Part shown: positions 1-64,000 of the stretch, piece by piece
Layout of the letters: each line of letters starts with the position of its first letter
How positions within the stretch are numbered: the first letter of the stretch is position 1
Assembly (NCBI RefSeq): GCF_013170705.1
Contig: NZ_CP033334.1
Span: 1,240,001 to 1,304,000 of the forward strand
From: Mesorhizobium loti
GTDB lineage: Bacteria > Pseudomonadota > Alphaproteobacteria > Rhizobiales > Rhizobiaceae
Length of the DNA stretch: 64,000 nucleotides
Reading direction: 5' to 3'
Made by a program: the position numbers and the translations under genes
The notes under the pieces: model-generated
The model's input: only the letters and a program-made list of their open reading frames with translations
Told to the model about the DNA's origin: nothing
Databases searched by the model: none

Positions 1-939
1 ATGCAGCTGCAGGTCGAGTCCGTGATAGGCCAGCGCCTCGACCGTGCCGGCGGCGCGGTTGGCGGTCTCGGCTGACGGGAACAATCGGATGCGTTCGGGC
101 CGCACCGACGCGACAGCGGACGCGCCAGGTAAAAGTGCGGCGGGGACCTTGCCCGTGACGCGCGCGCCGTTCGCGGCCAGCACGCCATCGGCGGCGGCCT
201 TGCCGGGCACGAAATTCATCACACCGATGAAATCGGCAACGAAGCGATCGGCCGGATGTTCATAGATCGCGTGCGGCGTGTCGCATTGCAGCAGCCTGCC
301 GTCTTTCAGCACCGCCATGCGGTCGGCCATGACCAGCGATTCCTCCTGGTCGTGGGTGACGATGACGAAGGTGATGCCGACCTCGTGCTGCAGGCGCTTC
401 AGCTCCAGCTGCATGGCGCCGCGCAGTTTCTTGTCGAGCGCGCCGAGCGGCTCGTCGAGCAGCAGCAGGCGCGGCCGCTTGACCAGGGCGCGGGCGAGCG
501 CGACGCGCTGCTTCTGGCCACCGGACAATTGCTCCGGCTTGCGGTCGGCGAACGGGACCAGTTCGGTGGTCGCCAGGATGGCGTCGACGCGGGAGCGGAT
601 TTCCTTAGCCGGCAAGCGCTCCATTTCCAGCCCGTAGGAGACATTGGCGCGTACGCTCATATGCGGGAACAGCGCGTAGGACTGGAACATCAGGTTGACC
701 GGCCGCTTGTTGGGCGGCGTCCGGGCGATGTCCTTGCCGTCGAGCAGGATGCGTCCGTCGGTCGGGGTCTCGAAGCCGGCCAGCATGCGCAGGAGCGTGG
801 TCTTGCCGCAGCCGGAGGGCCCAAGCAGCGCGAAGAACTCGTTCTCCCTGATGTCGAGCGAGATGCCGTCGACAGCGGTGACCCGGCCGAATTTCTTCGA
901 CACATGGTCGATGGCCAGCAGCGTGCGCGGTTCGCTCAT
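1..939 (-). CDS. Polyamine-type ABC transporter ATP-binding protein (partial, runs off the left edge)
   Basis: ATPase of a spermidine/putrescine-like importer (PotA family), acting at the cytoplasmic face of the membrane. Reading leftward from ATG at 939 it gives MSEPRTLLAIDHVSKKFG, a Walker A GPSGCGKTT near residues 38-46, the Q-loop in LMFQSYALFPHM, the signature LSGGQKQR, Walker B LLLLDEP and the switch histidine in IVTHDQEE. The C-terminal TOBE-like region is entered (ASVRPERIRLF) but the stop lies outside the window. Its ATG overlaps the upstream permease stop as ATGA, so the two are translationally coupled. It is the last gene seen of the operon binding protein - permease - permease - ATPase. 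The polyamine substrate is inferred from family and from the PuuA/PuuB-like genes nearby; the family call is firm. Confidence 0.93.
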   Translation of the reverse strand, partial: MSEPRTLLAIDHVSKKFGRVTAVDGISLDIRENEFFALLGPSGCGKTTLLRMLAGFETPTDGRILLDGKDIARTPPNKRPVNLMFQSYALFPHMSVRANVSYGLEMERLPAKEIRSRVDAILATTELVPFADRKPEQLSGGQKQRVALARALVKRPRLLLLDEPLGALDKKLRGAMQLELKRLQHEVGITFVIVTHDQEESLVMADRMAVLKDGRLLQCDTPHAIYEHPADRFVADFIGVMNFVPGKAAADGVLAANGARVTGKVPAALLPGASAVASVRPERIRLFPSAETANRAAGTVEALAYHGLDLQLH

Positions 940-1736
940 TGGCCGATAATCCCTCGATTGAGCCGCTGCGACAGGGTGAGCGCGATGATGGAGACGGCCA
1001 TGACGATGGTCGCCAGCGCATTGATCTCCGGCGTGATGCCGAAGCGGATCATGGCGTAGATCTGCATCGGCAGCGTGGTCGAGGCACGGCCGGCACCGGA
1101 TGTGAAGAAGGCGATGATGAACTCGTCGACCGAAAGCGTGAAAGCAAGCAGCGCGCCGGCGATCACCGCCGGCAGGATGACCGGCAAGGTCACGCGCCGG
1201 AAGGTGGTTATGGCGGAGGCGCCGAGGTCGGCGGAGGCCTCGGCGATCGACCAGTCGAAACTCTTCAGCCGGGCACGCACCACCGAGCAGACAAAGGCGA
1301 GGTTGAAGACGACATGGGCGAGGATGATGGTGTGCAGCCCCATGGTCAGGTTGAGCATGGAAAAGAACGACAGCAACGCGATCGCCAGCACGATGTCGGG
1401 AATGATCATCGGCGCGAAGATCAGCGCTTCCAGGCCCCTGCCGTATTGCCGGCGCATCTCGACGCCGATCGCCAGCAGCGTGCCGAGCAATGTGGCGATG
1501 GCGGTGGAGACCAGCGCCACGATCAGCGTGTTGAGCGCGGCGGAGAGGATCGCGGAGTTGTTGGCCAGCGATACATACCATTTCAGCGAAAAGCCCGACC
1601 ATGCCGTCGGCAGCCCGCCTTCGTTGAAGGACAGTGCGACCAGCACGGCGATCGGGATGTAGAGGAAAGCGAAGACGAGGGTAAGCACGAACCAGAGCGT
1701 GCGCCGCGTGGCTGGGGAACGCTCAGCCATCGACAT
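936..1736 (-). CDS. Polyamine-type ABC transporter permease (PotC-like)
   Basis: Inner-membrane permease of 266 residues, the usual length for PotC/PotI. It has six predicted hydrophobic segments, beginning with the stretch after the N-terminal arginines (LWFVLTLVFAFLYIPIAVLV). The cytoplasmic EAA loop that contacts the ATPase is visible as EASADLGASAITTFRRV near residues 165-181. ATG at 1736 and ATG at 1730 are both possible; an AAAGG-like site precedes the first. It overlaps the upstream permease by 14 bp and the downstream ATPase by 4 bp, typical of a tightly coupled transport operon. Confidence 0.92.
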   Translation of the reverse strand: MSMAERSPATRRTLWFVLTLVFAFLYIPIAVLVALSFNEGGLPTAWSGFSLKWYVSLANNSAILSAALNTLIVALVSTAIATLLGTLLAIGVEMRRQYGRGLEALIFAPMIIPDIVLAIALLSFFSMLNLTMGLHTIILAHVVFNLAFVCSVVRARLKSFDWSIAEASADLGASAITTFRRVTLPVILPAVIAGALLAFTLSVDEFIIAFFTSGAGRASTTLPMQIYAMIRFGITPEINALATIVMAVSIIALTLSQRLNRGIIGQ

Positions 1737-2598
1737 TACCTTTGGCCTCGGCCACCCGCCCCGAGGCGCGGTCGGCGGCCAGCGCTTGCGCCATCAGCAC
1801 CAGAAGCATGATGGCGATCAGCGCCATGGCGAGTGCCGCGCCGAAGGGCCAGTCATTGGCGGTCAGGAACTGGTCGTAGACCAGATTGCCGATCATCTGG
1901 AAACGGCCGCCGCCGAGCAGCGCCGGGGTGACGAAATTGCCGATCGACAGCACGAAGACGAAGACGGCGCCGGCGGCTATGCCGGGCACGGTCAGCGGCA
2001 GGATGACACGGCGAAAGGTGGTGGCGGCCGAGGCGCCGAGATCGCGCGAGGCTTCGGCAAGCTCCGGGTTGAGCCGGGACAAAGGCGCGTAGCAGGCGAG
2101 GATGACGAAGGGCAGATAGTTGTAGACCAAGCCGGCAATGACGGCGCCTTCGGTATAGAGCATCGACGGCGGCTCGCCGGCGTAGCCGAACCAGCGCAGC
2201 AGTTGCGTGATCAGGCCTTCACGGTTGAGCAACACGATCCAGGCGTAGGTGCGGATCAGGTAGTTGGACCAGAACGGCAGCACGGCGAAGAACAGGAACA
2301 CCGGCTGCCACCGGCGCGGCGCGGCAGCGATCGCATAAGCGGCGGCATAGCCGACCACCACCGCGATCAGGGTGGCTGTGCCGGCGATGCGCGCCGATTT
2401 GAGGAAGATGCCGGCATAGAGCGGGTCGAAGACCAGCCCGAAATTCTCCAGCGTGAAGGTATAGTCGATGCCGCCATAGATGCCGCGCCGGAAGAAGGCG
2501 AGCGCCAGCACCAATGCGCACGGCACCACCATCAGCGCGGTCAGCCAGACCAGCGCCGGGGCCATCAGGAAGGAGGAGCGAAGTCGGGTCTGGGACAA
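1723..2598 (-). CDS. Polyamine-type ABC transporter permease (PotB-like)
   Basis: First permease of the polyamine-type importer, about 291 residues with multiple membrane segments and an EAA loop (EASRDLGASAATTFRRV) nearly identical to that of its partner permease. The reading frame opens with TTG at 2598 and no convincing Shine-Dalgarno site; the first in-frame ATG is at 2565, which would cut into the first membrane helix, so TTG at 2598 is preferred but the start is uncertain. It lies 59 bp downstream of the binding-protein gene and overlaps the next permease by 14 bp. Confidence 0.9.
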   Translation of the reverse strand: MSQTRLRSSFLMAPALVWLTALMVVPCALVLALAFFRRGIYGGIDYTFTLENFGLVFDPLYAGIFLKSARIAGTATLIAVVVGYAAAYAIAAAPRRWQPVFLFFAVLPFWSNYLIRTYAWIVLLNREGLITQLLRWFGYAGEPPSMLYTEGAVIAGLVYNYLPFVILACYAPLSRLNPELAEASRDLGASAATTFRRVILPLTVPGIAAGAVFVFVLSIGNFVTPALLGGGRFQMIGNLVYDQFLTANDWPFGAALAMALIAIMLLVLMAQALAADRASGRVAEAKGNVDG

Positions 2599-2657
2599 TT
2601 CAGGGTACCGCTCAGGGCCGGCAGACGAAGCGCTGCCGGCCGTGATATCCGCGCTGC

Positions 2658-3725
2658 TTACTGCGCGGCCTTGATCTCGCTGACGATCTTGGAATAGTCG
2701 CGCTGGGCTTCGCCGACGTCACGCAGCTGCTCGAACTTGACGAGATCGGCCACCGGCATCGCCATGTTGGGGAATTTGGCGAGGAAGTCGGCCGGCAGGC
2801 TTTCCATCGCCGGCTTGTTCGGCACCTTGTAGTCGATGTTTTGCGCCGCCCAGGCGTGGTTCTTGGCGTCGAGCATGAAGTTGATGAACTTGAAGGCGTC
2901 GTCCTTGTGCTCGGAAGCCTTCATCACCACCATCGTGTCTACCCAGAGATCGGAACCTTCCTTCGGGATGACGTATTTGATCTCGGGTTTTTCGGCGATG
3001 CCGTAATTGCACCAGCCGTCCCAGGCCTGCACCATCAGCGCCTCGCCGGAAACCAGCTTCGAATAGAAGGTGGTGTCGTCATAGGCGAGCAAGGTCTTCT
3101 TGGCCGAGATCAGCAGGTCCTTGACCTCGGCCATCTTGGCCGGATCGGTCTCGTTGACGGAAAAGCCCTTGTCGAGCTGGCCGGCGGCCAGCAGCCAGCG
3201 ATCGGTCGCCAGCATGGTGGTCTTGCCCTTCAGCTCGTCGGAAGGGGCGAGCAGGTCGCTCCAACTCGTTGGCGCCGCCTTGACGAGATCCGAGCGGTAG
3301 CAGAGGCCCGTCGTGCCCCAGGTGTACGGCACGGAGAACGTGTTGCCGACATCGTGCGGCAGTTTCGTTGCCTCGGGATAGAGGTTGGCGAGGTTGGGGA
3401 TCTTGGCGTGGTCCATCGGCTCGGTCAGGCCAAGCTTGTTCAGCACTTCGGCGAAGGGCGAGGAAACGAAGACCACGTCATAGCCCTTGCCGCCGGCGGC
3501 GATCAGCTTGCCCATGATCTCTTCATTGGTGGCGTGCACCACGACCTCGCCGGAGACGCCGGTCGCGGTCTTGAAGGAGGCCATGGCATCGGGCGCCATG
3601 TAGCCGTCCCAGTTGGAGATGACGAGGCCGGCGGCCATTGCCGGTGCGGCGGACAGCGCCAGGGCAAGGCCGACAGCGATTGAAGAAACCTTGAGCGCAC
3701 GGCGCCGCGGGCTGGTAGCGGTCAT
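2658..3725 (-). CDS. Polyamine-type ABC transporter periplasmic binding protein (PotD/PotF-like)
   Basis: Periplasmic solute-binding protein of 355 residues (bacterial extracellular solute-binding family, PotD/PotF group). It starts with an Arg-rich n-region and hydrophobic core ending in AAPAMAA, a normal signal peptide, followed by LVISNWDGYMAP, the characteristic N-terminal lobe of spermidine/putrescine-binding proteins. Start ATG at 3725 is chosen over an upstream in-frame ATG (3782) because a GGGAG site at 3732-3736 sits 6 nt before it and the signal peptide begins there. First gene of the leftward operon and divergent from the GntR-type regulator at 3961. The ligand could be another amine; sequence alone does not fix it. 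Confidence 0.92.
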   Translation of the reverse strand: MTATSPRRRALKVSSIAVGLALALSAAPAMAAGLVISNWDGYMAPDAMASFKTATGVSGEVVVHATNEEIMGKLIAAGGKGYDVVFVSSPFAEVLNKLGLTEPMDHAKIPNLANLYPEATKLPHDVGNTFSVPYTWGTTGLCYRSDLVKAAPTSWSDLLAPSDELKGKTTMLATDRWLLAAGQLDKGFSVNETDPAKMAEVKDLLISAKKTLLAYDDTTFYSKLVSGEALMVQAWDGWCNYGIAEKPEIKYVIPKEGSDLWVDTMVVMKASEHKDDAFKFINFMLDAKNHAWAAQNIDYKVPNKPAMESLPADFLAKFPNMAMPVADLVKFEQLRDVGEAQRDYSKIVSEIKAAQ

Positions 3726-3831
3726 GGCAGACTCCCATTCCGGTTGATCGTCGAATTCTGTGCTGGACCGGGTGCGACCCACGCCGCTGCCCTCGATCCT
3801 GTTCCCTCGGTCTTTTTATCGCCGATTGCAC

Positions 3832-3863
3832 TGACAGTACTATTGCAGAAAAAAGTACGTCAA
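3832..3863. promoter_or_regulatory. Putative promoter/operator in the divergent binding-protein/gntR intergenic region
   Basis: The 235-bp gap between the leftward transporter operon and the rightward regulator is AT-rich in its middle. It contains GACaGTAC at 3833-3840 and GTACgTC at 3855-3861, a spaced inverted repeat suited to a GntR-type dimer. On the minus strand a TTGACG -35-like hexamer (3863-3858) is followed 18 bp later by TACTGT. This fits a promoter for the transporter with an overlapping operator for the adjacent regulator, but both are predicted by eye only. Confidence 0.35.
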
Positions 3864-3960
3864 TCCATAATTTGCCAACCGACCGAGGAATCTGGCCGAT
3901 TGCGCTTGTCCCGGCGATCGGCCAAACCAGTGAGGTCCCATCCGTCCGCCGAGACCAGTC

Positions 3961-4899
3961 ATGCAAGCCGCAGCCCGACGCCCTCGCACCAACCATCTCG
4001 ATCTGGCACAGCGCATCCTGGATGTGGCGCGGCAGCGCGGCTTCGAGCCCGGCGCGCGCCTGCCCGAGCAGCAGATCGCTTCGCTGTGCAATGTCTCGCG
4101 CACGCCGGTGCGGGCAGCACTCAGCCTGTTGGCGGAACGGGGCGTCGTGCGCTGGGAGGCCGATACCGGTTACCACCTGGCGGTCGACCTCGCCGCGCAG
4201 CCGGCTATTGCCACCGAGCTTCCCAGCGCGGAGGAGGACGAGCTTGCCGAGGCGATCCTGCGCGACCGCTCGGCGCGCAGGCTGGACCAGACGGTGACCG
4301 CCGCAGCGTTGATGCGACGCTACAATGCCGAGCGGAAGACGGTACTAAAAGCGCTTAATAAACTGACGGAAGAGAATCTGCTGGACCGGGCGCCGGGACA
4401 GTCATGGCTGTTCCGCCGCACGCCCGACGATCCGGAGGCGCAAGGCGAAAGCTATGAATTCCGCCTGGTGCTCGAGCCCGTGGCGATCCTGACGCCGGGC
4501 TTCCGGCTGGACGGCGCGCGGGCGGCGGCCTTGCGCCAAGGCATGGACGCGCTATCGGCGCTGCCGGATGCCGCCTTCGACACGCGCGAGTTCCAGCGGC
4601 TGGATATAGATTTTCACGGCATGATCGCCGAGGGCTGCGCCAATCGCTTCGTCGCCGACGCGCTGGCCGATCACCTCAGGCTGCGCCGGCTGCCGGGCCT
4701 CTACGGCGGCGTCAACGTCTTCCGGCTCCGGCAATCCTTGCTGGAACACCTGAACATACTCGACCATCTCGAAAGCCGGCAGTATGAGGTGGCTGCAGAT
4801 CTGCTTCGCATCCACCTGCGGCTCTCCCGCAACCAGCGACCGCAGGCGGCCAGCCGCGGCGCCCCCGCGCTGTTCGGCATGATCAGCCGGCCGGAATGA
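3961..4899 (+). CDS. GntR-family transcriptional regulator with two winged-helix segments and an FCD-like ligand domain
   Basis: Cytoplasmic DNA-binding regulator of 312 residues. Residues ~10-65 form a GntR-type winged helix (AQRILDVARQRGFEPGARLPEQQIASLCNVSRTPVRAALSLL). A second helix-turn-helix-like stretch follows at ~95-150 (LMRRYNAERKTVLKALNKLTEENLL), then a helical FCD-like domain with metal-type residues (DFHGMIAEG, LEHLNILDHLE, RIHLRLSRN). Ordinary FadR-type proteins have one winged helix and about 230-250 residues, so the extra segment is notable. Divergent from the polyamine importer and directly upstream of the glycosyltransferase, puuA-like and puuB-like genes; it probably controls both sides in response to an amine or its derivative (inference). 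Confidence 0.85.
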   Translation: MQAAARRPRTNHLDLAQRILDVARQRGFEPGARLPEQQIASLCNVSRTPVRAALSLLAERGVVRWEADTGYHLAVDLAAQPAIATELPSAEEDELAEAILRDRSARRLDQTVTAAALMRRYNAERKTVLKALNKLTEENLLDRAPGQSWLFRRTPDDPEAQGESYEFRLVLEPVAILTPGFRLDGARAAALRQGMDALSALPDAAFDTREFQRLDIDFHGMIAEGCANRFVADALADHLRLRRLPGLYGGVNVFRLRQSLLEHLNILDHLESRQYEVAADLLRIHLRLSRNQRPQAASRGAPALFGMISRPE

Positions 4900-4909
4900 A
4901 GAGGATTAA

Positions 4910-6193
4910 TTGACGCGTAAAGCCAGCCCGACCATCGCGCTGTTTCCCGAAGCCAGTTTCGGGGCGGCGCTGAATTGCGTCGGCATCGCGCAGGCGTTGC
5001 GGGCCAAGGGCGCCAGGCCGGTCTTCATCTGCCATGCCGGCTTCTCCGGCGTCTTTGCCGACTATGGTTTCCAGGAATACCAGCTGCCGACCGACGAGCC
5101 GCTGAGCGACAGCGAGCGCCAGAGCTACTGGCAGGCCTTCGTGCGCCGGCACCTGCCGCATTTCAGGCTCAGCCCGATCGACCAGCTCGAAACCTATGTC
5201 GCGCCGACCTGGCAGGCGATCGTCGATACGGCGGTCAATGCCGAGGGACCGCTGCGCCAATTGCTGGCGCGGCTGAAGCCGGACGCGGTGGTGCTCGACA
5301 ATGTCATCATGTTCCCTGCGATCGCCGCCGCCGGCTGTCCCTGGGTGCGCGTCGTCTCCTGCGCGGAGACGGAGCTGCCCGACGCCCAGGTGCCACCCTA
5401 TCTGTCCGGCCTCGGCGCCGATGATCCGCAACGCGCGGCGTTCGAGGCCCGCTATCTCTCGGCCTCCGCGCCCGCGCATGACCGCTTCAACCGTTTTCGT
5501 GTGGACGCCGGCCTGGCGCCGTTGCCGAAGGGCCTGTTCCTGGAAAGTTCGCCCGACCTCAACCTGCTGCTGACGCCGACGATCGTGCGCCGCGAGCGTG
5601 CCAAGCCGCTCGATCCGGCCCGCTTCGTCTATCTCGAGGGCTGTGTGCGGTCGGAAGGACCGTTCGAGGTGCCGGTCTTCCCGCGCAATGGCGGACCGCT
5701 GGTCTATGTCAGCTTCGGCAGCCTCGGTGCCATGGATGTCGGGCTGATCGAGCGCATGCTCGCCGTCTTCGACAGGCTGCCCGCGCGCTTCATCGTTAAT
5801 GCCGGCGGCCTGCGCGACGCCTATCGCGCGGTGCCTGACAATGTCTATCTCGACGCCTGGTTTCCGCAGCCTTCGGTGGTGGCGAAGTCAGACCTGTTCA
5901 TCCACCATGGCGGCAACAACAGCTTTTGCGAGGCGCTGCGCTTCGGCGTGCCGTCGCTGATCATGCCCTATTGCTGGGACGGACACGACAATGCGCGCCG
6001 CGCCGAAGAGACCGGCACCGGCGATCATATCGGCCGCGACGGCTGGACCGAGGGAGTATTGGAGAGAGCCATTCTCGGCCTGCTGGCCGATAACGCCATG
6101 CGCGCCCGCCTGAGGGACAATGCAGCCCAGATGGCGCTGAAACCCGGAACGGACGTGGCCGCGCAAGCCATACTCTCCCTGATACGGACGTGA
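4910..6193 (+). CDS. GT1-family (UGT/MGT-like) glycosyltransferase
   Basis: Predicted cytoplasmic nucleotide-sugar glycosyltransferase of 427 residues with a GT-B layout. The C-terminal donor-binding region carries the GT1 signature at ~325-360 (HHGGNNSFCEALRFGVPSLIMP followed by WDGHDNARRAEETG); a preceding VYVSFGSLGAMD motif is also typical. The start is TTG at 4910, 10 nt after the regulator stop and 4 nt after an AGAGGA ribosome site. Its stop overlaps the next gene start as GTGA, so it is co-translated with the PuuA-like ligase. A sugar transferase inside an amine-degradation operon is unexpected; the acceptor is unknown. Macrolide-type or sterol-type activity is not implied beyond family membership. 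Confidence 0.8.
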   Translation: MTRKASPTIALFPEASFGAALNCVGIAQALRAKGARPVFICHAGFSGVFADYGFQEYQLPTDEPLSDSERQSYWQAFVRRHLPHFRLSPIDQLETYVAPTWQAIVDTAVNAEGPLRQLLARLKPDAVVLDNVIMFPAIAAAGCPWVRVVSCAETELPDAQVPPYLSGLGADDPQRAAFEARYLSASAPAHDRFNRFRVDAGLAPLPKGLFLESSPDLNLLLTPTIVRRERAKPLDPARFVYLEGCVRSEGPFEVPVFPRNGGPLVYVSFGSLGAMDVGLIERMLAVFDRLPARFIVNAGGLRDAYRAVPDNVYLDAWFPQPSVVAKSDLFIHHGGNNSFCEALRFGVPSLIMPYCWDGHDNARRAEETGTGDHIGRDGWTEGVLERAILGLLADNAMRARLRDNAAQMALKPGTDVAAQAILSLIRT

Positions 6194-7578
6194 ACGAAAT
6201 GCTCGACAAGAACACGAATACCTCTCTCTCCAGCGGCAACGACCCCAAGGCCTGGCTGGGCCAGCACGGCATCAACGAGGTCGAATGCCTGGTGCCCGAC
6301 ATGAACGGCGTGCTGCGCGGCAAGGCGCTGCCGGCGGCAAAATTCCTCAAGGCGCTGGAAGACCGCGCGCTCTATCTGCCAAGCAGCGCCTTCCTGGTCA
6401 GCATCGACGGCCGCTATTCCGGCTCGATCGACGAGGGTTTTGCCTATTCGGACCCGGACATGCGCATGGTGCCTGATGTCTCGACGCTGTGCCTGGCGCC
6501 CGGCGCTGGGGCGGGGAAAGCCTATGTCTTCGCCGACGCCTTCCACATGGACGGCAGGCCATGGATGGCCTCGCCGCGCCACGTGCTGCGCGCCGTGCTC
6601 GATCTCTACCGCCAGCGTGGCTGGCGGGCCGTGGTGGCGCCGGAGGTCGAGTTCTATCTGACCGCGCATAATCCCGATCCGGACAAACCCCTGACCGCGC
6701 CGTTCGGGGCCAATGGACGCGCTGAAACCGTGCAGCATCCCTATGACATGGCGGCGCTCGAGGAGTTCGAGCCGGTGATCCGGCGCGTCTATGAGTATGC
6801 CGCGGCCGCCGGACTGCCGCTCGACACGCTGATCCACGAATCGGGCACGGCGCAGCTGGAGATCAATCTCCTGCATGGCGACGCGCTGCCGCTGGCCGAC
6901 CAGGTGCTTTTGTTCAAACGGTTGACGCGCCAGGCCGCGCAGCAATACGGCATGCATGCGACCTTCATGGCCAAGCCGATCGCCGCGCAGGCCGGCAGCT
7001 CGATGCATCTGCACATGTCCGTCGTCGACGACGCGGGCAACGCGCTGTTTGCCGGCGCGGATGATGCCGACACCGAGATGTTCGGCCATTTCATCGGCGG
7101 CCTGCAGAAATATGTCCCCGAAATCATGCCGCTGTTCGCGCCCAATGTGAACTCGTTCCGCCGCATAAGGCCAAACCACAGCGCGCCGGCCAACATCGAA
7201 TGGTCGCATGACAATCGCTCCTGCGGCCTGCGCGTGCCGGCCGGCGGGCGCGCCGCGCGGCGGGTGGAGAACCGCTTGCCGGGCGCCGATTCCAATCCGT
7301 ATCTGGCGATCGCCGGCTCGCTGCTCGCCGGCTATCTCGGCGTCGAGCAGAAGCTGGCGCGCTCGGCCGAGGCGTCGGGCAATGCCTACAAGATCAAGAG
7401 CACGCTGCCGAAGACCATGGAGGAGGCGCTCGATCGTTTCGAGGCTTGCGACCCGGTGCGCAAACTGCTCGGCGAGGATTTTTTCCAGACCTATCTGCGC
7501 GTCAAGAGCGTCGAGCTCGACCTGTTCCAGAGCGTGGTGACGAGCTGGGAACGCGATCATCTGCTGCTGAAGGTGTGA
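6190..7578 (+). CDS. puuA: Glutamine synthetase-family ligase, gamma-glutamylpolyamine synthetase-like
   Basis: ATP-dependent gamma-glutamylation of an amine such as putrescine is the likely reaction, the first step of the Puu route. The protein (462 residues from GTG at 6190; ATG at 6199 is an alternative) has the GS N-terminal beta-grasp (VECLVPDMNGVLRGKALPA) and catalytic-domain motifs: APEVEFYL, SGTAQLEINLLHGDAL, GSSMHLHMS and NSFRRIRPNHSAPANIEW, then NRLPGADSNPYLAIAGSLLAG. Length matches PuuA and the GS-like family rather than housekeeping GlnA, which has different adenylylation-loop sequence. It overlaps the glycosyltransferase by 4 bp and is followed 2 nt later by the FAD oxidase. True substrate is inferred from context. 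Confidence 0.85.
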   Translation: MNEMLDKNTNTSLSSGNDPKAWLGQHGINEVECLVPDMNGVLRGKALPAAKFLKALEDRALYLPSSAFLVSIDGRYSGSIDEGFAYSDPDMRMVPDVSTLCLAPGAGAGKAYVFADAFHMDGRPWMASPRHVLRAVLDLYRQRGWRAVVAPEVEFYLTAHNPDPDKPLTAPFGANGRAETVQHPYDMAALEEFEPVIRRVYEYAAAAGLPLDTLIHESGTAQLEINLLHGDALPLADQVLLFKRLTRQAAQQYGMHATFMAKPIAAQAGSSMHLHMSVVDDAGNALFAGADDADTEMFGHFIGGLQKYVPEIMPLFAPNVNSFRRIRPNHSAPANIEWSHDNRSCGLRVPAGGRAARRVENRLPGADSNPYLAIAGSLLAGYLGVEQKLARSAEASGNAYKIKSTLPKTMEEALDRFEACDPVRKLLGEDFFQTYLRVKSVELDLFQSVVTSWERDHLLLKV

Positions 7579-7580
7579 TC

Positions 7581-8879
7581 ATGGCATCTTCGACAGGCTT
7601 CAATTCCGGTCTCGATATCGGCAAATCCTACTATGTCGCCACGGCCAATCCGGCGCCTGATCATCCGGCGCTTGCCGGTGATGTCGAGGCCGACTTGGTC
7701 GTCGTCGGCGGCGGCTGCACCGGGCTGTCCGCCGCCTTGCATGCCGCCGAGCGCGGCTTGAAGGTGGTGCTGCTCGAAGGCGGCAAGATTGGCTGGGGCG
7801 CTTCGGGGCGCAATGGCGGCCAGATGATCCCCGGCCTGCGCAAGGGCGCCAAGGGTCTGGTCAAGCTCTACGGTCCCGAGCGGGCGAAGGTGCTGTTCGA
7901 CCTCGCCTTCGAGGCGCGCGGCCTGGTGCTCGACATCATCGAGCGCCATGCCATCGATTGCGACGTGAGGCTGACCGGCCATCTGGTCGGCGCGGTCAAC
8001 GGCTCCGACCTCAAGGATCTGGAAGAAGAGGCCAAATGCCTCGAGAGCGTGATGAAATTTCGCGATGTCGAGATCCTGTCGGCGACGGCCGCACGCGCCA
8101 AGGTCGACACGCCCTATCACGGTGCCATGTATGAGCCGCTCGGCGGCCATATGCACCCACTGAACTACACGCTCGGCCTTGCCCGCGCGGCCGTGGCCGC
8201 CGGCGTCGTCATCCATGAGAATTCGGTGGCGGTGAAGCTGGAGCGCGAGCCTTCGATCCGCGTCTCGACATCGAAGGGTTCGGCGCGGGCCAAACATGTC
8301 GTGCTGGCGGGCGATGCGCTGCTGCACGGGCTGGAGCCGCGCGTCAACAGCCGCATCATGCCGGTCGGCAACTACATCGTCGCCACCGAGCCGCTGGAGG
8401 GCAAGCGCAATGTCATCCCGGCCAATGTCGCGGTGTCCGACACACGCTTCGTCGTCAACTACTACCGCATGTCGGCGGATGGCCGCCTGCTTTTCGGCGG
8501 CGGGGAGCGCTACACGCCGTCGCCGCCGGCCGACATCGCCGGCTTCGTGCGGCCGCATATGGAAGGCACGTTTCCACAGCTTAGGGGTTGCCGCATCGAT
8601 CATGCCTGGGGCGGCCTGGTTTCGGTGACGACGTCGCGGCTGCCGCATGTCGGGCACTATGGCGAGGTCTATTTCGCGCATGGCTATTCCGGCAAGGGCG
8701 TCATCCTGTCGACACTGTCGGGCAAGCTGCTCGCCGAAGCGATCACCGGCGATGCCTCACGGCTGGATCTGTTCTCGACGCTCACGCCCATGCCGTTCCC
8801 CGGCGGCACGGCGCTGCGTGGGCCGCTCTATGTGCTGGGCATGCTGTGGTACGCGATGCGGGACCGGATCAAGCATTGA
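7581..8879 (+). CDS. puuB: FAD-dependent amine oxidoreductase, gamma-glutamylputrescine oxidase-like
   Basis: Flavoenzyme of 432 residues of the DAO/PuuB family, expected to oxidise a gamma-glutamylated amine to the aldehyde. Residues ~34-62 give the FAD-binding Rossmann motif (VVVGGGCTGLSAALHAAERGLKVVLLEG), followed by WGASGRNGGQ, the conserved sequence after the dinucleotide fold in this family. The C-terminal part contains LFGGGERYT and GYSGKGVILSTLSGKLLAEAI. ATG at 7581 lies 2 nt after the puuA-like stop, with an AAGGTG ribosome site overlapping the end of that gene. An upstream in-frame ATG (7446) would lie deep in the preceding gene and is rejected. It converges on pcaR with a 16-bp gap. 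Confidence 0.87.
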   Translation: MASSTGFNSGLDIGKSYYVATANPAPDHPALAGDVEADLVVVGGGCTGLSAALHAAERGLKVVLLEGGKIGWGASGRNGGQMIPGLRKGAKGLVKLYGPERAKVLFDLAFEARGLVLDIIERHAIDCDVRLTGHLVGAVNGSDLKDLEEEAKCLESVMKFRDVEILSATAARAKVDTPYHGAMYEPLGGHMHPLNYTLGLARAAVAAGVVIHENSVAVKLEREPSIRVSTSKGSARAKHVVLAGDALLHGLEPRVNSRIMPVGNYIVATEPLEGKRNVIPANVAVSDTRFVVNYYRMSADGRLLFGGGERYTPSPPADIAGFVRPHMEGTFPQLRGCRIDHAWGGLVSVTTSRLPHVGHYGEVYFAHGYSGKGVILSTLSGKLLAEAITGDASRLDLFSTLTPMPFPGGTALRGPLYVLGMLWYAMRDRIKH

Positions 8880-8895
8880 GGTTGCCGGATGCGGT

Positions 8896-9666
8896 CTAGA
8901 CGACAAAAAAATCCTCGATGCGCTCTCTGGCTCCAAGCAGCGCCGGCAGGATTTCCCGCTCCATCTCGGCGACGTTGAATCGCGCCGACTGGGTCGAGAC
9001 ATTGATCGCCGCGACCGTGCGCTTCGCCCGGTCGCGGATCGGCACGGCAATGGAGCGCAGGCCGAGCTCCAGTTCCTCGTCGACGATGGCGAAGCCGTCC
9101 GCCTTCGCCTTGCCAATGGCGCCGGCCAGCGCACGCTTATCGGTGATGGTCTTTGGCGTTCGTCTCTCGATGGTCGCCTGGCCGAGAAATGTGTCCAGTT
9201 CCCCTGATGTCAGGCCGGCAAGCAGGATCCGTCCCATCGAGGTGCAGTAGGCCGGCAGCCTCGTGCCGACATCGAGCGAGACGCTGAGGATACGGCGGCC
9301 GGGAATACGGGCGACGTAGACGACATCCTCGCCCGACAGGATCGCGGCCGAGCAAGCCTCGTTCAGTTGTGCCGCCACGGCCCGCATGATGGGGGCGGCA
9401 AAGCTCCACAGGGAGGCGCCGCCGAGCCATGTGCGGGCAACAGCCAGCAGGCGGGGCGACAGCGAAAACACGCGGCCGGCCTGTGTGGCATAGCCCGTGG
9501 CAACCAAGGTCAGCAGGAAGCGGCGGGCGCCGGCGCGGGTCAGGCCCGCCTCCTCGGCCATTTCGGTCAGCGTCATGCCCGCCGGATGCCGGGCCAGGAT
9601 TTCCATGACGGCAAGGCCGCGTTCGAGCGAGCCGACATGATCGCGGGAAGGGGTCTCGTCGTTCAT
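8896..9666 (-). CDS. pcaR: IclR-family regulator of the beta-ketoadipate genes (PcaR-like)
   Basis: Transcription factor of 256 residues with an N-terminal winged helix (~12-70: SLERGLAVMEILARHPAGMTLTEMAEEAGLTRAGARRFLLTL) and a C-terminal IclR effector domain (~80-250, including YCTSMGRILLAGL and GLRSIAVPIRD). ATG at 9666 is preceded by a GGAGG site; a longer in-frame extension to 9936 would run through the divergent promoter and is rejected. It is divergent from pcaI-pcaJ-pcaF. PcaR/PcaU/PobR proteins bind 15-bp GTTCG-type palindromes and respond to beta-ketoadipate or related aromatics; a perfect palindrome of this kind lies at 9748-9762. The exact ligand is not visible in sequence. Confidence 0.88.
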   Translation of the reverse strand: MNDETPSRDHVGSLERGLAVMEILARHPAGMTLTEMAEEAGLTRAGARRFLLTLVATGYATQAGRVFSLSPRLLAVARTWLGGASLWSFAAPIMRAVAAQLNEACSAAILSGEDVVYVARIPGRRILSVSLDVGTRLPAYCTSMGRILLAGLTSGELDTFLGQATIERRTPKTITDKRALAGAIGKAKADGFAIVDEELELGLRSIAVPIRDRAKRTVAAINVSTQSARFNVAEMEREILPALLGARERIEDFFVV

Positions 9667-9747
9667 CTCGCCTCCGCGCAAGGGCGTTGTCGCCAGGATT
9701 GACTCCGCGCCCTTAATCGGACTAGAAGTATCGCATATAAAACATAT

Positions 9748-9762
9748 GTTCGCAATACGAAC
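9748..9762. promoter_or_regulatory. PcaR-type operator palindrome
   Basis: GTTCGcaataCGAAC is a perfect 5-5-5 inverted repeat in the divergent pcaR/pcaI intergenic region, 23 bp before the pcaI start. From memory it has the same architecture as the reported Pseudomonas putida PcaR site (GTTCGATAATCGCAC). It sits just after an AT-rich stretch (9730-9747) that could hold the pcaI -10 region, as expected for an IclR-family regulator acting at the promoter. Confidence 0.7.
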
Positions 9763-9784
9763 TTTTTGGATTGGAGCCCTGGCG

Positions 9785-10642
9785 ATGGTCAAGTTCCTGC
9801 CGCTCAAGCAGGCCGTTGCGGAGAATCTGAACAATGGCGACTCCGTCGCCTTCGAGGGCTTCACCCATCTGATCCCGACAGCCGCCGCGCATGAGGCGAT
9901 CCGCCAGGGATTTCGCGACCTGACCCTGATCCGCATGACGCCGGACCTGATCTACGACCAGATGATCGGCATGGGCATGGCGAAGAAGATCGTCTTCTCC
10001 TATGTCGGCAATCCCGGCGTCGGCCTGCTGCGGCGCGCGCGCGACGCCATCGAGAACGGTTTTCCCCGGCCGATCGAGGTCGAGGAGCACAGCCATGCCG
10101 GCATGGCCAATGCCTATGAGGCGGGTGCGGCCGGCCTGCCCTGCGCGGTGTTCCGTGGCTATCGCGGCGCAGGCCTCGCGGCGGTCAACCCGAACATAAA
10201 GTCGGTTACGTGTCCGTTCACCGGCGAGGGGCTGGCGGCGGTTCCTTCGATCCGTCCCGACGTCACCTTCATCCATGCGCAGAAGGCCGACAAGAAAGGC
10301 AATGTGCTGGTCGAGGGCATTATCGGCATTCAGAAGGAAGCGGTGCTGGCGGCCAAACGCGCCGTGGTGACCGTCGAGGAAGTGGTCGACAATTTCGACG
10401 ATCTCCATCCCAATCTGACGGTGCTGCCACGCTGGACGATCGCGGCGATCTCCGTCGTGCCGGGCGGATCGCACCCATCCTACGCGCATGGCTATTACGC
10501 ACGCGACAACGCCGCCTATCTGGAGTGGGACGAGATCGCCGCCGACCGTGAGAAATTCCAGGCCTGGATGCAGGCAAACGTCATCGAGAAGAGCGCCGGT
10601 GACTTCGCCGGACGTGTCGAGCATCTGAGGAAAGCGGCATGA
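9785..10642 (+). CDS. pcaI: 3-oxoadipate CoA-transferase subunit A (CatI/PcaI-like)
   Basis: Subunit A of the enzyme that transfers CoA from succinyl-CoA to 3-oxoadipate, the penultimate step of aromatic degradation to acetyl-CoA and succinyl-CoA. The 285 residues match CatI/GctA-type family-I CoA-transferases rather than the shorter ~230-residue PcaI type. Conserved sequence includes GDSVAFEGFTH near the N terminus and HAQKADKKGNVLVEG. Start ATG at 9785 is chosen for a GGAG at 9773-9776; an upstream ATG (9746) overlaps the operator. It overlaps pcaJ as ATGA. Glutaconate CoA-transferase is an alternative by family, but the PcaR and PcaF neighbours favour 3-oxoadipate. Confidence 0.87.
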   Translation: MVKFLPLKQAVAENLNNGDSVAFEGFTHLIPTAAAHEAIRQGFRDLTLIRMTPDLIYDQMIGMGMAKKIVFSYVGNPGVGLLRRARDAIENGFPRPIEVEEHSHAGMANAYEAGAAGLPCAVFRGYRGAGLAAVNPNIKSVTCPFTGEGLAAVPSIRPDVTFIHAQKADKKGNVLVEGIIGIQKEAVLAAKRAVVTVEEVVDNFDDLHPNLTVLPRWTIAAISVVPGGSHPSYAHGYYARDNAAYLEWDEIAADREKFQAWMQANVIEKSAGDFAGRVEHLRKAA

Positions 10643-11433
10643 GCGCGACAGGCTTCACCCCCAACGAGATGATGACCATTGCCGCCAGCCGCGCGTTGAA
10701 GAACGACGATGTCTGCTTCGTCGGCATCGGTGCGCCGTCCGCCGCCTGCAATGTGGCACGTCTGACGCATGCGCCCGACATCACGCTGATCTATGAGAGC
10801 GGCACGATCGGCACCGCGCCTGACGTGCTGCCATTGTCGATCGGCGATGGCGAATTGTGCGAAACCGCTGTCACCACCGTCGCGGTGCCGGAAATGTTCC
10901 GCTACTGGCTGCAGGGTGGCCGCATCTCGATCGGTTTCCTGGGGGCTGCCCAGCTCGACAAGTTCGGCAACATCAACACCACGGTGATCGGCGATTATTT
11001 CCATCCCAAGACCAGGCTGCCCGGCGGTGGCGGCGCGCCGGAGATCGCGACCTCGTCGAAGGAAATCTACATCACCATGGCGCAGACCAAGCGTGGCATG
11101 GTCGAAAAGATCGACTTCTTCACGTCCTTCGGCCATGGCGAGGGCGGCGACCATCGCCAGCGGCTGGGCATCGACACATCGGGCCCGACCTTGCTGATCA
11201 CCGATCTCGCCATCTGGAAGCCGGACCCGGTGACCAAGGAATTCACCGTCGTGTCGCTGCATCCGGGCGTCACCCGCCAGCAGGTGCAGGAAAGCTGTGG
11301 CTGGGTCGTTAAGTTCGCCGAGGCGCTTGACGAAACACCGGCGCCAAGCGAACTCGAACTCAATACACTGCGCGACCTGCAGGCCCGCACCAGGGCGGCG
11401 CATGAGGGAACCGGAAAAGCAAAGGCTGCATGA
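10639..11433 (+). CDS. pcaJ: 3-oxoadipate CoA-transferase subunit B (CatJ/PcaJ-like)
   Basis: Partner subunit of the CoA-transferase, 264 residues, the CatJ/GctB length. The region LIYESGTIGTAP contains the glutamate in the position expected for the thioester-forming catalytic residue of family-I enzymes; GFLGAAQLDKFGNINTTVIGD and LPGGGGAPEIA are family hallmarks. Coupled to pcaI by an ATGA overlap and followed 1 nt later by pcaF. Together they form pcaI-pcaJ-pcaF, the two terminal steps of the beta-ketoadipate route. Confidence 0.87.
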   Translation: MSATGFTPNEMMTIAASRALKNDDVCFVGIGAPSAACNVARLTHAPDITLIYESGTIGTAPDVLPLSIGDGELCETAVTTVAVPEMFRYWLQGGRISIGFLGAAQLDKFGNINTTVIGDYFHPKTRLPGGGGAPEIATSSKEIYITMAQTKRGMVEKIDFFTSFGHGEGGDHRQRLGIDTSGPTLLITDLAIWKPDPVTKEFTVVSLHPGVTRQQVQESCGWVVKFAEALDETPAPSELELNTLRDLQARTRAAHEGTGKAKAA

Positions 11434-11434
11434 C

Positions 11435-12640
<1,206 letters not shown>

Positions 12641-12741
12641 TCGCGCGCTCCCCTGGCTTGCCGAAATCATGGTCGGATTCGGCGCGTCGCCAAATTTGAC
12701 CATGTGGACAAAAGCCCGGCCTCGTTCCATAGTTCCCCGCG

Positions 12742-12843
12742 CATGACCCCGAAAATCGAAATCGATTTTCCGAAAGGATCATGCGCAGAACTAAGAAGCT
12801 ACAGCGTCCTTTGCGCGTCCGAGGGACGCGCGGCGCTGTAGGC
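12742..12843. repeat. Two-hairpin intergenic repeat element
   Basis: The 254-bp gap after pcaF holds a compact structured element. The first module is an imperfect palindrome with GAAAATCG and CGATTTTC arms flanked by CATGA and TCATG (12742-12782). The second is a stem with arms CTACAGCG (12799-12806) and CGCTGTAG (12834-12841) enclosing GCGCGTCC/GGACGCGC. From memory this sequence type is common between genes in Mesorhizobium. It could fold in RNA upstream of the following ABC operon. Only one copy was noticed here. Confidence 0.6.
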
Positions 12844-12894
12844 TGATTTCTAGAACAGCCGGCTCGACACGGCTGTCGAACAGAGGGGACTGCA

Positions 12895-13926
12895 ATGGAA
12901 AACCGGAAGACCAAATTCCAATCGACACGCGAAGGGATTTCGCGACGCAATGTGCTGGAACTCGGCGCGCTTGGCCTGGCAGCGGCGATGCTGCCGGGCG
13001 CAGCCTTCGCCAAGGACAAGAAACTGAAGGTGGCGGCGATCTTCGCCACGCCGATCGAGGAGCCCTGGGACAACCAGATCCATGTCGCCCTGCAGAAGGC
13101 CGAGAAGGAACTGGGTATCGAATACAAATGGTCCGAGAAGGTGCAGACCGCCGATTTCAGCCGCGTCATGCGCGAATATGCGCAAGGCGGCTACCAGCTG
13201 GTGCTGGGCGACGCCTTCGCCGCCGAGCGCGAGTCGCGCCGCACGGCCAAGCAGTTCCCCAAGACGGCCTGGCTGTTCGGCTCGGGCGCCGGTCCGGCGG
13301 AGCCCAATTTCGGTGTCTTCGACAACTGGATCCATGAGCCGGCCTATCTCTCGGGCATGATCGCCGGCAAGATGTCGAAATCGGGCACGGTCGGCGCCGT
13401 GGCGGCGATGGGCATTCCGGAAGTGAACCGGCTGGTCAACGCTTTCTTTGCCGGCGCCAAGGAGGTCAATCCGAACGTCAAGAAGAAGGTCGCCTTCATC
13501 GGCTCCTTCTTCGATCCGCCGAAGGCCAAGGAGGCCGCGGTGGCGCAGATCGATGCCGGTGTCGACGTCATCTATGCCGAGCGCTTCGGCGTCATCGAGG
13601 CGGCGGTCGAAAAGAAGATCTACGCCATCTCCAACATGTCCGACCAGTCGAGCCTCGGCCCCGACACGGTCATCACCGGCCCGGTCTGGGATATGTATCC
13701 GACCGTCGAACAGGCGATCAAACTGGTCAAGGCCGGGGTCTACACCGCGCAGGACTATGGCGATTTCTCGCGCATGGCCAAGGGCGGCTCCTATCTCGCC
13801 CCGTACCACAAGTTCGACAAGACGCTGCCGGCTGACGTCAAGGACCTGGTCGAGAAGAAGAAGGCCGAAATCCTGGAAGGCAATTTCCGCGTCGACGTCG
13901 ACGAGAACACGCCGGTTTCGGATTAG
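12895..13926 (+). CDS. BMP-family ABC transporter substrate-binding protein
   Basis: Periplasmic binding protein of 343 residues in the BMP/Med (PnrA-like) family, whose characterised members bind nucleosides or purines. The N terminus has a twin-arginine-type signal (SRRNVLELGALGLAAAMLPGAAFA), so export may be by Tat. The mature part shows VAAIFATPIEEPWDNQIHVAL and AYLSGMIAGKMSKSGTVGAV, the latter typical of BMP proteins. ATG at 12895 is preceded by AGAGGGG. First gene of the importer; a repeat element separates it from the ATPase gene. Confidence 0.9.
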   Translation: MENRKTKFQSTREGISRRNVLELGALGLAAAMLPGAAFAKDKKLKVAAIFATPIEEPWDNQIHVALQKAEKELGIEYKWSEKVQTADFSRVMREYAQGGYQLVLGDAFAAERESRRTAKQFPKTAWLFGSGAGPAEPNFGVFDNWIHEPAYLSGMIAGKMSKSGTVGAVAAMGIPEVNRLVNAFFAGAKEVNPNVKKKVAFIGSFFDPPKAKEAAVAQIDAGVDVIYAERFGVIEAAVEKKIYAISNMSDQSSLGPDTVITGPVWDMYPTVEQAIKLVKAGVYTAQDYGDFSRMAKGGSYLAPYHKFDKTLPADVKDLVEKKKAEILEGNFRVDVDENTPVSD

Positions 13927-13935
13927 AGCGGATTT

Positions 13936-14080
13936 CCCTCCCCCTTGAGGGGAGGGTGGCCCGCAGGACCGGTGGGGTCCGCCGCGCCGCGCTCCATCTT
14001 GTTAAGTTATAGGTTGAGGCAGCCGAGGTTACCCCTCCCGCCTCGCTTCGCTCGGCACCCTCCCCTCGAGGGGGAGGGGC
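13936..14080. repeat. MITE-like element with inverted GC-rich ends
   Basis: A 145-bp element lies between the BMP binding-protein gene and its ATPase gene. Its ends are inverted copies of each other, CCCTCCCCCTTGAGGGGAGG at the left and CCTCCCCTCGAGGGGGAGGG at the right, each also a small hairpin. The interior (GGACCGGTGGGGTCC, GCTTCGCTC) is also structured. Its position suggests it may lower downstream expression relative to the binding protein, as intercistronic hairpins often do; that is inference. Confidence 0.65.
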
Positions 14081-14098
14081 ATCTCCGCAGGAGTCCCC

Positions 14099-15610
14099 TT
14101 GCCCGCCCCACTCATCGAAATGCGCGGCATCACCAAGAGCTTCGGCGCCGTCAAGGCGAACGAGGCCGTCGACCTCAGCGTCGCGCCGGGCGAGATCCTT
14201 GGCCTGCTGGGTGAGAACGGCGCCGGCAAGACGACGCTGATGAACGTGCTGTTCGGCGCCTACGCGCCGGACGCCGGCGAAATCCTGATCCAGGGCCGGC
14301 CAGTGAGGATCACCAGTTCGGCCGATGCGCTGGCCGCCGGCATCGGCATGGTGCACCAGCATTTTCATCTTGCGCCACGGCTGACGGTCCTGGAAAATCT
14401 GCTCATCGGCATCCCGGGAAAATCCGGGCGGATCGATCGCGCCGGCGGGCTGGCGCGGTTGGCCGAAATCAGCCGCCAGCATGGGCTGACGCTTGATCCC
14501 GATCTGCCGGTTTCGGCGCTGTCGGTCGGCGAACAGCAGCGGCTGGAGATCGTCAAGGCGCTGTTTCGCGGCGCCAGGCTGTTGATCCTCGACGAGCCGA
14601 CGGCGGTGCTCGCGCCAAGCGAGGTCGACGGACTGTTTTCAGCGCTGCGCTCGATGGCGGCACAGGGCCTCGGCATCATCTTCATCTCGCACAAGCTCAA
14701 CGAGGTGCGGGCGCTCACCCATCGCTGCACCGTGCTGCGGCACGGCCGTGTCGCGGGTCGTGTCGACGATCCGGCCAACACCACGTCGGCGGCGATGGCG
14801 CAACTGATGTGCGGCCACGAAATCGTGCCGCCGGCAAGGGGCGCGTCGACGCCCGGTGCCGACGTGCTGACGCTCGACGGCATTTCCACCTCGCGTCATT
14901 CAGGCACAGTGCTGCGCGACGTGTCGCTTGCCGTTCGCGCCGGTGAAATCCTCGGCATTGCCGGCGTGTCGGGCAATGGCCAGCGGGCGCTGGCGGAGGT
15001 GATCTCCGGCGTGCGCGCGCCCGATGCCGGCCGGATGACGATCGCCGGCCAGAAGGTGTCGCGGTTCTCGCCGCGCGAGGTGCAGGCGCTTGGCCTCGGC
15101 CGCATCCCGGAAGACCGCATGACGACCGGCCTGGTCACCAATCTGCCGCTCGCCGATTCCATGGTGCTGCCGCGCATTGGCACCGCCGCGTTTTCAGCCA
15201 AGGGCCTGCTCAAGCCTGACGCGATCCGCGCCTTCGCCGAGGCGCAGATCAAGGCCTATGATATCAGGTGCCCCGGGCCGATGACCCGAGCCGGGGCGCT
15301 GTCCGGCGGCAATCTGCAAAAGGCGCTCCTGGCGCGCGAGCTCGCCTTCGATCCGAAGGTGCTGATCGTTTCCCAGCCGACGCGCGGCCTCGACATCGGC
15401 GCCGCCCGCTTCATCCACGAAAAATTTCTCGACATGCGGACCAAGGGCTGCGGCATCATCGTCATCGGCGAGGATCTCGAAGAACTGCTCGTTCTCTGCG
15501 ACCGCATCGCGGTGATGTATGAGGGCCGCATCGTCGGCACGCTCGACAGCGCTGATGCGACGATCGCGCGGCTCGGCCTGATGATGACCGGGGCGGAGGG
15601 CCACAGCTGA
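14099..15610 (+). CDS. BMP-type nucleoside ABC transporter ATP-binding protein (double ATPase)
   Basis: Fused two-domain ATPase of 503 residues, like YufO/RbsA. The N-terminal half has Walker A GENGAGKTT (~38-46), signature LSVGEQQR and Walker B LLILDEP. The C-terminal half has the degenerate GVSGNGQ loop, signature LSGGNLQK and VSQPTRGLD, typical of sugar/nucleoside double ATPases. TTG at 14099 with AGGAG 5 nt upstream is the likely start; ATG at 14120 is the alternative and leaves little sequence before the first beta strand. The stop and the next ATG overlap (TGATG). Confidence 0.9.
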   Translation: MPAPLIEMRGITKSFGAVKANEAVDLSVAPGEILGLLGENGAGKTTLMNVLFGAYAPDAGEILIQGRPVRITSSADALAAGIGMVHQHFHLAPRLTVLENLLIGIPGKSGRIDRAGGLARLAEISRQHGLTLDPDLPVSALSVGEQQRLEIVKALFRGARLLILDEPTAVLAPSEVDGLFSALRSMAAQGLGIIFISHKLNEVRALTHRCTVLRHGRVAGRVDDPANTTSAAMAQLMCGHEIVPPARGASTPGADVLTLDGISTSRHSGTVLRDVSLAVRAGEILGIAGVSGNGQRALAEVISGVRAPDAGRMTIAGQKVSRFSPREVQALGLGRIPEDRMTTGLVTNLPLADSMVLPRIGTAAFSAKGLLKPDAIRAFAEAQIKAYDIRCPGPMTRAGALSGGNLQKALLARELAFDPKVLIVSQPTRGLDIGAARFIHEKFLDMRTKGCGIIVIGEDLEELLVLCDRIAVMYEGRIVGTLDSADATIARLGLMMTGAEGHS

Positions 15611-16665
15611 TGTTTCGCCTGGAAGTCCGCACCTCCACGCCCGCCTGGTTCAATCTGGCACTGCCGTTGCTGGCGATCGGCGCCACGCTTGTCCTGTGCA
15701 GCGGCCTCATCGCGCTGGCCGGCGCCGGCGTGCTCGAATCCTACGGGGTGATGTTCACGGCCTCGCTCGGCGACAGCTATGCTATCACCGAAACGCTGGT
15801 GCGCGCCGCACCGATGATCTTCACCGGGCTGGCGGTCGCCGTCGCCTTCCGCGCCAAATTCTGGAACATCGGCGCTGAAGGGCAATTGCTGGCCGGCGCG
15901 GTCGCCAGCTGCTTCGTCGGCGCGATCCCGATGCCGGGGGCGCTCGCCATGCTGCTGATGGCTGTCGCGGGTGCCGCCGCCGGAGCTGCCGTCGCCCTTG
16001 TTCCCGCGACGCTGCGGGTCAAGTTCAGGGTTGACGATGTGGTCAGCTCGCTGCTGCTCAACTCGGTCATCTACTACGCGCTGATGGCGCTGATCGAAGG
16101 GCCGTGGAAGGATAGTTTCAGCGGCTATCCGATCTCGCCGCCGATCGAGGATTCGGCCAACTTTCCGGTGCTGATCGAAGGCACGCGCCTGCATCTCGGC
16201 GTCGTGGTGGCGCTGATCGCCGCGCCTCTGATCTGGTTCCTGATCGCGCGCACGACGCTTGGCTTCAGGATCAGGGTCACCGGCGAGAATCCGGAAGCTG
16301 CACGCTATGGCGGCATCCATGTCGAACGCGTGCTGCTGTCGACCGCGCTGCTGTCGGGTGCGCTGGCCGGGCTTGCCGGCGTCGGCGAAGTCGGCGGCGT
16401 GCATTTCCAGGTGATGAGCGACATCTCGCCGGGCTATGGCTATTCCGGCATCGTCGTTGCCATGCTGGCGCGCCTCAACCCGCTGGGCGTGGTGCCGGCG
16501 GCGATCTTCCTCGCCGCCGTGATGACCGGCGCCGAGGCGATGTCGCGGGCAACCGGCGTGCCGGCCTTCCTCAGCGATGTCATCCAGGGGACAGCGCTGC
16601 TCGCCATGCTGGTGGCACTGCTGTTCACCGCCTATCGCATCCGCCGCGTGGGGACAGCCTCATGA
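15610..16665 (+). CDS. BMP-type nucleoside ABC transporter permease 1
   Basis: Integral membrane permease of 351 residues (BPD_transp_2 family, YufP-like) with about eight to ten hydrophobic segments. Conserved sequence includes FRAKFWNIGAEGQLLAGA near ~78-95 and GENPEAARYGGIHVERV, both hallmarks of this permease group. Its start overlaps the ATPase stop by one nucleotide and its stop overlaps the next permease as ATGA. Confidence 0.9.
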   Translation: MFRLEVRTSTPAWFNLALPLLAIGATLVLCSGLIALAGAGVLESYGVMFTASLGDSYAITETLVRAAPMIFTGLAVAVAFRAKFWNIGAEGQLLAGAVASCFVGAIPMPGALAMLLMAVAGAAAGAAVALVPATLRVKFRVDDVVSSLLLNSVIYYALMALIEGPWKDSFSGYPISPPIEDSANFPVLIEGTRLHLGVVVALIAAPLIWFLIARTTLGFRIRVTGENPEAARYGGIHVERVLLSTALLSGALAGLAGVGEVGGVHFQVMSDISPGYGYSGIVVAMLARLNPLGVVPAAIFLAAVMTGAEAMSRATGVPAFLSDVIQGTALLAMLVALLFTAYRIRRVGTAS

Positions 16666-17606
16666 GCGCGGTGTTCGAACAGATCTTCCAGGTCGGCTTC
16701 CTGGCCGCCATCATCCGCATCGCCACACCGCTGGCCTTCGCCACCCTGGGCGAAATGTTCTCCGAGCGGGCTGGCGTGCTCAATCTCGGCATCGAAGGCA
16801 TCATGCTGCTTTGCGCGATGACCGGCTTCACCGCCACCAGCCTGAGCGGCAGCTTGTGGCTCGGCGTGCTGGTCGCGGTGCTGACGGGCATGCTGATGGG
16901 CGCGCTGCATGCGCTGTTCACGGTGGCGCTTGGCCTCAGCCAGCATGTCTGCGGCATCGGCGTCACTTTGTTCTCGTCGGGCCTTGCCTATTTCCTCTAC
17001 CGGCTGATTTTCGGCCAGCAATCGGTGCCGCCAAGCATCAAGGGTTTTCAGACGCTGCCGATCCCGATCCTCTCCGACATTCCGGTGATAGGGCCGGCGG
17101 TGTTCAACCAGTTCGCCCTGGTCTACATGGCGATCCTTGCCATCCCGCTCGCCGCCTTCGTGCTCTACCGCACGCCGTGGGGCCTGTCGGTGCGCATGGT
17201 CGGCGAGAACCCGCGCGCGGCGGACTCGGCTGGCGTCAGCGTCATTGCCACCCGCTTCCAGGCCGTCATTCTCGGCGGGGCGCTGATGGGGCTCGCCGGC
17301 GCCTTCCTGTCGATGGCGCAGTTCAACGCCTTCACCTTCGGCGTGGTGTCGGGGCGTGGCTGGGTGGCGATCGCGCTCGTCGTGTTCGGCCGCTGGGACC
17401 CGTGGCGCTCGGCGGGCGCGGCGCTGCTGTTCGCCTTCGTCGATGCGCTGCAGCTGCGCATGCAGGCGAGCGGGCTCGGGCATATACCCTACGAAGCATT
17501 CCTGATGCTGCCCTTCATCTTCACCATCGTCGCGATGGCTGTGATGTCGCGCAATGCGGTGGCGCCGTCGGCGCTGCTGAAGCCGTTTCGAAGGGAAGAG
17601 CGGTAG
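16662..17606 (+). CDS. BMP-type nucleoside ABC transporter permease 2
   Basis: Second permease of the importer, 314 residues (BPD_transp_2, YufQ-like). The N-terminal LGEMFSERAGVLNLGIEGIMLLCA and the loop GENPRAADSAGVSVIATR are characteristic. Completes a four-gene importer (binding protein, ATPase, two permeases). It ends 65 bp before a convergent SDR gene, with a hairpin between. Confidence 0.9.
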   Translation: MSAVFEQIFQVGFLAAIIRIATPLAFATLGEMFSERAGVLNLGIEGIMLLCAMTGFTATSLSGSLWLGVLVAVLTGMLMGALHALFTVALGLSQHVCGIGVTLFSSGLAYFLYRLIFGQQSVPPSIKGFQTLPIPILSDIPVIGPAVFNQFALVYMAILAIPLAAFVLYRTPWGLSVRMVGENPRAADSAGVSVIATRFQAVILGGALMGLAGAFLSMAQFNAFTFGVVSGRGWVAIALVVFGRWDPWRSAGAALLFAFVDALQLRMQASGLGHIPYEAFLMLPFIFTIVAMAVMSRNAVAPSALLKPFRREER

Positions 17607-17613
17607 GACCCGG

Positions 17614-17644
17614 TTCCTCTCCCCCGATCGACGGGGTAGAGGAA
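17614..17644. terminator. Hairpin between convergent genes, putative bidirectional terminator
   Basis: TTCCTCTCCCCCG at 17614-17626 pairs with CGGGGTAGAGGAA at 17632-17644 (one bulge or mismatch), loop ATCGA. It is the only structured sequence in the 65-bp gap between the converging permease and SDR genes. There is no clear U-tract, so it may also be a fragment of the GC-rich intergenic repeats seen elsewhere in the window. Confidence 0.45.
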
Positions 17645-17671
17645 GGGCGCCAAGCTGTCCCTTGGAAAGCC

Positions 17672-18439
17672 TCACATCGCGGTAAAACCGTTGTCGACGA
17701 ACAGATGCGCGCCGTTGACGAAGCTGGCCTCGTCACTGGCGAGATACAGCGCTGCCTTCGCCACTTCTTCAGGCTCGCCGATGCGCCCCTGCTGCGCGGC
17801 GAGTGCCGCATCCGAAACGTCGACGCCAAGCTTGCCGAGGTCGGCGACCTCGCGCAGGCCGTGCGGCGTCCTGATAAAGCCGGGGCAGACGGCGTTGCAG
17901 CGGATGTTGCGGTCACGGAACTCGACGGCGATGGCGCGGGCGAACATGTGGCAGGCGCCCTTGGTGGTGTCGTAGAGCACCTCCATCGGTGTCGCCGCCA
18001 CCGCCGAGATCGAGGAGGTGCAGACGATCGAGCCGCCGCCGGCCGCGATCATGCCGGGCAGCACGGCGCGGGTCATCAGGAACATGGAGCGGACATTGAC
18101 GGCATGCAGCCAGTCCCATTCCTGCACGGTCGTCTCCAGGAACGGCTTAATCACGATGGTGCCGGCATGGTTGAACAGCACCGTGACCGGCCCGAGTTTC
18201 TCCGCCGCGCCCTTTACCGCCGCCTGAACCTGGGCTTCGTCGGATACGTCGGCGACAAAATGCTCGGCTATGTGTCCGCGCGCGCGGATCGCCGCCGCCG
18301 TTGCCGCGGCCGCCTCGCCATTGCGGTCGATGATCGCCACCTTGGCGCCTTCGACCGCGAACAGCTCCGAGGCCGCTCCGCCCATTCCCGTCGCGCCGCC
18401 CGAGATGATGGCGACCTTGCCGGCCAGTCTTGTGCCCAT
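17672..18439 (-). CDS. SDR-family NAD(P)-dependent oxidoreductase
   Basis: Classical short-chain dehydrogenase of 255 residues. The cofactor motif is GGATGMGG (residues 14-21), the structural NHAG replaces NNAG at ~90-93, and the catalytic set is Ser142/143, Tyr156 and Lys160 (YDTTK). The C-terminal VNGAHLFVDNGFTAM is the usual end of the fold. It lies 51 bp downstream of the ethanolamine-type permease on the same strand, so it may act on an alcohol or aldehyde related to that substrate; the substrate is not determinable here. Confidence 0.85.
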   Translation of the reverse strand: MGTRLAGKVAIISGGATGMGGAASELFAVEGAKVAIIDRNGEAAAATAAAIRARGHIAEHFVADVSDEAQVQAAVKGAAEKLGPVTVLFNHAGTIVIKPFLETTVQEWDWLHAVNVRSMFLMTRAVLPGMIAAGGGSIVCTSSISAVAATPMEVLYDTTKGACHMFARAIAVEFRDRNIRCNAVCPGFIRTPHGLREVADLGKLGVDVSDAALAAQQGRIGEPEEVAKAALYLASDEASFVNGAHLFVDNGFTAM

Positions 18440-18490
18440 GACTTTTTACTCCCGTCCCGTTTCAGTGACTTTTCGTCTTCGATCGCAATG

Positions 18491-20005
18491 CTATCCCTCG
18501 CGCTCGGGATGGCCAAGGGAGCCACCGGAGACAGCGAATTCCTCTTCCGGCGACAGCACCAGGCGATGGCGGCGGTAGAAGGCGAAGTAGGCGAGGCCGA
18601 TCGCATACCACACCGCCGCCGCGATCGCCGCCCAGCGGTAGAGCGGATCGAAGAACTGGTAAGCCAGCGTCACGATGCAGATCAGGATCGTGGCGTAGGC
18701 GCCGAACTTGCCGAGCGGGCTGGCGAAGGGGCGGGCAATCGAGGCATAGAGCGTGCGCAGGCGCAGGTATGCGATGCTCTGCAGGATGTAGGACACCATC
18801 CCGGCGAAGACGATCATCGAGACCAGGAAGCCGCCCATGAAGGCGACATTGTTCTCGCCGCCGAGATACCAGACCACGAGCAGCATCAGCAGCGCCATGG
18901 CGGAGCCGGTGGCAAGCGCCCGGTTGGGTGTCTTGGTGCGGGCGCCAGTCACCGAAAGTGCCGTCGGCAGATAGCCGGCGCGCGACAGGGAGTAGATGTT
19001 GCGGCCGGAGGCAAAACTGCCGGCGAAAAAGCTCGCGGCAAGGCCGAGCACCGCGACCGAAGCCAAAAGCTTGGCCCAGCCGTCGCCGAATATGGTGCGG
19101 AAGCCGTCAAGCAGGGGTTCGCCGGAAGAGCCCATGGCGTGCGCGCCATGCGGGATCGAGGCGCTGAAGAACAGAACCCCGAGTGCCAGCGCGATCAGCG
19201 TCACGATCGACAGGATCAGCGCACGCGGCATGTCGCGGGTGGGGTTCTTGGCCTCCTCGGCCGTCAGCGGCAGCTGTTCGACGGCCAGGAACATGTAGAC
19301 GCCGAAGGGCAGGGCCAGCATCACGCCGGTGAAGCCGAAGGGCAACCAGGGGCCGTTGCCGTCCGCCAGTGCCGCCGGACCGTCCGCCGCCGCGCCGATG
19401 TTCAGCGCGTATCTGAAGAAGTCGACATGCGGGATGGCGACGACGAAGAAGAACACGAGCACGGCGATCGCCGCGACGGTCACATAGATCACCACCTTCA
19501 TCGACAGTTCGAGGCCGCGTAGCGACAGGCCGAGCATCACGACGTAGCCGGCCACCCACCACAACGGCAGCGCGCTTTGAGGCGTGCCGAAGATCGCGGC
19601 GAGATAGGAGCTCATGAAGAACATGTTGGCGGCCGGCGCCAGCACGAACTCGATGTTCTCGGCGAGGCCGGTTGTGAAGCCGCCCCAGGGGCCGAGCGCG
19701 GTGCGCGAGAAGGAATAGGCGCCGCCAGTATGCGGCAAGGCGGCGCTCATCTCGCCGATCGAGCAGCACAGGCAGATATACATGAAGCCGATGATCAACG
19801 CGGCCAGCAGCATGCCGCCGAAGCCTCCTTGCGCGAGGCCGATGTTCCAACCGGAATATTCGCCGGCCACCACGGCGCCGACGCCCATCATCCACAGCGA
19901 GAACAGGCCGGCGTGGCGCTGCAATTGGCGCTGTTCGAAATACTGCTTGTCGACGGTCTGGTAGGTAACGCCGGCCGTGCCGCGCTCCATTGCTTGCTCT
20001 GTCAT
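18491..20005 (-). CDS. APC-family amino acid/ethanolamine permease
   Basis: Inner-membrane transporter of 504 residues with about twelve hydrophobic segments. The start of the transport core (GVGAVVAGEYSGWNIGLAQGGFGG) and the sequence ALPHTGGAYSFSRTALGPWGGF followed by TGLAENIEF closely follow the ethanolamine permease subgroup. ATG at 20005 is preceded by AAGGGGAA; an in-frame extension to 20065 adds a non-hydrophobic tail and is rejected. Divergent from a LuxR-type regulator and followed by an SDR gene. No ethanolamine ammonia-lyase genes are in the window, so ethanolamine as substrate is family-based inference. Confidence 0.85.
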   Translation of the reverse strand: MTEQAMERGTAGVTYQTVDKQYFEQRQLQRHAGLFSLWMMGVGAVVAGEYSGWNIGLAQGGFGGMLLAALIIGFMYICLCCSIGEMSAALPHTGGAYSFSRTALGPWGGFTTGLAENIEFVLAPAANMFFMSSYLAAIFGTPQSALPLWWVAGYVVMLGLSLRGLELSMKVVIYVTVAAIAVLVFFFVVAIPHVDFFRYALNIGAAADGPAALADGNGPWLPFGFTGVMLALPFGVYMFLAVEQLPLTAEEAKNPTRDMPRALILSIVTLIALALGVLFFSASIPHGAHAMGSSGEPLLDGFRTIFGDGWAKLLASVAVLGLAASFFAGSFASGRNIYSLSRAGYLPTALSVTGARTKTPNRALATGSAMALLMLLVVWYLGGENNVAFMGGFLVSMIVFAGMVSYILQSIAYLRLRTLYASIARPFASPLGKFGAYATILICIVTLAYQFFDPLYRWAAIAAAVWYAIGLAYFAFYRRHRLVLSPEEEFAVSGGSLGHPEREG

Positions 20006-20157
20006 CGCTGTTCCCCTTCGTTTCCAGCGAAGCGTGGCCGCTTCGCTCTCTTGCGATCGGGGCATAGTTCAAGAGCACGCCGCCAGCGTATATATCCCCA
20101 AGGAGATATGTTGCGCGCGAACCGCGACGCGCAGGATGTGCAGGCAAGGAAGCGAGG

Positions 20158-20991
20158 ATGGGTTCACTGGAAATGGCGGCGCTGGCGGGCTGGCATGATG
20201 CCTTGCCGGAGCTGGTGTCGATGATCGGAAAACCGGGCTTTGCCGGAAGGCTCGATAGCGCCTTGCGCGAGGTAGCCCCCTTCGATCTCAGCTGTGCGTT
20301 CGCCTATCCCGGCCGCGACCGGCCGATGTTCCTGCACGATGGGCTGGGCGCGGTGTCCTCGACCCAGATCATGACCAATTACCTCAACGGAACCTATCTG
20401 CTCGATGCCGTCTATTCGGCCTGCCTGCGCCGCGCGCCGCAAGGGCTGCATCGCCTCGCCGACCTGGCGCCGGACGCTTTCTTCGAGGGCGAATATTACA
20501 ATTCGCCCGATGTGCATCCCTGCATTTCGATGGAATCGGGTACGCTGGCGGAGGAGATCGTCTTCCTCGTTCCGGTCCAGGGCAGCTTCTATATCGCCTA
20601 TTCGCTGCTGCGGGCAAATGGCAGCCCGGCTTTCCGCGAGAAGGACTTCGAGCGGCTGCAGCGGACGGCGCCGATGGTGACCAGCCTGGCGCAACGGCAT
20701 TGGGAGCATCTGGCGCCGGCCGGTTCGGACAGCGAGCCGGCCCAGCAGCCCACCGGCCAGGATGTCGAACAGGCGTTCGAGACCTTCGCGCCGTCGCGGC
20801 TGACGCGGCGCGAGCAAGGCATCGTCAGCCTGATCCTGCGCGGCCATTCCTCGATGTCGATCGGCCGCATCCTGGAGATCGCCGAGGGCACGGTGAAGAT
20901 CCATCGCAAGCACATCTATGCCAAACTCGACATTTCCAGCCAGACGGAACTGTTCAACCTGTTCATCAAGCATCTGCTGGCGGGCCGATGA
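20158..20991 (+). CDS. LuxR-family transcriptional regulator
   Basis: Regulator of 277 residues with a C-terminal GerE/LuxR helix-turn-helix (~210-270: SRLTRREQGIVSLILRGHSSMSIGRIL then EGTVKIHRKHIYAKLDISSQTELFNLFI). The N-terminal ~200 residues have no motif recognised as an autoinducer-binding or receiver domain; they may be a diverged PAS/GAF-like sensor. ATG at 20158 follows an AGGAAGCGAGG ribosome-site region. Divergent from the ethanolamine-type permease, which it may regulate (inference from position). Confidence 0.82.
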   Translation: MGSLEMAALAGWHDALPELVSMIGKPGFAGRLDSALREVAPFDLSCAFAYPGRDRPMFLHDGLGAVSSTQIMTNYLNGTYLLDAVYSACLRRAPQGLHRLADLAPDAFFEGEYYNSPDVHPCISMESGTLAEEIVFLVPVQGSFYIAYSLLRANGSPAFREKDFERLQRTAPMVTSLAQRHWEHLAPAGSDSEPAQQPTGQDVEQAFETFAPSRLTRREQGIVSLILRGHSSMSIGRILEIAEGTVKIHRKHIYAKLDISSQTELFNLFIKHLLAGR

Positions 20992-21082
20992 CCCGCCGAT
21001 GGGCCTGAAGAACATCGCAAGCCGGTGATCCAGCTGGCTTTTTGCGTCGGACGAACAGACCCGGATAGGCTAAATCCCGGTT

Positions 21083-21098
21083 GAGAATACCGATTCTC
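21083..21098. promoter_or_regulatory. Inverted repeat upstream of the small membrane-protein gene
   Basis: GAGAATaccgATTCTC is a perfect 6-4-6 inverted repeat in the 203-bp gap between the LuxR-type gene and the 51-codon gene at 21195. The surrounding 21100-21175 sequence is markedly AT-rich for this genome and probably carries the promoter of the small gene. The binding factor is unknown. Confidence 0.35.
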
Positions 21099-21194
21099 CC
21101 GAGATTTTGAGAAATTTATTCCAGTAAATGGCGTAAAATAGCAATCGACAAAGTCTACAAGTTTTATAGATTAACGGGCGAGACGGAGGTCGAT

Positions 21195-21350
21195 ATGTCC
21201 TATATCCAGAACGCTCAGACTGACAGCAGCGGCCAGAGGCTGGCCAACGCCCAGACCTTTCGCCCGGCCTATGCCGGAGCTTTCGCCTATCTCGTCTTTG
21301 CCCTTGCGTTCGTGTTCACCGGGGCCGTCGTTCTGGGCCTTATTCCCTAA
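21195..21350 (+). CDS. Small single-pass membrane protein, 51 residues
   Basis: A short gene that begins MSYIQNAQTDSSGQRL and ends in a hydrophobic helix (YAGAFAYLVFALAFVFTGAVVLGLIP overall, about residues 26-51). GGAGG at 21185-21189 lies 5 nt before ATG at 21195, an excellent ribosome site, and an AT-rich promoter-like stretch with an inverted repeat precedes it. Codon use is GC-rich at third positions like its neighbours. A cytoplasmic polar N terminus and a single C-terminal membrane helix are predicted. The family is not recognised and no function is assigned. Confidence 0.68.
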   Translation: MSYIQNAQTDSSGQRLANAQTFRPAYAGAFAYLVFALAFVFTGAVVLGLIP

Positions 21351-21488
21351 GGCGTCAGACCGGCAGGGGTTAGTTTCCCCACTGTCTTCAGGCAATCGGA
21401 GTTGAATGAACCGGATCCCGGTGCGTTTGCGCGCGACCGTGGTTCGCATTTCACAGCATCCATGATTCCAGCGATGGAGGAGATGACA

Positions 21489-22433
21489 ATGCCGATCGAA
21501 TTCACCCATGTCCCAGGCAAGTCCGCTGACGCCGCCGTTCCCTTCTTCTACGATTTCGCCGAGACCGCGACCAAGCTCGGGCTGATCGAGGATGGCGGCT
21601 TCCAGAAGATCGTCGTCGACGATCCGGCCGGACTGCTGACCAATATGGATCTTGGTGCCCAGGTGCTCAATCGCACCGCGTCGCTGGAAGTGGTGTTGAC
21701 CCATTGGGCCGGCGTGATCGAACCGACCGTGGCGGCCCGCCAGCTGGCATCGATCGACAGGGAGAGCGGCGGACGGTTGGCGCTTCGGATGATCAGCGAG
21801 CCGTTGAACGACGACGACGCCGAGACGCGGCCGGTAGGACATGGCGTGATCTGGCAGCGCATCGACGAATATCTGGTGCTTTTGAAGCGGCTGTGGTCGA
21901 ACGACCGGCCCTTCGACCATGAAGGCGCCTTCTACAGCATCAAGGGCGGCTATGTGCCGCGCAAGGGTCCGCATGGCGCCGACCTTGTCATCCGCATGGG
22001 CGGCCAATCGGGAACGGCCCTGAAGGTGGCCGGCCGGCATGCCGATGTCTTCGAACTGGCGCCGGGCTCGATTGATGAGGTCCGGCAACTGATGGAGCGG
22101 GTGCGCGGTGCCGCCGCCGAACACGGCCGGGCCGGCAAGCTGCGCTTCGCGCTTCCGGTCAGGATCCACCAGGGCGCTTCCATCGCCGGCTACAAGGCGG
22201 TCGACCTGTCCGGCCCGCCAGCCCAAGCCGCCCTGTCGTTGCTTGCCTATGCCGGGCTCGGGATCGACGAATTCATGATCATCGGCGTCGACACGCCGCG
22301 TGAGATCGCGACGGTTGGCAGGGAGACCATCGCCCTGCTGCGCAATTCCCTGGCGCGCCGCGAAGACCATGATGCTTTCCGGCCGGGGGCCTATGCGCCT
22401 CGCGCAGGGCTGGAGACGCGGGCTGCCGGCTGA
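21489..22433 (+). CDS. Luciferase-like (LLM class) flavin-dependent monooxygenase
   Basis: TIM-barrel monooxygenase-like protein of 314 residues, related to the SsuD/LLM family that uses FMNH2 supplied by a separate reductase. Visible family features are SLEVVLTHWAGVIEPTVAARQLASIDRESGGRLALRMI (barrel strand and sulfonate/phosphate-type region) and VIRMGGQSGTALKVAGRHADVFEL. ATG at 21489 is chosen because GGAGGAG precedes it at about 8 nt; ATG at 21483 is possible. It converges on an isochorismatase-family hydrolase with only 6 bp between stops. Substrate unknown. Confidence 0.83.
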   Translation: MPIEFTHVPGKSADAAVPFFYDFAETATKLGLIEDGGFQKIVVDDPAGLLTNMDLGAQVLNRTASLEVVLTHWAGVIEPTVAARQLASIDRESGGRLALRMISEPLNDDDAETRPVGHGVIWQRIDEYLVLLKRLWSNDRPFDHEGAFYSIKGGYVPRKGPHGADLVIRMGGQSGTALKVAGRHADVFELAPGSIDEVRQLMERVRGAAAEHGRAGKLRFALPVRIHQGASIAGYKAVDLSGPPAQAALSLLAYAGLGIDEFMIIGVDTPREIATVGRETIALLRNSLARREDHDAFRPGAYAPRAGLETRAAG

Positions 22434-22439
22434 AGCCGA

Positions 22440-23126
22440 TCAATCATCTGTCGCGCCCCGCCTGTCGCCAAGCCGCGACAGGCCCTCGATGACGGCTGCT
22501 GAATCGGCCAACACCCCGAAGACGCCGTCCTCGACCGTCACCATGTGAAGCGCCGCCTCGTGGGCCTGCCTGTCGCCGCTGGCGCAGGCGTCCGAGATCG
22601 TCAGGCACTGAAAATTGCGGTCGCAGGCCTCGCGCAGCGTGGTGTGGACGCAGACATCGGTCGTGCATCCCGAAAACATGAGATGCGTGATGCCTTGCGC
22701 GCGCAGCACAAGCTCGAAGTCCGTATAGGTAAAGGCGCTGTTGCAGGTCTTGTCGACGATGATGTCATCAGGCGCGACATCGATTTCCGGAACGATCTGG
22801 AATCCCGGTCCCGAGCGCAGCAGGATTTCGGTTCCGTCAAGGCCGGAGCGCTTGCGGCGCCATTTTTCGTAGGGGGTCATGTCCGCCATGTCGGCGCGAT
22901 AACCCTGCCTCGTGTGGATGACCCTCACGCCGGCTCCGCGCGCGGCTGATATCAGCCGGTTCACGGTGGGCAGGATCGACCGCAGCGGCGAGGGGTCATA
23001 TCCCTGCCTGGCGAAATAGCCCGTCGTCGACAGGAAATCCTGCTGCAGGTCGATGACGACAAGCGCTGTGCTTTCGGCCACAAGCCTGCCGTCATAAGGG
23101 AAGTCGAATGGCGTTGCCTTGATCAT
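22440..23126 (-). CDS. Isochorismatase-family cysteine hydrolase
   Basis: Hydrolase of 228 residues with the complete catalytic triad: Asp26 (VVIDLQQDF), Lys126 (VDKTCNSAF) and Cys159 (GCTTDVCVHTT). The sequence resembles ureidoacrylate/biuret amidohydrolases (RutB, BiuH) more than true isochorismatases. ATG at 23126 has GGGAG seven nt upstream. Next to an LLM-class monooxygenase on the other strand; RutA and RutB of pyrimidine breakdown belong to these same two families, but the genes here converge and no other rut genes are nearby, so a pyrimidine role is not claimed. Confidence 0.85.
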   Translation of the reverse strand: MIKATPFDFPYDGRLVAESTALVVIDLQQDFLSTTGYFARQGYDPSPLRSILPTVNRLISAARGAGVRVIHTRQGYRADMADMTPYEKWRRKRSGLDGTEILLRSGPGFQIVPEIDVAPDDIIVDKTCNSAFTYTDFELVLRAQGITHLMFSGCTTDVCVHTTLREACDRNFQCLTISDACASGDRQAHEAALHMVTVEDGVFGVLADSAAVIEGLSRLGDRRGATDD

Positions 23127-23159
23127 TTATGGCTCCCGGTTTCGACCAACCATAATGGT

Positions 23160-23297
23160 TCAATGCGCCGATACCAGATGCTGGGCGTCATACAGGCCCC
23201 GGCAGACACCATCGGCATGGATCAGCTTCCGGTGCGAGCCCTGTTCGGCAATGCCGGCTTCCGAGACGACGACAATGCGGTCGGCGCCACGGGCCTG
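23160..23297 (-). pseudogene. C-terminal remnant of an ABC exporter (ATPase-permease fusion type)
   Basis: Read leftward, this stretch encodes RGADRIVVVSEAGIAEQGSH then RKLIHADGVCRGLYDAQ and a stop at 23160-23162. This matches the segment after the switch histidine of MsbA-type exporters (usual form ADRIVVLDEGRIAEQGTHEEL). Upstream of 23297 the similarity ends at once, with no Walker motifs or start codon, so only about 45 codons of a roughly 600-codon gene remain. It lies just before the IRO box and the frameshifted FhuC-type gene. Confidence 0.7.
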
Positions 23298-23326
23298 ATT
23301 TGTTGATTGTTGCAGTCATCTTAAAT

Positions 23327-23358
23327 GTTGACTATTAAGGTCATGTTTCATAGTCAAC
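23327..23358. promoter_or_regulatory. Iron-responsive operator (IRO, RirA-type) within a larger inverted repeat
   Basis: TGActattaaggTCA at 23329-23343 fits the TGA-N9-TCA motif described for RirA-controlled genes in rhizobia. In addition GTTGACTAT (23327-23335) and ATAGTCAAC (23350-23358) form a perfect 9-bp inverted repeat. The site lies 60-90 bp upstream of the FhuC-type ATPase start, which fits iron repression of that gene and of the exbB-exbD-tonB genes that follow. Confidence 0.6.
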
Positions 23359-23417
23359 CCGACATTGGGCCGCCGAGGCCAGAAATTGGAAATGCGGGTG
23401 GCCGCACTGGAGACACC

Positions 23418-24210
23418 ATGACCGTGGCTGGAGCCGAGACCGCCTTCCATATCGACGCGGTGCGGTTTGCCGTCGGCGAGCGGACGCTGCTTGGCCCTGT
23501 CTCGCTCGAACTGCGGCGCTCGCGCGTCTACGGGCTGATCGGCCACAATGGTTCGGGCAAGTCGACGCTGATCAAGCTGCTGGCGCGCCAGCAGCCGGCA
23601 AGTTCCGGCGCCATCACCTTCGCCAGGCGGCCGTTGCCGAAATGGGGCGCTCGTGAGCTCGCCCGCGCGCTCGCCTATCTGTCGCAGACGATGCCGGCGG
23701 CAACGGGCCTCACGGTCCGCGAATTGGCGACGCTTGGGCGTTATCCTTGGCATAGCGCGCTTGGCCGCTTCAGCGGGCCGGACAGGCCGCATGTCGACGA
23801 GGCGCTTGTGCTGACCGACATGGACGGTTTCGCCAGACCGTCTGGTCGACGAATTGTCCGGCGGCGAGCGCCAGCGCGCGTGGCTTGCCGTGCCGGTGGC
23901 GCAGAACGCCGGCGTGATGCTGCTCGACGAGCCGATCTCCGCACTCGATATCGCCCACCAGGTCGAGGTGCTGGGGCTAGTCAAGGAACTCAGCCGCAAG
24001 CGCGACCTCTGCGTCGTCGTGGTGCTGCACGATCCCAACATGGCGGCGCGCTATCGCGACGAGCTGATCGCGCTGAAGGACGGCAAGCTGCTGACGCGCG
24101 GCACACCAGGCGAAATCATGCCGGGCGATGTGCTGAAAGGCATTTTCGGTGTGGACACGGGCGTGTTCGCGCACCCGGTCACCGGACAACCCGTCGGCTA
24201 TGTGCCGTGA
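23418..24210 (+). pseudogene. FhuC-type iron-siderophore ABC ATPase, broken by a frameshift
   Basis: The first part (23418 to ~23835) encodes an ATPase N-terminal half with Walker A GHNGSGKST. The second part, in another frame (23854-24210), encodes the signature LSGGERQR (its Leu codon just upstream), Walker B MLLDEPISALDIAHQ and VVLHDPNMAARY, ending in HPVTGQPVGYVP. The frames join perfectly if one base is removed near 23835: then GCC-GAC-CGT-CTG gives ADRLVDELSGGE, the expected sequence. So a single inserted A (or a sequencing error) disrupts an otherwise conserved gene. An IRO box lies upstream and exbB starts 10 nt downstream. No FhuB- or FhuD-type genes are adjacent. Confidence 0.82.
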
Positions 24211-24219
24211 CGAGATTTG

Positions 24220-25194
24220 ATGCGGTGGCGCAATAGGAAGCGGCTGGTCGCCGCGAGAACAAGGAAGAAGCTGTTGTCTAGAACTCGTTTGTTGGCGGCG
24301 TTGGTCGCATCGGTGATCCTGGCAGGCGGCGGGGCCCTGGCCCAGGAGCAACCGGCCGGTACTGCTCCCGCAGCCGAGGCTCCTGACGCTCCCGCCGCAC
24401 CGGCCACGATGGCACCCGCGCAGCAAGTTGGCCAGCCGGCCACGGCGATGCCTGCCGGAGCCGCGCCCTCGGGGGCGATGGAACTGAACCTGCCGCACGA
24501 TTTGTCGCCATGGGGCATGTTCATGGCCGCCGACATCATCGTGAAGGTGGTGATGATCGGGCTGGCCTTCGCCTCGCTCGTCACCTGGACGATATGGCTG
24601 GCCAAGTCGCTGGAGATTTTCGGCGGCAAGCTTCGTATACGCCGGGCAGTCCGCGCGATCGGCGATGCCGCGACGCTGAAGCAGGCCAGCCGCGCGCTCG
24701 ACCGCAGCGGCGGCCCCGGCGCGCTTCTGGTCAAGGCGGCGGAAGAGGAGACCGCGCTTTCGGCTGGCGCGCTCGACCATGTCGGCGGCGACGGACTGAA
24801 GGAACGCGTCACCTCGCGCCTGTCGCGCATCGAGGCGGCGGCGTCGCGGCGCATGTCGCGCGGCACCGGCGTGCTGGCGACGATCGGCTCCACCGCGCCG
24901 TTCGTCGGCCTGTTCGGCACCGTCTGGGGCATCATGAATGCCTTCATCGGCATCTCGCAGGCGCAGACCACCAATCTCGCCGTGGTCGCGCCGGGCATCG
25001 CCGAAGCGCTGCTGGCCACCGCGATGGGTCTCGTCGCGGCGATACCGGCAGTGGTGATCTACAACGTCTTCGCCCGCTCGATAGCCGGCTACCGGCAGAT
25101 CCTCGCCGACGCCTCGGCGGGCGTCGAACGGCTGGTCAGCCGCGACCTGGATTTCCGCGCTGTCTCGCCGGCGACAGCCCTGGCGGCGGCGTAG
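24220..25194 (+). CDS. exbB: TonB-system energizer ExbB
   Basis: Inner-membrane proton-channel component that with ExbD energises TonB, 324 residues. The long N-terminal extension, with a signal-like hydrophobic segment ([18 protein letters not shown]) and an Ala/Pro-rich stretch to ~85, is typical of alphaproteobacterial ExbB. The MotA/TolQ/ExbB core spans ~95-310: a first core helix in [20 protein letters not shown], then [21 protein letters not shown] and [25 protein letters not shown] at 24220 is used; an in-frame TTG sits directly before it. Followed by exbD after 12 bp. Confidence 0.92.
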
Positions 25195-25206
25195 CGGGGC
25201 GACGCC

Positions 25207-25668
25207 ATGGGAAGCAGAATCCGACAGACAATGGATGACGATCTCGAGGAGAACCACGAGATCAACGTCACGCCCTTCATCGATGTCATCCTGGTGCTGC
25301 TGATCATCTTCATGGTCGCCGCGCCGCTAGCGACGGTAGACGTCAACGTCGACCTGCCAGGGTCGACGGCAACGCCCGCGCCCCGGCCCGAAACGCCGCT
25401 GTTCCTGACCTTGAAGGACGATCTTACGCTGGCGATCGGCAATGACACCGTGCCGCGCCCGGCCTTCGCGGCCACGCTGGCGAGCAGGACCAAGGGCGAC
25501 AAGCAGACGCGCATCTTCCTGCGCGCCGACAAGGCGGTCGCCTATGGCGACCTGATGGAGGCCATGAACCTGTTGCGGGGCGCCGGCTATCTGAAGATCG
25601 CGCTGGTCGGCCTGGAGACGGCGCCCGTGGCCAACGCACCAGCAGCCGCGGGAGCCGCCGCGCCATGA
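25207..25668 (+). CDS. exbD: TonB-system protein ExbD
   Basis: Partner of ExbB, 153 residues. The N-terminal cytoplasmic tail and single membrane helix are INVTPFIDVILVLLIIFMVA, with the conserved Asp (FID) that carries protons at residue ~29. The periplasmic domain follows to ~140 (FLRADKAVAYGDLMEAMNLLRGAGY). Short C-terminal Ala-rich tail. Overlaps tonB as ATGA. Confidence 0.93.
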   Translation: MGSRIRQTMDDDLEENHEINVTPFIDVILVLLIIFMVAAPLATVDVNVDLPGSTATPAPRPETPLFLTLKDDLTLAIGNDTVPRPAFAATLASRTKGDKQTRIFLRADKAVAYGDLMEAMNLLRGAGYLKIALVGLETAPVANAPAAAGAAAP

Positions 25669-26606
25669 CACAGTCCGCCGCCCTGCCCACGCTACAGCTG
25701 TCGCGCTTCGGCTGGCGCGATCTTGGTCTTTGGACGGGGGCGGCGACGCTTATCCTTGGAGCCCATGTCGCGGTTGCCTATGCCGTGCAGACCTTCAGCA
25801 TGGTCAATGAAGCGGATGGCGGTCCGCCACCGGCCCAGGTGATCGAAATGGCACCGATGACGGTGATGCCGGCCGTGGAGGAAGACGTCGCGGCGCTGGA
25901 CGCAGTGATGCCTGACCAGAGCGAGCCAACGCCAACACCGACCACCGAGCCAACGTCCGAACAGGTCGAGAAGGCGGAGCCGGTTACCGAACGGCCGGAA
26001 GCGATCGCGCCCGAAGAGACCGAACCCACCCAGACCGAGAAGACGGACCAGGTCGATCAGCCGCCGCTGAACGAGGTGATTCCGGACATTGTCGAGGCTG
26101 TCGCCCCGGATGTGGTCATTCCGTTGCCGCAGGCAAAGCCGGTCGAGACGCCGAAGCAAAAGAAACCGGTCGAGGCTAAAGCCAAAAAGCCTGTCGACAA
26201 GCCCAAACCGAAGAAGGAAAAGACGGCACCGCCCAAGACGGTGACCGCCGCCAGCGCAGATGCCAAGCCAGCGGCCAAGACAGCGGCGCCTAAGTCGGCG
26301 GAAGCGACGGGGCGAACCGGCGACTCCAGCAAATGGGATTCAAAACTGCGCTCATGGATCAATCGGCACACGCGCTATCCCAGTGCGGCGAGAGCCCGAC
26401 GCGCCGAAGGCAGTGCCTACGTCACGTTCACGGTCGACTCATCCGGCCGGGTTCTGTCCGCCAGGCTGACCCGTTCCTCAGGCAATGCCGACCTGGATCG
26501 GGCGGCCCTGTCCGTGCTCCAGGGTGCCACCGTGCCGGCACTTCCGCCGGAGCTTGGCGGGCGCCAAAGCCGCACGGCGCCGTTCGTCTTCAACCTGCGC
26601 AATTAG
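25665..26606 (+). CDS. tonB: Energy transducer TonB
   Basis: Periplasm-spanning protein of 313 residues linking ExbBD to outer-membrane receptors. It has an N-terminal membrane anchor (~20-45), a long acidic/proline and then lysine/proline-rich spacer (~75-210, many EPT, PKPKK and KPVE units), and a C-terminal TonB domain (~230-313: YPSAARARRAEGSAYVTFTV, RSSGNADLDRAALSVL). Last gene of the iron-transport cluster; no outer-membrane receptor is encoded in the window. Confidence 0.92.
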   Translation: MTQSAALPTLQLSRFGWRDLGLWTGAATLILGAHVAVAYAVQTFSMVNEADGGPPPAQVIEMAPMTVMPAVEEDVAALDAVMPDQSEPTPTPTTEPTSEQVEKAEPVTERPEAIAPEETEPTQTEKTDQVDQPPLNEVIPDIVEAVAPDVVIPLPQAKPVETPKQKKPVEAKAKKPVDKPKPKKEKTAPPKTVTAASADAKPAAKTAAPKSAEATGRTGDSSKWDSKLRSWINRHTRYPSAARARRAEGSAYVTFTVDSSGRVLSARLTRSSGNADLDRAALSVLQGATVPALPPELGGRQSRTAPFVFNLRN

Positions 26607-26660
26607 CGCGTCCTGGGGCGAAACGGTGGTGCCATGGACCCTCGCGCGGACAGCGGCCGA

Positions 26661-26981
26661 TCAGCAACTCATCGACTGGCAGAGCGCCTCGACCTGCTCC
26701 AGGTAGAAACGGCATTTCGTGCGCAGGACCCGGAGGTTCGGATCGTCGGCGCCGTTGATCTCGATGGTTTGCATCATGAAATCGAAATGGATGTGAAAGG
26801 CGTCCGCCGCGCCCCAGAGGCTGTCGGCCTGCCAGGTGTCGGTCATCGCCGTTGCGACCAGTTGCCGGGCCTCGACGCGCGCGGCATCCGGTGATGCCGG
26901 TCGACTGGCGATCAGGACATGGAGCCGGCCGAAGACGCTTTCCCCGACGTCGGCGCTCCTGATGGGTGCGATCATGTTCAT
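26661..26981 (-). CDS. Small protein of unknown function (106 residues)
   Basis: Not recognised. The protein is soluble, with a central region rich in aromatic and His residues (WGAADAFHIHFDFMMQTIEI) and a C-terminal part with two cysteines (CRFYLEQVEALCQSMSC has three in total). A GGGGGATCC-type ribosome site precedes ATG at 26981. It is the last of three consecutive small leftward genes downstream of the SagB-type dehydrogenase, 21 bp after the 81-residue gene, so it is probably co-transcribed with them. Convergent with tonB. Confidence 0.6.
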   Translation of the reverse strand: MNMIAPIRSADVGESVFGRLHVLIASRPASPDAARVEARQLVATAMTDTWQADSLWGAADAFHIHFDFMMQTIEINGADDPNLRVLRTKCRFYLEQVEALCQSMSC

Positions 26982-27002
26982 TGGCGGATCCCCCTCGATT
27001 CT

Positions 27003-27248
27003 CTAGGCATGATGTCCATTCTGCGGGCTGCGGGCGATCAAGGCGGGGATAGCGGCGGTATCGGACGGCCGACCCCTGATGATGTTGGCAAGCTCCGCGT
27101 CGGCCTGCTTGAACCAGTAGACCATGTCGGGACGCTCAAGGTCGCCGGCTGCCTTTTTCAGGAGCGGCAGCAGGGTTTGCAGCGCACACACTGTCTCCCA
27201 CCGGTTCGGCTGAGAGCCTGCCGGCGCGCACAGGGCTGACGGTTGCAT
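27003..27248 (-). CDS. Small protein of unknown function (81 residues)
   Basis: A helical, soluble small protein; the central part (WETVCALQTLLPLLKKAAGD, then RPDMVYWFKQADAELANII) is the most conserved-looking. GGAGAG lies about 7 nt before ATG at 27248, only 3 bp after the stop of the preceding small gene, so the two are translationally linked. It resembles small conserved hypothetical proteins seen in rhizobia, from memory only. No function is assigned. Confidence 0.58.
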   Translation of the reverse strand: MQPSALCAPAGSQPNRWETVCALQTLLPLLKKAAGDLERPDMVYWFKQADAELANIIRGRPSDTAAIPALIARSPQNGHHA

Positions 27249-27251
27249 CCG

Positions 27252-27500
27252 CTACGCTCTCCGTGGCTGAGCGTGTTCCTTTACATTCGGCCTGGGATGC
27301 ATCGGGTTGCCGCTGAGCTGCGCATGCCTTGCCGGCCGCGCGCCGCGCAGGACGTCGAAGGCTTCGGCATAGGCCATGCCCAGCAGATAGGAGATCATGG
27401 GAAAACGGCTTGCTTCGGCCATCTGCACCAGCTCATTGGTCATCGACGCGATATATTGAAGACTATCGATCTCTGACTGCCTTAGTGAATGATTTGCCAC
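27252..27500 (-). CDS. Small protein of unknown function (82 residues)
   Basis: Starts with GTG at 27500, with GGAG six nt upstream. The helical core reads YIASMTNELVQMAEASRFPM followed by ISYLLGMAYAEAFDVL, a pattern recalled from short rhizobial conserved hypothetical proteins (form YIADMTAQLE...LAYFLGMA). The C terminus is basic and histidine-rich. It lies 67 bp downstream of the SagB-type dehydrogenase and 3 bp before the next small gene. Function unknown. Confidence 0.6.
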   Translation of the reverse strand: MANHSLRQSEIDSLQYIASMTNELVQMAEASRFPMISYLLGMAYAEAFDVLRGARPARHAQLSGNPMHPRPNVKEHAQPRRA

Positions 27501-27567
27501 GTGCTGCTCCTGTTATCGGATGGAACTCGGGGAACGCGTACTGGCTACACAGAATAGAGTAAGTCGG

Positions 27568-28632
27568 CTAATTAATAGACTGGCCCGCCGAATGCGGGCT
27601 TGGTTCCGGGGTCGAGAGGGTCAACGCGTAAACGGGTGCGTCCGTGAGGCGGTCTAGGCCAAGGAGGCGCTTGATCGCCGAATGGCTGAGCGCTGCCGTG
27701 GGACAGGCCGACAAGCCATGTCTGGTCGCCGCCAACATCATGTTCTGGCCGATATGGCCGGCCTCGATCAGCACGACACGATAGGCGTTGGCATCCTCAT
27801 ATTTCCACATGGTGCGGTCGAGCCTGGCACAAAGCAGGATCAGGCATGGCATGGTATCGGCCCATTCCTGCCCGCCGACCAGTTCGGAGATCTTCGGCAG
27901 ATGGTTGGCAGGAATCCTGCCGAGGTCGTGATCGGCGGCTGAATAATGATAGACGCCGGGGTCCAGACCCTCGACACCAAGCGCGACCACATAGGCCTCG
28001 TAAGGATTCCGCGCGCCACCCGAAGGGGTCATGCCCAGCGGCAGGGCGCCAACACAGTTGCTGGTCTCGCCGGTAATGCCCATACCCGCGAACAGGCAAT
28101 CGGAGAGCTGTTTCGCGGTGATGGTGGGCGCGGCCGCGGTGCGGTTGGTGCGGCGCCGCGCCATCAGGCTCAGCAGTTCGTTGTCGTCGAGTGCGTTCGG
28201 CAGCCGGATGGCGCCGGCGGCATTCTTGAGCATGAGGTCGGGCTGCGCGACGTGCCCGGCGCGTTCGATCTGGCGGGCCTCGGCCTGTTCGATGGTCATG
28301 AACTCCGAGTCCTGGACGCAGAAATGCATCAGCGCCGTCGGAATGCCCCAGCTCCACTGCCCGGAGAACTGCGTTTCCTGTTCGGCTAGCGGCGAGCCGG
28401 CGGTGACCAGGGCGGAAAAATCAAGCAATTGCGGCACGACGGCATTGAGATCGGATTTCGACCATCCGTGGGCGCGTGCGATCTCCGCCGTGGAGGCCCA
28501 TTCGTCCCAGGACGCAAGAAGACCGATCACCTCGGGGCTGCAGTCGAAGACGCTTCTGGTCAGGAAATTACAGGCCGTGACCTTGTTGGTTCCGGGATAG
28601 AAGACAAGCGTTTTTGAAGAGCGCATTTTCAT
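27568..28632 (-). CDS. SagB-type nitroreductase/dehydrogenase with an N-terminal peptide-binding-like domain
   Basis: Predicted FMN-dependent oxidoreductase of 354 residues. The C-terminal ~200 residues are SagB/ThcOx-like: RRRTNRTAAAP, PSGGARNPYEAYVVAL followed by GLDPGVYHYSAADHDL, and LIEAGHIGQNMMLAATRHGL then AIKRLLGLD. Residues ~1-90 form a small winged-helix-like domain (FLTRSVFDCSPEVIGLLASW, STAEIARAHGWSKSDL) reminiscent of PqqD-like RRE domains that bind leader peptides. ATG at 28632 follows the 31-codon peptide gene by 67 bp. SagB-type enzymes oxidise azolines in TOMM natural products or otherwise mature peptides; no YcaO cyclodehydratase is present, so the reaction is open. Confidence 0.78.
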   Translation of the reverse strand: MKMRSSKTLVFYPGTNKVTACNFLTRSVFDCSPEVIGLLASWDEWASTAEIARAHGWSKSDLNAVVPQLLDFSALVTAGSPLAEQETQFSGQWSWGIPTALMHFCVQDSEFMTIEQAEARQIERAGHVAQPDLMLKNAAGAIRLPNALDDNELLSLMARRRTNRTAAAPTITAKQLSDCLFAGMGITGETSNCVGALPLGMTPSGGARNPYEAYVVALGVEGLDPGVYHYSAADHDLGRIPANHLPKISELVGGQEWADTMPCLILLCARLDRTMWKYEDANAYRVVLIEAGHIGQNMMLAATRHGLSACPTAALSHSAIKRLLGLDRLTDAPVYALTLSTPEPSPHSAGQSIN

Positions 28633-28699
28633 GATGCTGAATGCCGTTTTGTGAATTTGAGGCGCCGACGGGCGAACATCCCGTCGGCGCCGAACGACT

Positions 28700-28795
28700 T
28701 CAGCGCTTGTTGTAGTGCATGCCCTGCGAAAAGAAGACGGTCTGCGTGCCCGCGGCAACCGTCAGCTTCGGGGCATTGTTCACTTTCTTGGCCAT
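28700..28795 (-). CDS. Candidate RiPP precursor peptide, 31 residues
   Basis: A short gene directly upstream of the SagB-type dehydrogenase. A strong ribosome site (AAAGGGACGAAAATG on the minus strand) precedes ATG at 28795. The peptide has a basic N-terminal part (MAKKVNNAPK) and a distinct tail TQTVFFSQGMHYNKR; it has no Cys. Size, position and partner enzyme fit a leader-plus-core substrate of a ribosomally made, modified peptide. A longer in-frame reading to 28993 runs through the AT-rich leader and is not favoured. The identification is inference from context; the peptide family is not one I recognise. Confidence 0.6.
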   Translation of the reverse strand: MAKKVNNAPKLTVAAGTQTVFFSQGMHYNKR

Positions 28796-29046
28796 TTTCG
28801 TCCCTTTCCCGACCCCCCAATGGGATCTGTTGAAGGATCCCCACCGTGGGATCCGCGAGAAGAAAGGTAAGTTCGAAAGAGTTAATGATTTGTTAAAACC
28901 GTAGTAAAGGGCACGCGATCTAAAATATCTTTCTTCGCGACAAAGTTTAAAAAATCGATTTTTCTCGGATAGTGAGTAGGTATACGCTAGCATACGCTCT
29001 TTCGAGGTATTCTTATTCTCATTTAGCGTAAATTGGATGCGCGAGA
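28796..29046 (-). promoter_or_regulatory. AT-rich promoter and structured leader of the peptide/SagB operon
   Basis: This 251-bp gap is much more AT-rich than the rest of the window. Nearest the peptide gene it has GGATCCCcaccgtGGGATCC (28835-28854), a 7-bp inverted repeat with 6-bp spacer in the probable 5' leader, plus another TGGGATC at 28821-28827. Farther upstream are two direct ATACGCT copies 10 bp apart (28982-28988, 28992-28998) and a CTCTTTCGA / TTCGAAAGAG inverted pair (28997-29005, 28872-28881). The AT-rich block between them likely holds the promoter. Regulator unknown; the adjacent HTH protein is a candidate. Confidence 0.4.
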
Positions 29047-29796
29047 TCAGCCCTGCCCGTCCCGAGCGAGGCTGACGACCAACGGATCGATGCCCGGATC
29101 GTCAAGCTTGACGACATGCGCCATGCGGATCGCATGCCGTGGCCGGATGCCGGACATGTCCTGCCGCATGATGACGGATACGAATGCCGGCCCGGCCTCG
29201 GTCAGGAGCATGGCCTTGCCGATCAGAACCGGTTCGGAGATCGGCGCCCATTGCACGGAGATCAGCGACGGCTCGCCGGTCTGGCGACGGTTGACGCCGC
29301 TGAAATAAATCCAGTTCAGGCGAGAGATCGCCACGCCATAATGATTGCCGCGCGCCCGAGCCCATGTCGAGCCACGGCGCTCCGACCACCCGGTGACTCT
29401 GCGGAATGTGACCAGTTCGACGTCGCGACGCACGAAGGTTACCGACCGCATCAAGAGGTCGGAACGGGTCGGGATCGAAAAATAGGTGAAATAGGTGCCT
29501 CCCGCGATCGATGGAGCGGGCGGGCGGATCATCTGCTTGAACAGGCTTTCCGAAATCGGCGGCAGGCCTGGGGCCATTGGCTCGGGAAGACCCGGGTCCC
29601 GGTACAGTTCGGCTTCATCGATGCGGAAGTAGTCGCAGATCAGTTTGGCAGTGGCCTTGTTCGGAACGGTCTGCCCCTGCAGGTAACGTTCGAACTGCGT
29701 GCGGTTGATACCCAACTCGCGGCACACCGCGCTGACGGAGGCATGGTTTTCGCAGAGCCGTCTGAGATTTGCAGCGAGATTCTCGCGAATGGACAC
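29047..29796 (-). CDS. XRE-like helix-turn-helix regulator with a C-terminal sensor-like domain
   Basis: Protein of about 249 residues. The N-terminal Cro/CI-type helix-turn-helix is at ~1-60 (LAANLRRLCENHASVSAVCRELGINRTQFERYLQGQ, then NKATAKLICDYFRIDEAELY). The remaining ~170 residues have no domain I recognise and could sense a ligand. The start is uncertain: GTG at 29796 is preferred because the HTH starts soon after and a perfect palindrome lies 28 bp upstream; an in-frame ATG at 29889 would read through that palindrome. Same strand as, and upstream of, the peptide/SagB operon, which it may control. Confidence 0.72.
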   Translation of the reverse strand: MSIRENLAANLRRLCENHASVSAVCRELGINRTQFERYLQGQTVPNKATAKLICDYFRIDEAELYRDPGLPEPMAPGLPPISESLFKQMIRPPAPSIAGGTYFTYFSIPTRSDLLMRSVTFVRRDVELVTFRRVTGWSERRGSTWARARGNHYGVAISRLNWIYFSGVNRRQTGEPSLISVQWAPISEPVLIGKAMLLTEAGPAFVSVIMRQDMSGIRPRHAIRMAHVVKLDDPGIDPLVVSLARDGQG

Positions 29797-29823
29797 GTCT
29801 TTGCTTTCGCAGGCGAATTCTTC

Positions 29824-29838
29824 ATTCCGACTCGGAAT
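29824..29838. promoter_or_regulatory. Perfect 15-bp palindrome upstream of the XRE-like regulator
   Basis: ATTCCGAcTCGGAAT has 7-bp arms around one central base, 28-42 bp before the preferred GTG start at 29796. Such compact palindromes are typical Cro/CI-type operators, so autoregulation by the adjacent HTH protein is plausible. Its presence also argues for the shorter protein start. Confidence 0.5.
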
Positions 29839-30124
29839 CCATATAGCGCCTTCGGTCGCCCCCCGCCGAAACGCCCTGCCGCAACTCACAGAAAAAACTG
29901 ATTTGAGAACGGCAGTCTAATGAGGCGGCTTTCAAAAAAAATAGCGCAATCCCGACAACGGCCATCGCCATAAGTCCAATTGACAATCTCTCTTGCCTCG
30001 GACTTCGCCAAATCGCCTATGGCTTTTTTTGGGGGGCTTTGGCGCGCCGAACGCCGCGTCGCCATGCATCGCATGTGCCTGCGCCCCGGCGGCGCGCCAA
30101 AAAAGGGAGAAGCGATTATTCCGA
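29839..30124. other. Gene-free stretch between the XRE-like regulator and tRNA-Ala, with a large inverted repeat
   Basis: No convincing gene lies here. The notable element is a 12-bp inverted repeat TTTGGCGCGCCG (30038-30049) and CGGCGCGCCAAA (30090-30101), loop about 40 bp, just 3' of the tRNA on its strand. It is bordered by poly-T and poly-G runs at 30023-30036. It may be a processing/termination structure for the tRNA transcript, but no U-tract follows the stem on either strand. Confidence 0.45.
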
Positions 30125-30200
<76 letters not shown>

Positions 30201-30346
30201 GTCCAACGGATGGCGCATTTATCGGGCGCGGCGGATTTCTGTCAAGGCGGCGTTTTGCCGAAATGCTCGTCGGCCGGCGCGGCGGCTGCCGGCCCTTGCC
30301 GGTTTCGCGTGCAATGGCTACATGTCGGCAACAATCGGAGACAGGC

Positions 30347-30637
30347 ATGCTCGCCCTCATTCAAACCATCGTCATGGCGCTCGACCTCTACTGGTGGATC
30401 ATCATCGCCTCGGCGATCTTTTCCTGGCTCTACGCCTTCAACGTCGTCAATTCACGCAACCAGTTCGTCGGCAGCATCGGCAACATGCTCTATCGGCTGA
30501 CCGAGCCGGCACTGCGGCCCATCCGCCGCTTCATGCCTGACCTTGGCGGCATCGACATCTCGCCGATCATCCTGCTTTTGATCCTGTTTTTCGTCAGGCA
30601 GTTCATTCTCACCACGGTAGCCCCGCTGGTGCTGTGA
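30347..30637 (+). CDS. YggT-family membrane protein
   Basis: Small inner-membrane protein of 96 residues with two hydrophobic segments ([20 protein letters not shown] and [17 protein letters not shown]) flanking a conserved [24 protein letters not shown] motif, the YggT signature. CGGAG precedes ATG at 30347. Followed 13 bp later by a YggU/DUF167 gene, the usual pairing. YggT proteins have been linked to osmotic tolerance and cell-envelope or division functions, without a settled biochemical role. Confidence 0.9.
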
Positions 30638-30650
30638 TCCCGACAATTGC

Positions 30651-30959
30651 ATGAGCGCGCCGCTGCGCATCCGCGAGAACGGCATCGATCTGTTCGTGCG
30701 GCTGACACCAAAATCTTCCGTGGACAGGTTGGAAGGCTTCGAAACATCGGCGGACGGGCGAAGCCATTTGAAGGCGCGGGTCCGCGCGGTGCCGGAAAAC
30801 GGCGCGGCCAATCACGCGCTGGAGAAGCTGGTCGCCAAGACGCTGGGAGTGCCGGCATCGGCCGTGTCGGTCGTCGCCGGCGGCACGGCACGGCTCAAGA
30901 CGCTTCGCATAGCGGGCGATCCAGGGGCGCTGGCGCAGCGTGTCGAGGCGCTGGGCTGA
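30651..30959 (+). CDS. DUF167 (YggU-family) protein
   Basis: Cytoplasmic protein of 102 residues with the conserved DUF167 pattern: LFVRLTPKSSVDRLEGF, LKARVRAVPENGAANHALEKLVAKTLGVP and VVAGGTARLKTLRI. Length and order match the family. It pairs with yggT. Biochemical role unknown. Confidence 0.92.
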   Translation: MSAPLRIRENGIDLFVRLTPKSSVDRLEGFETSADGRSHLKARVRAVPENGAANHALEKLVAKTLGVPASAVSVVAGGTARLKTLRIAGDPGALAQRVEALG

Positions 30960-31031
30960 TCCGCAATCAGTGCTGTGGCAACTCCGGACTGACTGTCGGC
31001 GGGACAGCACCCCCTCTCTGCCCTGCCGGAC

Positions 31032-31049
31032 ATCTCCCTCAGGGGAGAT
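31032..31049. terminator. Short hairpin between convergent genes
   Basis: ATCTCCC (31032-31038) pairs with GGGAGAT (31043-31049) around a TCAG loop in the 111-bp gap between the DUF167 gene and the convergent RpiR-type gene. The surrounding GC-rich sequence resembles a decayed copy of the intergenic repeats found elsewhere in the window. A terminator role is possible but there is no U-tract. Confidence 0.35.
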
Positions 31050-31070
31050 CGGCACCCTCGGCGTCGACCC

Positions 31071-31952
31071 TCAATCGCCCAGCGGCAGACGCGGGTCGTC
31101 GACCTTCAGCGTGTTCACGCTTTGCTTGATGCGGCGCAAATTCTCCAAGACCTTTGGGCCGCGCGTCTCGGCGACCGAAGTCACGATCATGTCCACGATC
31201 GCCAGCAGCGCGTAGCGCGACGACGTGGGCTTGTAGATGTTGCCATCCTCGAGCGGCTGCAGGTGTATGACCGTGTCGGCCACCTTGGCCAGTGTCGAAT
31301 CGGGTGCGGTGACGGCCACCGTGGTGGCGCCGTATTGCTGCGCGACCTGCACCGCCTCGATGACCGAGCGTGCATAGCCGGACACTGAAAAGGCGACCAG
31401 CGTGGTTTCCGGCGTGGCAACGGCGGCGTACATGCGCTGCAACTGGCCGTCGATCTGGGCCAATACCGGCAGGCCGAGCCGGAACAGCCGGTTCTGCATC
31501 TCGGTCGCCATCATCGAGGAGATGCCGCCGGAGCCGATGCACAGCACATTGCCTGACGTCGCAAGCCGCTCGGCGACAGCGACCAGCGTCGTCATGTCGA
31601 GGTTCTCGCTGGCGCGCTGGATGGCCGAGATGGCGGCTTCGGTGATGGCGGAGGCGATGCGCTGTTCGCGGGCGTCGCGGCTCAGCGGCTCGGGCGACAG
31701 ATACTGGCCGCCGATGGCGATGGCCTGCGCCAGGTAGAATTTGAAGTCGCGCAGCCCCTCGCAGCCGAGATTGCGGCAGAAGCGCGTCACCGTCGGCTCG
31801 CTGACGCCGACGCGCGCGGCGATCTCGGAGATCGCGGCCTTGGAGGCGAAATCGAGATCGGATAGCACGAGGCCAGCCAGCCGGCGATCCGACTTGGTGC
31901 CGTCCTGCGACATCAGCTGCAGCCGCGTGATGATGTCGGCCGGCGTCTTCAT
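31071..31952 (-). CDS. RpiR/MurR-family transcriptional regulator
   Basis: Sugar-phosphate-responsive regulator of 293 residues. The N-terminal RpiR helix-turn-helix is at ~1-77 (ASKAAISEIAARVGVSEPTVTRFCRNLGCEGLRDFKFYLAQ) and a SIS domain at ~125-255 (VLCIGSGGISSMMATEMQNRLFRLG, LVAFSVSGYARSVIEAVQVAQQYGA), which binds phosphosugars. It lies 36 bp downstream of the ABC ATPase gene on the same strand and probably controls the sugar-type transport locus on both strands. Confidence 0.9.
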   Translation of the reverse strand: MKTPADIITRLQLMSQDGTKSDRRLAGLVLSDLDFASKAAISEIAARVGVSEPTVTRFCRNLGCEGLRDFKFYLAQAIAIGGQYLSPEPLSRDAREQRIASAITEAAISAIQRASENLDMTTLVAVAERLATSGNVLCIGSGGISSMMATEMQNRLFRLGLPVLAQIDGQLQRMYAAVATPETTLVAFSVSGYARSVIEAVQVAQQYGATTVAVTAPDSTLAKVADTVIHLQPLEDGNIYKPTSSRYALLAIVDMIVTSVAETRGPKVLENLRRIKQSVNTLKVDDPRLPLGD

Positions 31953-31988
31953 GCCCGTGTGTTCGTCTTCATGTCGGCACTTCTCGTT

Positions 31989-33056
31989 TCACAGCGGCAG
32001 GCCTGTCGCCTTGTCGAACAGATGGATGTTGCCAGGATCGACCGAGACCGGCAGCAGGTCGCCCGGCCTGACCGGCACCCTGTCGCGGAACACGGCGCGC
32101 ACCGTATCGGCGCCGATGGCGCCATAGACGTGGGTTTCGGCGCCGGTCGGCTCGACGACATCCACCTTGAGCGCCATGGCGTCGGCGGCTTCACCGATGA
32201 TGAAGTGCTCGGGTCGGATGCCGGCCTCCACGGCGCCGCCCGCCGGCACCGCCTTGCCGGCAAGCGCCAGCCGCCCGCCGCCCGCCGATTCGAACCATGT
32301 CTTCTCAGGCGTTGTCTTCAGAGCCCCGGACACAAAGCTCATCGACGGCGAGCCGAGGAAGCCGGCGACGAACTTGTTGGCCGGCCTGTCATAGAGTTCG
32401 AGCGGCGCTCCGACCTGCTGGATCCGGCCACGGTCCATCACGACGATGCGGTCGGCCATGGTCATGGCCTCGATCTGGTCGTGGGTGACGTAGACGATGG
32501 TCGATTTCAGCCGCTGGTGCAGCGCCTTGATCTCGGTGCGCATCTGCACGCGCAATTGGGCGTCGAGGTTGGACAGCGGTTCGTCGAACAGGAACACCGA
32601 CGGTTCGCGCACGATGGCGCGGCCCATGGCGACGCGCTGGCGCTGGCCGCCCGACAATTGCCGGGGATAGCGGTCGAGATAGGAGAACAGGTTGAGGACG
32701 CCCGAGGCCTTCTTGACCTTCTGGTCGATGGTCGCGCGGGTCTCGCCGCGGATCTTCGGTCCGAAGCCGATATTGTCGGAGGCTTTCAGATGCGGGAACA
32801 GCGCATAGGACTGAAACACCATGGCGATGTTGCGCTGCTGCGGCGGCAGGTCGTTGGCGCGCACGCCGCCGATCAGGAGATCGCCCGACGTGATCGTCTC
32901 CAGGCCGGCCAGCATGCGCAGCAAGGTCGACTTGCCGCAGCCGGACGGACCGACCAGCACCACGAATTCGCCGCTCTTGATGTCGAGGCCGATGTCCTCG
33001 AGGATCCTGTGCTGGCCGAAGGATTTCGACAGGTTGCGAAACAGGACGTCGGTCAT
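31989..33056 (-). CDS. Sugar-type ABC transporter ATP-binding protein (UgpC/MsmX family)
   Basis: ATPase of 355 residues: Walker A GPSGCGKST near ~37-45, Q-loop VFQSYALFPHL, signature LSGGQRQR, Walker B FLFDEPLSNLD, switch VTHDQIEAM, and a C-terminal TOBE/OB regulatory region (GIRPEHFIIGE ... DPGNIHLFDKATG). ATG at 33056 is preferred, with GGGAG seven nt before it; GTG at 33062 overlaps the SDR stop (GTGA) and is an alternative. It serves the permeases and binding protein encoded rightward from 34013. Confidence 0.92.
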   Translation of the reverse strand: MTDVLFRNLSKSFGQHRILEDIGLDIKSGEFVVLVGPSGCGKSTLLRMLAGLETITSGDLLIGGVRANDLPPQQRNIAMVFQSYALFPHLKASDNIGFGPKIRGETRATIDQKVKKASGVLNLFSYLDRYPRQLSGGQRQRVAMGRAIVREPSVFLFDEPLSNLDAQLRVQMRTEIKALHQRLKSTIVYVTHDQIEAMTMADRIVVMDRGRIQQVGAPLELYDRPANKFVAGFLGSPSMSFVSGALKTTPEKTWFESAGGGRLALAGKAVPAGGAVEAGIRPEHFIIGEAADAMALKVDVVEPTGAETHVYGAIGADTVRAVFRDRVPVRPGDLLPVSVDPGNIHLFDKATGLPL

Positions 33057-33058
33057 GG

Positions 33059-33829
33059 TCACGCTCCCAATATGTCGTCGATGAACGGCAGGCAGCCGGC
33101 GGTCAACCCCGCATCCACGGGCATCACCACGCCTGTTACGCCCGAGGCACGCTCCGACGCAAGAAAAGCCACGGCTTCGGCCACTTCCGAAGCATTGACG
33201 ATGCGGCCGAGCGGGTAGAGTCGCTGCAACTTGCCCAGGATTTTCGGATCCTTGGCCAGGCGATGGTCCCAGGCGGCGGTGCGGATCGATCCCGGGCAGA
33301 CGACATTGGCGCGCACGCCGCTGCGGCCAAGCTCGACCGCGATCGATTTGGCATAGGCGTTGATGCCGGCCTTGGCGGCCGCATAGGCCGGATTGCCGAA
33401 ATGCGCGATGGCGTTGACGGAAGAGATGAAGACGATGCTGCCTGAGCCGCGCGCGGCCATCGCCTTGGCGATAGGGTCGGCGAAGGTCATGACCCCGGTC
33501 AGATTGAGGTCGAGTTCATGCTCGATATTGTCGGCGTTGAGTGCGGAGATCGTCTCGGCGCGCGTCCAGCCGGCATTGTTGATCAGGATATCGGGCACGC
33601 CGTCCTTGTCCAGCACAGCGGCGATCCCCGCCTCGATCGAAGCCCGGTCGAGAAGGTTGAAGACATGGCGCGAGGCAAGCCGCGGGCTTGCCAGCGCCTC
33701 CTCGGACTGGTCACAGCCGACCACCCGCGCGCCCCTGTCGGCCAGCAGCGCGACGATGGCCGAGCCAAGGCCGCCGCCGGCACCGGTGACGACGACAGTG
33801 CGGCCGGCGAATTCGGCTTTCGAAACCAC
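33059..33829 (-). CDS. SDR-family NAD(P)-dependent oxidoreductase
   Basis: Classical SDR of 256 residues with cofactor motif TGAGGGLG (15-22), NNAG (84-87) and catalytic Ser137, Tyr149, Lys153 (YAAAK). Start is GTG at 33829 with GGGAGGAG about 10 nt upstream. First gene of the leftward operon SDR - ATPase - RpiR regulator and divergent from the binding-protein gene. It probably oxidises the imported sugar or polyol (inference). Confidence 0.87.
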   Translation of the reverse strand: MVSKAEFAGRTVVVTGAGGGLGSAIVALLADRGARVVGCDQSEEALASPRLASRHVFNLLDRASIEAGIAAVLDKDGVPDILINNAGWTRAETISALNADNIEHELDLNLTGVMTFADPIAKAMAARGSGSIVFISSVNAIAHFGNPAYAAAKAGINAYAKSIAVELGRSGVRANVVCPGSIRTAAWDHRLAKDPKILGKLQRLYPLGRIVNASEVAEAVAFLASERASGVTGVVMPVDAGLTAGCLPFIDDILGA

Positions 33830-34012
33830 GGCGCTTGCTCCTCCCGCAGGTCAGGCAGATGCCGGCAGGCTAAAGAAAGGAATGTAATTAAGCAACATGA
33901 TAATCTGCTTGCATGGCACGAATTCATCGATAATGTAGGAAAGTCACATAAATCTTGTGCCCAGCCATCGGCACAGGGAGCGCAAATGCGCGAAACAAAT
34001 GGGAGAGATCGG
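33830..34012. promoter_or_regulatory. Divergent promoter region of the sugar-type transport locus
   Basis: The 183-bp gap has an AT-rich centre (about 33875-33955) with GTAATTAAG, GATAATCTGC and GATAATGTAGG segments that could carry back-to-back promoters and RpiR sites. No clean palindrome was found. GGGAGA just before 34013 is the ribosome site of the binding-protein gene. Confidence 0.35.
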
Positions 34013-35245
34013 ATGAGCCTTGCCAAATGGACTGTCGGCCTGATGGCCGGAATGAACATGCTGGCCTTCGCGGCGCAGGCGAATGCGGGTGAGGTGCGCG
34101 TCACCGTCGCCGAATACAGCGCAAAGACCGGCCCCTATTTCGAGGAAGTGAAGAAGGAGTTCGAGGCAAAGAACCCAGGCATCACCGTCAAGTTCGAAGT
34201 CGTGCCGTGGGACGTGCTCCTGCAGAAGCTGACCACCGACATCACCGCCGGCACCAATGCGGACCTGTCGATCATCGGCACGCGCTGGCTGATCGACTTC
34301 GTCCAGCAGGATGTCGCCGAGCCGCTCGACAGCTACATCACGCCCGAATTCAAGGGGCGTTTCATCGATACCTTCCTGTCGCCCTCGATCATGAACGGCA
34401 AGACCTACGGCCTGCCGATCGCGGCGTCTGCCCGCGCCATGTATTACAACAAGGAACTGTTCGAGAAGGCCGGGATCGCCAAGCCGCCGGCAACCTGGAC
34501 CGAGTTGCAGGACGATGCCCGCAAGATCAAGGCGCTGGGGTCCGGTACTTTCGGGTTCGGCCTGCAGGGCAAGGAGATCGAGACCGACGTCTATTACTAC
34601 TACGCCATGTGGTCGCAGGGCACCGAGATCCTGAACAAGGATGGCACGTCGGGCCTCGGCACGCCGGGCGCGCTCGAGGCCGCCAAGCTCTACAAGTCGA
34701 TGATCGACGAAGGCCTGACCGAGCCGGGCGTCACCTCCAACAACCGCGAGGATGTGCAGAACCTGTTCAAGCAGGGCAAGGTCGGCATGATGATCACCGC
34801 GCCCTTCCTGTCCAACCAGATCAAGGACGAGGCGCCGACCCTGAAATATGGCGTCGCCGCCATTCCGGCCGGCCCGACCGGGGCGCGCGGCACTTATGGC
34901 GTCACAGACTCGATGATCATGTTCAAGAACTCCAAGAACAAGGATGAGGCCTGGAAGCTGATGGACTTCCTGTTCACCACGGAGCAGCGCGCCAAGTTCA
35001 CGCAAGGCGAGGGCTTCCTGCCGGTGAACAAGGAAGAGGCCAAGATGGACTATTACGTCAACAATGCCGACCTCGCCGCCTTCACCGCGCTCTTGCCCGA
35101 CGCCCGCTTCGCGCCGGTCATTCCGGGCTGGGAAGAGGTCGCCCAGATCACGTCCGATGCAATGCAGAAGATCTATCTCGGTGGCGACCCCGAGGCAGGC
35201 CTGAAGGACGCGGCGGCCAAGGCCAACGCAGTGTTGAAGAAATAG
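34013..35245 (+). CDS. Sugar-type ABC transporter substrate-binding protein
   Basis: Periplasmic binding protein of 410 residues (extracellular solute-binding family 1). The signal peptide is MSLAKWTVGLMAGMNMLAFA ending near QANA. The mature part shows EVKKEFEAKNPGITVKFEVV, YGLPIAASARAMYYNKELFEKAGI and a ligand-site-like aromatic set (TDVYYYYAMWSQG), typical for sugars. ATG at 34013 with GGGAGA upstream is chosen over a long in-frame extension (to 33518) that would antisense the SDR gene. Its permeases begin 454 bp downstream after a repeat element. Confidence 0.92.
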   Translation: MSLAKWTVGLMAGMNMLAFAAQANAGEVRVTVAEYSAKTGPYFEEVKKEFEAKNPGITVKFEVVPWDVLLQKLTTDITAGTNADLSIIGTRWLIDFVQQDVAEPLDSYITPEFKGRFIDTFLSPSIMNGKTYGLPIAASARAMYYNKELFEKAGIAKPPATWTELQDDARKIKALGSGTFGFGLQGKEIETDVYYYYAMWSQGTEILNKDGTSGLGTPGALEAAKLYKSMIDEGLTEPGVTSNNREDVQNLFKQGKVGMMITAPFLSNQIKDEAPTLKYGVAAIPAGPTGARGTYGVTDSMIMFKNSKNKDEAWKLMDFLFTTEQRAKFTQGEGFLPVNKEEAKMDYYVNNADLAAFTALLPDARFAPVIPGWEEVAQITSDAMQKIYLGGDPEAGLKDAAAKANAVLKK

Positions 35246-35699
35246 GGGCCGTGCCCAAGAATAGGGCGTATCTCCCTGCGCCCGTGGCGCGCCTCAGATT
35301 CAGGCGGGGCGCGCCACTCCCCTTGTAAGAAGCATGCAACGGCTCCCCTATGGGGATGGCGAGGGCCGACAAGGCAATCACTCCGGACAAAAGGATAAAT
35401 CGCCAACGTCAGCGCCGCCCCTCATTGCCCTGCCGGGCATTTCTCCCCGTATGGTGACGGGAGAAAGGGCTGGCCGCGATCTCGGCTCCTCTTTTGAGAC
35501 GCCGGTGATTGGCGAAAGCGGCAACGAAGGCGCCCCTCTCCCCGTCACTATACGGAGAGAGGATGCCGGCAGGCAGGTGAGGGGCGGCGCAAACGTTGGG
35601 AAGAGTTTGTGAACCGAGCGCCTAAGAAGAACAAGTCAGTATTAGCCTGGCTCGCAAGCCAGCGCCATTGATGCCTCGCAACGCGGTACAAACCAGCCG
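35246..35699. other. Long intercistronic gap holding a repeat element
   Basis: This 454-bp stretch separates the binding-protein gene from its permeases and has no convincing gene. Positions 35412-35590 are an inverted-repeat element (annotated separately). The first 150 bp contain a CGCCCGTGGCGCGCC / GGCGGGGCGCGCC structured part near 35277-35312 that could limit read-through so that more binding protein than permease is made. No promoter is obvious before 35700. Confidence 0.5.
35412..35590. repeat. MITE-like element with 13-bp terminal inverted repeats, copy 1
   Basis: Ends are GCGCCGCCCCTCA and TGAGGGGCGGCGC, perfect inverted repeats. Inside are inverted TTCTCCCCGTATGGTGACGGG and CTCCCCGTCACTATACGGAG segments. 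A second element with the same ends and inner arrangement lies at 61997-62177. Length about 180 bp, no coding capacity: a non-autonomous mobile or REP-like family. Confidence 0.75.
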
Positions 35700-36569
35700 A
35701 TGCAAAATCGCTTCTTGCCCTATCTCCTGACCTTGCCCAGCCTGTTCCTGGCGGCGGTCGTCATCTTCTGGCCGGTCTGGGACCTGATCCAGATCTCGAC
35801 GCATGACGTCAACCGCTTCGGCCAGTTGCGCGAATTCAGCGGCCTTGCCAATTTCGCGGCACTTGCCGCCGATCCCGACTTCGTCGCGGCACTCTGGCGC
35901 ACCGGCCTATGGACCGTGCTGGTGGTGGGCGGCGCACTGCTGCTGTCGGTGCCGGTGGCGATGATCCTCAACACCGATTTCTATGGACGCGGTCTTGCCC
36001 GTGTCATCATCATGCTGCCCTGGGCGGTGTCGCTGACCATGACGGCGGTGGTCTGGCGCTGGGCGCTGAGCGGTGAAAGCGGCATGCTGAATTCCGCGCT
36101 GCTCGGGCTTGGCCTGATCGACCATAACATCCAGTGGCTGGCCAGCGCCGAGACGGCGTTTCCGATGCAGGTGCTGATCGGCATATTGGTGACGGTCCCG
36201 TTCACCACGACGATCTTCCTCGGCGGCCTGTCGTCGATCCCGGACGATCTTTACGAGGCGGCCGCGCTTGAGGGCGCCACGCCGCTGCAGCAGTTCCGCG
36301 AGATCACCTTTCCGCTGCTGAAACCGTTCATCAACATCGCCATCGTGCTCAACACCATCTATGTCTTCAATTCGTTCCCGATCATCTGGGTGATGACGCA
36401 GGGCGGGCCGGCCAACTCGACCGACATCCTGGTCACCCACCTCTACAAGCTGGCCTTCCGCATCGGCAAACTGGGCGAGGCCTCGGCGGTGTCGCTGGTA
36501 ATGTTCGCCATATTGCTGGTCTTCACCATGATCTATGTGCGCCTCGCCATGCGGGAGCAACGCGCATGA
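35700..36569 (+). CDS. Sugar-type ABC transporter permease 1
   Basis: Inner-membrane permease of 289 residues, MalF/UgpA type, with about six membrane segments (first: [21 protein letters not shown]). The EAA loop is [21 protein letters not shown] near ~185-205. Ends with an ATGA overlap into permease 2. Confidence 0.91.
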
Positions 36570-37390
36570 CGCCCAAGCTCAAACGCACCGTCATCGCCTG
36601 GCTGCTTTTGGCGCCCTTGATCGTGGTGACGATCTTTCCCTTCGCGGTGATGTTCCTGACCGCGGTCAAGCCACGGCAGGAAGTGCTGTCACCGACATGG
36701 TGGCCGAGCGAGTTCCGCTGGTCGAACTTCTCCGACATGTGGGTGGCGACCGGTTTCGGCCAGGCGCTGGCCAACTCGCTCTATGTGTCGGTCATCGCCA
36801 CGGTCGGCGCCATCCTCATCTCCGTGCCCGCCGCCTATGCGATGTCGCGCTTTCGCTTTGCCGGCTACGGGGCCTTTCGCCAGTTCCTGCTGATCTCGCA
36901 GATGATCTCACCGATCGTGCTGGTGCTGGGCCTGTTCCGGCTGATGGCCGCCTGGGGGCTGGTCGAATCGACGACGGCGCTGGGCTTCATCTACATGGCC
37001 TTCAACGTCGCCTTCACCGTGTGGATGCTGCAGAGCTATTTCGACACCATTCCGCGCGATCTCGAGGAAGCCGCCTGGATGGAAGGCGCCGGCCGCTGGC
37101 TGACCTTGCGCAAAGTGTTCCTGCCGCTCTGCCTGCCGGCGATCGCGGTCACGGCGATCTTCACCTTCATCAACGCCTGGAACGAATTCGTCGTGGCGCT
37201 GACCATGCTGCGCAGCCAGGAAAGCTACACGCTGCCGATCCAGGTCTTTTCTCTCGTCGCCGGCCGCTACACGATCGAGTGGCATCACGTCATGGCCGCC
37301 ACTTTGCTGGCGACACTGCCTGTGGCGATCCTGTTCATCTGGCTGCAGCGCTATCTCGTGCGCGGGCTGGCGCTCGGGGCGGTCAAATAG
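36566..37390 (+). CDS. Sugar-type ABC transporter permease 2
   Basis: MalG/UgpE-type permease of 274 residues with six membrane segments and EAA loop [22 protein letters not shown] near ~170-190. Forms the membrane channel with permease 1 and uses the ATPase at 31989-33056. Followed 72 bp later by an M81 peptidase gene on the same strand. Confidence 0.91.
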
Positions 37391-37462
37391 CAATTCCAGA
37401 AAGGTGTGCAGCGGTTTCCCACTGGAATTGCAAGAAACAGATAGCGTCACCACGGAGTCTTC

Positions 37463-38959
37463 ATGCGTATCTTCACCGCCTCGCTGGCGACGGAAACCAA
37501 CACCTTCTCGCCGGTGCCGACCGACCGGGCCTCGTTCGAGATGGCGTTCTATGCCGGGCCGGGCAAGCATCCTGAGACGCCGACCTTGTGTTCCTCGCCG
37601 ATCGTGGCCTTGCGCCGCCGCGCGGCCGCCGAAGGACTGACCGTGATCGAAGGCACCGCCACCTGGGCGGAGCCGGGCGGCCTGGTGCAGCGGCAGACCT
37701 TCGAGGCGCTGCGCGACGAGATTCTCGGGCAACTCGAGGCGGCACTGCCGGTCGACGCGGTCATCCTCGGCCTGCATGGCGCCATGGTAGCGCAAGGCTA
37801 TGACGATTGCGAAGGCGACCTGCTCGAGCGCGTGCGGGCAATTGTCGGACCCAAGGTGGTGATCGCCTCCGAGTTCGATCCGCACAGCCATCTGACGCCA
37901 AAGCGCGTGGCGGCCTCCGATATCATGGCCTATTTCCTCGAATTCCCGCACACCGACTTCTATGAACGCGGCGAACATGTCGTCGAGCTTGGCCTGGCTG
38001 CCGCGCGCGGCGAGATCAAGCCGGTGATCTCGACCTTCGACTGCCGCATGATCCAGGTGCTGCCGACCAGCCGCGAGCCGATGCGCTCCTTCGTGGACCG
38101 TATCAAGGCCATGCACGGCAAGGACGGCGTGCTGTCGGTATCGGTCATCCACGGCTTCATGGCCGCCGACGTGCCGGAAATGGGCACGCGCATCCTCGTC
38201 GTCACCGACAACGACAAGGCCGCAGGCGATGCGCTGGCGCAACAGCTGGGACGCGAACTCTATGCCATGCGCGAAAAGACGGCGATGACGATGCTTGATA
38301 CCGCCGACGGCATCGACCGGGCGCTGGCCGTACGTGCCGGGAATCCCGGCAAGCCCGTGGTCATCGCCGACATCTGGGACAATCCCGGCGGCGGCGTTCC
38401 CGGCGACGGCACCTTCGTCTTGCGCCAGATGCTGGCGCGTGGCCTGGACAAGTTTGGCGTGGCGACGATCTGGGATCCGATTGCCGTGACCTTCTGCCTG
38501 GCGGCAGGCGAGGGCGCTGTCATCGACCTGCGTTTCGGCGGCAAGGCAGGACCCCAGGCGGGTGAGCCGATCGATGCGCGCGTCAAGGTGCTGAAAGCCG
38601 TCAACGAGGGATGGCAGAGTTTCGGGCCAAGCCGGGTGACACTTGGGCCGGCCGCCTTGGTCCGCATCGAAGGCACCGAGGTCGACATCATCCTCAACAC
38701 CAATCGCACGCAGACTTTCGAGCCGGACATTTTCTCCAACATCGGCGTCGATCCGCTGGCCAAGGACATGCTGCTGATCAAGTCGACCAACCATTTCTAT
38801 GCCGGATTCGAACCGATAGCCGCCGAGATCATCTATGTCTCTGCGCCGAGTTCCTATCCGAGCAATCCCGCGGTGACGGATTACAAGAAGTTGACACGGC
38901 CGGTGTGGCCGAGGGTGAAGGATCCGTGGAAGAACGGCGCTGATGATCTCCCCCGTTGA
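37463..38959 (+). CDS. M81-family metallopeptidase (MlrC-like)
   Basis: Predicted zinc-dependent hydrolase of 498 residues; the family is named for MlrC, which degrades linearised microcystin, but most members have unknown substrates. The N-terminal domain (~1-300) contains RIFTASLATETNTFSP, ILGLHGAM and SEFDPHSHLT with likely metal ligands (Asp, His); the MlrC C-terminal domain (~300-485) contains ADIWDNPGGGVPGDGT. ATG at 37463 follows a GGAG-type site. In the same operon as the sugar-type permeases, a linkage seen for many M81 proteins. The last codons and stop fall inside a repeat element. Confidence 0.87.
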   Translation: MRIFTASLATETNTFSPVPTDRASFEMAFYAGPGKHPETPTLCSSPIVALRRRAAAEGLTVIEGTATWAEPGGLVQRQTFEALRDEILGQLEAALPVDAVILGLHGAMVAQGYDDCEGDLLERVRAIVGPKVVIASEFDPHSHLTPKRVAASDIMAYFLEFPHTDFYERGEHVVELGLAAARGEIKPVISTFDCRMIQVLPTSREPMRSFVDRIKAMHGKDGVLSVSVIHGFMAADVPEMGTRILVVTDNDKAAGDALAQQLGRELYAMREKTAMTMLDTADGIDRALAVRAGNPGKPVVIADIWDNPGGGVPGDGTFVLRQMLARGLDKFGVATIWDPIAVTFCLAAGEGAVIDLRFGGKAGPQAGEPIDARVKVLKAVNEGWQSFGPSRVTLGPAALVRIEGTEVDIILNTNRTQTFEPDIFSNIGVDPLAKDMLLIKSTNHFYAGFEPIAAEIIYVSAPSSYPSNPAVTDYKKLTRPVWPRVKDPWKNGADDLPR

Positions 38960-39097
38960 GGGGTAGATGTCGCCGAAGGCGACAAAGAAGGGCGCCTCAC
39001 GCGAAGCGCCAACCCGCATCCGCTGCAGCAGGCCGAGCCCGGTCGGACCGACCCCCTCTGGCCGCTTCGCGGCCATCTCCCCCTCGAGGGGGGAGAT
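38946..39097. repeat. Intergenic inverted-repeat element (GATGTCGCCGAAGGCGAC type), copy 1
   Basis: About 150 bp with inverted ends ATCTCCCCC...GGGGGGAGAT and inner hairpins TGTCGCCGAAGGCGACA, GGTCGGACCGACC and GGCCGCTTCGCGGCC. A sister copy lies at 51818-51971 with the same order of motifs. It begins within the final codons of the M81 peptidase gene and supplies its stop codon, and ends 10 bp before the convergent M3 peptidase stop. Confidence 0.7.
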
Positions 39098-39106
39098 TGG
39101 CTGGCG

Positions 39107-41161
39107 CTACACCAGCCCGCGCTTCACCATCATCGCTTCCGGCGAAGGCATCTTGCCGCGGAACGCAGTGTACAGCTCTTCCGGGTCCTTCGAGCCGCCG
39201 GCGGCGTAGATGTTCTTCCTCAGCCGCTCGGCCAGCGCCGGGTTGAAGGGATCGCCGGTCTCCTCGAAGGCGGCGAAGGCATCGGCGTCCAGCACTTCCG
39301 ACCACATGTAGGAATAGTAGCCGGCCGAGTAGCCGTCGCCCGAGAAGACATGGCCGAAATGCGGGGTGCGGTGGCGCATGGCGATGGTGTCGGGCATGTC
39401 GAGCCTGTCGAGCGTTTCGGCTTCGAAACGAAGCGGCTCCGCCGGGGCATCGGGCCGAGCGTGATAGGCCATGTCCATCAAGGCGGAAGACGTGAATTCG
39501 ACCGTGGCGAAGCCGGCCCCGAACGTGCGCGTGGCCAGCATCTTGTCGAGCAGCGCCTTCGGCATCGGCTTGCCTGTCTTGACATGCAGGGCGTGCTTTT
39601 CCAGCACCGCCGGCACCGTCAGCCAATGCTCGTAGAGCTGCGAAGGCAGCTCGACGAAATCGCGGCTGACCGAAGTGCCCGCGACCGACGGCCAGGTGAC
39701 GTCGGTCAGCATGCCGTGCAGCGCATGGCCGAATTCATGGAACAGCGTCTTCGCCTCGTCGACAGACAGCAGTGCCGGCTCGCCGGCCGGCGGCTTGGCG
39801 AAGTTCATGATGTTGTAGATCACCGGCTTCGAGCCTTGGCCAAGCTTGTATCCGGACTTCAGCGCGCTCATCCAGGCGCCGGACCGCTTCGAGGGCCGCG
39901 CGAAATAGTCGGCAAGGAACAGGGCACGCTCGCTGCCATCGGCATTCTTTACCACAAAGACGCGCGCATCGGGATGCCAGGCTGCAATGCCCTTCTTCTC
40001 CTCGAAGGTGATGCCGAAGAGTTTGGTCGCCACGTCGAAGCAGGCGTCGATGACCCGGTCGAGCTGGAGATAGGGCTTCAGTTCCGCCTCGTCGAAAGCG
40101 AATTTTTCCGCGCGCAGCTTCTCCTGGTAGAAGCGCCAGTCCCAGGCGGCGAATTTTTCATTGCTGCCGGCTTCCGCCGCCAGCCGTTCCAATTCCTTCT
40201 GGTCGGCGGCGGCCTTTTCCAGCGCCTTTTCCCACACCGGATCGAGCAGCGCGTGCACCGCCTTCGGCGTCTTGGCCATGGTGTCGTCGAGCTTCAGCGC
40301 GGCGAAGGAAGCGTAGCCGAGCAGTTTCGCCTTTTCGGCGCGCAGCTTCAGCATGTCGCGCACCACGGATGTGTTGTCGCTGGCGCCGCCATTCTGGCCT
40401 CGCATGGTGAAGGCGCGGAAGGCAATCTCGCGCAGGTCGCGGCGTTCCGAGAAGGTCGTGAACGGCTCGTAGATCGAGCGCGACAGGGTGACGGCGTAGC
40501 GGCCTTTCTGGCCGCGAATCTCGGCGGCCTCGGCCATCGAACTTTTCAGGAAATCCGGCAGGCCGGCAAGATCGGCCTCGTCGAGGAACAGTGCCCAGTC
40601 GCGCTCGTCGGCCAGCACGTTCTGGCCGAAAGTCGTGCCGAGCGAGGACAGTTCCTCATTGATCCTGGCCAGCCGCTTCTTGCCCTCGGCATCGAGCTTG
40701 GCGCCGGAGCGGACAAAACCCTTCCAGGTCCTCTCCAGCACCCGCAAGGTCTCGGCGTCGAGCCCGAGGCTCTCGCGGCGCTGGTAGAGATCGTCGATGC
40801 GGGCGAAGAGTTTCTCGTTCATCGAGATCGCCGAGAAATGCCTGGACATTTTTGGCGAGATGTCGCGCTCCAGCGCCTGGATCGTATCGTTGGTGTAGGC
40901 GCCGGCCCGGCACCAGAAGATCGACGAGACGTGATCGAGCGCCTCGCCGCCCAGCTCCAGCGCTTCAAGCGTGTTCTCGATGGTCGGTGCCTCCTTGTTG
41001 GCGGCGATCGCGTCGATCTCGGCCTCATGCGCCTTCAGCGCCGCGTCGAAGACCGGGGAAAAATCACTGTCGCCGATATGGGCGAAGTCCGGCAGGCCGA
41101 GCGGGCCTTCCCACGCGGTCAGCGGATGGGCGGCGAGGTCGACGGCTTTCGTGGAGGACAT
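39107..41161 (-). CDS. M3-family oligopeptidase (Dcp/PrlC-like)
   Basis: Cytoplasmic zinc metallopeptidase of 684 residues, the usual length for oligopeptidase A and dipeptidyl carboxypeptidase, which break down short peptides and signal peptides. The catalytic HEFGH motif is at ~472-476 (TLFHEFGHALHGML), with the third ligand in SRDFVELPSQLYEHW about 27 residues later. The ATG at 41161 is followed by LAAHPLTAWEGPLGLPDFAHI, typical of Dcp. Converges on the M81 peptidase gene. Confidence 0.93.
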   Translation of the reverse strand: MSSTKAVDLAAHPLTAWEGPLGLPDFAHIGDSDFSPVFDAALKAHEAEIDAIAANKEAPTIENTLEALELGGEALDHVSSIFWCRAGAYTNDTIQALERDISPKMSRHFSAISMNEKLFARIDDLYQRRESLGLDAETLRVLERTWKGFVRSGAKLDAEGKKRLARINEELSSLGTTFGQNVLADERDWALFLDEADLAGLPDFLKSSMAEAAEIRGQKGRYAVTLSRSIYEPFTTFSERRDLREIAFRAFTMRGQNGGASDNTSVVRDMLKLRAEKAKLLGYASFAALKLDDTMAKTPKAVHALLDPVWEKALEKAAADQKELERLAAEAGSNEKFAAWDWRFYQEKLRAEKFAFDEAELKPYLQLDRVIDACFDVATKLFGITFEEKKGIAAWHPDARVFVVKNADGSERALFLADYFARPSKRSGAWMSALKSGYKLGQGSKPVIYNIMNFAKPPAGEPALLSVDEAKTLFHEFGHALHGMLTDVTWPSVAGTSVSRDFVELPSQLYEHWLTVPAVLEKHALHVKTGKPMPKALLDKMLATRTFGAGFATVEFTSSALMDMAYHARPDAPAEPLRFEAETLDRLDMPDTIAMRHRTPHFGHVFSGDGYSAGYYSYMWSEVLDADAFAAFEETGDPFNPALAERLRKNIYAAGGSKDPEELYTAFRGKMPSPEAMMVKRGLV

Positions 41162-41251
41162 GGAGGGTCTTTCGCTGGCATCAATGAGGAGGGTGTCACC
41201 GATGTAGGGCGCGGTCCGCGGGGCCGCAATATGGCAGTTGGCCGATCCGCC

Positions 41252-41686
41252 TCAATAGTCTTCGCAGTTTTCGGCGATTGCCGCTTGCGAGCTTGCGGTG
41301 ATGCGGCTGTCTGTCACCGCGAAGGTTTCCTGCATCAGCATGTCATTGTTGGGGAAGTCGTAGCAGGCGATCACCGTGGTGACACCGCCCTCGCTCTTCT
41401 CGATCCGGTGGCGGATCGCGGCACCCGCTACCGCGCCTTTCCACTCATCGAGCGAGGCGATGAACTCCTGCTTGCCTTGAACGATGCCGAGGTCATCGAG
41501 CTTGATGCGGACATCGTCGGCAAGCAGGTCGGCGAGTTCTGTACGGTCGGCGACCAGGAGCGCCGCATACCAGCGGCTGATGATGGCGCCGTCATCGGCT
41601 CGGGCGGCGATAATTGCCACCAGCAACGCGGCCGCCGTGAGAACGACCGACCGGACGTTCATCACCTGGCGCACCGCCCCGTTCAT
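41252..41686 (-). CDS. Secreted NTF2/SnoaL-like protein of unknown function
   Basis: Protein of 144 residues with an N-terminal hydrophobic signal (VVLTAAALLVAIIAARA) and a single ~110-residue domain whose pattern (ISRWYAALLVADRTELADLLADDVRI, GKQEFIASLDEW) suggests an NTF2-like fold. ATG at 41686 overlaps the carbonic anhydrase stop (ATGA); ATG at 41662 is a shorter alternative. Two cysteines are visible, one at the C terminus. Probably periplasmic; function not assigned. Confidence 0.68.
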   Translation of the reverse strand: MNGAVRQVMNVRSVVLTAAALLVAIIAARADDGAIISRWYAALLVADRTELADLLADDVRIKLDDLGIVQGKQEFIASLDEWKGAVAGAAIRHRIEKSEGGVTTVIACYDFPNNDMLMQETFAVTDSRITASSQAAIAENCEDY

Positions 41687-42327
41687 TCCAGCACCGGCCG
41701 CTCGAAATCGCCGGTGTCCTTGTTCATCACCCAGAGCTCCCCGGTCGAAATGTCGAACCAGGCCCCGTGCAGCGACAGCCGGCCCTTGCCCTCGAGGATC
41801 GAGACGCAAGGAAAGGTCCTGAGGTTGGCGATGGAATACCGGATCGAGATGCGCTCGAGTGCTGTCTGGCGCTCCGTTGCCGTCATGAAGGTGCTGGAGG
41901 AGACGGTCTCGGCGGCTGGCGCGATCAGGCTCATCCACTTGCCGATGAAGTCGCCGGGGGACAGCGGCGCCGAATTGGGGTCGAGCGCGGCGCGGATGCC
42001 GCCGCAGCGGCCATGGCCCATGACGACGATATTCTTGACCTTGAGGCTCTGCACCGCGAATTCGAGCGCCGCCGAGGTCGAGTGGAACTCGCCATCCGGC
42101 TCGTAGGGGGGCACCAGATTGCCGACATTGCGCAGCACGAAGAGTTCGCCCGGCCCGGCGTCGAAGATCGCTTCAGGGGCCGATCGGGAATCGCAGCAGG
42201 CGACGATCATCGTCTCGGGGGCCTGCCCCTCTCGGGCGAGCTCGCGATAGCGGCCGCTCTCGGTGAGGTAACGGCCGTTCATGAAATTGCGGTAGCCGGT
42301 GAGGAGGTGGTCGGGAAGATGAGGCAT
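41683..42327 (-). CDS. Beta-class carbonic anhydrase
   Basis: Zinc enzyme interconverting CO2 and bicarbonate, 214 residues. Zinc-site residues are present: Cys44 and Asp46-Arg48 in ACCDSR, then His105 and Cys108 in GHGRCGG. The remainder (LRNVGNLVPPYEPDGEFHS, SLHGAWFDISTGELW) is typical of the bacterial beta class. ATG at 42327; coupled by ATGA overlap to the secreted NTF2-like gene. Confidence 0.93.
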   Translation of the reverse strand: MPHLPDHLLTGYRNFMNGRYLTESGRYRELAREGQAPETMIVACCDSRSAPEAIFDAGPGELFVLRNVGNLVPPYEPDGEFHSTSAALEFAVQSLKVKNIVVMGHGRCGGIRAALDPNSAPLSPGDFIGKWMSLIAPAAETVSSSTFMTATERQTALERISIRYSIANLRTFPCVSILEGKGRLSLHGAWFDISTGELWVMNKDTGDFERPVLE

Positions 42328-42471
42328 GGGCGGCTAAGGCCTTTCCTTGGTTGGAGGCGGCAGCTCGTTGCGGTCGAGAAAGGCTCTAGCGGCAAATGCC
42401 GGTCGCGAGCAATGCAGAATTGTGGGAGCTGGGCATAAATGCCATGCGCCGAAGCGGGCGGGTGTCGATAT

Positions 42472-43284
42472 TCATGCCCAGATGGCGACCGGTATGCCAC
42501 GACCGTCAGCGAGCGGCGGGTTGGGAAATGGCTTCGCCCTGCCGCTGGCGATGCGGCCGGCGATCAGCATCATGACAGCCGCGTCGAGGAAATCGTCCGC
42601 GGCCGCCCCGCGCGGCGGCGGCTGGTCGAGAAAACCCATGTCATAACCGTGCCGGCAGAGCAGCGCCTTGCGCTCCGCCATGCCGGCCGGATTGATGCTG
42701 CCCCTGATCTTCTTCGGCAATTGCATGGCCTGATTGCCATTCAAGCGGCAGAAGGCGACCTCCGGATGCGATTCGAAGACGCGGCCGCGCAGATCCGGCC
42801 GCGCGATCAGCAAGGCGTCGATCTCGCGGATCTTCGAAAAGATGCCGAAGGCCTGGATGGAAACGCCGCGCGGCGGGTCCGATGTGGCCCTGGCCAAATC
42901 GCTTGCCTTGCGATGCCCGGCGTACCAGGCTTCGACGGTGGTGAAATCGCTCGTGTCGGCATAGAGCGCGGCGCGGGACGGGATCGAAAAGACGCTGGAC
43001 TGGCGTGCCCCAAGCAGCGGCCTGACCAGCGCTTCCGGTCCGCGCCCGCCTTTGCTGGAGAATTCGGGCAGGCCGATCGGCATGTCGACGGCGACAATCG
43101 CATTGTCCGGGCTTGCCTTGAGCAATGCAGCGAAGCTGGCGAACACCTCGACTTGGGGCGTCGAACCGGGGTTACGAGGCGTCGAACCGGGGTTACGAGG
43201 TGTCGAGCCGTGCTCGCGCCGCACGGCGATCCAGCCGGCCTTGCAGCCATCGGCGCCGACGAGCACGACCTCGGTCGAAGTCAC
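42472..43284 (-). CDS. DUF429-family protein with an internal tandem repeat
   Basis: Protein of 270 residues, start GTG at 43284 overlapping the pdxY stop (GTGA). The N-terminal VVLVGADGCKAGWIAV and VAVDMPIGLPE carry the acidic residues of the RNase H-like DUF429 fold; SHPEVAFCRLNG and ADDFLDAAVMMLIA are also family motifs. Near residues 25-45 a 7-residue unit (GSTPRNP) is repeated, encoded by two perfect 21-bp units at 43157-43198. Family function is not established, though a nuclease-like fold is predicted. Confidence 0.83.
   Translation of the reverse strand: MTSTEVVLVGADGCKAGWIAVRREHGSTPRNPGSTPRNPGSTPQVEVFASFAALLKASPDNAIVAVDMPIGLPEFSSKGGRGPEALVRPLLGARQSSVFSIPSRAALYADTSDFTTVEAWYAGHRKASDLARATSDPPRGVSIQAFGIFSKIREIDALLIARPDLRGRVFESHPEVAFCRLNGNQAMQLPKKIRGSINPAGMAERKALLCRHGYDMGFLDQPPPRGAAADDFLDAAVMMLIAGRIASGRAKPFPNPPLADGRGIPVAIWA
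43157..43211. repeat. 21-bp tandem repeat inside the DUF429 gene
   Basis: Two perfect copies of a 21-bp unit (GGCGTCGAACCGGGGTTACG plus A) at 43157-43177 and 43178-43198 are followed by a degenerate third. Because the unit is a multiple of three it keeps the frame and inserts Pro/Asn/Gly-rich heptads into the protein. Such short coding repeats often vary in copy number between strains. Confidence 0.8.
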
Positions 43285-44165
43285 GCCCGGCGGTCCCGCC
43301 CCGGATGCGTGAGGTGGCGCAGTTGCACCATGGCCATCGGGTGCGACAGGCTCTGGGCGTCGGTTTCGAGCTGCAGCTCGTCGCCGCCCCGCTTGGCGGT
43401 ACGTGCCAGGATCTCGTAGACCGCCGCCGTGGTCGACTGCAGCGCCTTGATCGGCGGCTGGCCGGAAAGGATGCGGGCGAGGTAGACGGCCGCTGTCAGG
43501 TCGCCCAGGCCGTTCGGCGGCTTGTCGATCAGGCGGTGCTCCGCAAGCAGGGCCTGGGTGCCGTCGAGCAGCAGATTGCCAGTACCGCCTGAAATCATCG
43601 ACTGTGCCGAGGTGACCAGCATGGTCGACGGTCCGGCATGGAGTGCCGCCGAAATCACCGATTTCAGATCGGGCAACGGAACGCCGGCCATCCATTCGAG
43701 TTCGTAGCGATTGGGCGTGGCGATGTTGGCGATCGGCATCAGCCGGTCGCGCATGGCGACGGCGGTCGGCTCCGGCACATAGAGACCGCCGGAATCACCC
43801 ATCACCGGATCGCAGATATAGACAGCGTCAGGCGTCCTGGCCTTCACCGCGGCGACCAGCGAAGCGACGGCCTCGGCCTGGCCGGCTTCGCCGAGATAGC
43901 CGGACAGCACCGCGCCGACCTCGCCCAGCCATGGCGCGCGCTCGAGATCGGCCATCAGCGCCTTGAACTGGTCGAGTGGCGGTACGATACGCGTCGCCCG
44001 CCCGTGGCCGGGATGCCAGGGCAGGATGACCGTCGGCACCGCCCAGACCGGAAAGCCGAGGGTCTCCAAGGCGAAGACGGCGGCACGGTTGCCGACCGAA
44101 CCGCGCGCGACATGGCTGGAAATGACGATGACCGCACGCGGCGCGTCGGGTTTTTCGGCACTCAT
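43281..44165 (-). CDS. pdxY: Pyridoxal kinase
   Basis: ATP-dependent kinase of the vitamin B6 salvage route, 294 residues (PdxK/PdxY group of the ribokinase superfamily). Family motifs: VIVISSHVARGSVGNRAAVFAL at the N terminus, YICDPVMGDSGGLYVPE, TPNRYELEWMAG and the nucleotide/catalytic loop NGLGDLTAAVYLA near ~225. Overlaps the DUF429 gene by 4 bp. Confidence 0.91.
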   Translation of the reverse strand: MSAEKPDAPRAVIVISSHVARGSVGNRAAVFALETLGFPVWAVPTVILPWHPGHGRATRIVPPLDQFKALMADLERAPWLGEVGAVLSGYLGEAGQAEAVASLVAAVKARTPDAVYICDPVMGDSGGLYVPEPTAVAMRDRLMPIANIATPNRYELEWMAGVPLPDLKSVISAALHAGPSTMLVTSAQSMISGGTGNLLLDGTQALLAEHRLIDKPPNGLGDLTAAVYLARILSGQPPIKALQSTTAAVYEILARTAKRGGDELQLETDAQSLSHPMAMVQLRHLTHPGRDRRA

Positions 44166-44178
44166 TGTTTTGTGATTC

Positions 44179-44430
44179 CTAGCTGCCCCGGATGAGGAAA
44201 AGCACGAGCCAGACCATCAGGCCCAGCGCCAGAAACAGGCCGAGTATCCTGCCAATGCGCGTGCCCCAGACTTCGATCGGGTCCGTGCGGTCGGCGTCGG
44301 CTGCGGCGACGTGGTCGCGCATACCTTTCGTCGTCCGCGCCACGAAGGAGGCGCCGGCCGGGTCGGTTTCTCGCGCGACGCGCTCCAAGATACGGCGCGA
44401 TTCCCTGTCGCTGTCGGGGCGTTCCGCCAT
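44179..44430 (-). CDS. Small membrane protein of unknown function (83 residues)
   Basis: An N-terminal charged region (MAERPDSDRESRRILERVAR) is followed by a single C-terminal membrane helix (IGRILGLFLALGLMVWLVLFLI). Start ATG at 44430 with only a weak ribosome site; longer in-frame readings overlap the lemA promoter region. 13 bp upstream of pdxY on the same strand, so possibly co-transcribed. No family function known. Confidence 0.62.
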   Translation of the reverse strand: MAERPDSDRESRRILERVARETDPAGASFVARTTKGMRDHVAAADADRTDPIEVWGTRIGRILGLFLALGLMVWLVLFLIRGS

Positions 44431-44593
44431 GATGATGTCCCGTTTTGCCCGGACCTTACCGCGTTCGCGCGGCCAATCACAGGGCCTTGCGGCAGGACGA
44501 TACATTGTCGGGCGGCTCAAGAGGCCGAGGCCGTTTTCTTGCGCGCTGATTGTGCTAATGCTTCGCATGCAACTTCTACCGAGGGACCCCATC

Positions 44594-45232
44594 ATGCTTG
44601 CCCAGCGCCTTCCCCGACCGTCGACATTCCGCACGCTGCCCGCCTTCCTGATGATGGCGATCGTGCTGCCGCTGCTTGCCGGCTGCGGCTACAACACGAT
44701 CCCGACGGCGGAGGAGAATGCCAAGGCGGCATGGAGCGAGGTGCTGAACCAGTACCAGCGCCGCGCCGATCTCATCCCCAATCTGGTCGAGACGGTCAAA
44801 GGCTATGCCTCGCATGAAAAGGACACGCTCGACGCTGTCGTCGAGGCGCGCGCCAAGGCGACGCAGATCACGGTGACGCCGGACACGCTGAAGGATCCCG
44901 AAGCCCTCAAGAAATTCCAGGATGTCCAGGCCGGGCTGACCAGCGCGCTGTCGCGGCTGATCGCGGTGTCGGAGGCCTACCCCGACCTCAAGGCCAACCA
45001 GAATTTCCTGGCGCTGCAGGCACAGCTTGAAGGTACCGAGAACCGCATCGCGGTGGCGCGGCGCGACTACATCCAGGCGGTCAGGGACTATAATCTGACG
45101 CTGAAGACCTTCCCGTCCGTGCTCTGGGCCACCTTCTGGTTCCGCGGCAACGAGCCCTTCGCCAATTTCACCGTCGACGAAGACAAGATGCAGCCGCCGA
45201 AGGTCGATTTCGGCACGAAGCAGGGCGGGTGA
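44594..45232 (+). CDS. lemA: LemA-family lipoprotein
   Basis: Protein of 212 residues with a lipoprotein signal (LPLLAGC, Cys31 as lipidation site), then the LemA coiled-coil core: AKAAWSEVLNQYQRRADLIPNLVETVKGYASHEKD and ENRIAVARRDYIQAVRDYN followed by FPSVLWA. ATG at 44594 has a GAGGGA site upstream; longer in-frame readings are rejected. It heads a run of three TPM-domain genes, the usual LemA-TPM pairing. Molecular role is not settled; membrane-stress or quality-control roles have been suggested. Confidence 0.9.
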   Translation: MLAQRLPRPSTFRTLPAFLMMAIVLPLLAGCGYNTIPTAEENAKAAWSEVLNQYQRRADLIPNLVETVKGYASHEKDTLDAVVEARAKATQITVTPDTLKDPEALKKFQDVQAGLTSALSRLIAVSEAYPDLKANQNFLALQAQLEGTENRIAVARRDYIQAVRDYNLTLKTFPSVLWATFWFRGNEPFANFTVDEDKMQPPKVDFGTKQGG

Positions 45233-45250
45233 CAGCCGGAGCCAAACGTC

Positions 45251-46084
45251 GTGATCTTGCAGGCCGATGAGGGACGGCGTCTGGCTCGCCTTGTCGCAGC
45301 CATGCTCTTCATCCTGGCGCTTCCGTTGGCGGCCTTCGCAGCGGATCTGCCGGCGCTCACGGGCCGCGTCGTCGACGATGCGGGCATTATCGACGCCTCG
45401 ACCAAGGCGGCGCTGACGCAAAAACTCGCCGACTTCGAGACAAAGGGTTCCGACCAGATCGTCGTCGCCACCATCCCCAGCCTCGACGGCGAGGAAATCG
45501 AACCCTACGCCAACCGGCTGTTCCGCTTCTGGAAACTTGGCCAGGCCAAGGAGAACAACGGCGTCCTGCTGCTGGTCGCGCCGAACGATCGCAAGATGCG
45601 CATCGAGGTCGGCTACGGGCTGGAAGGCACGCTGACCGACCTGCACACCAAGCTGATCATCGAAAACGACATGGTGCCGGCATTCCGCGCCGGCGACTTC
45701 TCCGGTGGCATCTCCAAGGCCGTGGACGACATGGTCATGGTGCTGGAAGGCAACCCGGAGGAGCTGGAAGCGCGCGGCAAGCGCAACCAGGAGGCGCCGT
45801 TCAATTCCGACAACCTGTTCTTCGCCATCTTCATCAGCATCTGGGCGATCATCTTCTTCGGCAGCATCGCCGCCTCCATCCTGCCGCCGATCTTTGGCCA
45901 GAAGCTCGGGCCAGGCCGCTATCGCTGGCTTGGCATGACCTTCGAGCCCGGACGGCGCTCCTCATCCGGGGGCGGCTGGTCCTCGGGGAGCTCAGGCGGC
46001 GGCTGGTCTTCGGGTGGGGGCGGTGGCGGCTTTTCCGGCGGCGGCGGCTCGTCCGGCGGTGGTGGCTCCTCGGGAAGCTGGTGA
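45251..46084 (+). CDS. TPM-domain protein with Gly/Ser-rich tail (YgcG-like), copy 1
   Basis: Membrane-anchored protein of 277 residues. Signal peptide (~15-30), periplasmic TPM domain (~35-165: LTGRVVDDAGIIDASTKAAL, KGSDQIVVATIPSLDGEEIEPYANRLFRFWKLG, LLLVAPNDRKMRIEVGYGLEG), one membrane helix (FAIFISIWAIIFFGSIAASI) and a low-complexity Gly/Ser tail. Start GTG at 45251; ATG at 45302 is a shorter alternative. Codons for ~140 residues are nearly identical to the next gene. TPM domains occur in photosystem-repair and membrane-protein quality-control proteins; the exact job is unknown. Confidence 0.86.
   Translation: MILQADEGRRLARLVAAMLFILALPLAAFAADLPALTGRVVDDAGIIDASTKAALTQKLADFETKGSDQIVVATIPSLDGEEIEPYANRLFRFWKLGQAKENNGVLLLVAPNDRKMRIEVGYGLEGTLTDLHTKLIIENDMVPAFRAGDFSGGISKAVDDMVMVLEGNPEELEARGKRNQEAPFNSDNLFFAIFISIWAIIFFGSIAASILPPIFGQKLGPGRYRWLGMTFEPGRRSSSGGGWSSGSSGGGWSSGGGGGGFSGGGGSSGGGGSSGSW
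45368..45788 (+). repeat. 421-bp duplicated segment, copy 1
   Basis: Matches 46224-46644 with only five differences seen by eye, all synonymous (ATT/ATC, GAA/GAG, CGG/CGC, CTT/CTC, GGT/GGC). The boundaries are sharp: signal peptides before and membrane regions after have diverged. This pattern indicates a recent duplication or ongoing gene conversion of the TPM domain. Confidence 0.9.
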
Positions 46085-46088
46085 CGGC

Positions 46089-46976
46089 ATGACGACACGC
46101 ACCGTCAGCACGCCGAGGCCTGGTTTCCTTAGCCCGGCGATCCACGCTATCCTGACGACCCTGGCGTTGCTGATCTTCTGCTTCGCGCTTTCCGCCGCCG
46201 AGCTGCCTGCCCTGACCGGCCACGTCGTCGACGATGCGGGCATCATCGACGCCTCGACCAAGGCGGCGCTGACGCAAAAACTCGCCGACTTCGAGACAAA
46301 GGGTTCCGACCAGATCGTCGTCGCCACCATCCCCAGCCTCGACGGCGAGGAAATCGAGCCCTACGCCAACCGCCTGTTCCGCTTCTGGAAACTCGGCCAG
46401 GCCAAGGAGAACAACGGCGTCCTGCTGCTGGTCGCGCCGAACGATCGCAAGATGCGCATCGAGGTCGGCTACGGGCTGGAAGGCACGCTGACCGACCTGC
46501 ACACCAAGCTGATCATCGAAAACGACATGGTGCCGGCATTCCGCGCCGGCGACTTCTCCGGCGGCATCTCCAAGGCCGTGGACGACATGGTCATGGTGCT
46601 GGAAGGCAACCCGGAGGAGCTGGAAGCGCGCGGCAAGCGCAACCCCGCCGACAACAGCACTCCCATCGATCCCATCGTCGCGGTGTTCCTGATCCTTTGG
46701 GCGACGATGTTCCTCGGCGGCCTGGCGATGGCATTCCTGCCGCCGATGTTCGGCACGAAATTGTCGCCGGGCGTGTATAGATGGCTGGGCATGACGTTCC
46801 GTTACGGCCGGGGACCAAGCGGATCGTCCTCGGGCTCCAGCGGCTGGACAACGGGTTCGTCGGGCGGCGGCTGGTCGTCGGGAAGCTCCGGCTGGTCGTC
46901 CGGGTCGAGCAGCGGCGGCGGGTTTTCGGGCGGCGGTGGCTCGTCCGGTGGTGGCGGTTCTTCAGGAAGCTGGTGA
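46089..46976 (+). CDS. TPM-domain protein with Gly/Ser-rich tail (YgcG-like), copy 2
   Basis: Paralogue of the preceding gene, 295 residues, ATG at 46089 four nt after its stop. The signal segment (AILTTLALLIFCFALSAAE) differs, the TPM domain is identical in protein sequence over ~140 residues, the membrane helix differs (PIVAVFLILWATMFLGGLAMAFL) and the Gly/Ser/Trp tail is longer, with SSGWSSGSS-type units. It is followed 4 nt later by a third TPM gene. Confidence 0.86.
   Translation: MTTRTVSTPRPGFLSPAIHAILTTLALLIFCFALSAAELPALTGHVVDDAGIIDASTKAALTQKLADFETKGSDQIVVATIPSLDGEEIEPYANRLFRFWKLGQAKENNGVLLLVAPNDRKMRIEVGYGLEGTLTDLHTKLIIENDMVPAFRAGDFSGGISKAVDDMVMVLEGNPEELEARGKRNPADNSTPIDPIVAVFLILWATMFLGGLAMAFLPPMFGTKLSPGVYRWLGMTFRYGRGPSGSSSGSSGWTTGSSGGGWSSGSSGWSSGSSSGGGFSGGGGSSGGGGSSGSW
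46224..46644 (+). repeat. 421-bp duplicated segment, copy 2
   Basis: Second copy of the block at 45368-45788, offset 856 bp, in direct orientation within the adjacent paralogue. Direct repeats this long and close can recombine to delete or fuse the genes. Confidence 0.9.
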
Positions 46977-46980
46977 GACA

Positions 46981-47619
46981 ATGGCAACACGACCGATCAG
47001 CCCGCAGGATCATGAGCTTATCGCCGATGCGATCCGCGCCGCCGAGGCCAAGACCGACGGCGAGATCTACTGCGTCGTGGCGCATGCCAGCGACGGCTAT
47101 TTCGCCCCCGCCGCCCAGATGGCGACGCTTGGCATGCTGGTCGTCAGCCTTGCCGTAGCCTACGGGCTGGAGGCATGGTGGCTCACCATCCGCCTGCCGC
47201 ATTTTGTCATCGCCCAGCTCTTGGCGCTGGCCTGCGTGCTGGCCTTGCTGTGGGTGTTGCCTGGCCTGCGCATCCACATGGTGCCACGGCGGCTGCGCTA
47301 TCAGGCGGCGCACGCCAATGCGATCAAGCAGTTCCTTGCCCGCAACGTCCATCGCACCACGGCGCGCACCGGCGTGCTGATCTTCGTCTCGATCGCCGAG
47401 CGCTACGCGGAGGTGGTCGCCGATTCGGGCATCGACGCCAAGGTCGGCCAGCATGTCTGGGACGGCGTGGTGCGCGACCTCACGGCGCACGCCGGCGACG
47501 ACCGGCTTGCCGACGGTTTCGTCAAGGCGATCGAGCAGGTGGGGGCGGTGCTGGCCGAACATTTCCCGGTCACCCCGGGCGATACCAACGAGCTGGACGA
47601 CCATCTGGTCGAAATCTGA
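46981..47619 (+). CDS. TPM-domain membrane protein (third of the cluster)
   Basis: Protein of 212 residues, clearly diverged from the two preceding paralogues and lacking the Gly/Ser tail and signal peptide. N-terminal ELIADAIRAAEAKTDGEIYCVVA, two membrane helices at ~48-105 (MLVVSLAVAYGL, FVIAQLLALACVLALLWVLPGL), then the TPM-type half containing TARTGVLIFVSIAERYAEVVADSGIDAKV. This is the alternate TPM arrangement often encoded next to LemA and YgcG genes. ATG at 46981 follows the copy-2 stop by 4 nt. Confidence 0.85.
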   Translation: MATRPISPQDHELIADAIRAAEAKTDGEIYCVVAHASDGYFAPAAQMATLGMLVVSLAVAYGLEAWWLTIRLPHFVIAQLLALACVLALLWVLPGLRIHMVPRRLRYQAAHANAIKQFLARNVHRTTARTGVLIFVSIAERYAEVVADSGIDAKVGQHVWDGVVRDLTAHAGDDRLADGFVKAIEQVGAVLAEHFPVTPGDTNELDDHLVEI

Positions 47620-47772
47620 AAGGCCTGCCTGCAAACGCGACCTTGCCGATCCGGCCTGTTTGCGGACATGCGTTGCCCCACGGCAGTGGTGTCCGCATCG
47701 GTTGTGAGAAAGCGATCGACGGGCCGCCCGGACTCTTGCAATCGGGCCATGCGGGTTTATGGTTAACAAATC

Positions 47773-48279
47773 ATGAATACGCTGACGATCGACATCCGGA
47801 AAGCCGACCCGCGCGATGCAGGCGCCATCGCCGAGGTGCATCTGGAAGCCTGGCGCGGCGCCTATTCCGGCATTATCCCACACCGCACGCTGACATCGAT
47901 GATCAACCGCCGCGGCGCCGACTGGTGGGCGAATGCGATTCGCCGCGCCGCCACCGTTCTGGTGGTTGAAATCGGCGGCACGATCGCCGGCTATGCGACG
48001 ATCGGCAAGAACCGCGCCCGCGAGCTCAAGCAGCAAGGCGAGATCTACGAATTGTACCTGCGCCCGGAATATCAGGGCATCGGTCTCGGCCGTCGCCTGT
48101 TTTCGGCAGCCAGGGCGCGTCTTGCCGACCATGGCCTGAAAGGCATGGTGGTGTGGGCGCTGGAAGATAACCAGAACGCGTTGGCCTTCTATGCCGGCGC
48201 CGGTGGCCGCGATATCGCCGAGGGTGTCGAAATCTTCGAGCAGAAGGCGCTGAAGAAGGTCGCTTTCGTCTGGGAGTGA
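47773..48279 (+). CDS. GNAT-family N-acetyltransferase
   Basis: Acetyl-CoA-dependent transferase of 168 residues. Motif A is IYELYLRPEYQGIGLGRRLFSAARARL (Q/R-x-x-G-x-G/A form QGIGLGR), with the following NQNALAFYAGAGG typical of motif B. A preceding 153-bp gap holds no other gene. The substrate cannot be deduced; protein N-terminus (RimI-like), amine or antibiotic are all possible. Confidence 0.87.
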   Translation: MNTLTIDIRKADPRDAGAIAEVHLEAWRGAYSGIIPHRTLTSMINRRGADWWANAIRRAATVLVVEIGGTIAGYATIGKNRARELKQQGEIYELYLRPEYQGIGLGRRLFSAARARLADHGLKGMVVWALEDNQNALAFYAGAGGRDIAEGVEIFEQKALKKVAFVWE

Positions 48280-48480
48280 CCGCTCGGGGATGATTGCGGC
48301 AAGCCAAGCCGGTGCGCGGTTCATATCGCACGCCAAATCACGGCACTGAAACATCTTGTGCCGATGATTGAACGCGCCGGATGCCGGCGCGTCCCGCCTG
48401 ACCTTCGTGAACACCATTCGCCGCATTGCACCATTCCGCGCCGCCCGCTATCTCCTCCCAATCGAGAGAGGGACAAAGCC

Positions 48481-49014
48481 ATGCGCATTGAAGCCATAGC
48501 CATCGGAAAGAATCCGCCTGAGGACATCAACGTCATCATCGAAGTGCCGATCGGCGGCGAGCCGATCAAGTATGAGATGGACAAGGAGGCCGGCACGTTG
48601 TTCGTCGACCGCTTCCTGCACACCTCGATGCGCTACCCCGGCAATTACGGCTTCGTGCCGCACACGCTGTCGGGTGACGGCGATCCGATCGACGTGCTGG
48701 TCTGCAACACGCGCGCGCTGGTGCCGGGCTGCGTCATCAATGTCAGGCCGATCGGCGTGCTGGTGATGGAAGACAATGCCGGTCAGGATGAAAAGGTCAT
48801 CGCGGTGCCGTCGCCGAAGCTGACTCTGCGCTACGAGAACGTCACCGAATACACGCATCTGCCCGACATCACGCGCCAGCAGGTGCAGCACTTCTTCGAG
48901 CACTACAAGGATCTCGAGCCCGGCAAATGGGTCAAGATCGAAGGCTGGCACGATTCCAAATATGCCAAGAAGATGATCGTCGAGGCGATCGAACGGGCAA
49001 AGAAGAGCAAGTAG
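48481..49014 (+). CDS. ppa: Inorganic pyrophosphatase
   Basis: Soluble family-I pyrophosphatase of 177 residues, the standard bacterial length. Conserved active-site segments are [30 protein letters not shown], the signature [23 protein letters not shown] and [16 protein letters not shown] at 48481 is preceded by AGAGGGAC; longer in-frame readings are rejected. An essential housekeeping enzyme that drives biosynthetic reactions forward. Confidence 0.95.
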
Positions 49015-49025
49015 GCGACTCGGCT

Positions 49026-49154
49026 TTCGTCATCCCAGGACGGAGCAGCCGCGAAGCGGCGTCGTGTAGCCCCTGGTATCCATGCCGTGATTTCTGCGCA
49101 GTGCCCGCGGTCCCCGGGGGTCTGCGACGTATCGCTGCGCTCCGGAATGACGAA
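49026..49154. repeat. Intergenic inverted-repeat element (TTCGTCATCC type)
   Basis: The gap after ppa begins with TTCGTCATCC and ends with GGAATGACGAA, near-perfect inverted ends, about 129 bp apart. Inside are GCCGCGAAGCGGC and GTCCCCGGGGG hairpins. The element looks like the palindromic 'clinical-strain-like' short repeats common between genes in alphaproteobacteria; it has no coding capacity. Only one copy was noticed. Confidence 0.6.
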
Positions 49155-49186
49155 GTGACGGGCGCTGCGGCCAATCTCCAACGTGC

Positions 49187-49780
49187 CTAATTATCCACCC
49201 GGCCGAAGGGCGGCACATCGCCGATGGCGGTGTGCCGGTCCTTGCCGCAGGCAAAGGTGCGCGCCTTTTCGTCGGCGAGTTTTCGTGCCTGATCGTTGGC
49301 TTGCGGGTTACCGGTGGCGAGGACAAGGCCGATCGTGCAGCTTTCCCGCGCATCCATCTGGCCAACCTTGGCTACGAGCAGGACGTCGATCGACTTGTTC
49401 CCGTCCTCGCCATTGCTGATCGTGCGGCGGTGGATGACCGCGAAGGGCACGGCCTTGTCGCCATTGGTTTCGATGCGCCATTCGACCTTGGCTCCGGATG
49501 AATTGAAGCCTGAAAAACTCTCCCATGCGGACGTCATGTCGCCGCCCGGCGGAAAACCGTAAAACAGCGATTCGCGGGCGTCGTCATAGGCGATCAGCAC
49601 GGGATAGCCGCGGTAGCCGGAGCAGGCGAGATCGGCCCAGTCGCCATCGCCTTCTCCGGCTTGTGCGTAGGTCACGCAGTCCTTCTTCCAGTCGAGGTCG
49701 GTGTAGGCGCTGGAAATGTCGCCGGCCAAGGCTGCCCGGCAGAGACCGGCTAGGGCAAACGGGATCAGAACGGCACGCAT
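49187..49780 (-). CDS. Secreted protein of unknown function (197 residues)
   Basis: Signal peptide MRAVLIPFALAGLCRAALAG, then a mature domain with four visible cysteines (KKDCVTYA, LACSGYRGYP, ESCTIGLVLA, FACGKDRH) that may form two disulfides in the periplasm. ATG at 49780 has GGAGG 8 nt upstream; GTG at 49789 is too close to it. No family is recognised. It shares its upstream gap with the TetR-type regulator (45 bp), same strand. Confidence 0.72.
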   Translation of the reverse strand: MRAVLIPFALAGLCRAALAGDISSAYTDLDWKKDCVTYAQAGEGDGDWADLACSGYRGYPVLIAYDDARESLFYGFPPGGDMTSAWESFSGFNSSGAKVEWRIETNGDKAVPFAVIHRRTISNGEDGNKSIDVLLVAKVGQMDARESCTIGLVLATGNPQANDQARKLADEKARTFACGKDRHTAIGDVPPFGRVDN

Positions 49781-49824
49781 GACGGACACCTCCGGTTCGG
49801 GCCGGACCAGCGTACCGCCAATCG

Positions 49825-50445
49825 CTATTTCTTCAAGCTCGCTTCGATCAGCAGATCGGCGTTGCGGGCAACCGACTGCGCGGGGCCGCCGAGCCCGAAC
49901 AACTGGCCGCTGATATAGGCGCCCTCGATCAAGAGCAGCAGCCCGTCGCCCAGCGTATCGGCGTCGCCGGCGCCCATCGCCGCGGCCATGGCGCGCAGGC
50001 GGCGGCGCAGTTCCTGCTTGTTGTCTTCACTCACCACGCGCGCCGGATGGCCGCGCTCGGGATATTCGACCGCCGCGTTGGTCATGCCGCAACCGCGATA
50101 TTCCGGCATCTGCGTGCGTTTGCCGATGCGGGTCAGGAAGGCTCCGATCTGCGCCCGTGGATCGCCGGGATGGGCGTTGACCGCCTCGTCGAAACGCCCC
50201 CAGAACTCGAGGTCGTACCGCCTGAGATAGGAAGCGGCCAATTCGTCCTTGGACGGGAAACTGCGATAGAGGCTGGGCTTGGTGACGCCGGCGCGCCTGA
50301 CGATCTCGTCGACGCCGATCGCCCTGATGCCGCGCCGGTAGAACAGGTCATACGCCACGTCGAGGATCTTCTTGGCGGCCTTCGGCGGCGCCGGTGCGTG
50401 ACCGTCGCTGATCGTCAGTTCAATATTTTTGTCGGTTGGCATCAT
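49825..50445 (-). CDS. TetR-family transcriptional regulator
   Basis: Repressor of 206 residues with the TetR helix-turn-helix at ~25-70 (ILDVAYDLFYRRGIRAIGVDEIVRRAGVTKPSLYRSFPSKDELAASYL) and a C-terminal ligand domain. ATG at 50445 or 50442. Divergent from an MFS exporter-like gene; twin palindromes in the 71-bp gap are the probable operators, so it most likely represses that transporter and itself until an inducer binds. Confidence 0.9.
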   Translation of the reverse strand: MMPTDKNIELTISDGHAPAPPKAAKKILDVAYDLFYRRGIRAIGVDEIVRRAGVTKPSLYRSFPSKDELAASYLRRYDLEFWGRFDEAVNAHPGDPRAQIGAFLTRIGKRTQMPEYRGCGMTNAAVEYPERGHPARVVSEDNKQELRRRLRAMAAAMGAGDADTLGDGLLLLIEGAYISGQLFGLGGPAQSVARNADLLIEASLKK

Positions 50446-50454
50446 GGGACTCGA

Positions 50455-50516
50455 TTGACAATGTTACCGATCGGTACGTATACATGCTCCCTTATTGCAA
50501 CGTACCGGTCAGTAAC
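50455..50516 (+). promoter_or_regulatory. MFS-gene promoter overlapped by two TetR-type operators
   Basis: A perfect -35 TTGACA (50455-50460) is followed after 18 bp by TATACA (50479-50484). Operator 1, GTTACCGATCGGTACGTA (50463-50480), fills the spacer; operator 2, ACGTACCGGTCAGTAAC (50500-50516), ends at the base before the ATG. Operator 2 is an inverted copy of operator 1 with two mismatches over 17 bases, and each has a CCGnnCGG-like core. Binding would block RNA polymerase directly. Confidence 0.7.
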
Positions 50517-51800
50517 ATGGTAGCTCAATCCCGTCCGTTTGGCCAGCGCTACGCTTTCGTCGTGGTCGGTGTCATCTTCCTCTGCCTGCTGATCGCGGCC
50601 GGCCTGCGGTCCGCGCCCGCCGTCATGATGCTGCCGCTGGAAAACAGTTTTGGCTGGCGGCGCGACGTCATCTCGCTGGCGGCCGGCGTCGGCATCCTGC
50701 TCTATGGCCTGACTGGTCCGTTCGCCGCCGCGCTGATGGAGCGGATCGGGCTGCGCCGCACGCTGATCGCGTCGCTGGTGGTGATGTCGGGCTCGACGGC
50801 GCTCAGCCTGCTGATGACCGAACCCTGGCATCTGTTCATCACCTGGGGTGTCTTCTCGGGTATCGGCTCGGGCGCTGTCGCCAGCGTGCTCGGCGCCACT
50901 ATCGTCAACCGCTGGTTCAAGACCAATCGCGGCCTGGTCATGGGCTTGATGTCGGCCTCAAGTGCAACCGGCCTGCTGGTGTTCTTGCCGCTGCTTGCCT
51001 CGCTGGCGCAATCCGGCGGCTGGAAGCCGGTCGCCATCGCGGTCGCGATCGCCACCGCCTGTCTTCTGCCGCTGGTCTGGCTGCTGGTGCCGGAGCGCCC
51101 GGCCTCGATCGGCATGGTGCGCTATGGCGCCGAGGCCGATGACGTGCCGCCGGTCTCGCCCGCATCGCAAGGCAATTTCCTGGCGCATACGCTGAACACG
51201 CTGCGCCGCGCCGCCGGCACGAGGGTGTTCTGGTACCTGTTCGCCACTTTCTTCGTCTGCGGCTTCACCACCAACGGGCTGGTCGGCACGCATCTGATCG
51301 CCTTTTGCGGCGATATGGGCATCGGCGAGGTGCAGGCCGCGGGCCTGTTGTCTATGATGGGTATTTTCGACCTGATCGGCACGACGCTGTCGGGCTGGCT
51401 CACCGACCGCTTCGACCCGCGCAAGCTGCTCGGCGTCTACTACGCCATCCGTGGCCTGTCGCTGATCTACCTGCCCTATTCCGGCTTCTCGGCCACCAGC
51501 CTGATCATTTTCGCCGTGCTCTACGGTCTCGACTGGATCGCAACCGTGCCGCCGACGCTGCGGCTCGCCAACGAGGCGTTCGGCGACCGCAGCGGCCCGA
51601 TCGTGTTCGGCTGGATCGTTGCCGGACATCAGGTCGGCGCCGCGGCCGCGGCCGCCTTTGGCGGCACCATGCGCGAACTGCAGGGCAATTACGAACTGGC
51701 CTTCCTCATCGCCGGCATGACGGCGATCGCGGCGGCCTGTATCTCGCTGCTGATCAACACCAGCCGGCCGGCATTCGACCCGGAACCGCAGGCAGCTTGA
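50517..51800 (+). CDS. MFS transporter
   Basis: Twelve-helix major facilitator protein of 427 residues. The first half contains RMNRW-type cytoplasmic loops (MERIGLRRTLIAS between helices 2 and 3; NRWFKTNRGLVMGLMSASSATG) and the second half WLTDRFDPRKLLGVYY. ATG at 50517 directly follows operator 2; an in-frame extension to 50436 would read through the operators and is rejected. Divergent from the TetR regulator. Substrate unknown; monocarboxylate-type or drug-efflux roles are both possible. Confidence 0.87.
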   Translation: MVAQSRPFGQRYAFVVVGVIFLCLLIAAGLRSAPAVMMLPLENSFGWRRDVISLAAGVGILLYGLTGPFAAALMERIGLRRTLIASLVVMSGSTALSLLMTEPWHLFITWGVFSGIGSGAVASVLGATIVNRWFKTNRGLVMGLMSASSATGLLVFLPLLASLAQSGGWKPVAIAVAIATACLLPLVWLLVPERPASIGMVRYGAEADDVPPVSPASQGNFLAHTLNTLRRAAGTRVFWYLFATFFVCGFTTNGLVGTHLIAFCGDMGIGEVQAAGLLSMMGIFDLIGTTLSGWLTDRFDPRKLLGVYYAIRGLSLIYLPYSGFSATSLIIFAVLYGLDWIATVPPTLRLANEAFGDRSGPIVFGWIVAGHQVGAAAAAAFGGTMRELQGNYELAFLIAGMTAIAAACISLLINTSRPAFDPEPQAA

Positions 51801-51817
51801 GGTGGTGAGGCCTTATA

Positions 51818-51971
51818 ATCTCCCCACTCGAGGGGAGATGTCGCCGAAGGCGACAGAGGGGTGCTGGCGCGTGAAGCGCTGACGTCCCGCGCCTGCGAAA
51901 ATGAGTTGAGCCCGGTCGAACCGACCCCCCCCTCTGGTCTGCCGGCCATCTCCCCCTCAAGGAGGGGAGAC
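51818..51971. repeat. Intergenic inverted-repeat element (GATGTCGCCGAAGGCGAC type), copy 2
   Basis: Same order of motifs as 38946-39097: ATCTCCCC start, GATGTCGCCGAAGGCGACA, GCGTGAAGCGC, GAGCCCGGTCGAACCGACCC and CGGCCATCTCCCCCTC at the far end, closing with GGGGAGA. It lies between the convergent MFS gene and a small secreted-protein gene. No coding capacity. Confidence 0.7.
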
Positions 51972-52008
51972 TGGCAGCTTAGACCCCGCCAGTTCCGCGA
52001 TGAGGATT

Positions 52009-52287
52009 CTAATCCGGGTAGCAGACCATTGGAATGTTCGGCCAGACGGCGGTGTCGCAGTTGGCGGCGTCCTGGCGCTGCTTGAAGGCGGCGGTGACCG
52101 GGCCGGTCACCACCGGATCGACGCCGTCGGGCGCATCGGCGAAGACCTGTTCGGCCGGCGCATTGGACGGCAAGGCCGGCCGTGCCTCCTTAAGCGTCGC
52201 GGCCGACTGTGCGGCATTGGCCGCCAGCAGCATGGCAAAGGCCGCGGATGCGATGAGCGGCCAAAAACGATTGAGTTTATCGGTCAT
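52009..52287 (-). CDS. Small secreted protein of unknown function (92 residues)
   Basis: Signal peptide with a clear hydrophobic core (FWPLIASAAFAMLLAANAAQSAA), then about 65 residues ending in a conserved-looking FKQRQDAANCDTAVWPNIPM then VCYPD, two cysteines that could pair. From ATG at 52287; the ribosome site is weak and a longer reading to 52341 is less likely. Divergent from typA. Similar short Cys-containing exported proteins are common in rhizobia; function unknown. Confidence 0.65.
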   Translation of the reverse strand: MTDKLNRFWPLIASAAFAMLLAANAAQSAATLKEARPALPSNAPAEQVFADAPDGVDPVVTGPVTAAFKQRQDAANCDTAVWPNIPMVCYPD

Positions 52288-52483
52288 GATGTTCGAACTG
52301 TCCGGGTCCTGAAAGGTTCCCGCCTTGGTTAACAAAATCATCTCACACGCAGATGCTTAAGATTTGATGAGTATTTGGTGTCGCGCGTCCTCTTTCGCAA
52401 ATGCGAAAAACCCTGTATGAGCCGCGCAACCGAAAGAGGCGGCGCCTTTGGCCTGCTGCCTGCAACGCTCCCGAGACCAGAAC

Positions 52484-54313
52484 ATGAAACTCCGTAATAT
52501 CGCGATTATCGCGCACGTCGACCATGGAAAGACAACCCTTGTCGACCAGCTTTTGAAGCAGTCCGGCTCCTTCCGCGACAATCAGCGCGTCGCCGAGCGC
52601 GCCATGGATTCCAACGACCTCGAAAAGGAACGCGGCATCACCATCCTGGCCAAGGCGACCTCGGTCGACTGGAAGGATACCCGCATCAACATCGTCGACA
52701 CCCCCGGCCACGCCGATTTCGGCGGCGAGGTCGAGCGCATCCTGTCGATGGTGGATTCGGCCATCGTGCTGGTCGATGCCGCCGAGGGTCCGATGCCGCA
52801 GACCAAGTTCGTCGTCGGCAAGGCGCTGAAGGTCGGGCTGAAGCCGATCGTCGTCATCAACAAGATCGACCGCCCGGACGCTCGTCATGTCGAGGTGGTC
52901 AACGAGGTGTTCGACCTGTTCGCCGCGCTCGACGCCACCGACGAGCAACTCGACTTCCCGATCCTCTATGGTTCGGGCCGTGATGGCTGGGTTTCGGAAA
53001 ATCCGGAAGGCCCGAAGGACCAGCAGCTGGCGCCGCTGTTCGACCTCATCGTCAAGCATGTGCCGGCGCCGACCGTTCATCCCGGCCCGTTCCGCATGAT
53101 CGGCACCATCCTGGAGGCCAACCCCTTCCTCGGCCGCATCATCACCGGCCGCATCGAATCCGGCACGCTGAAGGCCAACCAGGCGGTCAAGGTGCTGCAC
53201 CATGACGGCACCCAGATCGAAACCGGCCGCATCTCGAAGATCCTGGCTTTCCGCGGCCTCGAGCGCCAGCCGATCGAGGAAGCCCAGGCGGGCGACATCG
53301 TCGCCATCGCGGGCCTGTCGAAGGGCACCGTCGCCGACACGTTCTGCGACCTGGCGGTTACCGAGGCGCTGCATGCGCAGCCGATCGATCCGCCGACCGT
53401 GACCATGTCGTTCCTCGTCAATGACAGCCCGCTCGCCGGAACCGAAGGCGACAAGGTGACCAGCCGCGTCATCCGCGACCGCCTGCTGCGCGAGGCCGAA
53501 GGCAATGTCGCGCTCAAGATCGAGGAATCGCCCGACAAGGATTCGTTCTTCGTCTCCGGCCGTGGCGAATTGCAGCTCGCCGTGCTGATCGAGACCATGC
53601 GCCGCGAAGGCTTCGAGATCGCCGTGTCGCGTCCGCGCGTCGTCATGCAGAAGGGCGAGAACGGCGAATTGCTGGAGCCGGTCGAGGAAGTCGTCATCGA
53701 CGTCGACGAGGAGCATGCCGGCGTCGTCGTGCAGAAGATGTCGGAGCGCAAGGCCGAGATGGTCGAGTTGCGCCCGTCGGGCGGCAATCGCCAGCGCATC
53801 GTGTTCCACGCGCCGACGCGCGGCCTGATCGGCTACCAGTCGGAACTGTTGACCGATACGCGCGGCACCGCCGTGATGAACCGGCTGTTCCATGCCTACG
53901 AGCCCTACAAGGGCGAATTGCCAGGCCGCACCAACGGCGTGCTGATCTCCAACGAGCAGGGCGAATCGGTCGCCTACGCCATGTGGAACCTGGAAGACCG
54001 CGGCCCTATGGTCATCGACCCGGGCGTCAAGGTCTATCAGGGCATGATCATCGGCATCCACTCCCGCGACAACGACCTCGAAGTGAACGTTCTGAAGGGC
54101 AAGAAGCTGACCAACATCCGTGCCGCCGGCAAGGATGAGGCGGTCAAGCTCACCCCGCCGATCCGCATGACGCTCGAACGCGCGCTGGCCTGGATCCAGG
54201 ACGACGAGCTGGTCGAGGTGACGCCGAAGACCATCCGCCTGCGCAAGCTCTATCTCGATCCGAACGAGCGCAAGCGCTTCGAGAAGTCGGCCAAGGCGGT
54301 CGGCGCGGCGTAA
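52484..54313 (+). CDS. typA: Translational GTPase TypA/BipA
   Basis: Ribosome-associated GTPase of 609 residues, the standard length. G1 is AHVDHGKTT (residues ~10-18), switch I/G2 ERGITI, G3 [13 protein letters not shown]4 NKID, followed by EF-G-like domains and the TypA C-terminal region ([20 protein letters not shown]). ATG at 52484 is chosen over an in-frame ATG at 52448. Involved in ribosome assembly and stress adaptation. A strong hairpin follows the stop. Confidence 0.96.
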
Positions 54314-54334
54314 ATTTTTCTCCAGACGATTTCT

Positions 54335-54369
54335 GAGAGGGGCGGAGCATCACATGCTCCGCCCCTCTC
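54335..54369. terminator. Strong hairpin, bidirectional terminator between typA and the DUF1062 gene
   Basis: GAGAGGGGCGGAGCA (54335-54349) pairs perfectly with TGCTCCGCCCCTCTC (54355-54369) around TCACA, a 15-bp stem in a 60-bp convergent gap. On the plus strand only short T runs follow, so it may need assistance; position and stability make a shared terminator the best reading. Confidence 0.75.
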
Positions 54370-54373
54370 TCGT

Positions 54374-55000
54374 TCATCCGCCGGCCGCGCTGATGATCGC
54401 TTCGTGGTCCGGCTCGCCGGCCAGGTCGACGCGGATCGTCATTCCCTGGCGGGCCGGCTTGCGCAAGGCCTTGGCTCCGTCCGGATCGATGACCAGCAGG
54501 CGCCGCTCCTCCAGCGCCTGAAGCCGCGAGCGCGAAATGCCGAGCTCATTGGCGAGCAGACGATCGAGCCGGAGCGATGTCGGCATTTCCAGCCCGAGCC
54601 GCAGTTCCAGGATCGCCGGGCTTTCCCTGGTATCGCCGAGCAACCGCTTGCGGACGGCGACATCGGCAAACTCCTCGACACGCCCCACCCGGTTGCGCAA
54701 GGCGACGATGTCGAAGGCATGGCGCCGCGCCAGCCCCGGGTCGTTGCTTTCGAGTGCCTGCAGCAGTGCGGGTTCGATGTCGCGGCGGTTGCAGCGTTCG
54801 AAAATGCCGAAATTCCAGGAATTGTCGCAATCGACGCAGCGGTAGATCAGCCACACGTCGATGCGCTTGCCATTGGCGTTGACGCGGAATTTGCCGCTGC
54901 AGCGATAGGCCTTCACGCCGCCGCAGCGATTGCAGTTGATGAGCGGTTGAGGTGCGATTGCGGGCGTGATCGCCCAGTGGATACGTACAGCGGAAGACAT
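54374..55000 (-). CDS. DUF1062 domain-containing protein
   Basis: Protein of 208 residues. The N-terminal zinc-ribbon-like part has two CxxC pairs (INCNRCGG and YRCVDCDNSW, residues ~23-58). The rest contains NRRDIEPALLQALESNDPGLARRHAFD and an S4-like LDRLLANELGISRSRLQALEERRLLVIDPDG, suggesting RNA binding. The architecture and length match DUF1062 (COG4332). Function unknown. Confidence 0.85.
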   Translation of the reverse strand: MSSAVRIHWAITPAIAPQPLINCNRCGGVKAYRCSGKFRVNANGKRIDVWLIYRCVDCDNSWNFGIFERCNRRDIEPALLQALESNDPGLARRHAFDIVALRNRVGRVEEFADVAVRKRLLGDTRESPAILELRLGLEMPTSLRLDRLLANELGISRSRLQALEERRLLVIDPDGAKALRKPARQGMTIRVDLAGEPDHEAIISAAGG

Positions 55001-55399
55001 GCCGATAAGCCCTTCCCGTCGGGAAGTTCATCAGGTCGGCAATGTCGAGATGCCCATGCGGGCGCGGCGTGGCGGTAGGCTGCGGAGATGGTGAAGTCAG
55101 GTGTCGCCGGCGGAAAGCGCGCGACAGCGGTTCAGCAGTGCCAAACCGGTCTCGAACCGCCGCCCAGAAGAACACATGAACATGAAACAGGCACCACGGA
55201 TGCGGTGCCATGCGAGTGTGTCGGGGGAGTTGACGAGACCGGCGGTTACTGAGGCAAAGTGAAGCTCGAAATTGTTTCGCGGCGGCTCTTCTAGCGGCGT
55301 GACGCCGCGCCGACAAGCGTCTTTTTCGTCGGTGCTACCGCAGGTCGACCGCATGCGCTAGTGTCAGGCTTAAGAGCTTGTCAGACAGAGATATTGGCC
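55001..55399. other. Gene-free stretch between divergent DUF1062 and LysE-type genes
   Basis: About 400 bp without a credible gene. An open frame on the minus strand at 55097-55354 lacks a ribosome site and its predicted product shows no domain or export signal, so it is not called. A promoter for the LysE-type gene probably lies near 55340-55395; nothing palindromic stood out. Confidence 0.5.
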
Positions 55400-56014
55400 A
55401 TGCATCTTACCTCGTTGCTGATTTTCGCCGCCGCCTTGTTCGTCGCCGCCGGTTCGCCCGGTCCGTCGATCGCCGCACTCGTGGCGCGTGTCATCGCGAA
55501 GGGCTTTCGCGACGTGTTTCCGTTCCTGCTCGCCATGTGGATCGGCGAGGGCATCTGGCTGTCGCTGGCGGTGTTCGGGCTGGCCGTGGTGGCACAGACC
55601 TTTCACTTCGCCTTTGTCGTGGTGAAATGGGCCGGTGTCGCCTATCTCGCTTACCTAGCCTGGAAGATGTGGACGGCGCCCGTCGACGCGAAAGAGGGCG
55701 AGATGCCGCGCGAGGATTCGCCGGCGAAGCTGTTTTTCGCGGGCATGGCGGTGACGCTCGGCAACCCCAAGATCATGATGTTCTACCTGGCGCTGCTGCC
55801 GACCATCATCGACCTGGCATCGGTCAGCATTGTCGGCTGGGTTGAGTTGACGGCGACCATGGCGGTGGTCCTGATCGCCATCGACCTTGCCTGGGTGCTT
55901 GCCGCATCGCAGGCGCGCAAGCTCCTGAAGAGCAAGCGCGCCATGAAGATCGCCAACCGCGTCAGCGCCACCACGATGGCCGGTGCCGCCGCGGCGATCG
56001 CGGCACGATCCTGA
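55400..56014 (+). CDS. LysE/RhtB-family amino acid exporter
   Basis: Inner-membrane exporter of 204 residues with six hydrophobic segments. The family signature is at the N terminus (LFVAAGSPGPSIAALVARVIAKGFRDVFPF; usual form PGPxxxxVxxxxxxxGxrxG), and GMAVTLGNPKIMMFYLALLPTIID is the second hallmark. ATG at 55400 is used, with an upstream in-frame alternative at 55361 rejected because it adds a polar tail before the first helix. Substrate unknown (amino acids or homoserine lactones in relatives). Confidence 0.88.
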   Translation: MHLTSLLIFAAALFVAAGSPGPSIAALVARVIAKGFRDVFPFLLAMWIGEGIWLSLAVFGLAVVAQTFHFAFVVVKWAGVAYLAYLAWKMWTAPVDAKEGEMPREDSPAKLFFAGMAVTLGNPKIMMFYLALLPTIIDLASVSIVGWVELTATMAVVLIAIDLAWVLAASQARKLLKSKRAMKIANRVSATTMAGAAAAIAARS

Positions 56015-56023
56015 GGCGAGGCG

Positions 56024-56350
56024 TCAGCCCATCATATTGATGATGGGGGCGATCTCGACATTGCAGTTCGGCATGGCCAGCATCGGGCAGCCCTTGGCCT
56101 TCTCGGCGGCATCGTCGATATCCCTGGCCTCGATGATCGAGTAGCCGCCGGTCGGGTTGCTGCCGCCATTGTTTTCTATCTTGCCACCCGGCATGACGGT
56201 CTTCGACATGCCGACCGGATTGCCAGGGTCGACAACAGCCGAACCAAGCTTTCCAAACCAGCCTGTCCAGGCGTCGGTCATCGCCTTTCGCTCGGCTTCA
56301 CTCGTCGGCATCTTGCCGGAGCCGTGATAGACATAGAGAAACTTCGCCAT
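56024..56350 (-). CDS. YCII-related domain protein
   Basis: Small soluble protein of 108 residues with the pattern FLYVYHGSG, ERKAMTDAWTGWFGKLG and YSIIEARDIDDAAEKAKGCPML, typical of YCII/DGPF-like proteins (ferredoxin-like fold). GGGAGGAG precedes ATG at 56350. Function is uncertain; relatives include putative hydrolases and PhnB-like or sigma-factor-associated proteins. The gene converges on the LysE-type gene with 9 bp between stops. Confidence 0.82.
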   Translation of the reverse strand: MAKFLYVYHGSGKMPTSEAERKAMTDAWTGWFGKLGSAVVDPGNPVGMSKTVMPGGKIENNGGSNPTGGYSIIEARDIDDAAEKAKGCPMLAMPNCNVEIAPIINMMG

Positions 56351-56484
56351 GTTCTCCTCCCTTGATGAGCGGCATCGAACCGGCACGCGGTCATGCCGCC
56401 TGCCGATCATCGGACCAAACCGGCAAACAAGCAACGAGAATGAGGGATGCCTAATGTAAGGCGTTGTTGGGCTGCTGCCGAGCC

Positions 56485-57054
56485 TCACCGTGCCATGGCG
56501 TGGTATTCGTCGTTCGGGCGCATGTCGATCGCCGCTGCCACGCGGTTCGACATGTTGAAGAAGGCCGAAGTCGAGGCGATGTCCCAGATGTCGCGGTCGC
56601 TGAAGCCGGCCTGACGCAAAGCCGCCCGATCGGCCTCGACGATTTTTGCCGGCTCCTCGGTCAGCTTGACCGCGAATTCGAGCATGGCGGTCTGCCTCGA
56701 CGAAAGAGCGGCGGCGCGGAAATTCATCACCATCATCTCGCCGAGCGCCGGGTCGCCGGACAGCTGGCGCACCGCCGCGCCATGCGCGGTCAGGCAGTAA
56801 TAGCAATGGTTGATCGAGGAGACCGCGACCGCGATCATCTCGCGCTCCAGCTTCGACAGGCCCGAATCACCCAGCATCAGATCGTTGTACATGTCGGTGA
56901 AGGCGCGCAGCTTCTTGTCGTCGAAGGCGTAGGCCTTGAGCACGTTCGGAACCAGGCCGAGCTTCTCCTCGCATTTGGCGAAATAGGCCTTTGTCGGTTC
57001 GCTCAGTTCCCTTGAATCGAGATCAAGCGCGGTGATCTTGCCGGTCATGGTCAT
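56485..57054 (-). CDS. AhpD/carboxymuconolactone-decarboxylase-family peroxidase-like protein
   Basis: Protein of 189 residues with the redox CxxC motif in INHCYYCLTAHG (~85-96), the mark of AhpD-like peroxidases, followed by ALSSRQTAMLEFAVKLTEEP. This matches the uncharacterised peroxidase-related group. ATG at 57054 with GAGGAG four nt upstream is chosen; in-frame ATG at 57114 is less likely. It probably reduces peroxides or acts as a disulfide reductase; partner unknown. Divergent from the glutamate dehydrogenase gene. Confidence 0.86.
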   Translation of the reverse strand: MTMTGKITALDLDSRELSEPTKAYFAKCEEKLGLVPNVLKAYAFDDKKLRAFTDMYNDLMLGDSGLSKLEREMIAVAVSSINHCYYCLTAHGAAVRQLSGDPALGEMMVMNFRAAALSSRQTAMLEFAVKLTEEPAKIVEADRAALRQAGFSDRDIWDIASTSAFFNMSNRVAAAIDMRPNDEYHAMAR

Positions 57055-57184
57055 TTTCTCCTCTTCGGGCGCGGCCTTGCCGCGGAATTCGGATAATTCT
57101 CGGCAAGCCGTCAAACCTTTGTCGCCAAACAGCGGTCATCTGCTACGATAGTCGTAAAAGCATTCGACGGGAGGCAATAGCGTC

Positions 57185-60100
57185 ATGGCCAGCGTGAAAT
57201 CCGCAGCGAAGCCGAAGAAAAAAACCACATCAGCGACAAAAACCGAGGAAAGGCCTGCCCGGCTCGCCGATTACCTGCTCGCGCGCGCGCCCGCCGAAGA
57301 CATCGCCGCCTATGACGTGGCCGACCTCGAACGCGCCGCCGACCTCGCCGGCCAGGCGGTCGCCAGGCACAAGAAGGGCGCGTGCGTTGTTGCCGTCGAG
57401 GCCGATTCGGGCGTCGTTCGCGAAGGCCGGCCGGTGACGGTCATTACCGTCGTCAACGACAACATGCCGTTCCTGTTCGATTCCATCCTCGGCGAGGTTA
57501 CCGAGACGTCGGGTGAGCCGACATTGGTCACCCACCCGGTCATCACCGTGCGTCACGGCAAGCGCGGTGTCGAGGAAATTCTGGGAGACGGCAATTTCGC
57601 CAAGGACGACGGCAATCACGACCGGCTGAGCGTCATCCACGTCCATATCCCGCGGCTGACGGCGGACGCGGCAAACGCCTTGACCGAGCGGTTGCGCAAG
57701 ATGCTTGGCCAGGTCCACGCCGCCGTCAACGACTGGAAGCCGATGCTGGCCCGGCTCGACCAGGCGATCTCCGAGTTTCGCTATTCGCCGGTGCCGCTCG
57801 ACAAGAAGAGCGTGGCCGAGGCGATCGCCTTCCTGGAATGGCTGCGCGACGACAATTTTACTTTCCTCGGCATGCGCGAGTTCAAATACACCGGCGGCGA
57901 GGAAAGCGGCAATCTGGAGCGCGCCGACAAGCCCGGCCTCGGCATCCTCAGCGATCCCGACGTGCTGGTGCTGAGGCGCGGCACCGAAGCGGTGACGACA
58001 ACGCCCGAGATTCGCGCCTTCCTGCATGGGCCGGAGCCGCTGATCGTCACCAAGGCCAATGCCAAGTCTTCCGTGCACCGGCGCATCTATCTCGATTACA
58101 TCGGCGTCAAGACCTACACGGCCAAGGGCGTGTTGTCGGGTGAACTGCGCATCGTCGGCCTGTTCACCTCGACCGCCTACACGCGGTCGGTGATGAAGAT
58201 CCCGTATCTCCGGTCAAAGGCCGAGACCATCATCGCCAAGTCCGGCTTCGACCGGCATGACCACTCCGGCAAGGCGCTGATCAACGTGCTGGAAAGCTAT
58301 CCGCGCGACGAACTGTTCCAGGTGCCGGTGCCGATCCTGCGCAAGCACGCCGCGGCCATTCTGGGGCTGATCGAGCGGCCGCGCGTTCGGGCGCTGGTGC
58401 GCGCCGACCAGTTCGACCGCTTCGTCTCGATTCTCGTCTTCGTGCCGCGCGACCGCTACGACAGCGTCGTGCGCGAGAAGATCGGCGCCTATCTCAAGAC
58501 CGTGTTCGAGGGCCGGCTGTCGGCCTATTACCCGGCCTTCCCCGAAGGCGGGCTGGCGCGCGTGCACTTCATCATCGGCCGCTCAGGCGGCAAGACGCCG
58601 AAAGTCGAGCAGGCGACGATCGAGGCGGCGATCCGCGACATCGTGCGCACCTGGGAGGATGCCCTTTCCGACGCGGCGGACGCCGATGGCGGCGACCAGG
58701 CGTTGAAGGCCATCGCCGCAAGGCTGCCGGAAAGTTATCGCGACTCCTTCAGCGCGGCGGTGGCGCTGGTCGATGCCGGGCGCATCGCCAGGATCAGCGC
58801 CGACAATCCGATCGCCATCGACTACTACCGCCATGCCGAGCAGAAGCCGCATCAGGCGGCGCTGAAGATCTATCACCATGGCAGCCCGGTGGCGCTGTCG
58901 CGGCGGGTGCCGGTGCTGGAAAACATCGGCTTCCGCGTCATCAGCGAGCGCACCTTCGAGGTCGGCGACGACCAGTCCGGCTTGGTCTTCATCCACGACA
59001 TGGAGCTGGAGAACAGCTACGGCAAGCCGATCGACCTTACCGATGGCGGCGCGCTGTTCGAGGATGCGTTCCTGTCGGTGTGGCGCGGCGATGTCGACAA
59101 TGACGGTTATAACGGCCTCGCCCAGACAGCCGGCCTGTGGTCCGGTGAAATCACCATCCTGCGCGCCTATGGCCGCTATCTGCAGCAGGTCGGCATTCCG
59201 CAAAGCCAGGATTTCATCGCTGCCGCCCTCAATCGGTATCCCGAGATCGCGCGCGGCCTGCATGCGCTGTTCATTGCCCGGCTTGGCCCCACGGCCGAGG
59301 GCGAAGGGGTGGTGGCGGCAAAGCATCTCAAGGCCAAGATCAAGGATGCGCTGGAGGATGTGCCCAACATCGATGACGACACCATCATCCGCCGCTATCT
59401 CAACCTGATCGAAGCCTCGCTGCGCACCAATCATTTCGTTGCCGATACGAAGCAGAAAGGCCAGTCCCTGGCGATCAAGCTCGAGTCGCAGGCGGTCGAA
59501 GGGCTACCGGCGCCACGGCCGTGGCGCGAGATCTTCGTCTACGGGTCGGAGGTCGAGGGCCTGCACCTGCGCTTTGGCCCGGTGGCGCGTGGCGGCCTGC
59601 GCTGGTCGGACCGTGCCCAGGACTATCGCACCGAGGTGCTCGGCCTGGTCAAGGCGCAACAGGTCAAGAATGCCGTCATCGTGCCGGTGGGCGCCAAGGG
59701 CGGTTTCTTCCCCAAGCGCCTGCCGGCGGGCGGCAGCCGCGACGCGATCTTCGAGGCGGGCACCTCCGCCTACAAGAATTTCGTCTCCAGCCTGCTGTCG
59801 ATCACCGACAATATCGGGCTGGACGGTGTCATTCCGCCAGCGGGTGTCGTGCGCCGCGACCAGGACGACCCCTATTTCGTCGTCGCCGCCGACAAGGGCA
59901 CGGCGACCTTCTCCGACACCGCCAACGCCATCTCCGAGAAGCACGGCTTCTGGCTCGACGATGCCTTCGCCAGCGGCGGCTCGGCGGGCTATGACCACAA
60001 GAAGATGGGCATCACCGCCAAGGGTGCCTGGGAAGCGGTCAAGCGGCATTTCCGCGAGATGAACCGCGACATCCAGACATCGCCTTTCACCGCCGTCGGT

Positions 60101-61975
60101 GTCGGCGACATGTCGGGCGACGTGTTCGGCAACGGCATGCTTCTGTCCCCGAAAACCAGGCTGATCGCCGCCTTCGATCACCGCGATATCTTCATCGACC
60201 CCGATCCGGACATGGCGGCCTCGATGGCCGAGCGCGAGCGCATGTTCGCGCTGCCGCGCTCGAGCTGGCAGGACTATGACAAGAGCAAGCTGTCGGAAGG
60301 CGGTATCATCGTCTCGCGCAATCAGAAGTCGATCACCTTGCCGGCCGCGGCGGCGGCGGCAATCGGCCTCGGCAAGACGACCGCCACGCCGGTCGAGATC
60401 ATGACCGCCATCCTGAAGGCGCCGGTCGATCTCCTGTGGTTCGGCGGCATCGGCACTTACTTGAGGGCATCCACCGAAACCAACGCCGAGGTCGGCGACC
60501 GCGCCAACGATGCCATCCGCATCACAGCGCTTGACGTGCGTGCCAAGGTGATCGGGGAGGGCGCCAATCTTGGCGTCACGCAGCGGGCGCGCATCGAGTT
60601 CGGCATGAATGGCGGCCGCTGCAATTCCGACGCCATCGACAATTCGGGCGGCGTCAACTGCTCCGACGTCGAGGTCAACATCAAGATCGCGCTGGCGTCG
60701 GCCATGCGCAAGGGATCGCTGACGCGCCCTGCACGCAACAAGCTGCTGGCCGAGATGACCGAAGAGGTCGGCGGGCTGGTGCTGTCCAACAACTATCAGC
60801 AGACGCTGGCGCTTTCGATCGCCCGCAAGCGCGGCCTCGCCGACATCGCGCACCAGGCCCGGTTCATGTCGGCGCTCGAAGCGCGCGGCCTGCTCGACCG
60901 TGCCGTGGAAACACTGCCGTCACCGGCGGCCCTTGCCGAGCGCGAAGCACGTGGCGAGCCGCTGACCAGGGCCGAGCTCGGCGTGCTGCTCGCCTATGCC
61001 AAGATCGTGCTGTTCTCCGACATCGTCGCTAGCGACGTGCCCGACGACGCGCATTTCGACCGCGATCTGATGGGCTATTTCCCGGACCGGATGGCGAAGA
61101 AATACGCGGCCGAGATACATGGCCACCGACTGCGCCGCGAAATCATCGCCCGCGTCGTCGCCAACGACCTCGTCAATCGCGGCGGCCCTTCCTTCGTCAA
61201 CCGGCTGCAGGAGGCCACGGGGCGCACCGCCGCCGACGTGGTGCGCACTTTCGCCGTGGTGCGTGACGGCTTTGCGCTGCCGGTGCTCTATCGCGAGATC
61301 GACGCGCTCGACAACCAGATCGACGGCCAGGTGCAGCTCGATCTCTACCAGATGGTCAGCCGGCTGATCTACGTGACCAGCGGCTGGTATCTCAAGAACG
61401 ATACCGGCATGGCACCCCTTGGCCAGCGCATCGCGGAACTGCAGGAGGCGCGCAGGGCGCTGGAGCCGAAGCTCGTTTCGCTGCTGCCGGCGTTTTCGCG
61501 CGAACGCATCGAGGAGAAACGGCACGGGCTGTTCAAGGCCGGCACGCCTGAGCGGCTGGCCGAACAGCTGGCGCTGAGCGAGGTGGCGGAACTCGTCCCC
61601 GACATCGCGCTGACCGCGCGGATGGCAAATGCCGACATCGTCGCCGCGGCAAGGGCGTTCTTTGCCGTCAGCGATGCCTTCCGGATTCCCCGCGTCGAGG
61701 ATGCCGCGCGCTCGATCACGCCTTCGGACTACTATGATCAGCTTGCGCTTTCGCGCGCTACCGACACGATTGGTGCGGCGCGTCGCGGCATTGCGGTCGC
61801 GGCACTCACCGGTCATGCCAAGGCGGGGGATCCGGTCGCTGCATGGCTGGAAGCCGGCGGCGAACGCGTGGCGCGCATACGCGAGCGGCTGCAGGCGCTG
61901 ACCGAGGGCGGCGACATCACCGTGTCGCGGCTGTCGGTCGCGTCAGGGCTGATGAGCGACCTGACGGGGATGTGA
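57185..61975 (+). CDS. NAD-dependent glutamate dehydrogenase, large (~180 kDa) type
   Basis: Giant cytoplasmic enzyme of 1596 residues (GdhB/GDH180 class) that oxidises glutamate to 2-oxoglutarate and ammonium with NAD. The N-terminal ~700 residues are regulatory (ACT-like segments). The catalytic region has RFGPVARGGLRWSDR followed by DYRTEVLGLVKAQ, catalytic Lys near residue 837 in VPVGAKGGFFPKR, FWLDDAFASGGSAGYDHKK and GVGDMSGDVFGNGML. The C-terminal ~350 residues are helical. ATG at 57185 with GGGAGGC upstream. Size and motif order match the family; widespread in alphaproteobacteria for amino-acid catabolism. Confidence 0.95.
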   Translation: MASVKSAAKPKKKTTSATKTEERPARLADYLLARAPAEDIAAYDVADLERAADLAGQAVARHKKGACVVAVEADSGVVREGRPVTVITVVNDNMPFLFDSILGEVTETSGEPTLVTHPVITVRHGKRGVEEILGDGNFAKDDGNHDRLSVIHVHIPRLTADAANALTERLRKMLGQVHAAVNDWKPMLARLDQAISEFRYSPVPLDKKSVAEAIAFLEWLRDDNFTFLGMREFKYTGGEESGNLERADKPGLGILSDPDVLVLRRGTEAVTTTPEIRAFLHGPEPLIVTKANAKSSVHRRIYLDYIGVKTYTAKGVLSGELRIVGLFTSTAYTRSVMKIPYLRSKAETIIAKSGFDRHDHSGKALINVLESYPRDELFQVPVPILRKHAAAILGLIERPRVRALVRADQFDRFVSILVFVPRDRYDSVVREKIGAYLKTVFEGRLSAYYPAFPEGGLARVHFIIGRSGGKTPKVEQATIEAAIRDIVRTWEDALSDAADADGGDQALKAIAARLPESYRDSFSAAVALVDAGRIARISADNPIAIDYYRHAEQKPHQAALKIYHHGSPVALSRRVPVLENIGFRVISERTFEVGDDQSGLVFIHDMELENSYGKPIDLTDGGALFEDAFLSVWRGDVDNDGYNGLAQTAGLWSGEITILRAYGRYLQQVGIPQSQDFIAAALNRYPEIARGLHALFIARLGPTAEGEGVVAAKHLKAKIKDALEDVPNIDDDTIIRRYLNLIEASLRTNHFVADTKQKGQSLAIKLESQAVEGLPAPRPWREIFVYGSEVEGLHLRFGPVARGGLRWSDRAQDYRTEVLGLVKAQQVKNAVIVPVGAKGGFFPKRLPAGGSRDAIFEAGTSAYKNFVSSLLSITDNIGLDGVIPPAGVVRRDQDDPYFVVAADKGTATFSDTANAISEKHGFWLDDAFASGGSAGYDHKKMGITAKGAWEAVKRHFREMNRDIQTSPFTAVGVGDMSGDVFGNGMLLSPKTRLIAAFDHRDIFIDPDPDMAASMAERERMFALPRSSWQDYDKSKLSEGGIIVSRNQKSITLPAAAAAAIGLGKTTATPVEIMTAILKAPVDLLWFGGIGTYLRASTETNAEVGDRANDAIRITALDVRAKVIGEGANLGVTQRARIEFGMNGGRCNSDAIDNSGGVNCSDVEVNIKIALASAMRKGSLTRPARNKLLAEMTEEVGGLVLSNNYQQTLALSIARKRGLADIAHQARFMSALEARGLLDRAVETLPSPAALAEREARGEPLTRAELGVLLAYAKIVLFSDIVASDVPDDAHFDRDLMGYFPDRMAKKYAAEIHGHRLRREIIARVVANDLVNRGGPSFVNRLQEATGRTAADVVRTFAVVRDGFALPVLYREIDALDNQIDGQVQLDLYQMVSRLIYVTSGWYLKNDTGMAPLGQRIAELQEARRALEPKLVSLLPAFSRERIEEKRHGLFKAGTPERLAEQLALSEVAELVPDIALTARMANADIVAAARAFFAVSDAFRIPRVEDAARSITPSDYYDQLALSRATDTIGAARRGIAVAALTGHAKAGDPVAAWLEAGGERVARIRERLQALTEGGDITVSRLSVASGLMSDLTGM

Positions 61976-61996
61976 GCAGGTTCGTTTCGCAAGCTG

Positions 61997-62177
61997 GCGC
62001 CGCCCCTCATCCGGCTGCCGCCACCTTCTCCCCGTATAGTGACGGGGAGAAGGGAACAGGGCGCAAGGCCGGCGCCCATTCCGCGACGTAGACAATTGGT
62101 GAAATCCGCCGCAACAGCCTCTTTCTCCCCGTCACTATACGGGGAGAAATGCCCGGCAGGGCAATGAGGGGCGGCGC
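61997..62177. repeat. MITE-like element with 13-bp terminal inverted repeats, copy 2
   Basis: Perfect ends GCGCCGCCCCTCA and TGAGGGGCGGCGC, as in the copy at 35412-35590. The inner TTCTCCCCGTATAGTGACGG and CCGTCACTATACGGGGAGAA are long, exact inverted complements, and this copy is the better preserved. It lies between the glutamate dehydrogenase and MFS genes, where the transcript could fold into a long hairpin. Confidence 0.78.
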
Positions 62178-62252
62178 GACGCTTGTCATTTGCATGAGCA
62201 TCGGAAAAAATGCAGACATGGCGCCCGACGCGGGCGGGCCAAAGGAATCATC

Positions 62253-63629
62253 ATGGCGGTAGAGACTGTGCAGCGTGCGTCCGGACGCGGCATCTGGGGA
62301 TGGATGTTCTTCGACTGGGCGGCGCAGCCGTTCTTCACGGTCGTCACCACCTTCATCTTCGGCCCCTATTTCGTTTCGCGCATGGCTGGCGATCCCAACA
62401 CCGGCCAGGCGGTCTGGGGCTACGGCATCGCGGCGGCCGGGCTGGTCATTGCCGTGCTGTCGCCGGTCCTCGGCTCGATCGCCGACCAGACCGGTCCGCG
62501 CAAGCCATGGATCGCTTTCTTCGCCGCGATCAAGATCACCAGTCTCGCCTTGCTCTGGTTCGCCGCGCCGGGCTCGAACCTGTTCCTGATCGTGGCGCTG
62601 TTTTCGCTGGCATCGGTGGCGGCGGAATTCTCCACCGTGTTCAACGATTCGATGATGCCGCGGCTGGTGCCGAAGAGCGAGATCGGCCGCATCTCCAACA
62701 CCGCCTGGGGCCTCGGCTATCTCGGCGGCATGATCGCGCTGATCTTCGTCGTCACCTGTCTCGCCGGCTCGCCGGCGACCGGCAAGACGATCATCGGCAT
62801 CAACCCGCTTTTCGGGCTCGACCCGAAGCTTGGCGAGGATGCGCGCGCCACCGGGCCGCTGTCGGCCGGCTGGTACTTCCTGTTCATCCTGCCGATGTTC
62901 TTCTTCACGCCGGATGCCATCAAGGGCATTCCGATCGGGCCAGCGGTGCGTGAAGGCCTGTCGGAGCTGAAATCGACGCTGGCCGAGGTACGCAAGCGCG
63001 GCGGCATCTTCCGCTTCCTCGTCGCCCGCATGATCTACCAGGACGGCGTCAACGCCTTGCTGGCGCTTGGCGGCACCTTCGCGGCGGGCATGTTCCACTG
63101 GTCGATCACCGAGATCGGCATGTTCGGCATCATCCTCAATGTCGTCGCCATCTTCGGCTGCTGGATCGCGGCCCGGCTCGACACCGCGCTCGGCTCCAAG
63201 GCGGTGGTGATGATTTCACTGGTCATGCTGTCCGTCGCCACCATCGGTGTCGTCTCGACCGGTCCTGGCTTCACCTTGCTCGGCCTGATCCAGCTCCCGA
63301 CCACCGACTCAGGTGGCCTGTTCGGCACGGCCGCCGAAAAGGCCTACATCATGTATGGCCTGCTGATCGGGCTGGCCTTCGGTCCGGTGCAGGCGTCGTC
63401 GCGTTCCTACATGGCGCGCAGCGTCACGGCGGCGGAATCCGGCCGCTATTTCGGCATCTACGCACTGGCCGGACGAGCGACCAGTTTCCTGGCGCCGTTC
63501 CTGGTGGCGACCATCACCGCGCTGAGCGACTCGGCGCGGCTTGGCATGGCGGTGATCATCCTGTTCCTCGGCATCGGCATGGCGATACTGGTTCGCACGC
63601 CATATCCGGCGGACCGGCCGGCGGAATAG
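62253..63629 (+). CDS. MFS transporter, UMF1 (Atg22-like) type
   Basis: Membrane transporter of 458 residues. The N terminus [26 protein letters not shown] is diagnostic of the UMF1/Atg22-like group; later segments include [16 protein letters not shown] and [16 protein letters not shown], with about twelve helices in total. ATG at 62253 is preferred; in-frame ATG at 62190 lies in the flank of the repeat element. A role in amino acid or peptide efflux is suggested only by the family name. Confidence 0.87.
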
Positions 63630-63632
63630 CGC

Positions 63633-63661
63633 TTTACCCTCCCCGTCGAGGGGAGGGTAAA
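63633..63661. terminator. Perfect hairpin between convergent MFS and purH genes
   Basis: TTTACCCTCCCC (63633-63644) pairs perfectly with GGGGAGGGTAAA (63650-63661), loop GTCGA. It fills the 37-bp gap between converging genes and has T and A runs on its ends, so it can terminate in both directions. Confidence 0.65.
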
Positions 63662-63666
63662 CGCGC

Positions 63667-64000
63667 TCAGTGCCTGAAATGCCTGACCCCTGTGAACACC
63701 ATGGCGATGCCATGTTCATCGGCCGCGGCGATGACGTCGTCATCGCGCATCGAGCCACCCGGCTGGATCACCGCCGTGGCGCCGGCTTCGATCGCCGAGA
63801 GCAGGCCGTCGGCGAAGGGGAAGAACGCGTCGGAGGCGACCACCGAGCCCTTGGTCAGCGGTTCGGCCGAGCCTGCCGCCTCGGCCGCGTCGAGCGCCTT
63901 GCGGGCGGCGATGCGTGAGGAATCGACCCGGCTCATCTGGCCGGCGCCGATGCCGACGGTGGCGCCGTCCTTGGCATAGACGATGGCATTCGACTTGACG
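63667..64000 (-). CDS. purH: Bifunctional AICAR formyltransferase/IMP cyclohydrolase, C-terminal part (partial)
   Basis: Last two steps of purine synthesis. Read leftward from the right edge the frame gives [21 protein letters not shown], then [63 protein letters not shown] and stop at 63667. This is the highly conserved C terminus of the PurH formyltransferase domain. About 110 of roughly 535 residues lie in the window; the start is beyond it. Confidence 0.95.

Follow-up and report, generated by a model that had tools for sequence, protein, structure and literature searches.

The question raised by this locus of Mesorhizobium loti is why a gene of only 31 codons should lie directly ahead of an enzyme related to the SagB/ThcOx azoline oxidases, and what such an enzyme might do to such a peptide. 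It is likely that the two genes represent a minimal RiPP family, in which the SagB-type enzyme, fused to an RRE-like domain, oxidises an F, Y or L residue in the tail of the peptide, probably by desaturation. Re-reading of the window (the whole stretch of 64,000 nucleotides analysed) placed all five frames listed in the earlier note on the minus strand at the positions given there, namely the peptide gene, the dehydrogenase gene and three small genes behind them. Two elements were missing from that list: a gene for an XRE-type regulator directly upstream of the peptide gene, and a hairpin at 28661-28691.

The peptide gene (28700..28795, minus strand) encodes the putative precursor MAKKVNNAPKLTVAAGTQTVFFSQGMHYNKR, which contains no Cys, as had been said of it before. 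In a sample of 62 Mesorhizobium loci, made up of two overlapping sets with 39 distinct gene sequences, 30 of 62 possible synonymous and 23 of 217 possible non-synonymous changes were found (Fisher p 6.6e-10), a pattern which indicates that the gene is genuine and subject to purifying selection. The tail GMHYNKR (residues 25-31; 28703..28723, minus strand) shows no variation in the 39 distinct genes, and the codons of its Y, N, K and R are constant as well. Of 150 related genomes, 31 carry the enzyme, and precisely these have the intact peptide (30 whole and one as a split copy), which is found in none of the others; the short precursor gene adjoins the modifying enzyme in 31/31. In each of six genomes with a decayed enzyme the peptide is gone or damaged: three give no peptide match, two have lost the tail by deletion, and the sole whole peptide without an enzyme ends in AMHDNKR, compared with GMHYNKR elsewhere. 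At the level of sequence, the peptide and the enzyme are a conserved pair, present together and decaying together.

The enzyme (27568..28632, minus strand; ATG start, 354 aa) exceeds the cut-off of the SagB domain model TIGR03605 (102.6 against 78.4 bits). Its best-scoring model is TIGR04511, "putative peptide maturation dehydrogenase", which has a cut-off of 240 bits; the enzyme scores 147.6 bits and ten relatives 116.9-153.7 bits. The nitroreductase/SagB domain (PF00881) covers residues 150-344 (27601..28185, minus strand) and includes W276-K277-Y278-x-D280, of which the W-K-Y aligns with ThcOx and is unchanged in 13 diverse members; the catalytic pair of McbC is reportedly Lys/Tyr. Judging by its family, the enzyme would use FMN. 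Structural relatives include ThcOx, BmdC, McbC and the cyclodipeptide oxidase AlbA, and the full-length model, built from 30 sequences, lies at an rmsd of 10.5 from ThcOx, so the domain arrangement differs. Residues 1-90 (28363..28632, minus strand), described earlier as an extra winged-helix-like domain, model as an RRE-like domain, the RiPP leader-binding fold (AF2 pLDDT 95.6), with structural matches to TigE, TbiB1, MccB, PbtF, ThcOx, TruD and PqqD; in the Foldseek search only TigE (4.3e-4) fell below E 0.001, the remaining matches being ranked but weak. None of 30 enzyme sequences matched PqqD by Pfam; the RRE assignment is based on structure. RRE domains are known to bind precursor peptides.

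More distant enzyme loci show which part of the peptide is held constant. At 30 of 41 such loci, and in all three additional genomes examined afterwards, the corresponding position holds a peptide of 25-42 residues with a ribosome site. The pairing extends from the same genus to distant and later-fetched loci, with enzymes that are 39-61% identical across divergent peptide-paired loci. The earlier note had proposed a minimal RiPP-like pair of precursor and SagB-type enzyme working without azoline chemistry, and had named two outcomes that would speak against it, a peptide frame not kept beside homologous enzymes and an N-terminal domain unlike any RRE fold; the frame is kept and the modelled domain has RRE-fold matches, so neither outcome was seen. 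After de-duplication, which kept 23 of 34 peptides, the third- or fourth-last residue was F, Y or L in 23/23, compared with a mean of 5.0 and a maximum of 12 in shuffles, the motif having been chosen after inspection of the peptides. Leu replaces the aromatic residue in three of the 30 distant peptides (L069, L073, L074). Of the Met, His, Tyr and Lys residues listed before as possible oxidation sites, only the Tyr position is universal in this sense across distant peptides, which narrows the list to Tyr28 (codon at 28712-28714, minus strand) as the proposed site. Eleven of the 41 loci have no peptide of the short type. Seven of these have other precursor types, while no precursor could be assigned at L095, L099 and L102 or at L093, where the upstream DNA spans 43 bp; none was seen at L166 (G725). 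In remote relatives the precursors are of a repeat type, each repeat bearing a single aromatic residue: RIVFSTGSA (five copies), RIVFATGSA (four), RMLWATGSA (three) and RMPYC (two).

In the proposed mechanism, the 31-residue peptide would be the precursor, its N-terminal and middle part acting as a leader bound by the N-terminal RRE domain of the enzyme. The SagB/ThcOx-type flavin domain would then take two electrons from Tyr28, or from the F, Y or L found at its position in relatives, most likely giving a dehydro-amino acid by Calpha-Cbeta desaturation. The chemistry, the product and the role of the system are inferred. The same pair could instead carry out another oxidation, acting on the following Asn/Lys region, forming an oxidative cross-link or trimming the C-terminus oxidatively. 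Flavin enzymes of the nitroreductase superfamily catalyse varied chemistry, and in the de-duplicated peptides Asn/Asp-Lys follows the hydrophobic residue in 17/23 and a basic residue lies within the last four positions in 23/23. Such a reaction is nevertheless considered rather unlikely, since N/D-K is replaced in 6/23 while F/Y/L is kept in all, the repeat precursors of L092, L094, L098 and L100 hold one aromatic residue per repeat without N-K, and the W-K-Y motif is common to the enzyme and the azoline oxidase ThcOx.

Between the peptide and enzyme genes lies a 12-bp GC hairpin without a T-tract (28661..28691, minus strand; z -6.06 in the fold of 28633-28720). In distant loci a GC hairpin usually follows the peptide gene, with z <= -2.0 in 24 of the 26 loci whose gap is at least 15 nt; this comparison covered 28 of 30 loci, the near-duplicates L071 and L086 being left out, and used mononucleotide shuffles, with the gap of L084 measured to an earlier enzyme start. 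The sequences of the hairpins at different loci are unrelated. In the desaturation mechanism, the hairpin may serve to keep peptide transcripts more abundant than enzyme transcripts. It is improbable that the peptide is a regulatory leader, acting through attenuation or ribosome arrest on the enzyme gene by means of the hairpin, rather than a substrate. The short frame, the C-terminal residues and codons constant in 39 genes and a hairpin immediately 5' of the enzyme gene would suit such a leader, whereas the RRE-like domain, whose known role is precursor binding, the multi-repeat precursors of remote relatives, and hairpins that are unrelated in sequence and, in the window, lack a T-tract argue against it. 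Even less probable is a reading in which the enzyme acts as a free nitroreductase-like oxidoreductase and the small peptide gene beside it is unrelated: the superfamily is broad enough for this, but the pairing is kept in position over the wide divergence of the enzymes, with a common tail, the co-occurrence in 150 genomes is without exception, the two genes decay together, and the enzyme has an RRE-like fold.

As noted earlier, no YcaO is adjacent to the pair; none occurs in the 64-kb window, and the single YcaO of the genome lies at 6.10 Mb, the enzyme being at 1.27 Mb. Among 13 other enzyme-bearing genomes, YcaO is missing at E <= 0.001 from seven, of which six are 98-100% complete, and the other six have one or two unlinked copies. 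The Cys/Ser/Thr-rich core typical of LAPs was not seen: only four of the 23 de-duplicated peptides contain Cys, and the tail has no column of fixed Ser/Thr. Azol(in)e-type chemistry, in which a YcaO would act in trans and the SagB enzyme would oxidise azolines formed from Ser/Thr, is hardly credible: azoline oxidation is the classical task of SagB-type enzymes and unlinked YcaO genes exist in this genome and in six of the 13 others, but this reading is made less likely by the seven genomes that lack YcaO and by the scarcity of Cys.

The three small downstream proteins had been proposed as parts of the same operon; as core components of the system they were rejected, having been found in this position only in Mesorhizobium. 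The 82-residue protein (27252..27500, minus strand) was rejected as a core component because it is kept in 6/6 genomes without an intact enzyme, and it may be an optional accessory; its relatives lie on the opposite strand in nine of 30 distant loci, and a search with it gave 47 matches, the named ones being "hypothetical" or "uncharacterized". The 81-residue frame (27003..27248, minus strand) is probably outside the system, with no match or a partial match in at least seven of 30 same-genus loci (L007, L008, L012, L024, L026, L028, L029). Locus comparisons show the 106-residue protein (26661..26981, minus strand) to be a neighbour found only in Mesorhizobium and not part of the core; like the 82-residue protein, it is single-copy in this genome. 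TonB/ExbBD-type neighbours were also discarded, since they lie on the convergent strand and were not observed next to distant loci. Within about 7 kb of the enzyme, no third gene family occurred in more than seven of 40 loci among the 30 clusters listed (proteins of at least 70 aa), and the same clustering, judged by first residues without a domain scan, gave no recurrent peptidase or exporter family. An ABC-ATPase-like cluster (four loci) and an EamA-like transporter cluster (three loci) appear at varying places.

The XRE-type regulator (29047..29796, minus strand; start set at the GTG at 29796, with an open frame reaching to 29889) has an N-terminal HTH and a C-terminal domain that gives no Pfam match, though it is conserved (alignment A2, n=21). 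Its Pfam matches are to HTH families only, as are the matches of a PDB sequence search, and weak RstR-repressor matches were found in 13/21 members. By tblastn it lies beside 29 of 30 distant short-peptide loci and, with two of the three later genomes, beside 31/33; the 11 outgroup loci without it include short contigs. It was ruled out as an exclusive partner of the pair, as this genome has a second copy (65% identical) without peptide or enzyme, and matches occur in enzyme-free genomes. Upstream of the peptide gene, an inverted repeat GGATCCC-N6-GGGATCC (28835..28854), whose GATCCC arm is unchanged in the 15-locus alignment A3, is a candidate operator, and a second, imperfect copy lies at 28811-28827. 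A scan for promoters and terminators found one promoter-like site (1.1 in shuffles) and one terminator-like site (3.1 in shuffles), which is nothing above chance. The regulator would control the gene set. A tentative extension, possible though on the doubtful side, is an intracellular RiPP signalling circuit, in which the desaturated peptide, having no dedicated protease or pump, is sensed by the C-terminal domain of the regulator that controls the set; this would be one branch of a family of lone RRE-SagB enzymes that install dehydro-Phe, -Tyr, -Trp or -Leu, including those with tandem-repeat precursors in Caulobacteraceae.

If the desaturation reading is true, this would be about the smallest conceivable RiPP pathway, consisting of a precursor, a regulator and an enzyme with a built-in recognition domain, and stand-alone SagB-type enzymes would gain a role separate from the making of azoles. 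It would also point to a wider family, in which lone dehydrogenases have precursors that bear aromatic residues in a single core or in repeats; its members would lie in genomes and MAGs labelled as Alphaproteobacteria, Bacteroidota and Gemmatimonadota. The gene set of regulator, peptide of about 30 residues and single flavin enzyme in rhizobia and some relatives is apparently undescribed, no description having been found in the literature searched, with subscription papers mostly outside the search; that it went unremarked may be because frames of 25-42 codons easily escape annotation.

Several known systems invite comparison. The enzyme shares the nitroreductase-type flavin fold of the azoline oxidases SagB, McbC and ThcOx (TIGR03605; 5lq4, 8pz5, 6gos) and, with ThcOx, the W-K-Y motif and an upstream RRE-like domain; unlike in those systems, YcaO is dispensable and the precursor has no Cys-rich core. 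TIGR04511 (SagB_rel_DH_2) is the best-scoring curated model, yet the score stays below its cut-off. The cyclodipeptide oxidases AlbAB (8uc3, 9exv) have the same fold and oxidise C-C bonds in cyclodipeptides. Enzymes of this kind desaturate Phe and Leu; they act as filaments on cyclic dipeptides and are not known to have a ribosomal precursor. In the PQQ pathway (PqqA/PqqD) the oxidising enzyme is a radical SAM enzyme; unlike in this and other RRE-based pathways, the enzyme here is of the flavoprotein type. A precedent is PflD, a protein from a Pseudomonas RiPP cluster in which an MNIO and a nitroreductase domain are fused and whose nitroreductase domain makes Z-dehydrophenylalanine without a YcaO (PMC12636437). 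Both systems would have a nitroreductase-fold domain working on a RiPP precursor without YcaO, as predicted here and as described for the dehydrogenation of Phe by PflD (PMC12636437). The present system differs in that no recurrent transporter, GNAT or HEXXH gene is seen among the clusters listed, the enzyme lacks an MNIO domain and instead has its SagB-type domain fused to an RRE-like domain, and the proposed site lies close to the C-terminus of a precursor of 25-42 residues.

In the window, the locus lies on the minus strand, where an XRE-type regulator gene (29047-29796) comes first in transcription order, followed by a gene encoding a peptide of 31 residues (28700-28795), a 12-bp GC hairpin (28661-28691) and the gene of a 354-residue enzyme with the SagB fold (27568-28632), after which three small frames are found. 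Between regulator and peptide (28811-28854), the pattern GATCCC...GGG(G)xTC occurs twice as an inverted repeat, representing a candidate operator or structured 5' UTR. An earlier note had observed the peptide next to a SagB-type enzyme, which has been confirmed, and its reading of the pair as a RiPP system is well supported by sequence comparison. The N-terminal domain of the enzyme (residues 1-90), for which a comparison with RiPP recognition element (RRE) profiles had also been proposed, adopts an RRE-like fold in the predicted model.

The peptide frame is present in 62/62 Mesorhizobium loci (39 distinct gene sequences), which come from two sets overlapping in genomes and include one locus, L063, with a split enzyme. 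Selection on the gene is evident against the consensus, with synonymous changes at 30 of 62 possible and non-synonymous changes at 23 of 217 (Fisher p 6.6e-10), and residues 25-31, GMHYNKR, are invariant in all these loci. Across the 39 distinct genes the codons for Y, N, K and R of this tail are invariant as well, which may reflect an extra nucleotide-level constraint, and for this reason the alternative that the peptide serves as a regulatory leader has been retained. The RiPP reading draws on a comparison in which enzyme and peptide were each searched in an identical set of 150 related genomes. Thirty genomes of the genus carry a nearly full-length enzyme, G088 among them being flagged with an in-frame TAG, and a 31st, G062, has a split copy. 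Peptide residues 1-31 were matched (E <= 0.01) in exactly those 31 enzyme-bearing genomes, bearing out the co-occurrence across relatives that had been proposed as a check, and in three enzyme-less ones; in G080, G065 and G046 the enzyme has been lost and the peptide is damaged. At this threshold the peptide was absent from all other genomes of the 150, a search to which diverged peptides of other genera are invisible since the query was the Mesorhizobium peptide. Peptide and enzyme also decay together in six genomes of the genus where the enzyme is lost or reduced to a remnant: such a remnant is left in L148 and L149, with no peptide seen, neither was seen in L150, and the peptide tail is deleted together with most of the enzyme in L152 and L153. 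In L151, a whole peptide without enzyme has the tail AMHDNKR, differing at two residues that are invariant elsewhere; the direction is as expected, this single case being an anecdote only.

Species genomes were scanned with an alignment of 30 enzymes, yielding 128 confirmed loci, 80 of which were kept. Upstream DNA of 41 non-Mesorhizobium loci was translated and peptide frames were assigned by eye; in 30 of them a frame encoding 25-42 residues and equipped with a ribosome site was found 10-120 bases ahead of the enzyme. These peptides are barely alignable outside the tail, which takes similar forms (GALFNKR, GMYYNKV, GMIFDKR, GLHYNKV, GLCFNKV, GMMFRID, GMQFRPE, GWHFSR). After removal of near-duplicates, which left 23 of 34 peptides, the third or fourth position from the end is occupied by F, Y or L in 23/23 (shuffles: mean 5.0, maximum 12), and the last six residues include an aromatic one in 21/23 (shuffles: mean 7.6, maximum 15). 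Leu occupies the site in three of the 30 distant peptides (L069, L073, L074), and Cys is present in 4 of the 23. Because the motif was defined after the peptides were inspected, three later genomes outside the 41-locus set constitute a cleaner test, and they carry ...AMSYDKR, ...LQYRNS and ...GLFYNKV at the predicted position.

The gap between peptide stop and enzyme start is at least 15 nt in 26 of the 28 distant loci examined, and in 24 of these 26 (exceptions L079 and L090) it folds better than mononucleotide shuffles (z <= -2.0). Hairpin sequences are unrelated among distant loci, with a T-tract at some (L064, L067, L069), and their likely effect would be an excess of peptide message over enzyme message.

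With the window's protein as tblastn query, a regulator relative was detected at every distant short-peptide locus but L103 (29 of 30; in L084 it lies downstream on the other strand) and in two of the three later genomes (L162 being without); in the eleven remaining outgroup loci, which include short contigs, no match reached E < 1e-3. The C-terminal domain of the regulator, conserved in Hyphomicrobiales, is not matched by any Pfam family. The regulator is not exclusive to the set, as paralogues stand alone; the window's own genome has a second copy at G000:C1:3313398-3314129. Frames of at least 70 aa within about 7 kb around 40 enzyme loci were clustered, and among the 30 clusters listed, judged by eye, two families recur, namely the enzyme at 34 loci and the regulator at 25 (a count that misses some found by tblastn owing to automatic gene choice), the next-largest cluster covering 7 loci. 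An ABC-ATPase-like cluster appears at 4 loci and an EamA-like transporter cluster at 3, both variably placed, and therefore no transporter specific to the set is recognised among these clusters. The regulator is judged a member of the set, and the three small proteins, previously counted as operon parts, are placed outside it. Small proteins (72-96 residues) similar to the 82-residue protein of the window were observed in L065, L066, L068-L071, L073, L074 and L078, where they sit between regulator and peptide on the opposite strand and share the motif YLL/YLI-x-M...EA; seven of them are BLASTP hits (E <= 1.6e-6), and those of L068 and L078 were recognised from an alignment alone. P0151, a protein labelled Streptococcus suis, shares 79% identity with the 82-residue protein of Mesorhizobium, the label probably reflecting contamination.

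One YcaO (146.8 bits) is encoded in the window's own genome at 6.10 Mb (G000:C1:6103079-6104068), the enzyme being at 1.27 Mb. Among 13 other genomes with the enzyme, six carry one or two YcaO genes, and none was found at E <= 0.001 in the remaining seven (G012, G110, G221, G272, G313, G390, G403), which are 98-100% complete except G221 (78%). No YcaO match found in the 13 genomes adjoins the enzyme; where both share a contig, the smallest distance is about 92 kb (G009). The enzyme is thus independent of YcaO.

Where the enzyme is 35-42% identical, precursors of other types are encoded directly upstream. In Caulobacteraceae and other MAGs, tandem-repeat precursors, apparently multi-core RiPPs, precede a lone SagB-type enzyme, with RIVFSTGSA repeated five times (L092:6656-6958), RIVFATGSA four times (L094:3066-3341), RMLWATGSA three times (L098:1442-1687), RMPYC twice (L100, stop 5001) and SPFVAA three times in a frame cut by the contig end (L101, stop 87). 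Each repeat has one aromatic residue (F, W or Y), which points to this residue as the shared target. Two loci labelled Bacteroidota have longer precursors of about 105-117 residues, with ...GAAGYNKA... (L088, stop 6984) and ...GALRYNKA... (L096, stop 6956) giving GA(A/L)(G/R)YNKA near the end and a recurring YNK motif behind a long charged leader. A ribosome site was not found for L096 and L101, nor for L088 at its long start. No precursor could be assigned upstream of L093 (43 bp of upstream DNA), L095, L099 and L102, or recognised upstream of the remoter SagB-type gene L166, from a further member of the class (G725). With the window's own genome counted in both, the enzyme occurs in 13/397 genomes of the order (E <= 1e-60) and 2/385 of the class (E <= 1e-40), and 994 protein relatives were recovered at E <= 1e-5 among 7996 candidates scored; this patchy distribution indicates an accessory trait.

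The chemistry that we infer for the enzyme can be tested: the RRE would bind the peptide leader and the enzyme would perform a flavin-dependent two-electron oxidation, with Calpha-Cbeta desaturation at the F/Y/L of the peptide, the set being presumably controlled by the XRE-type protein. SagB-like enzymes have been described adjoining ATP-grasp genes (PMC8939145), and PF00881 is one of the RiPP markers used in PMC12710340. Nitroreductases without YcaO, or fused to MNIO, are described as rare and functionally uncharacterised by the PflD authors (PMC12636437). The closest printed chemistry found is that of PflD itself, whose nitroreductase domain forms a dehydro-residue, Z-dehydrophenylalanine (PMC12636437).
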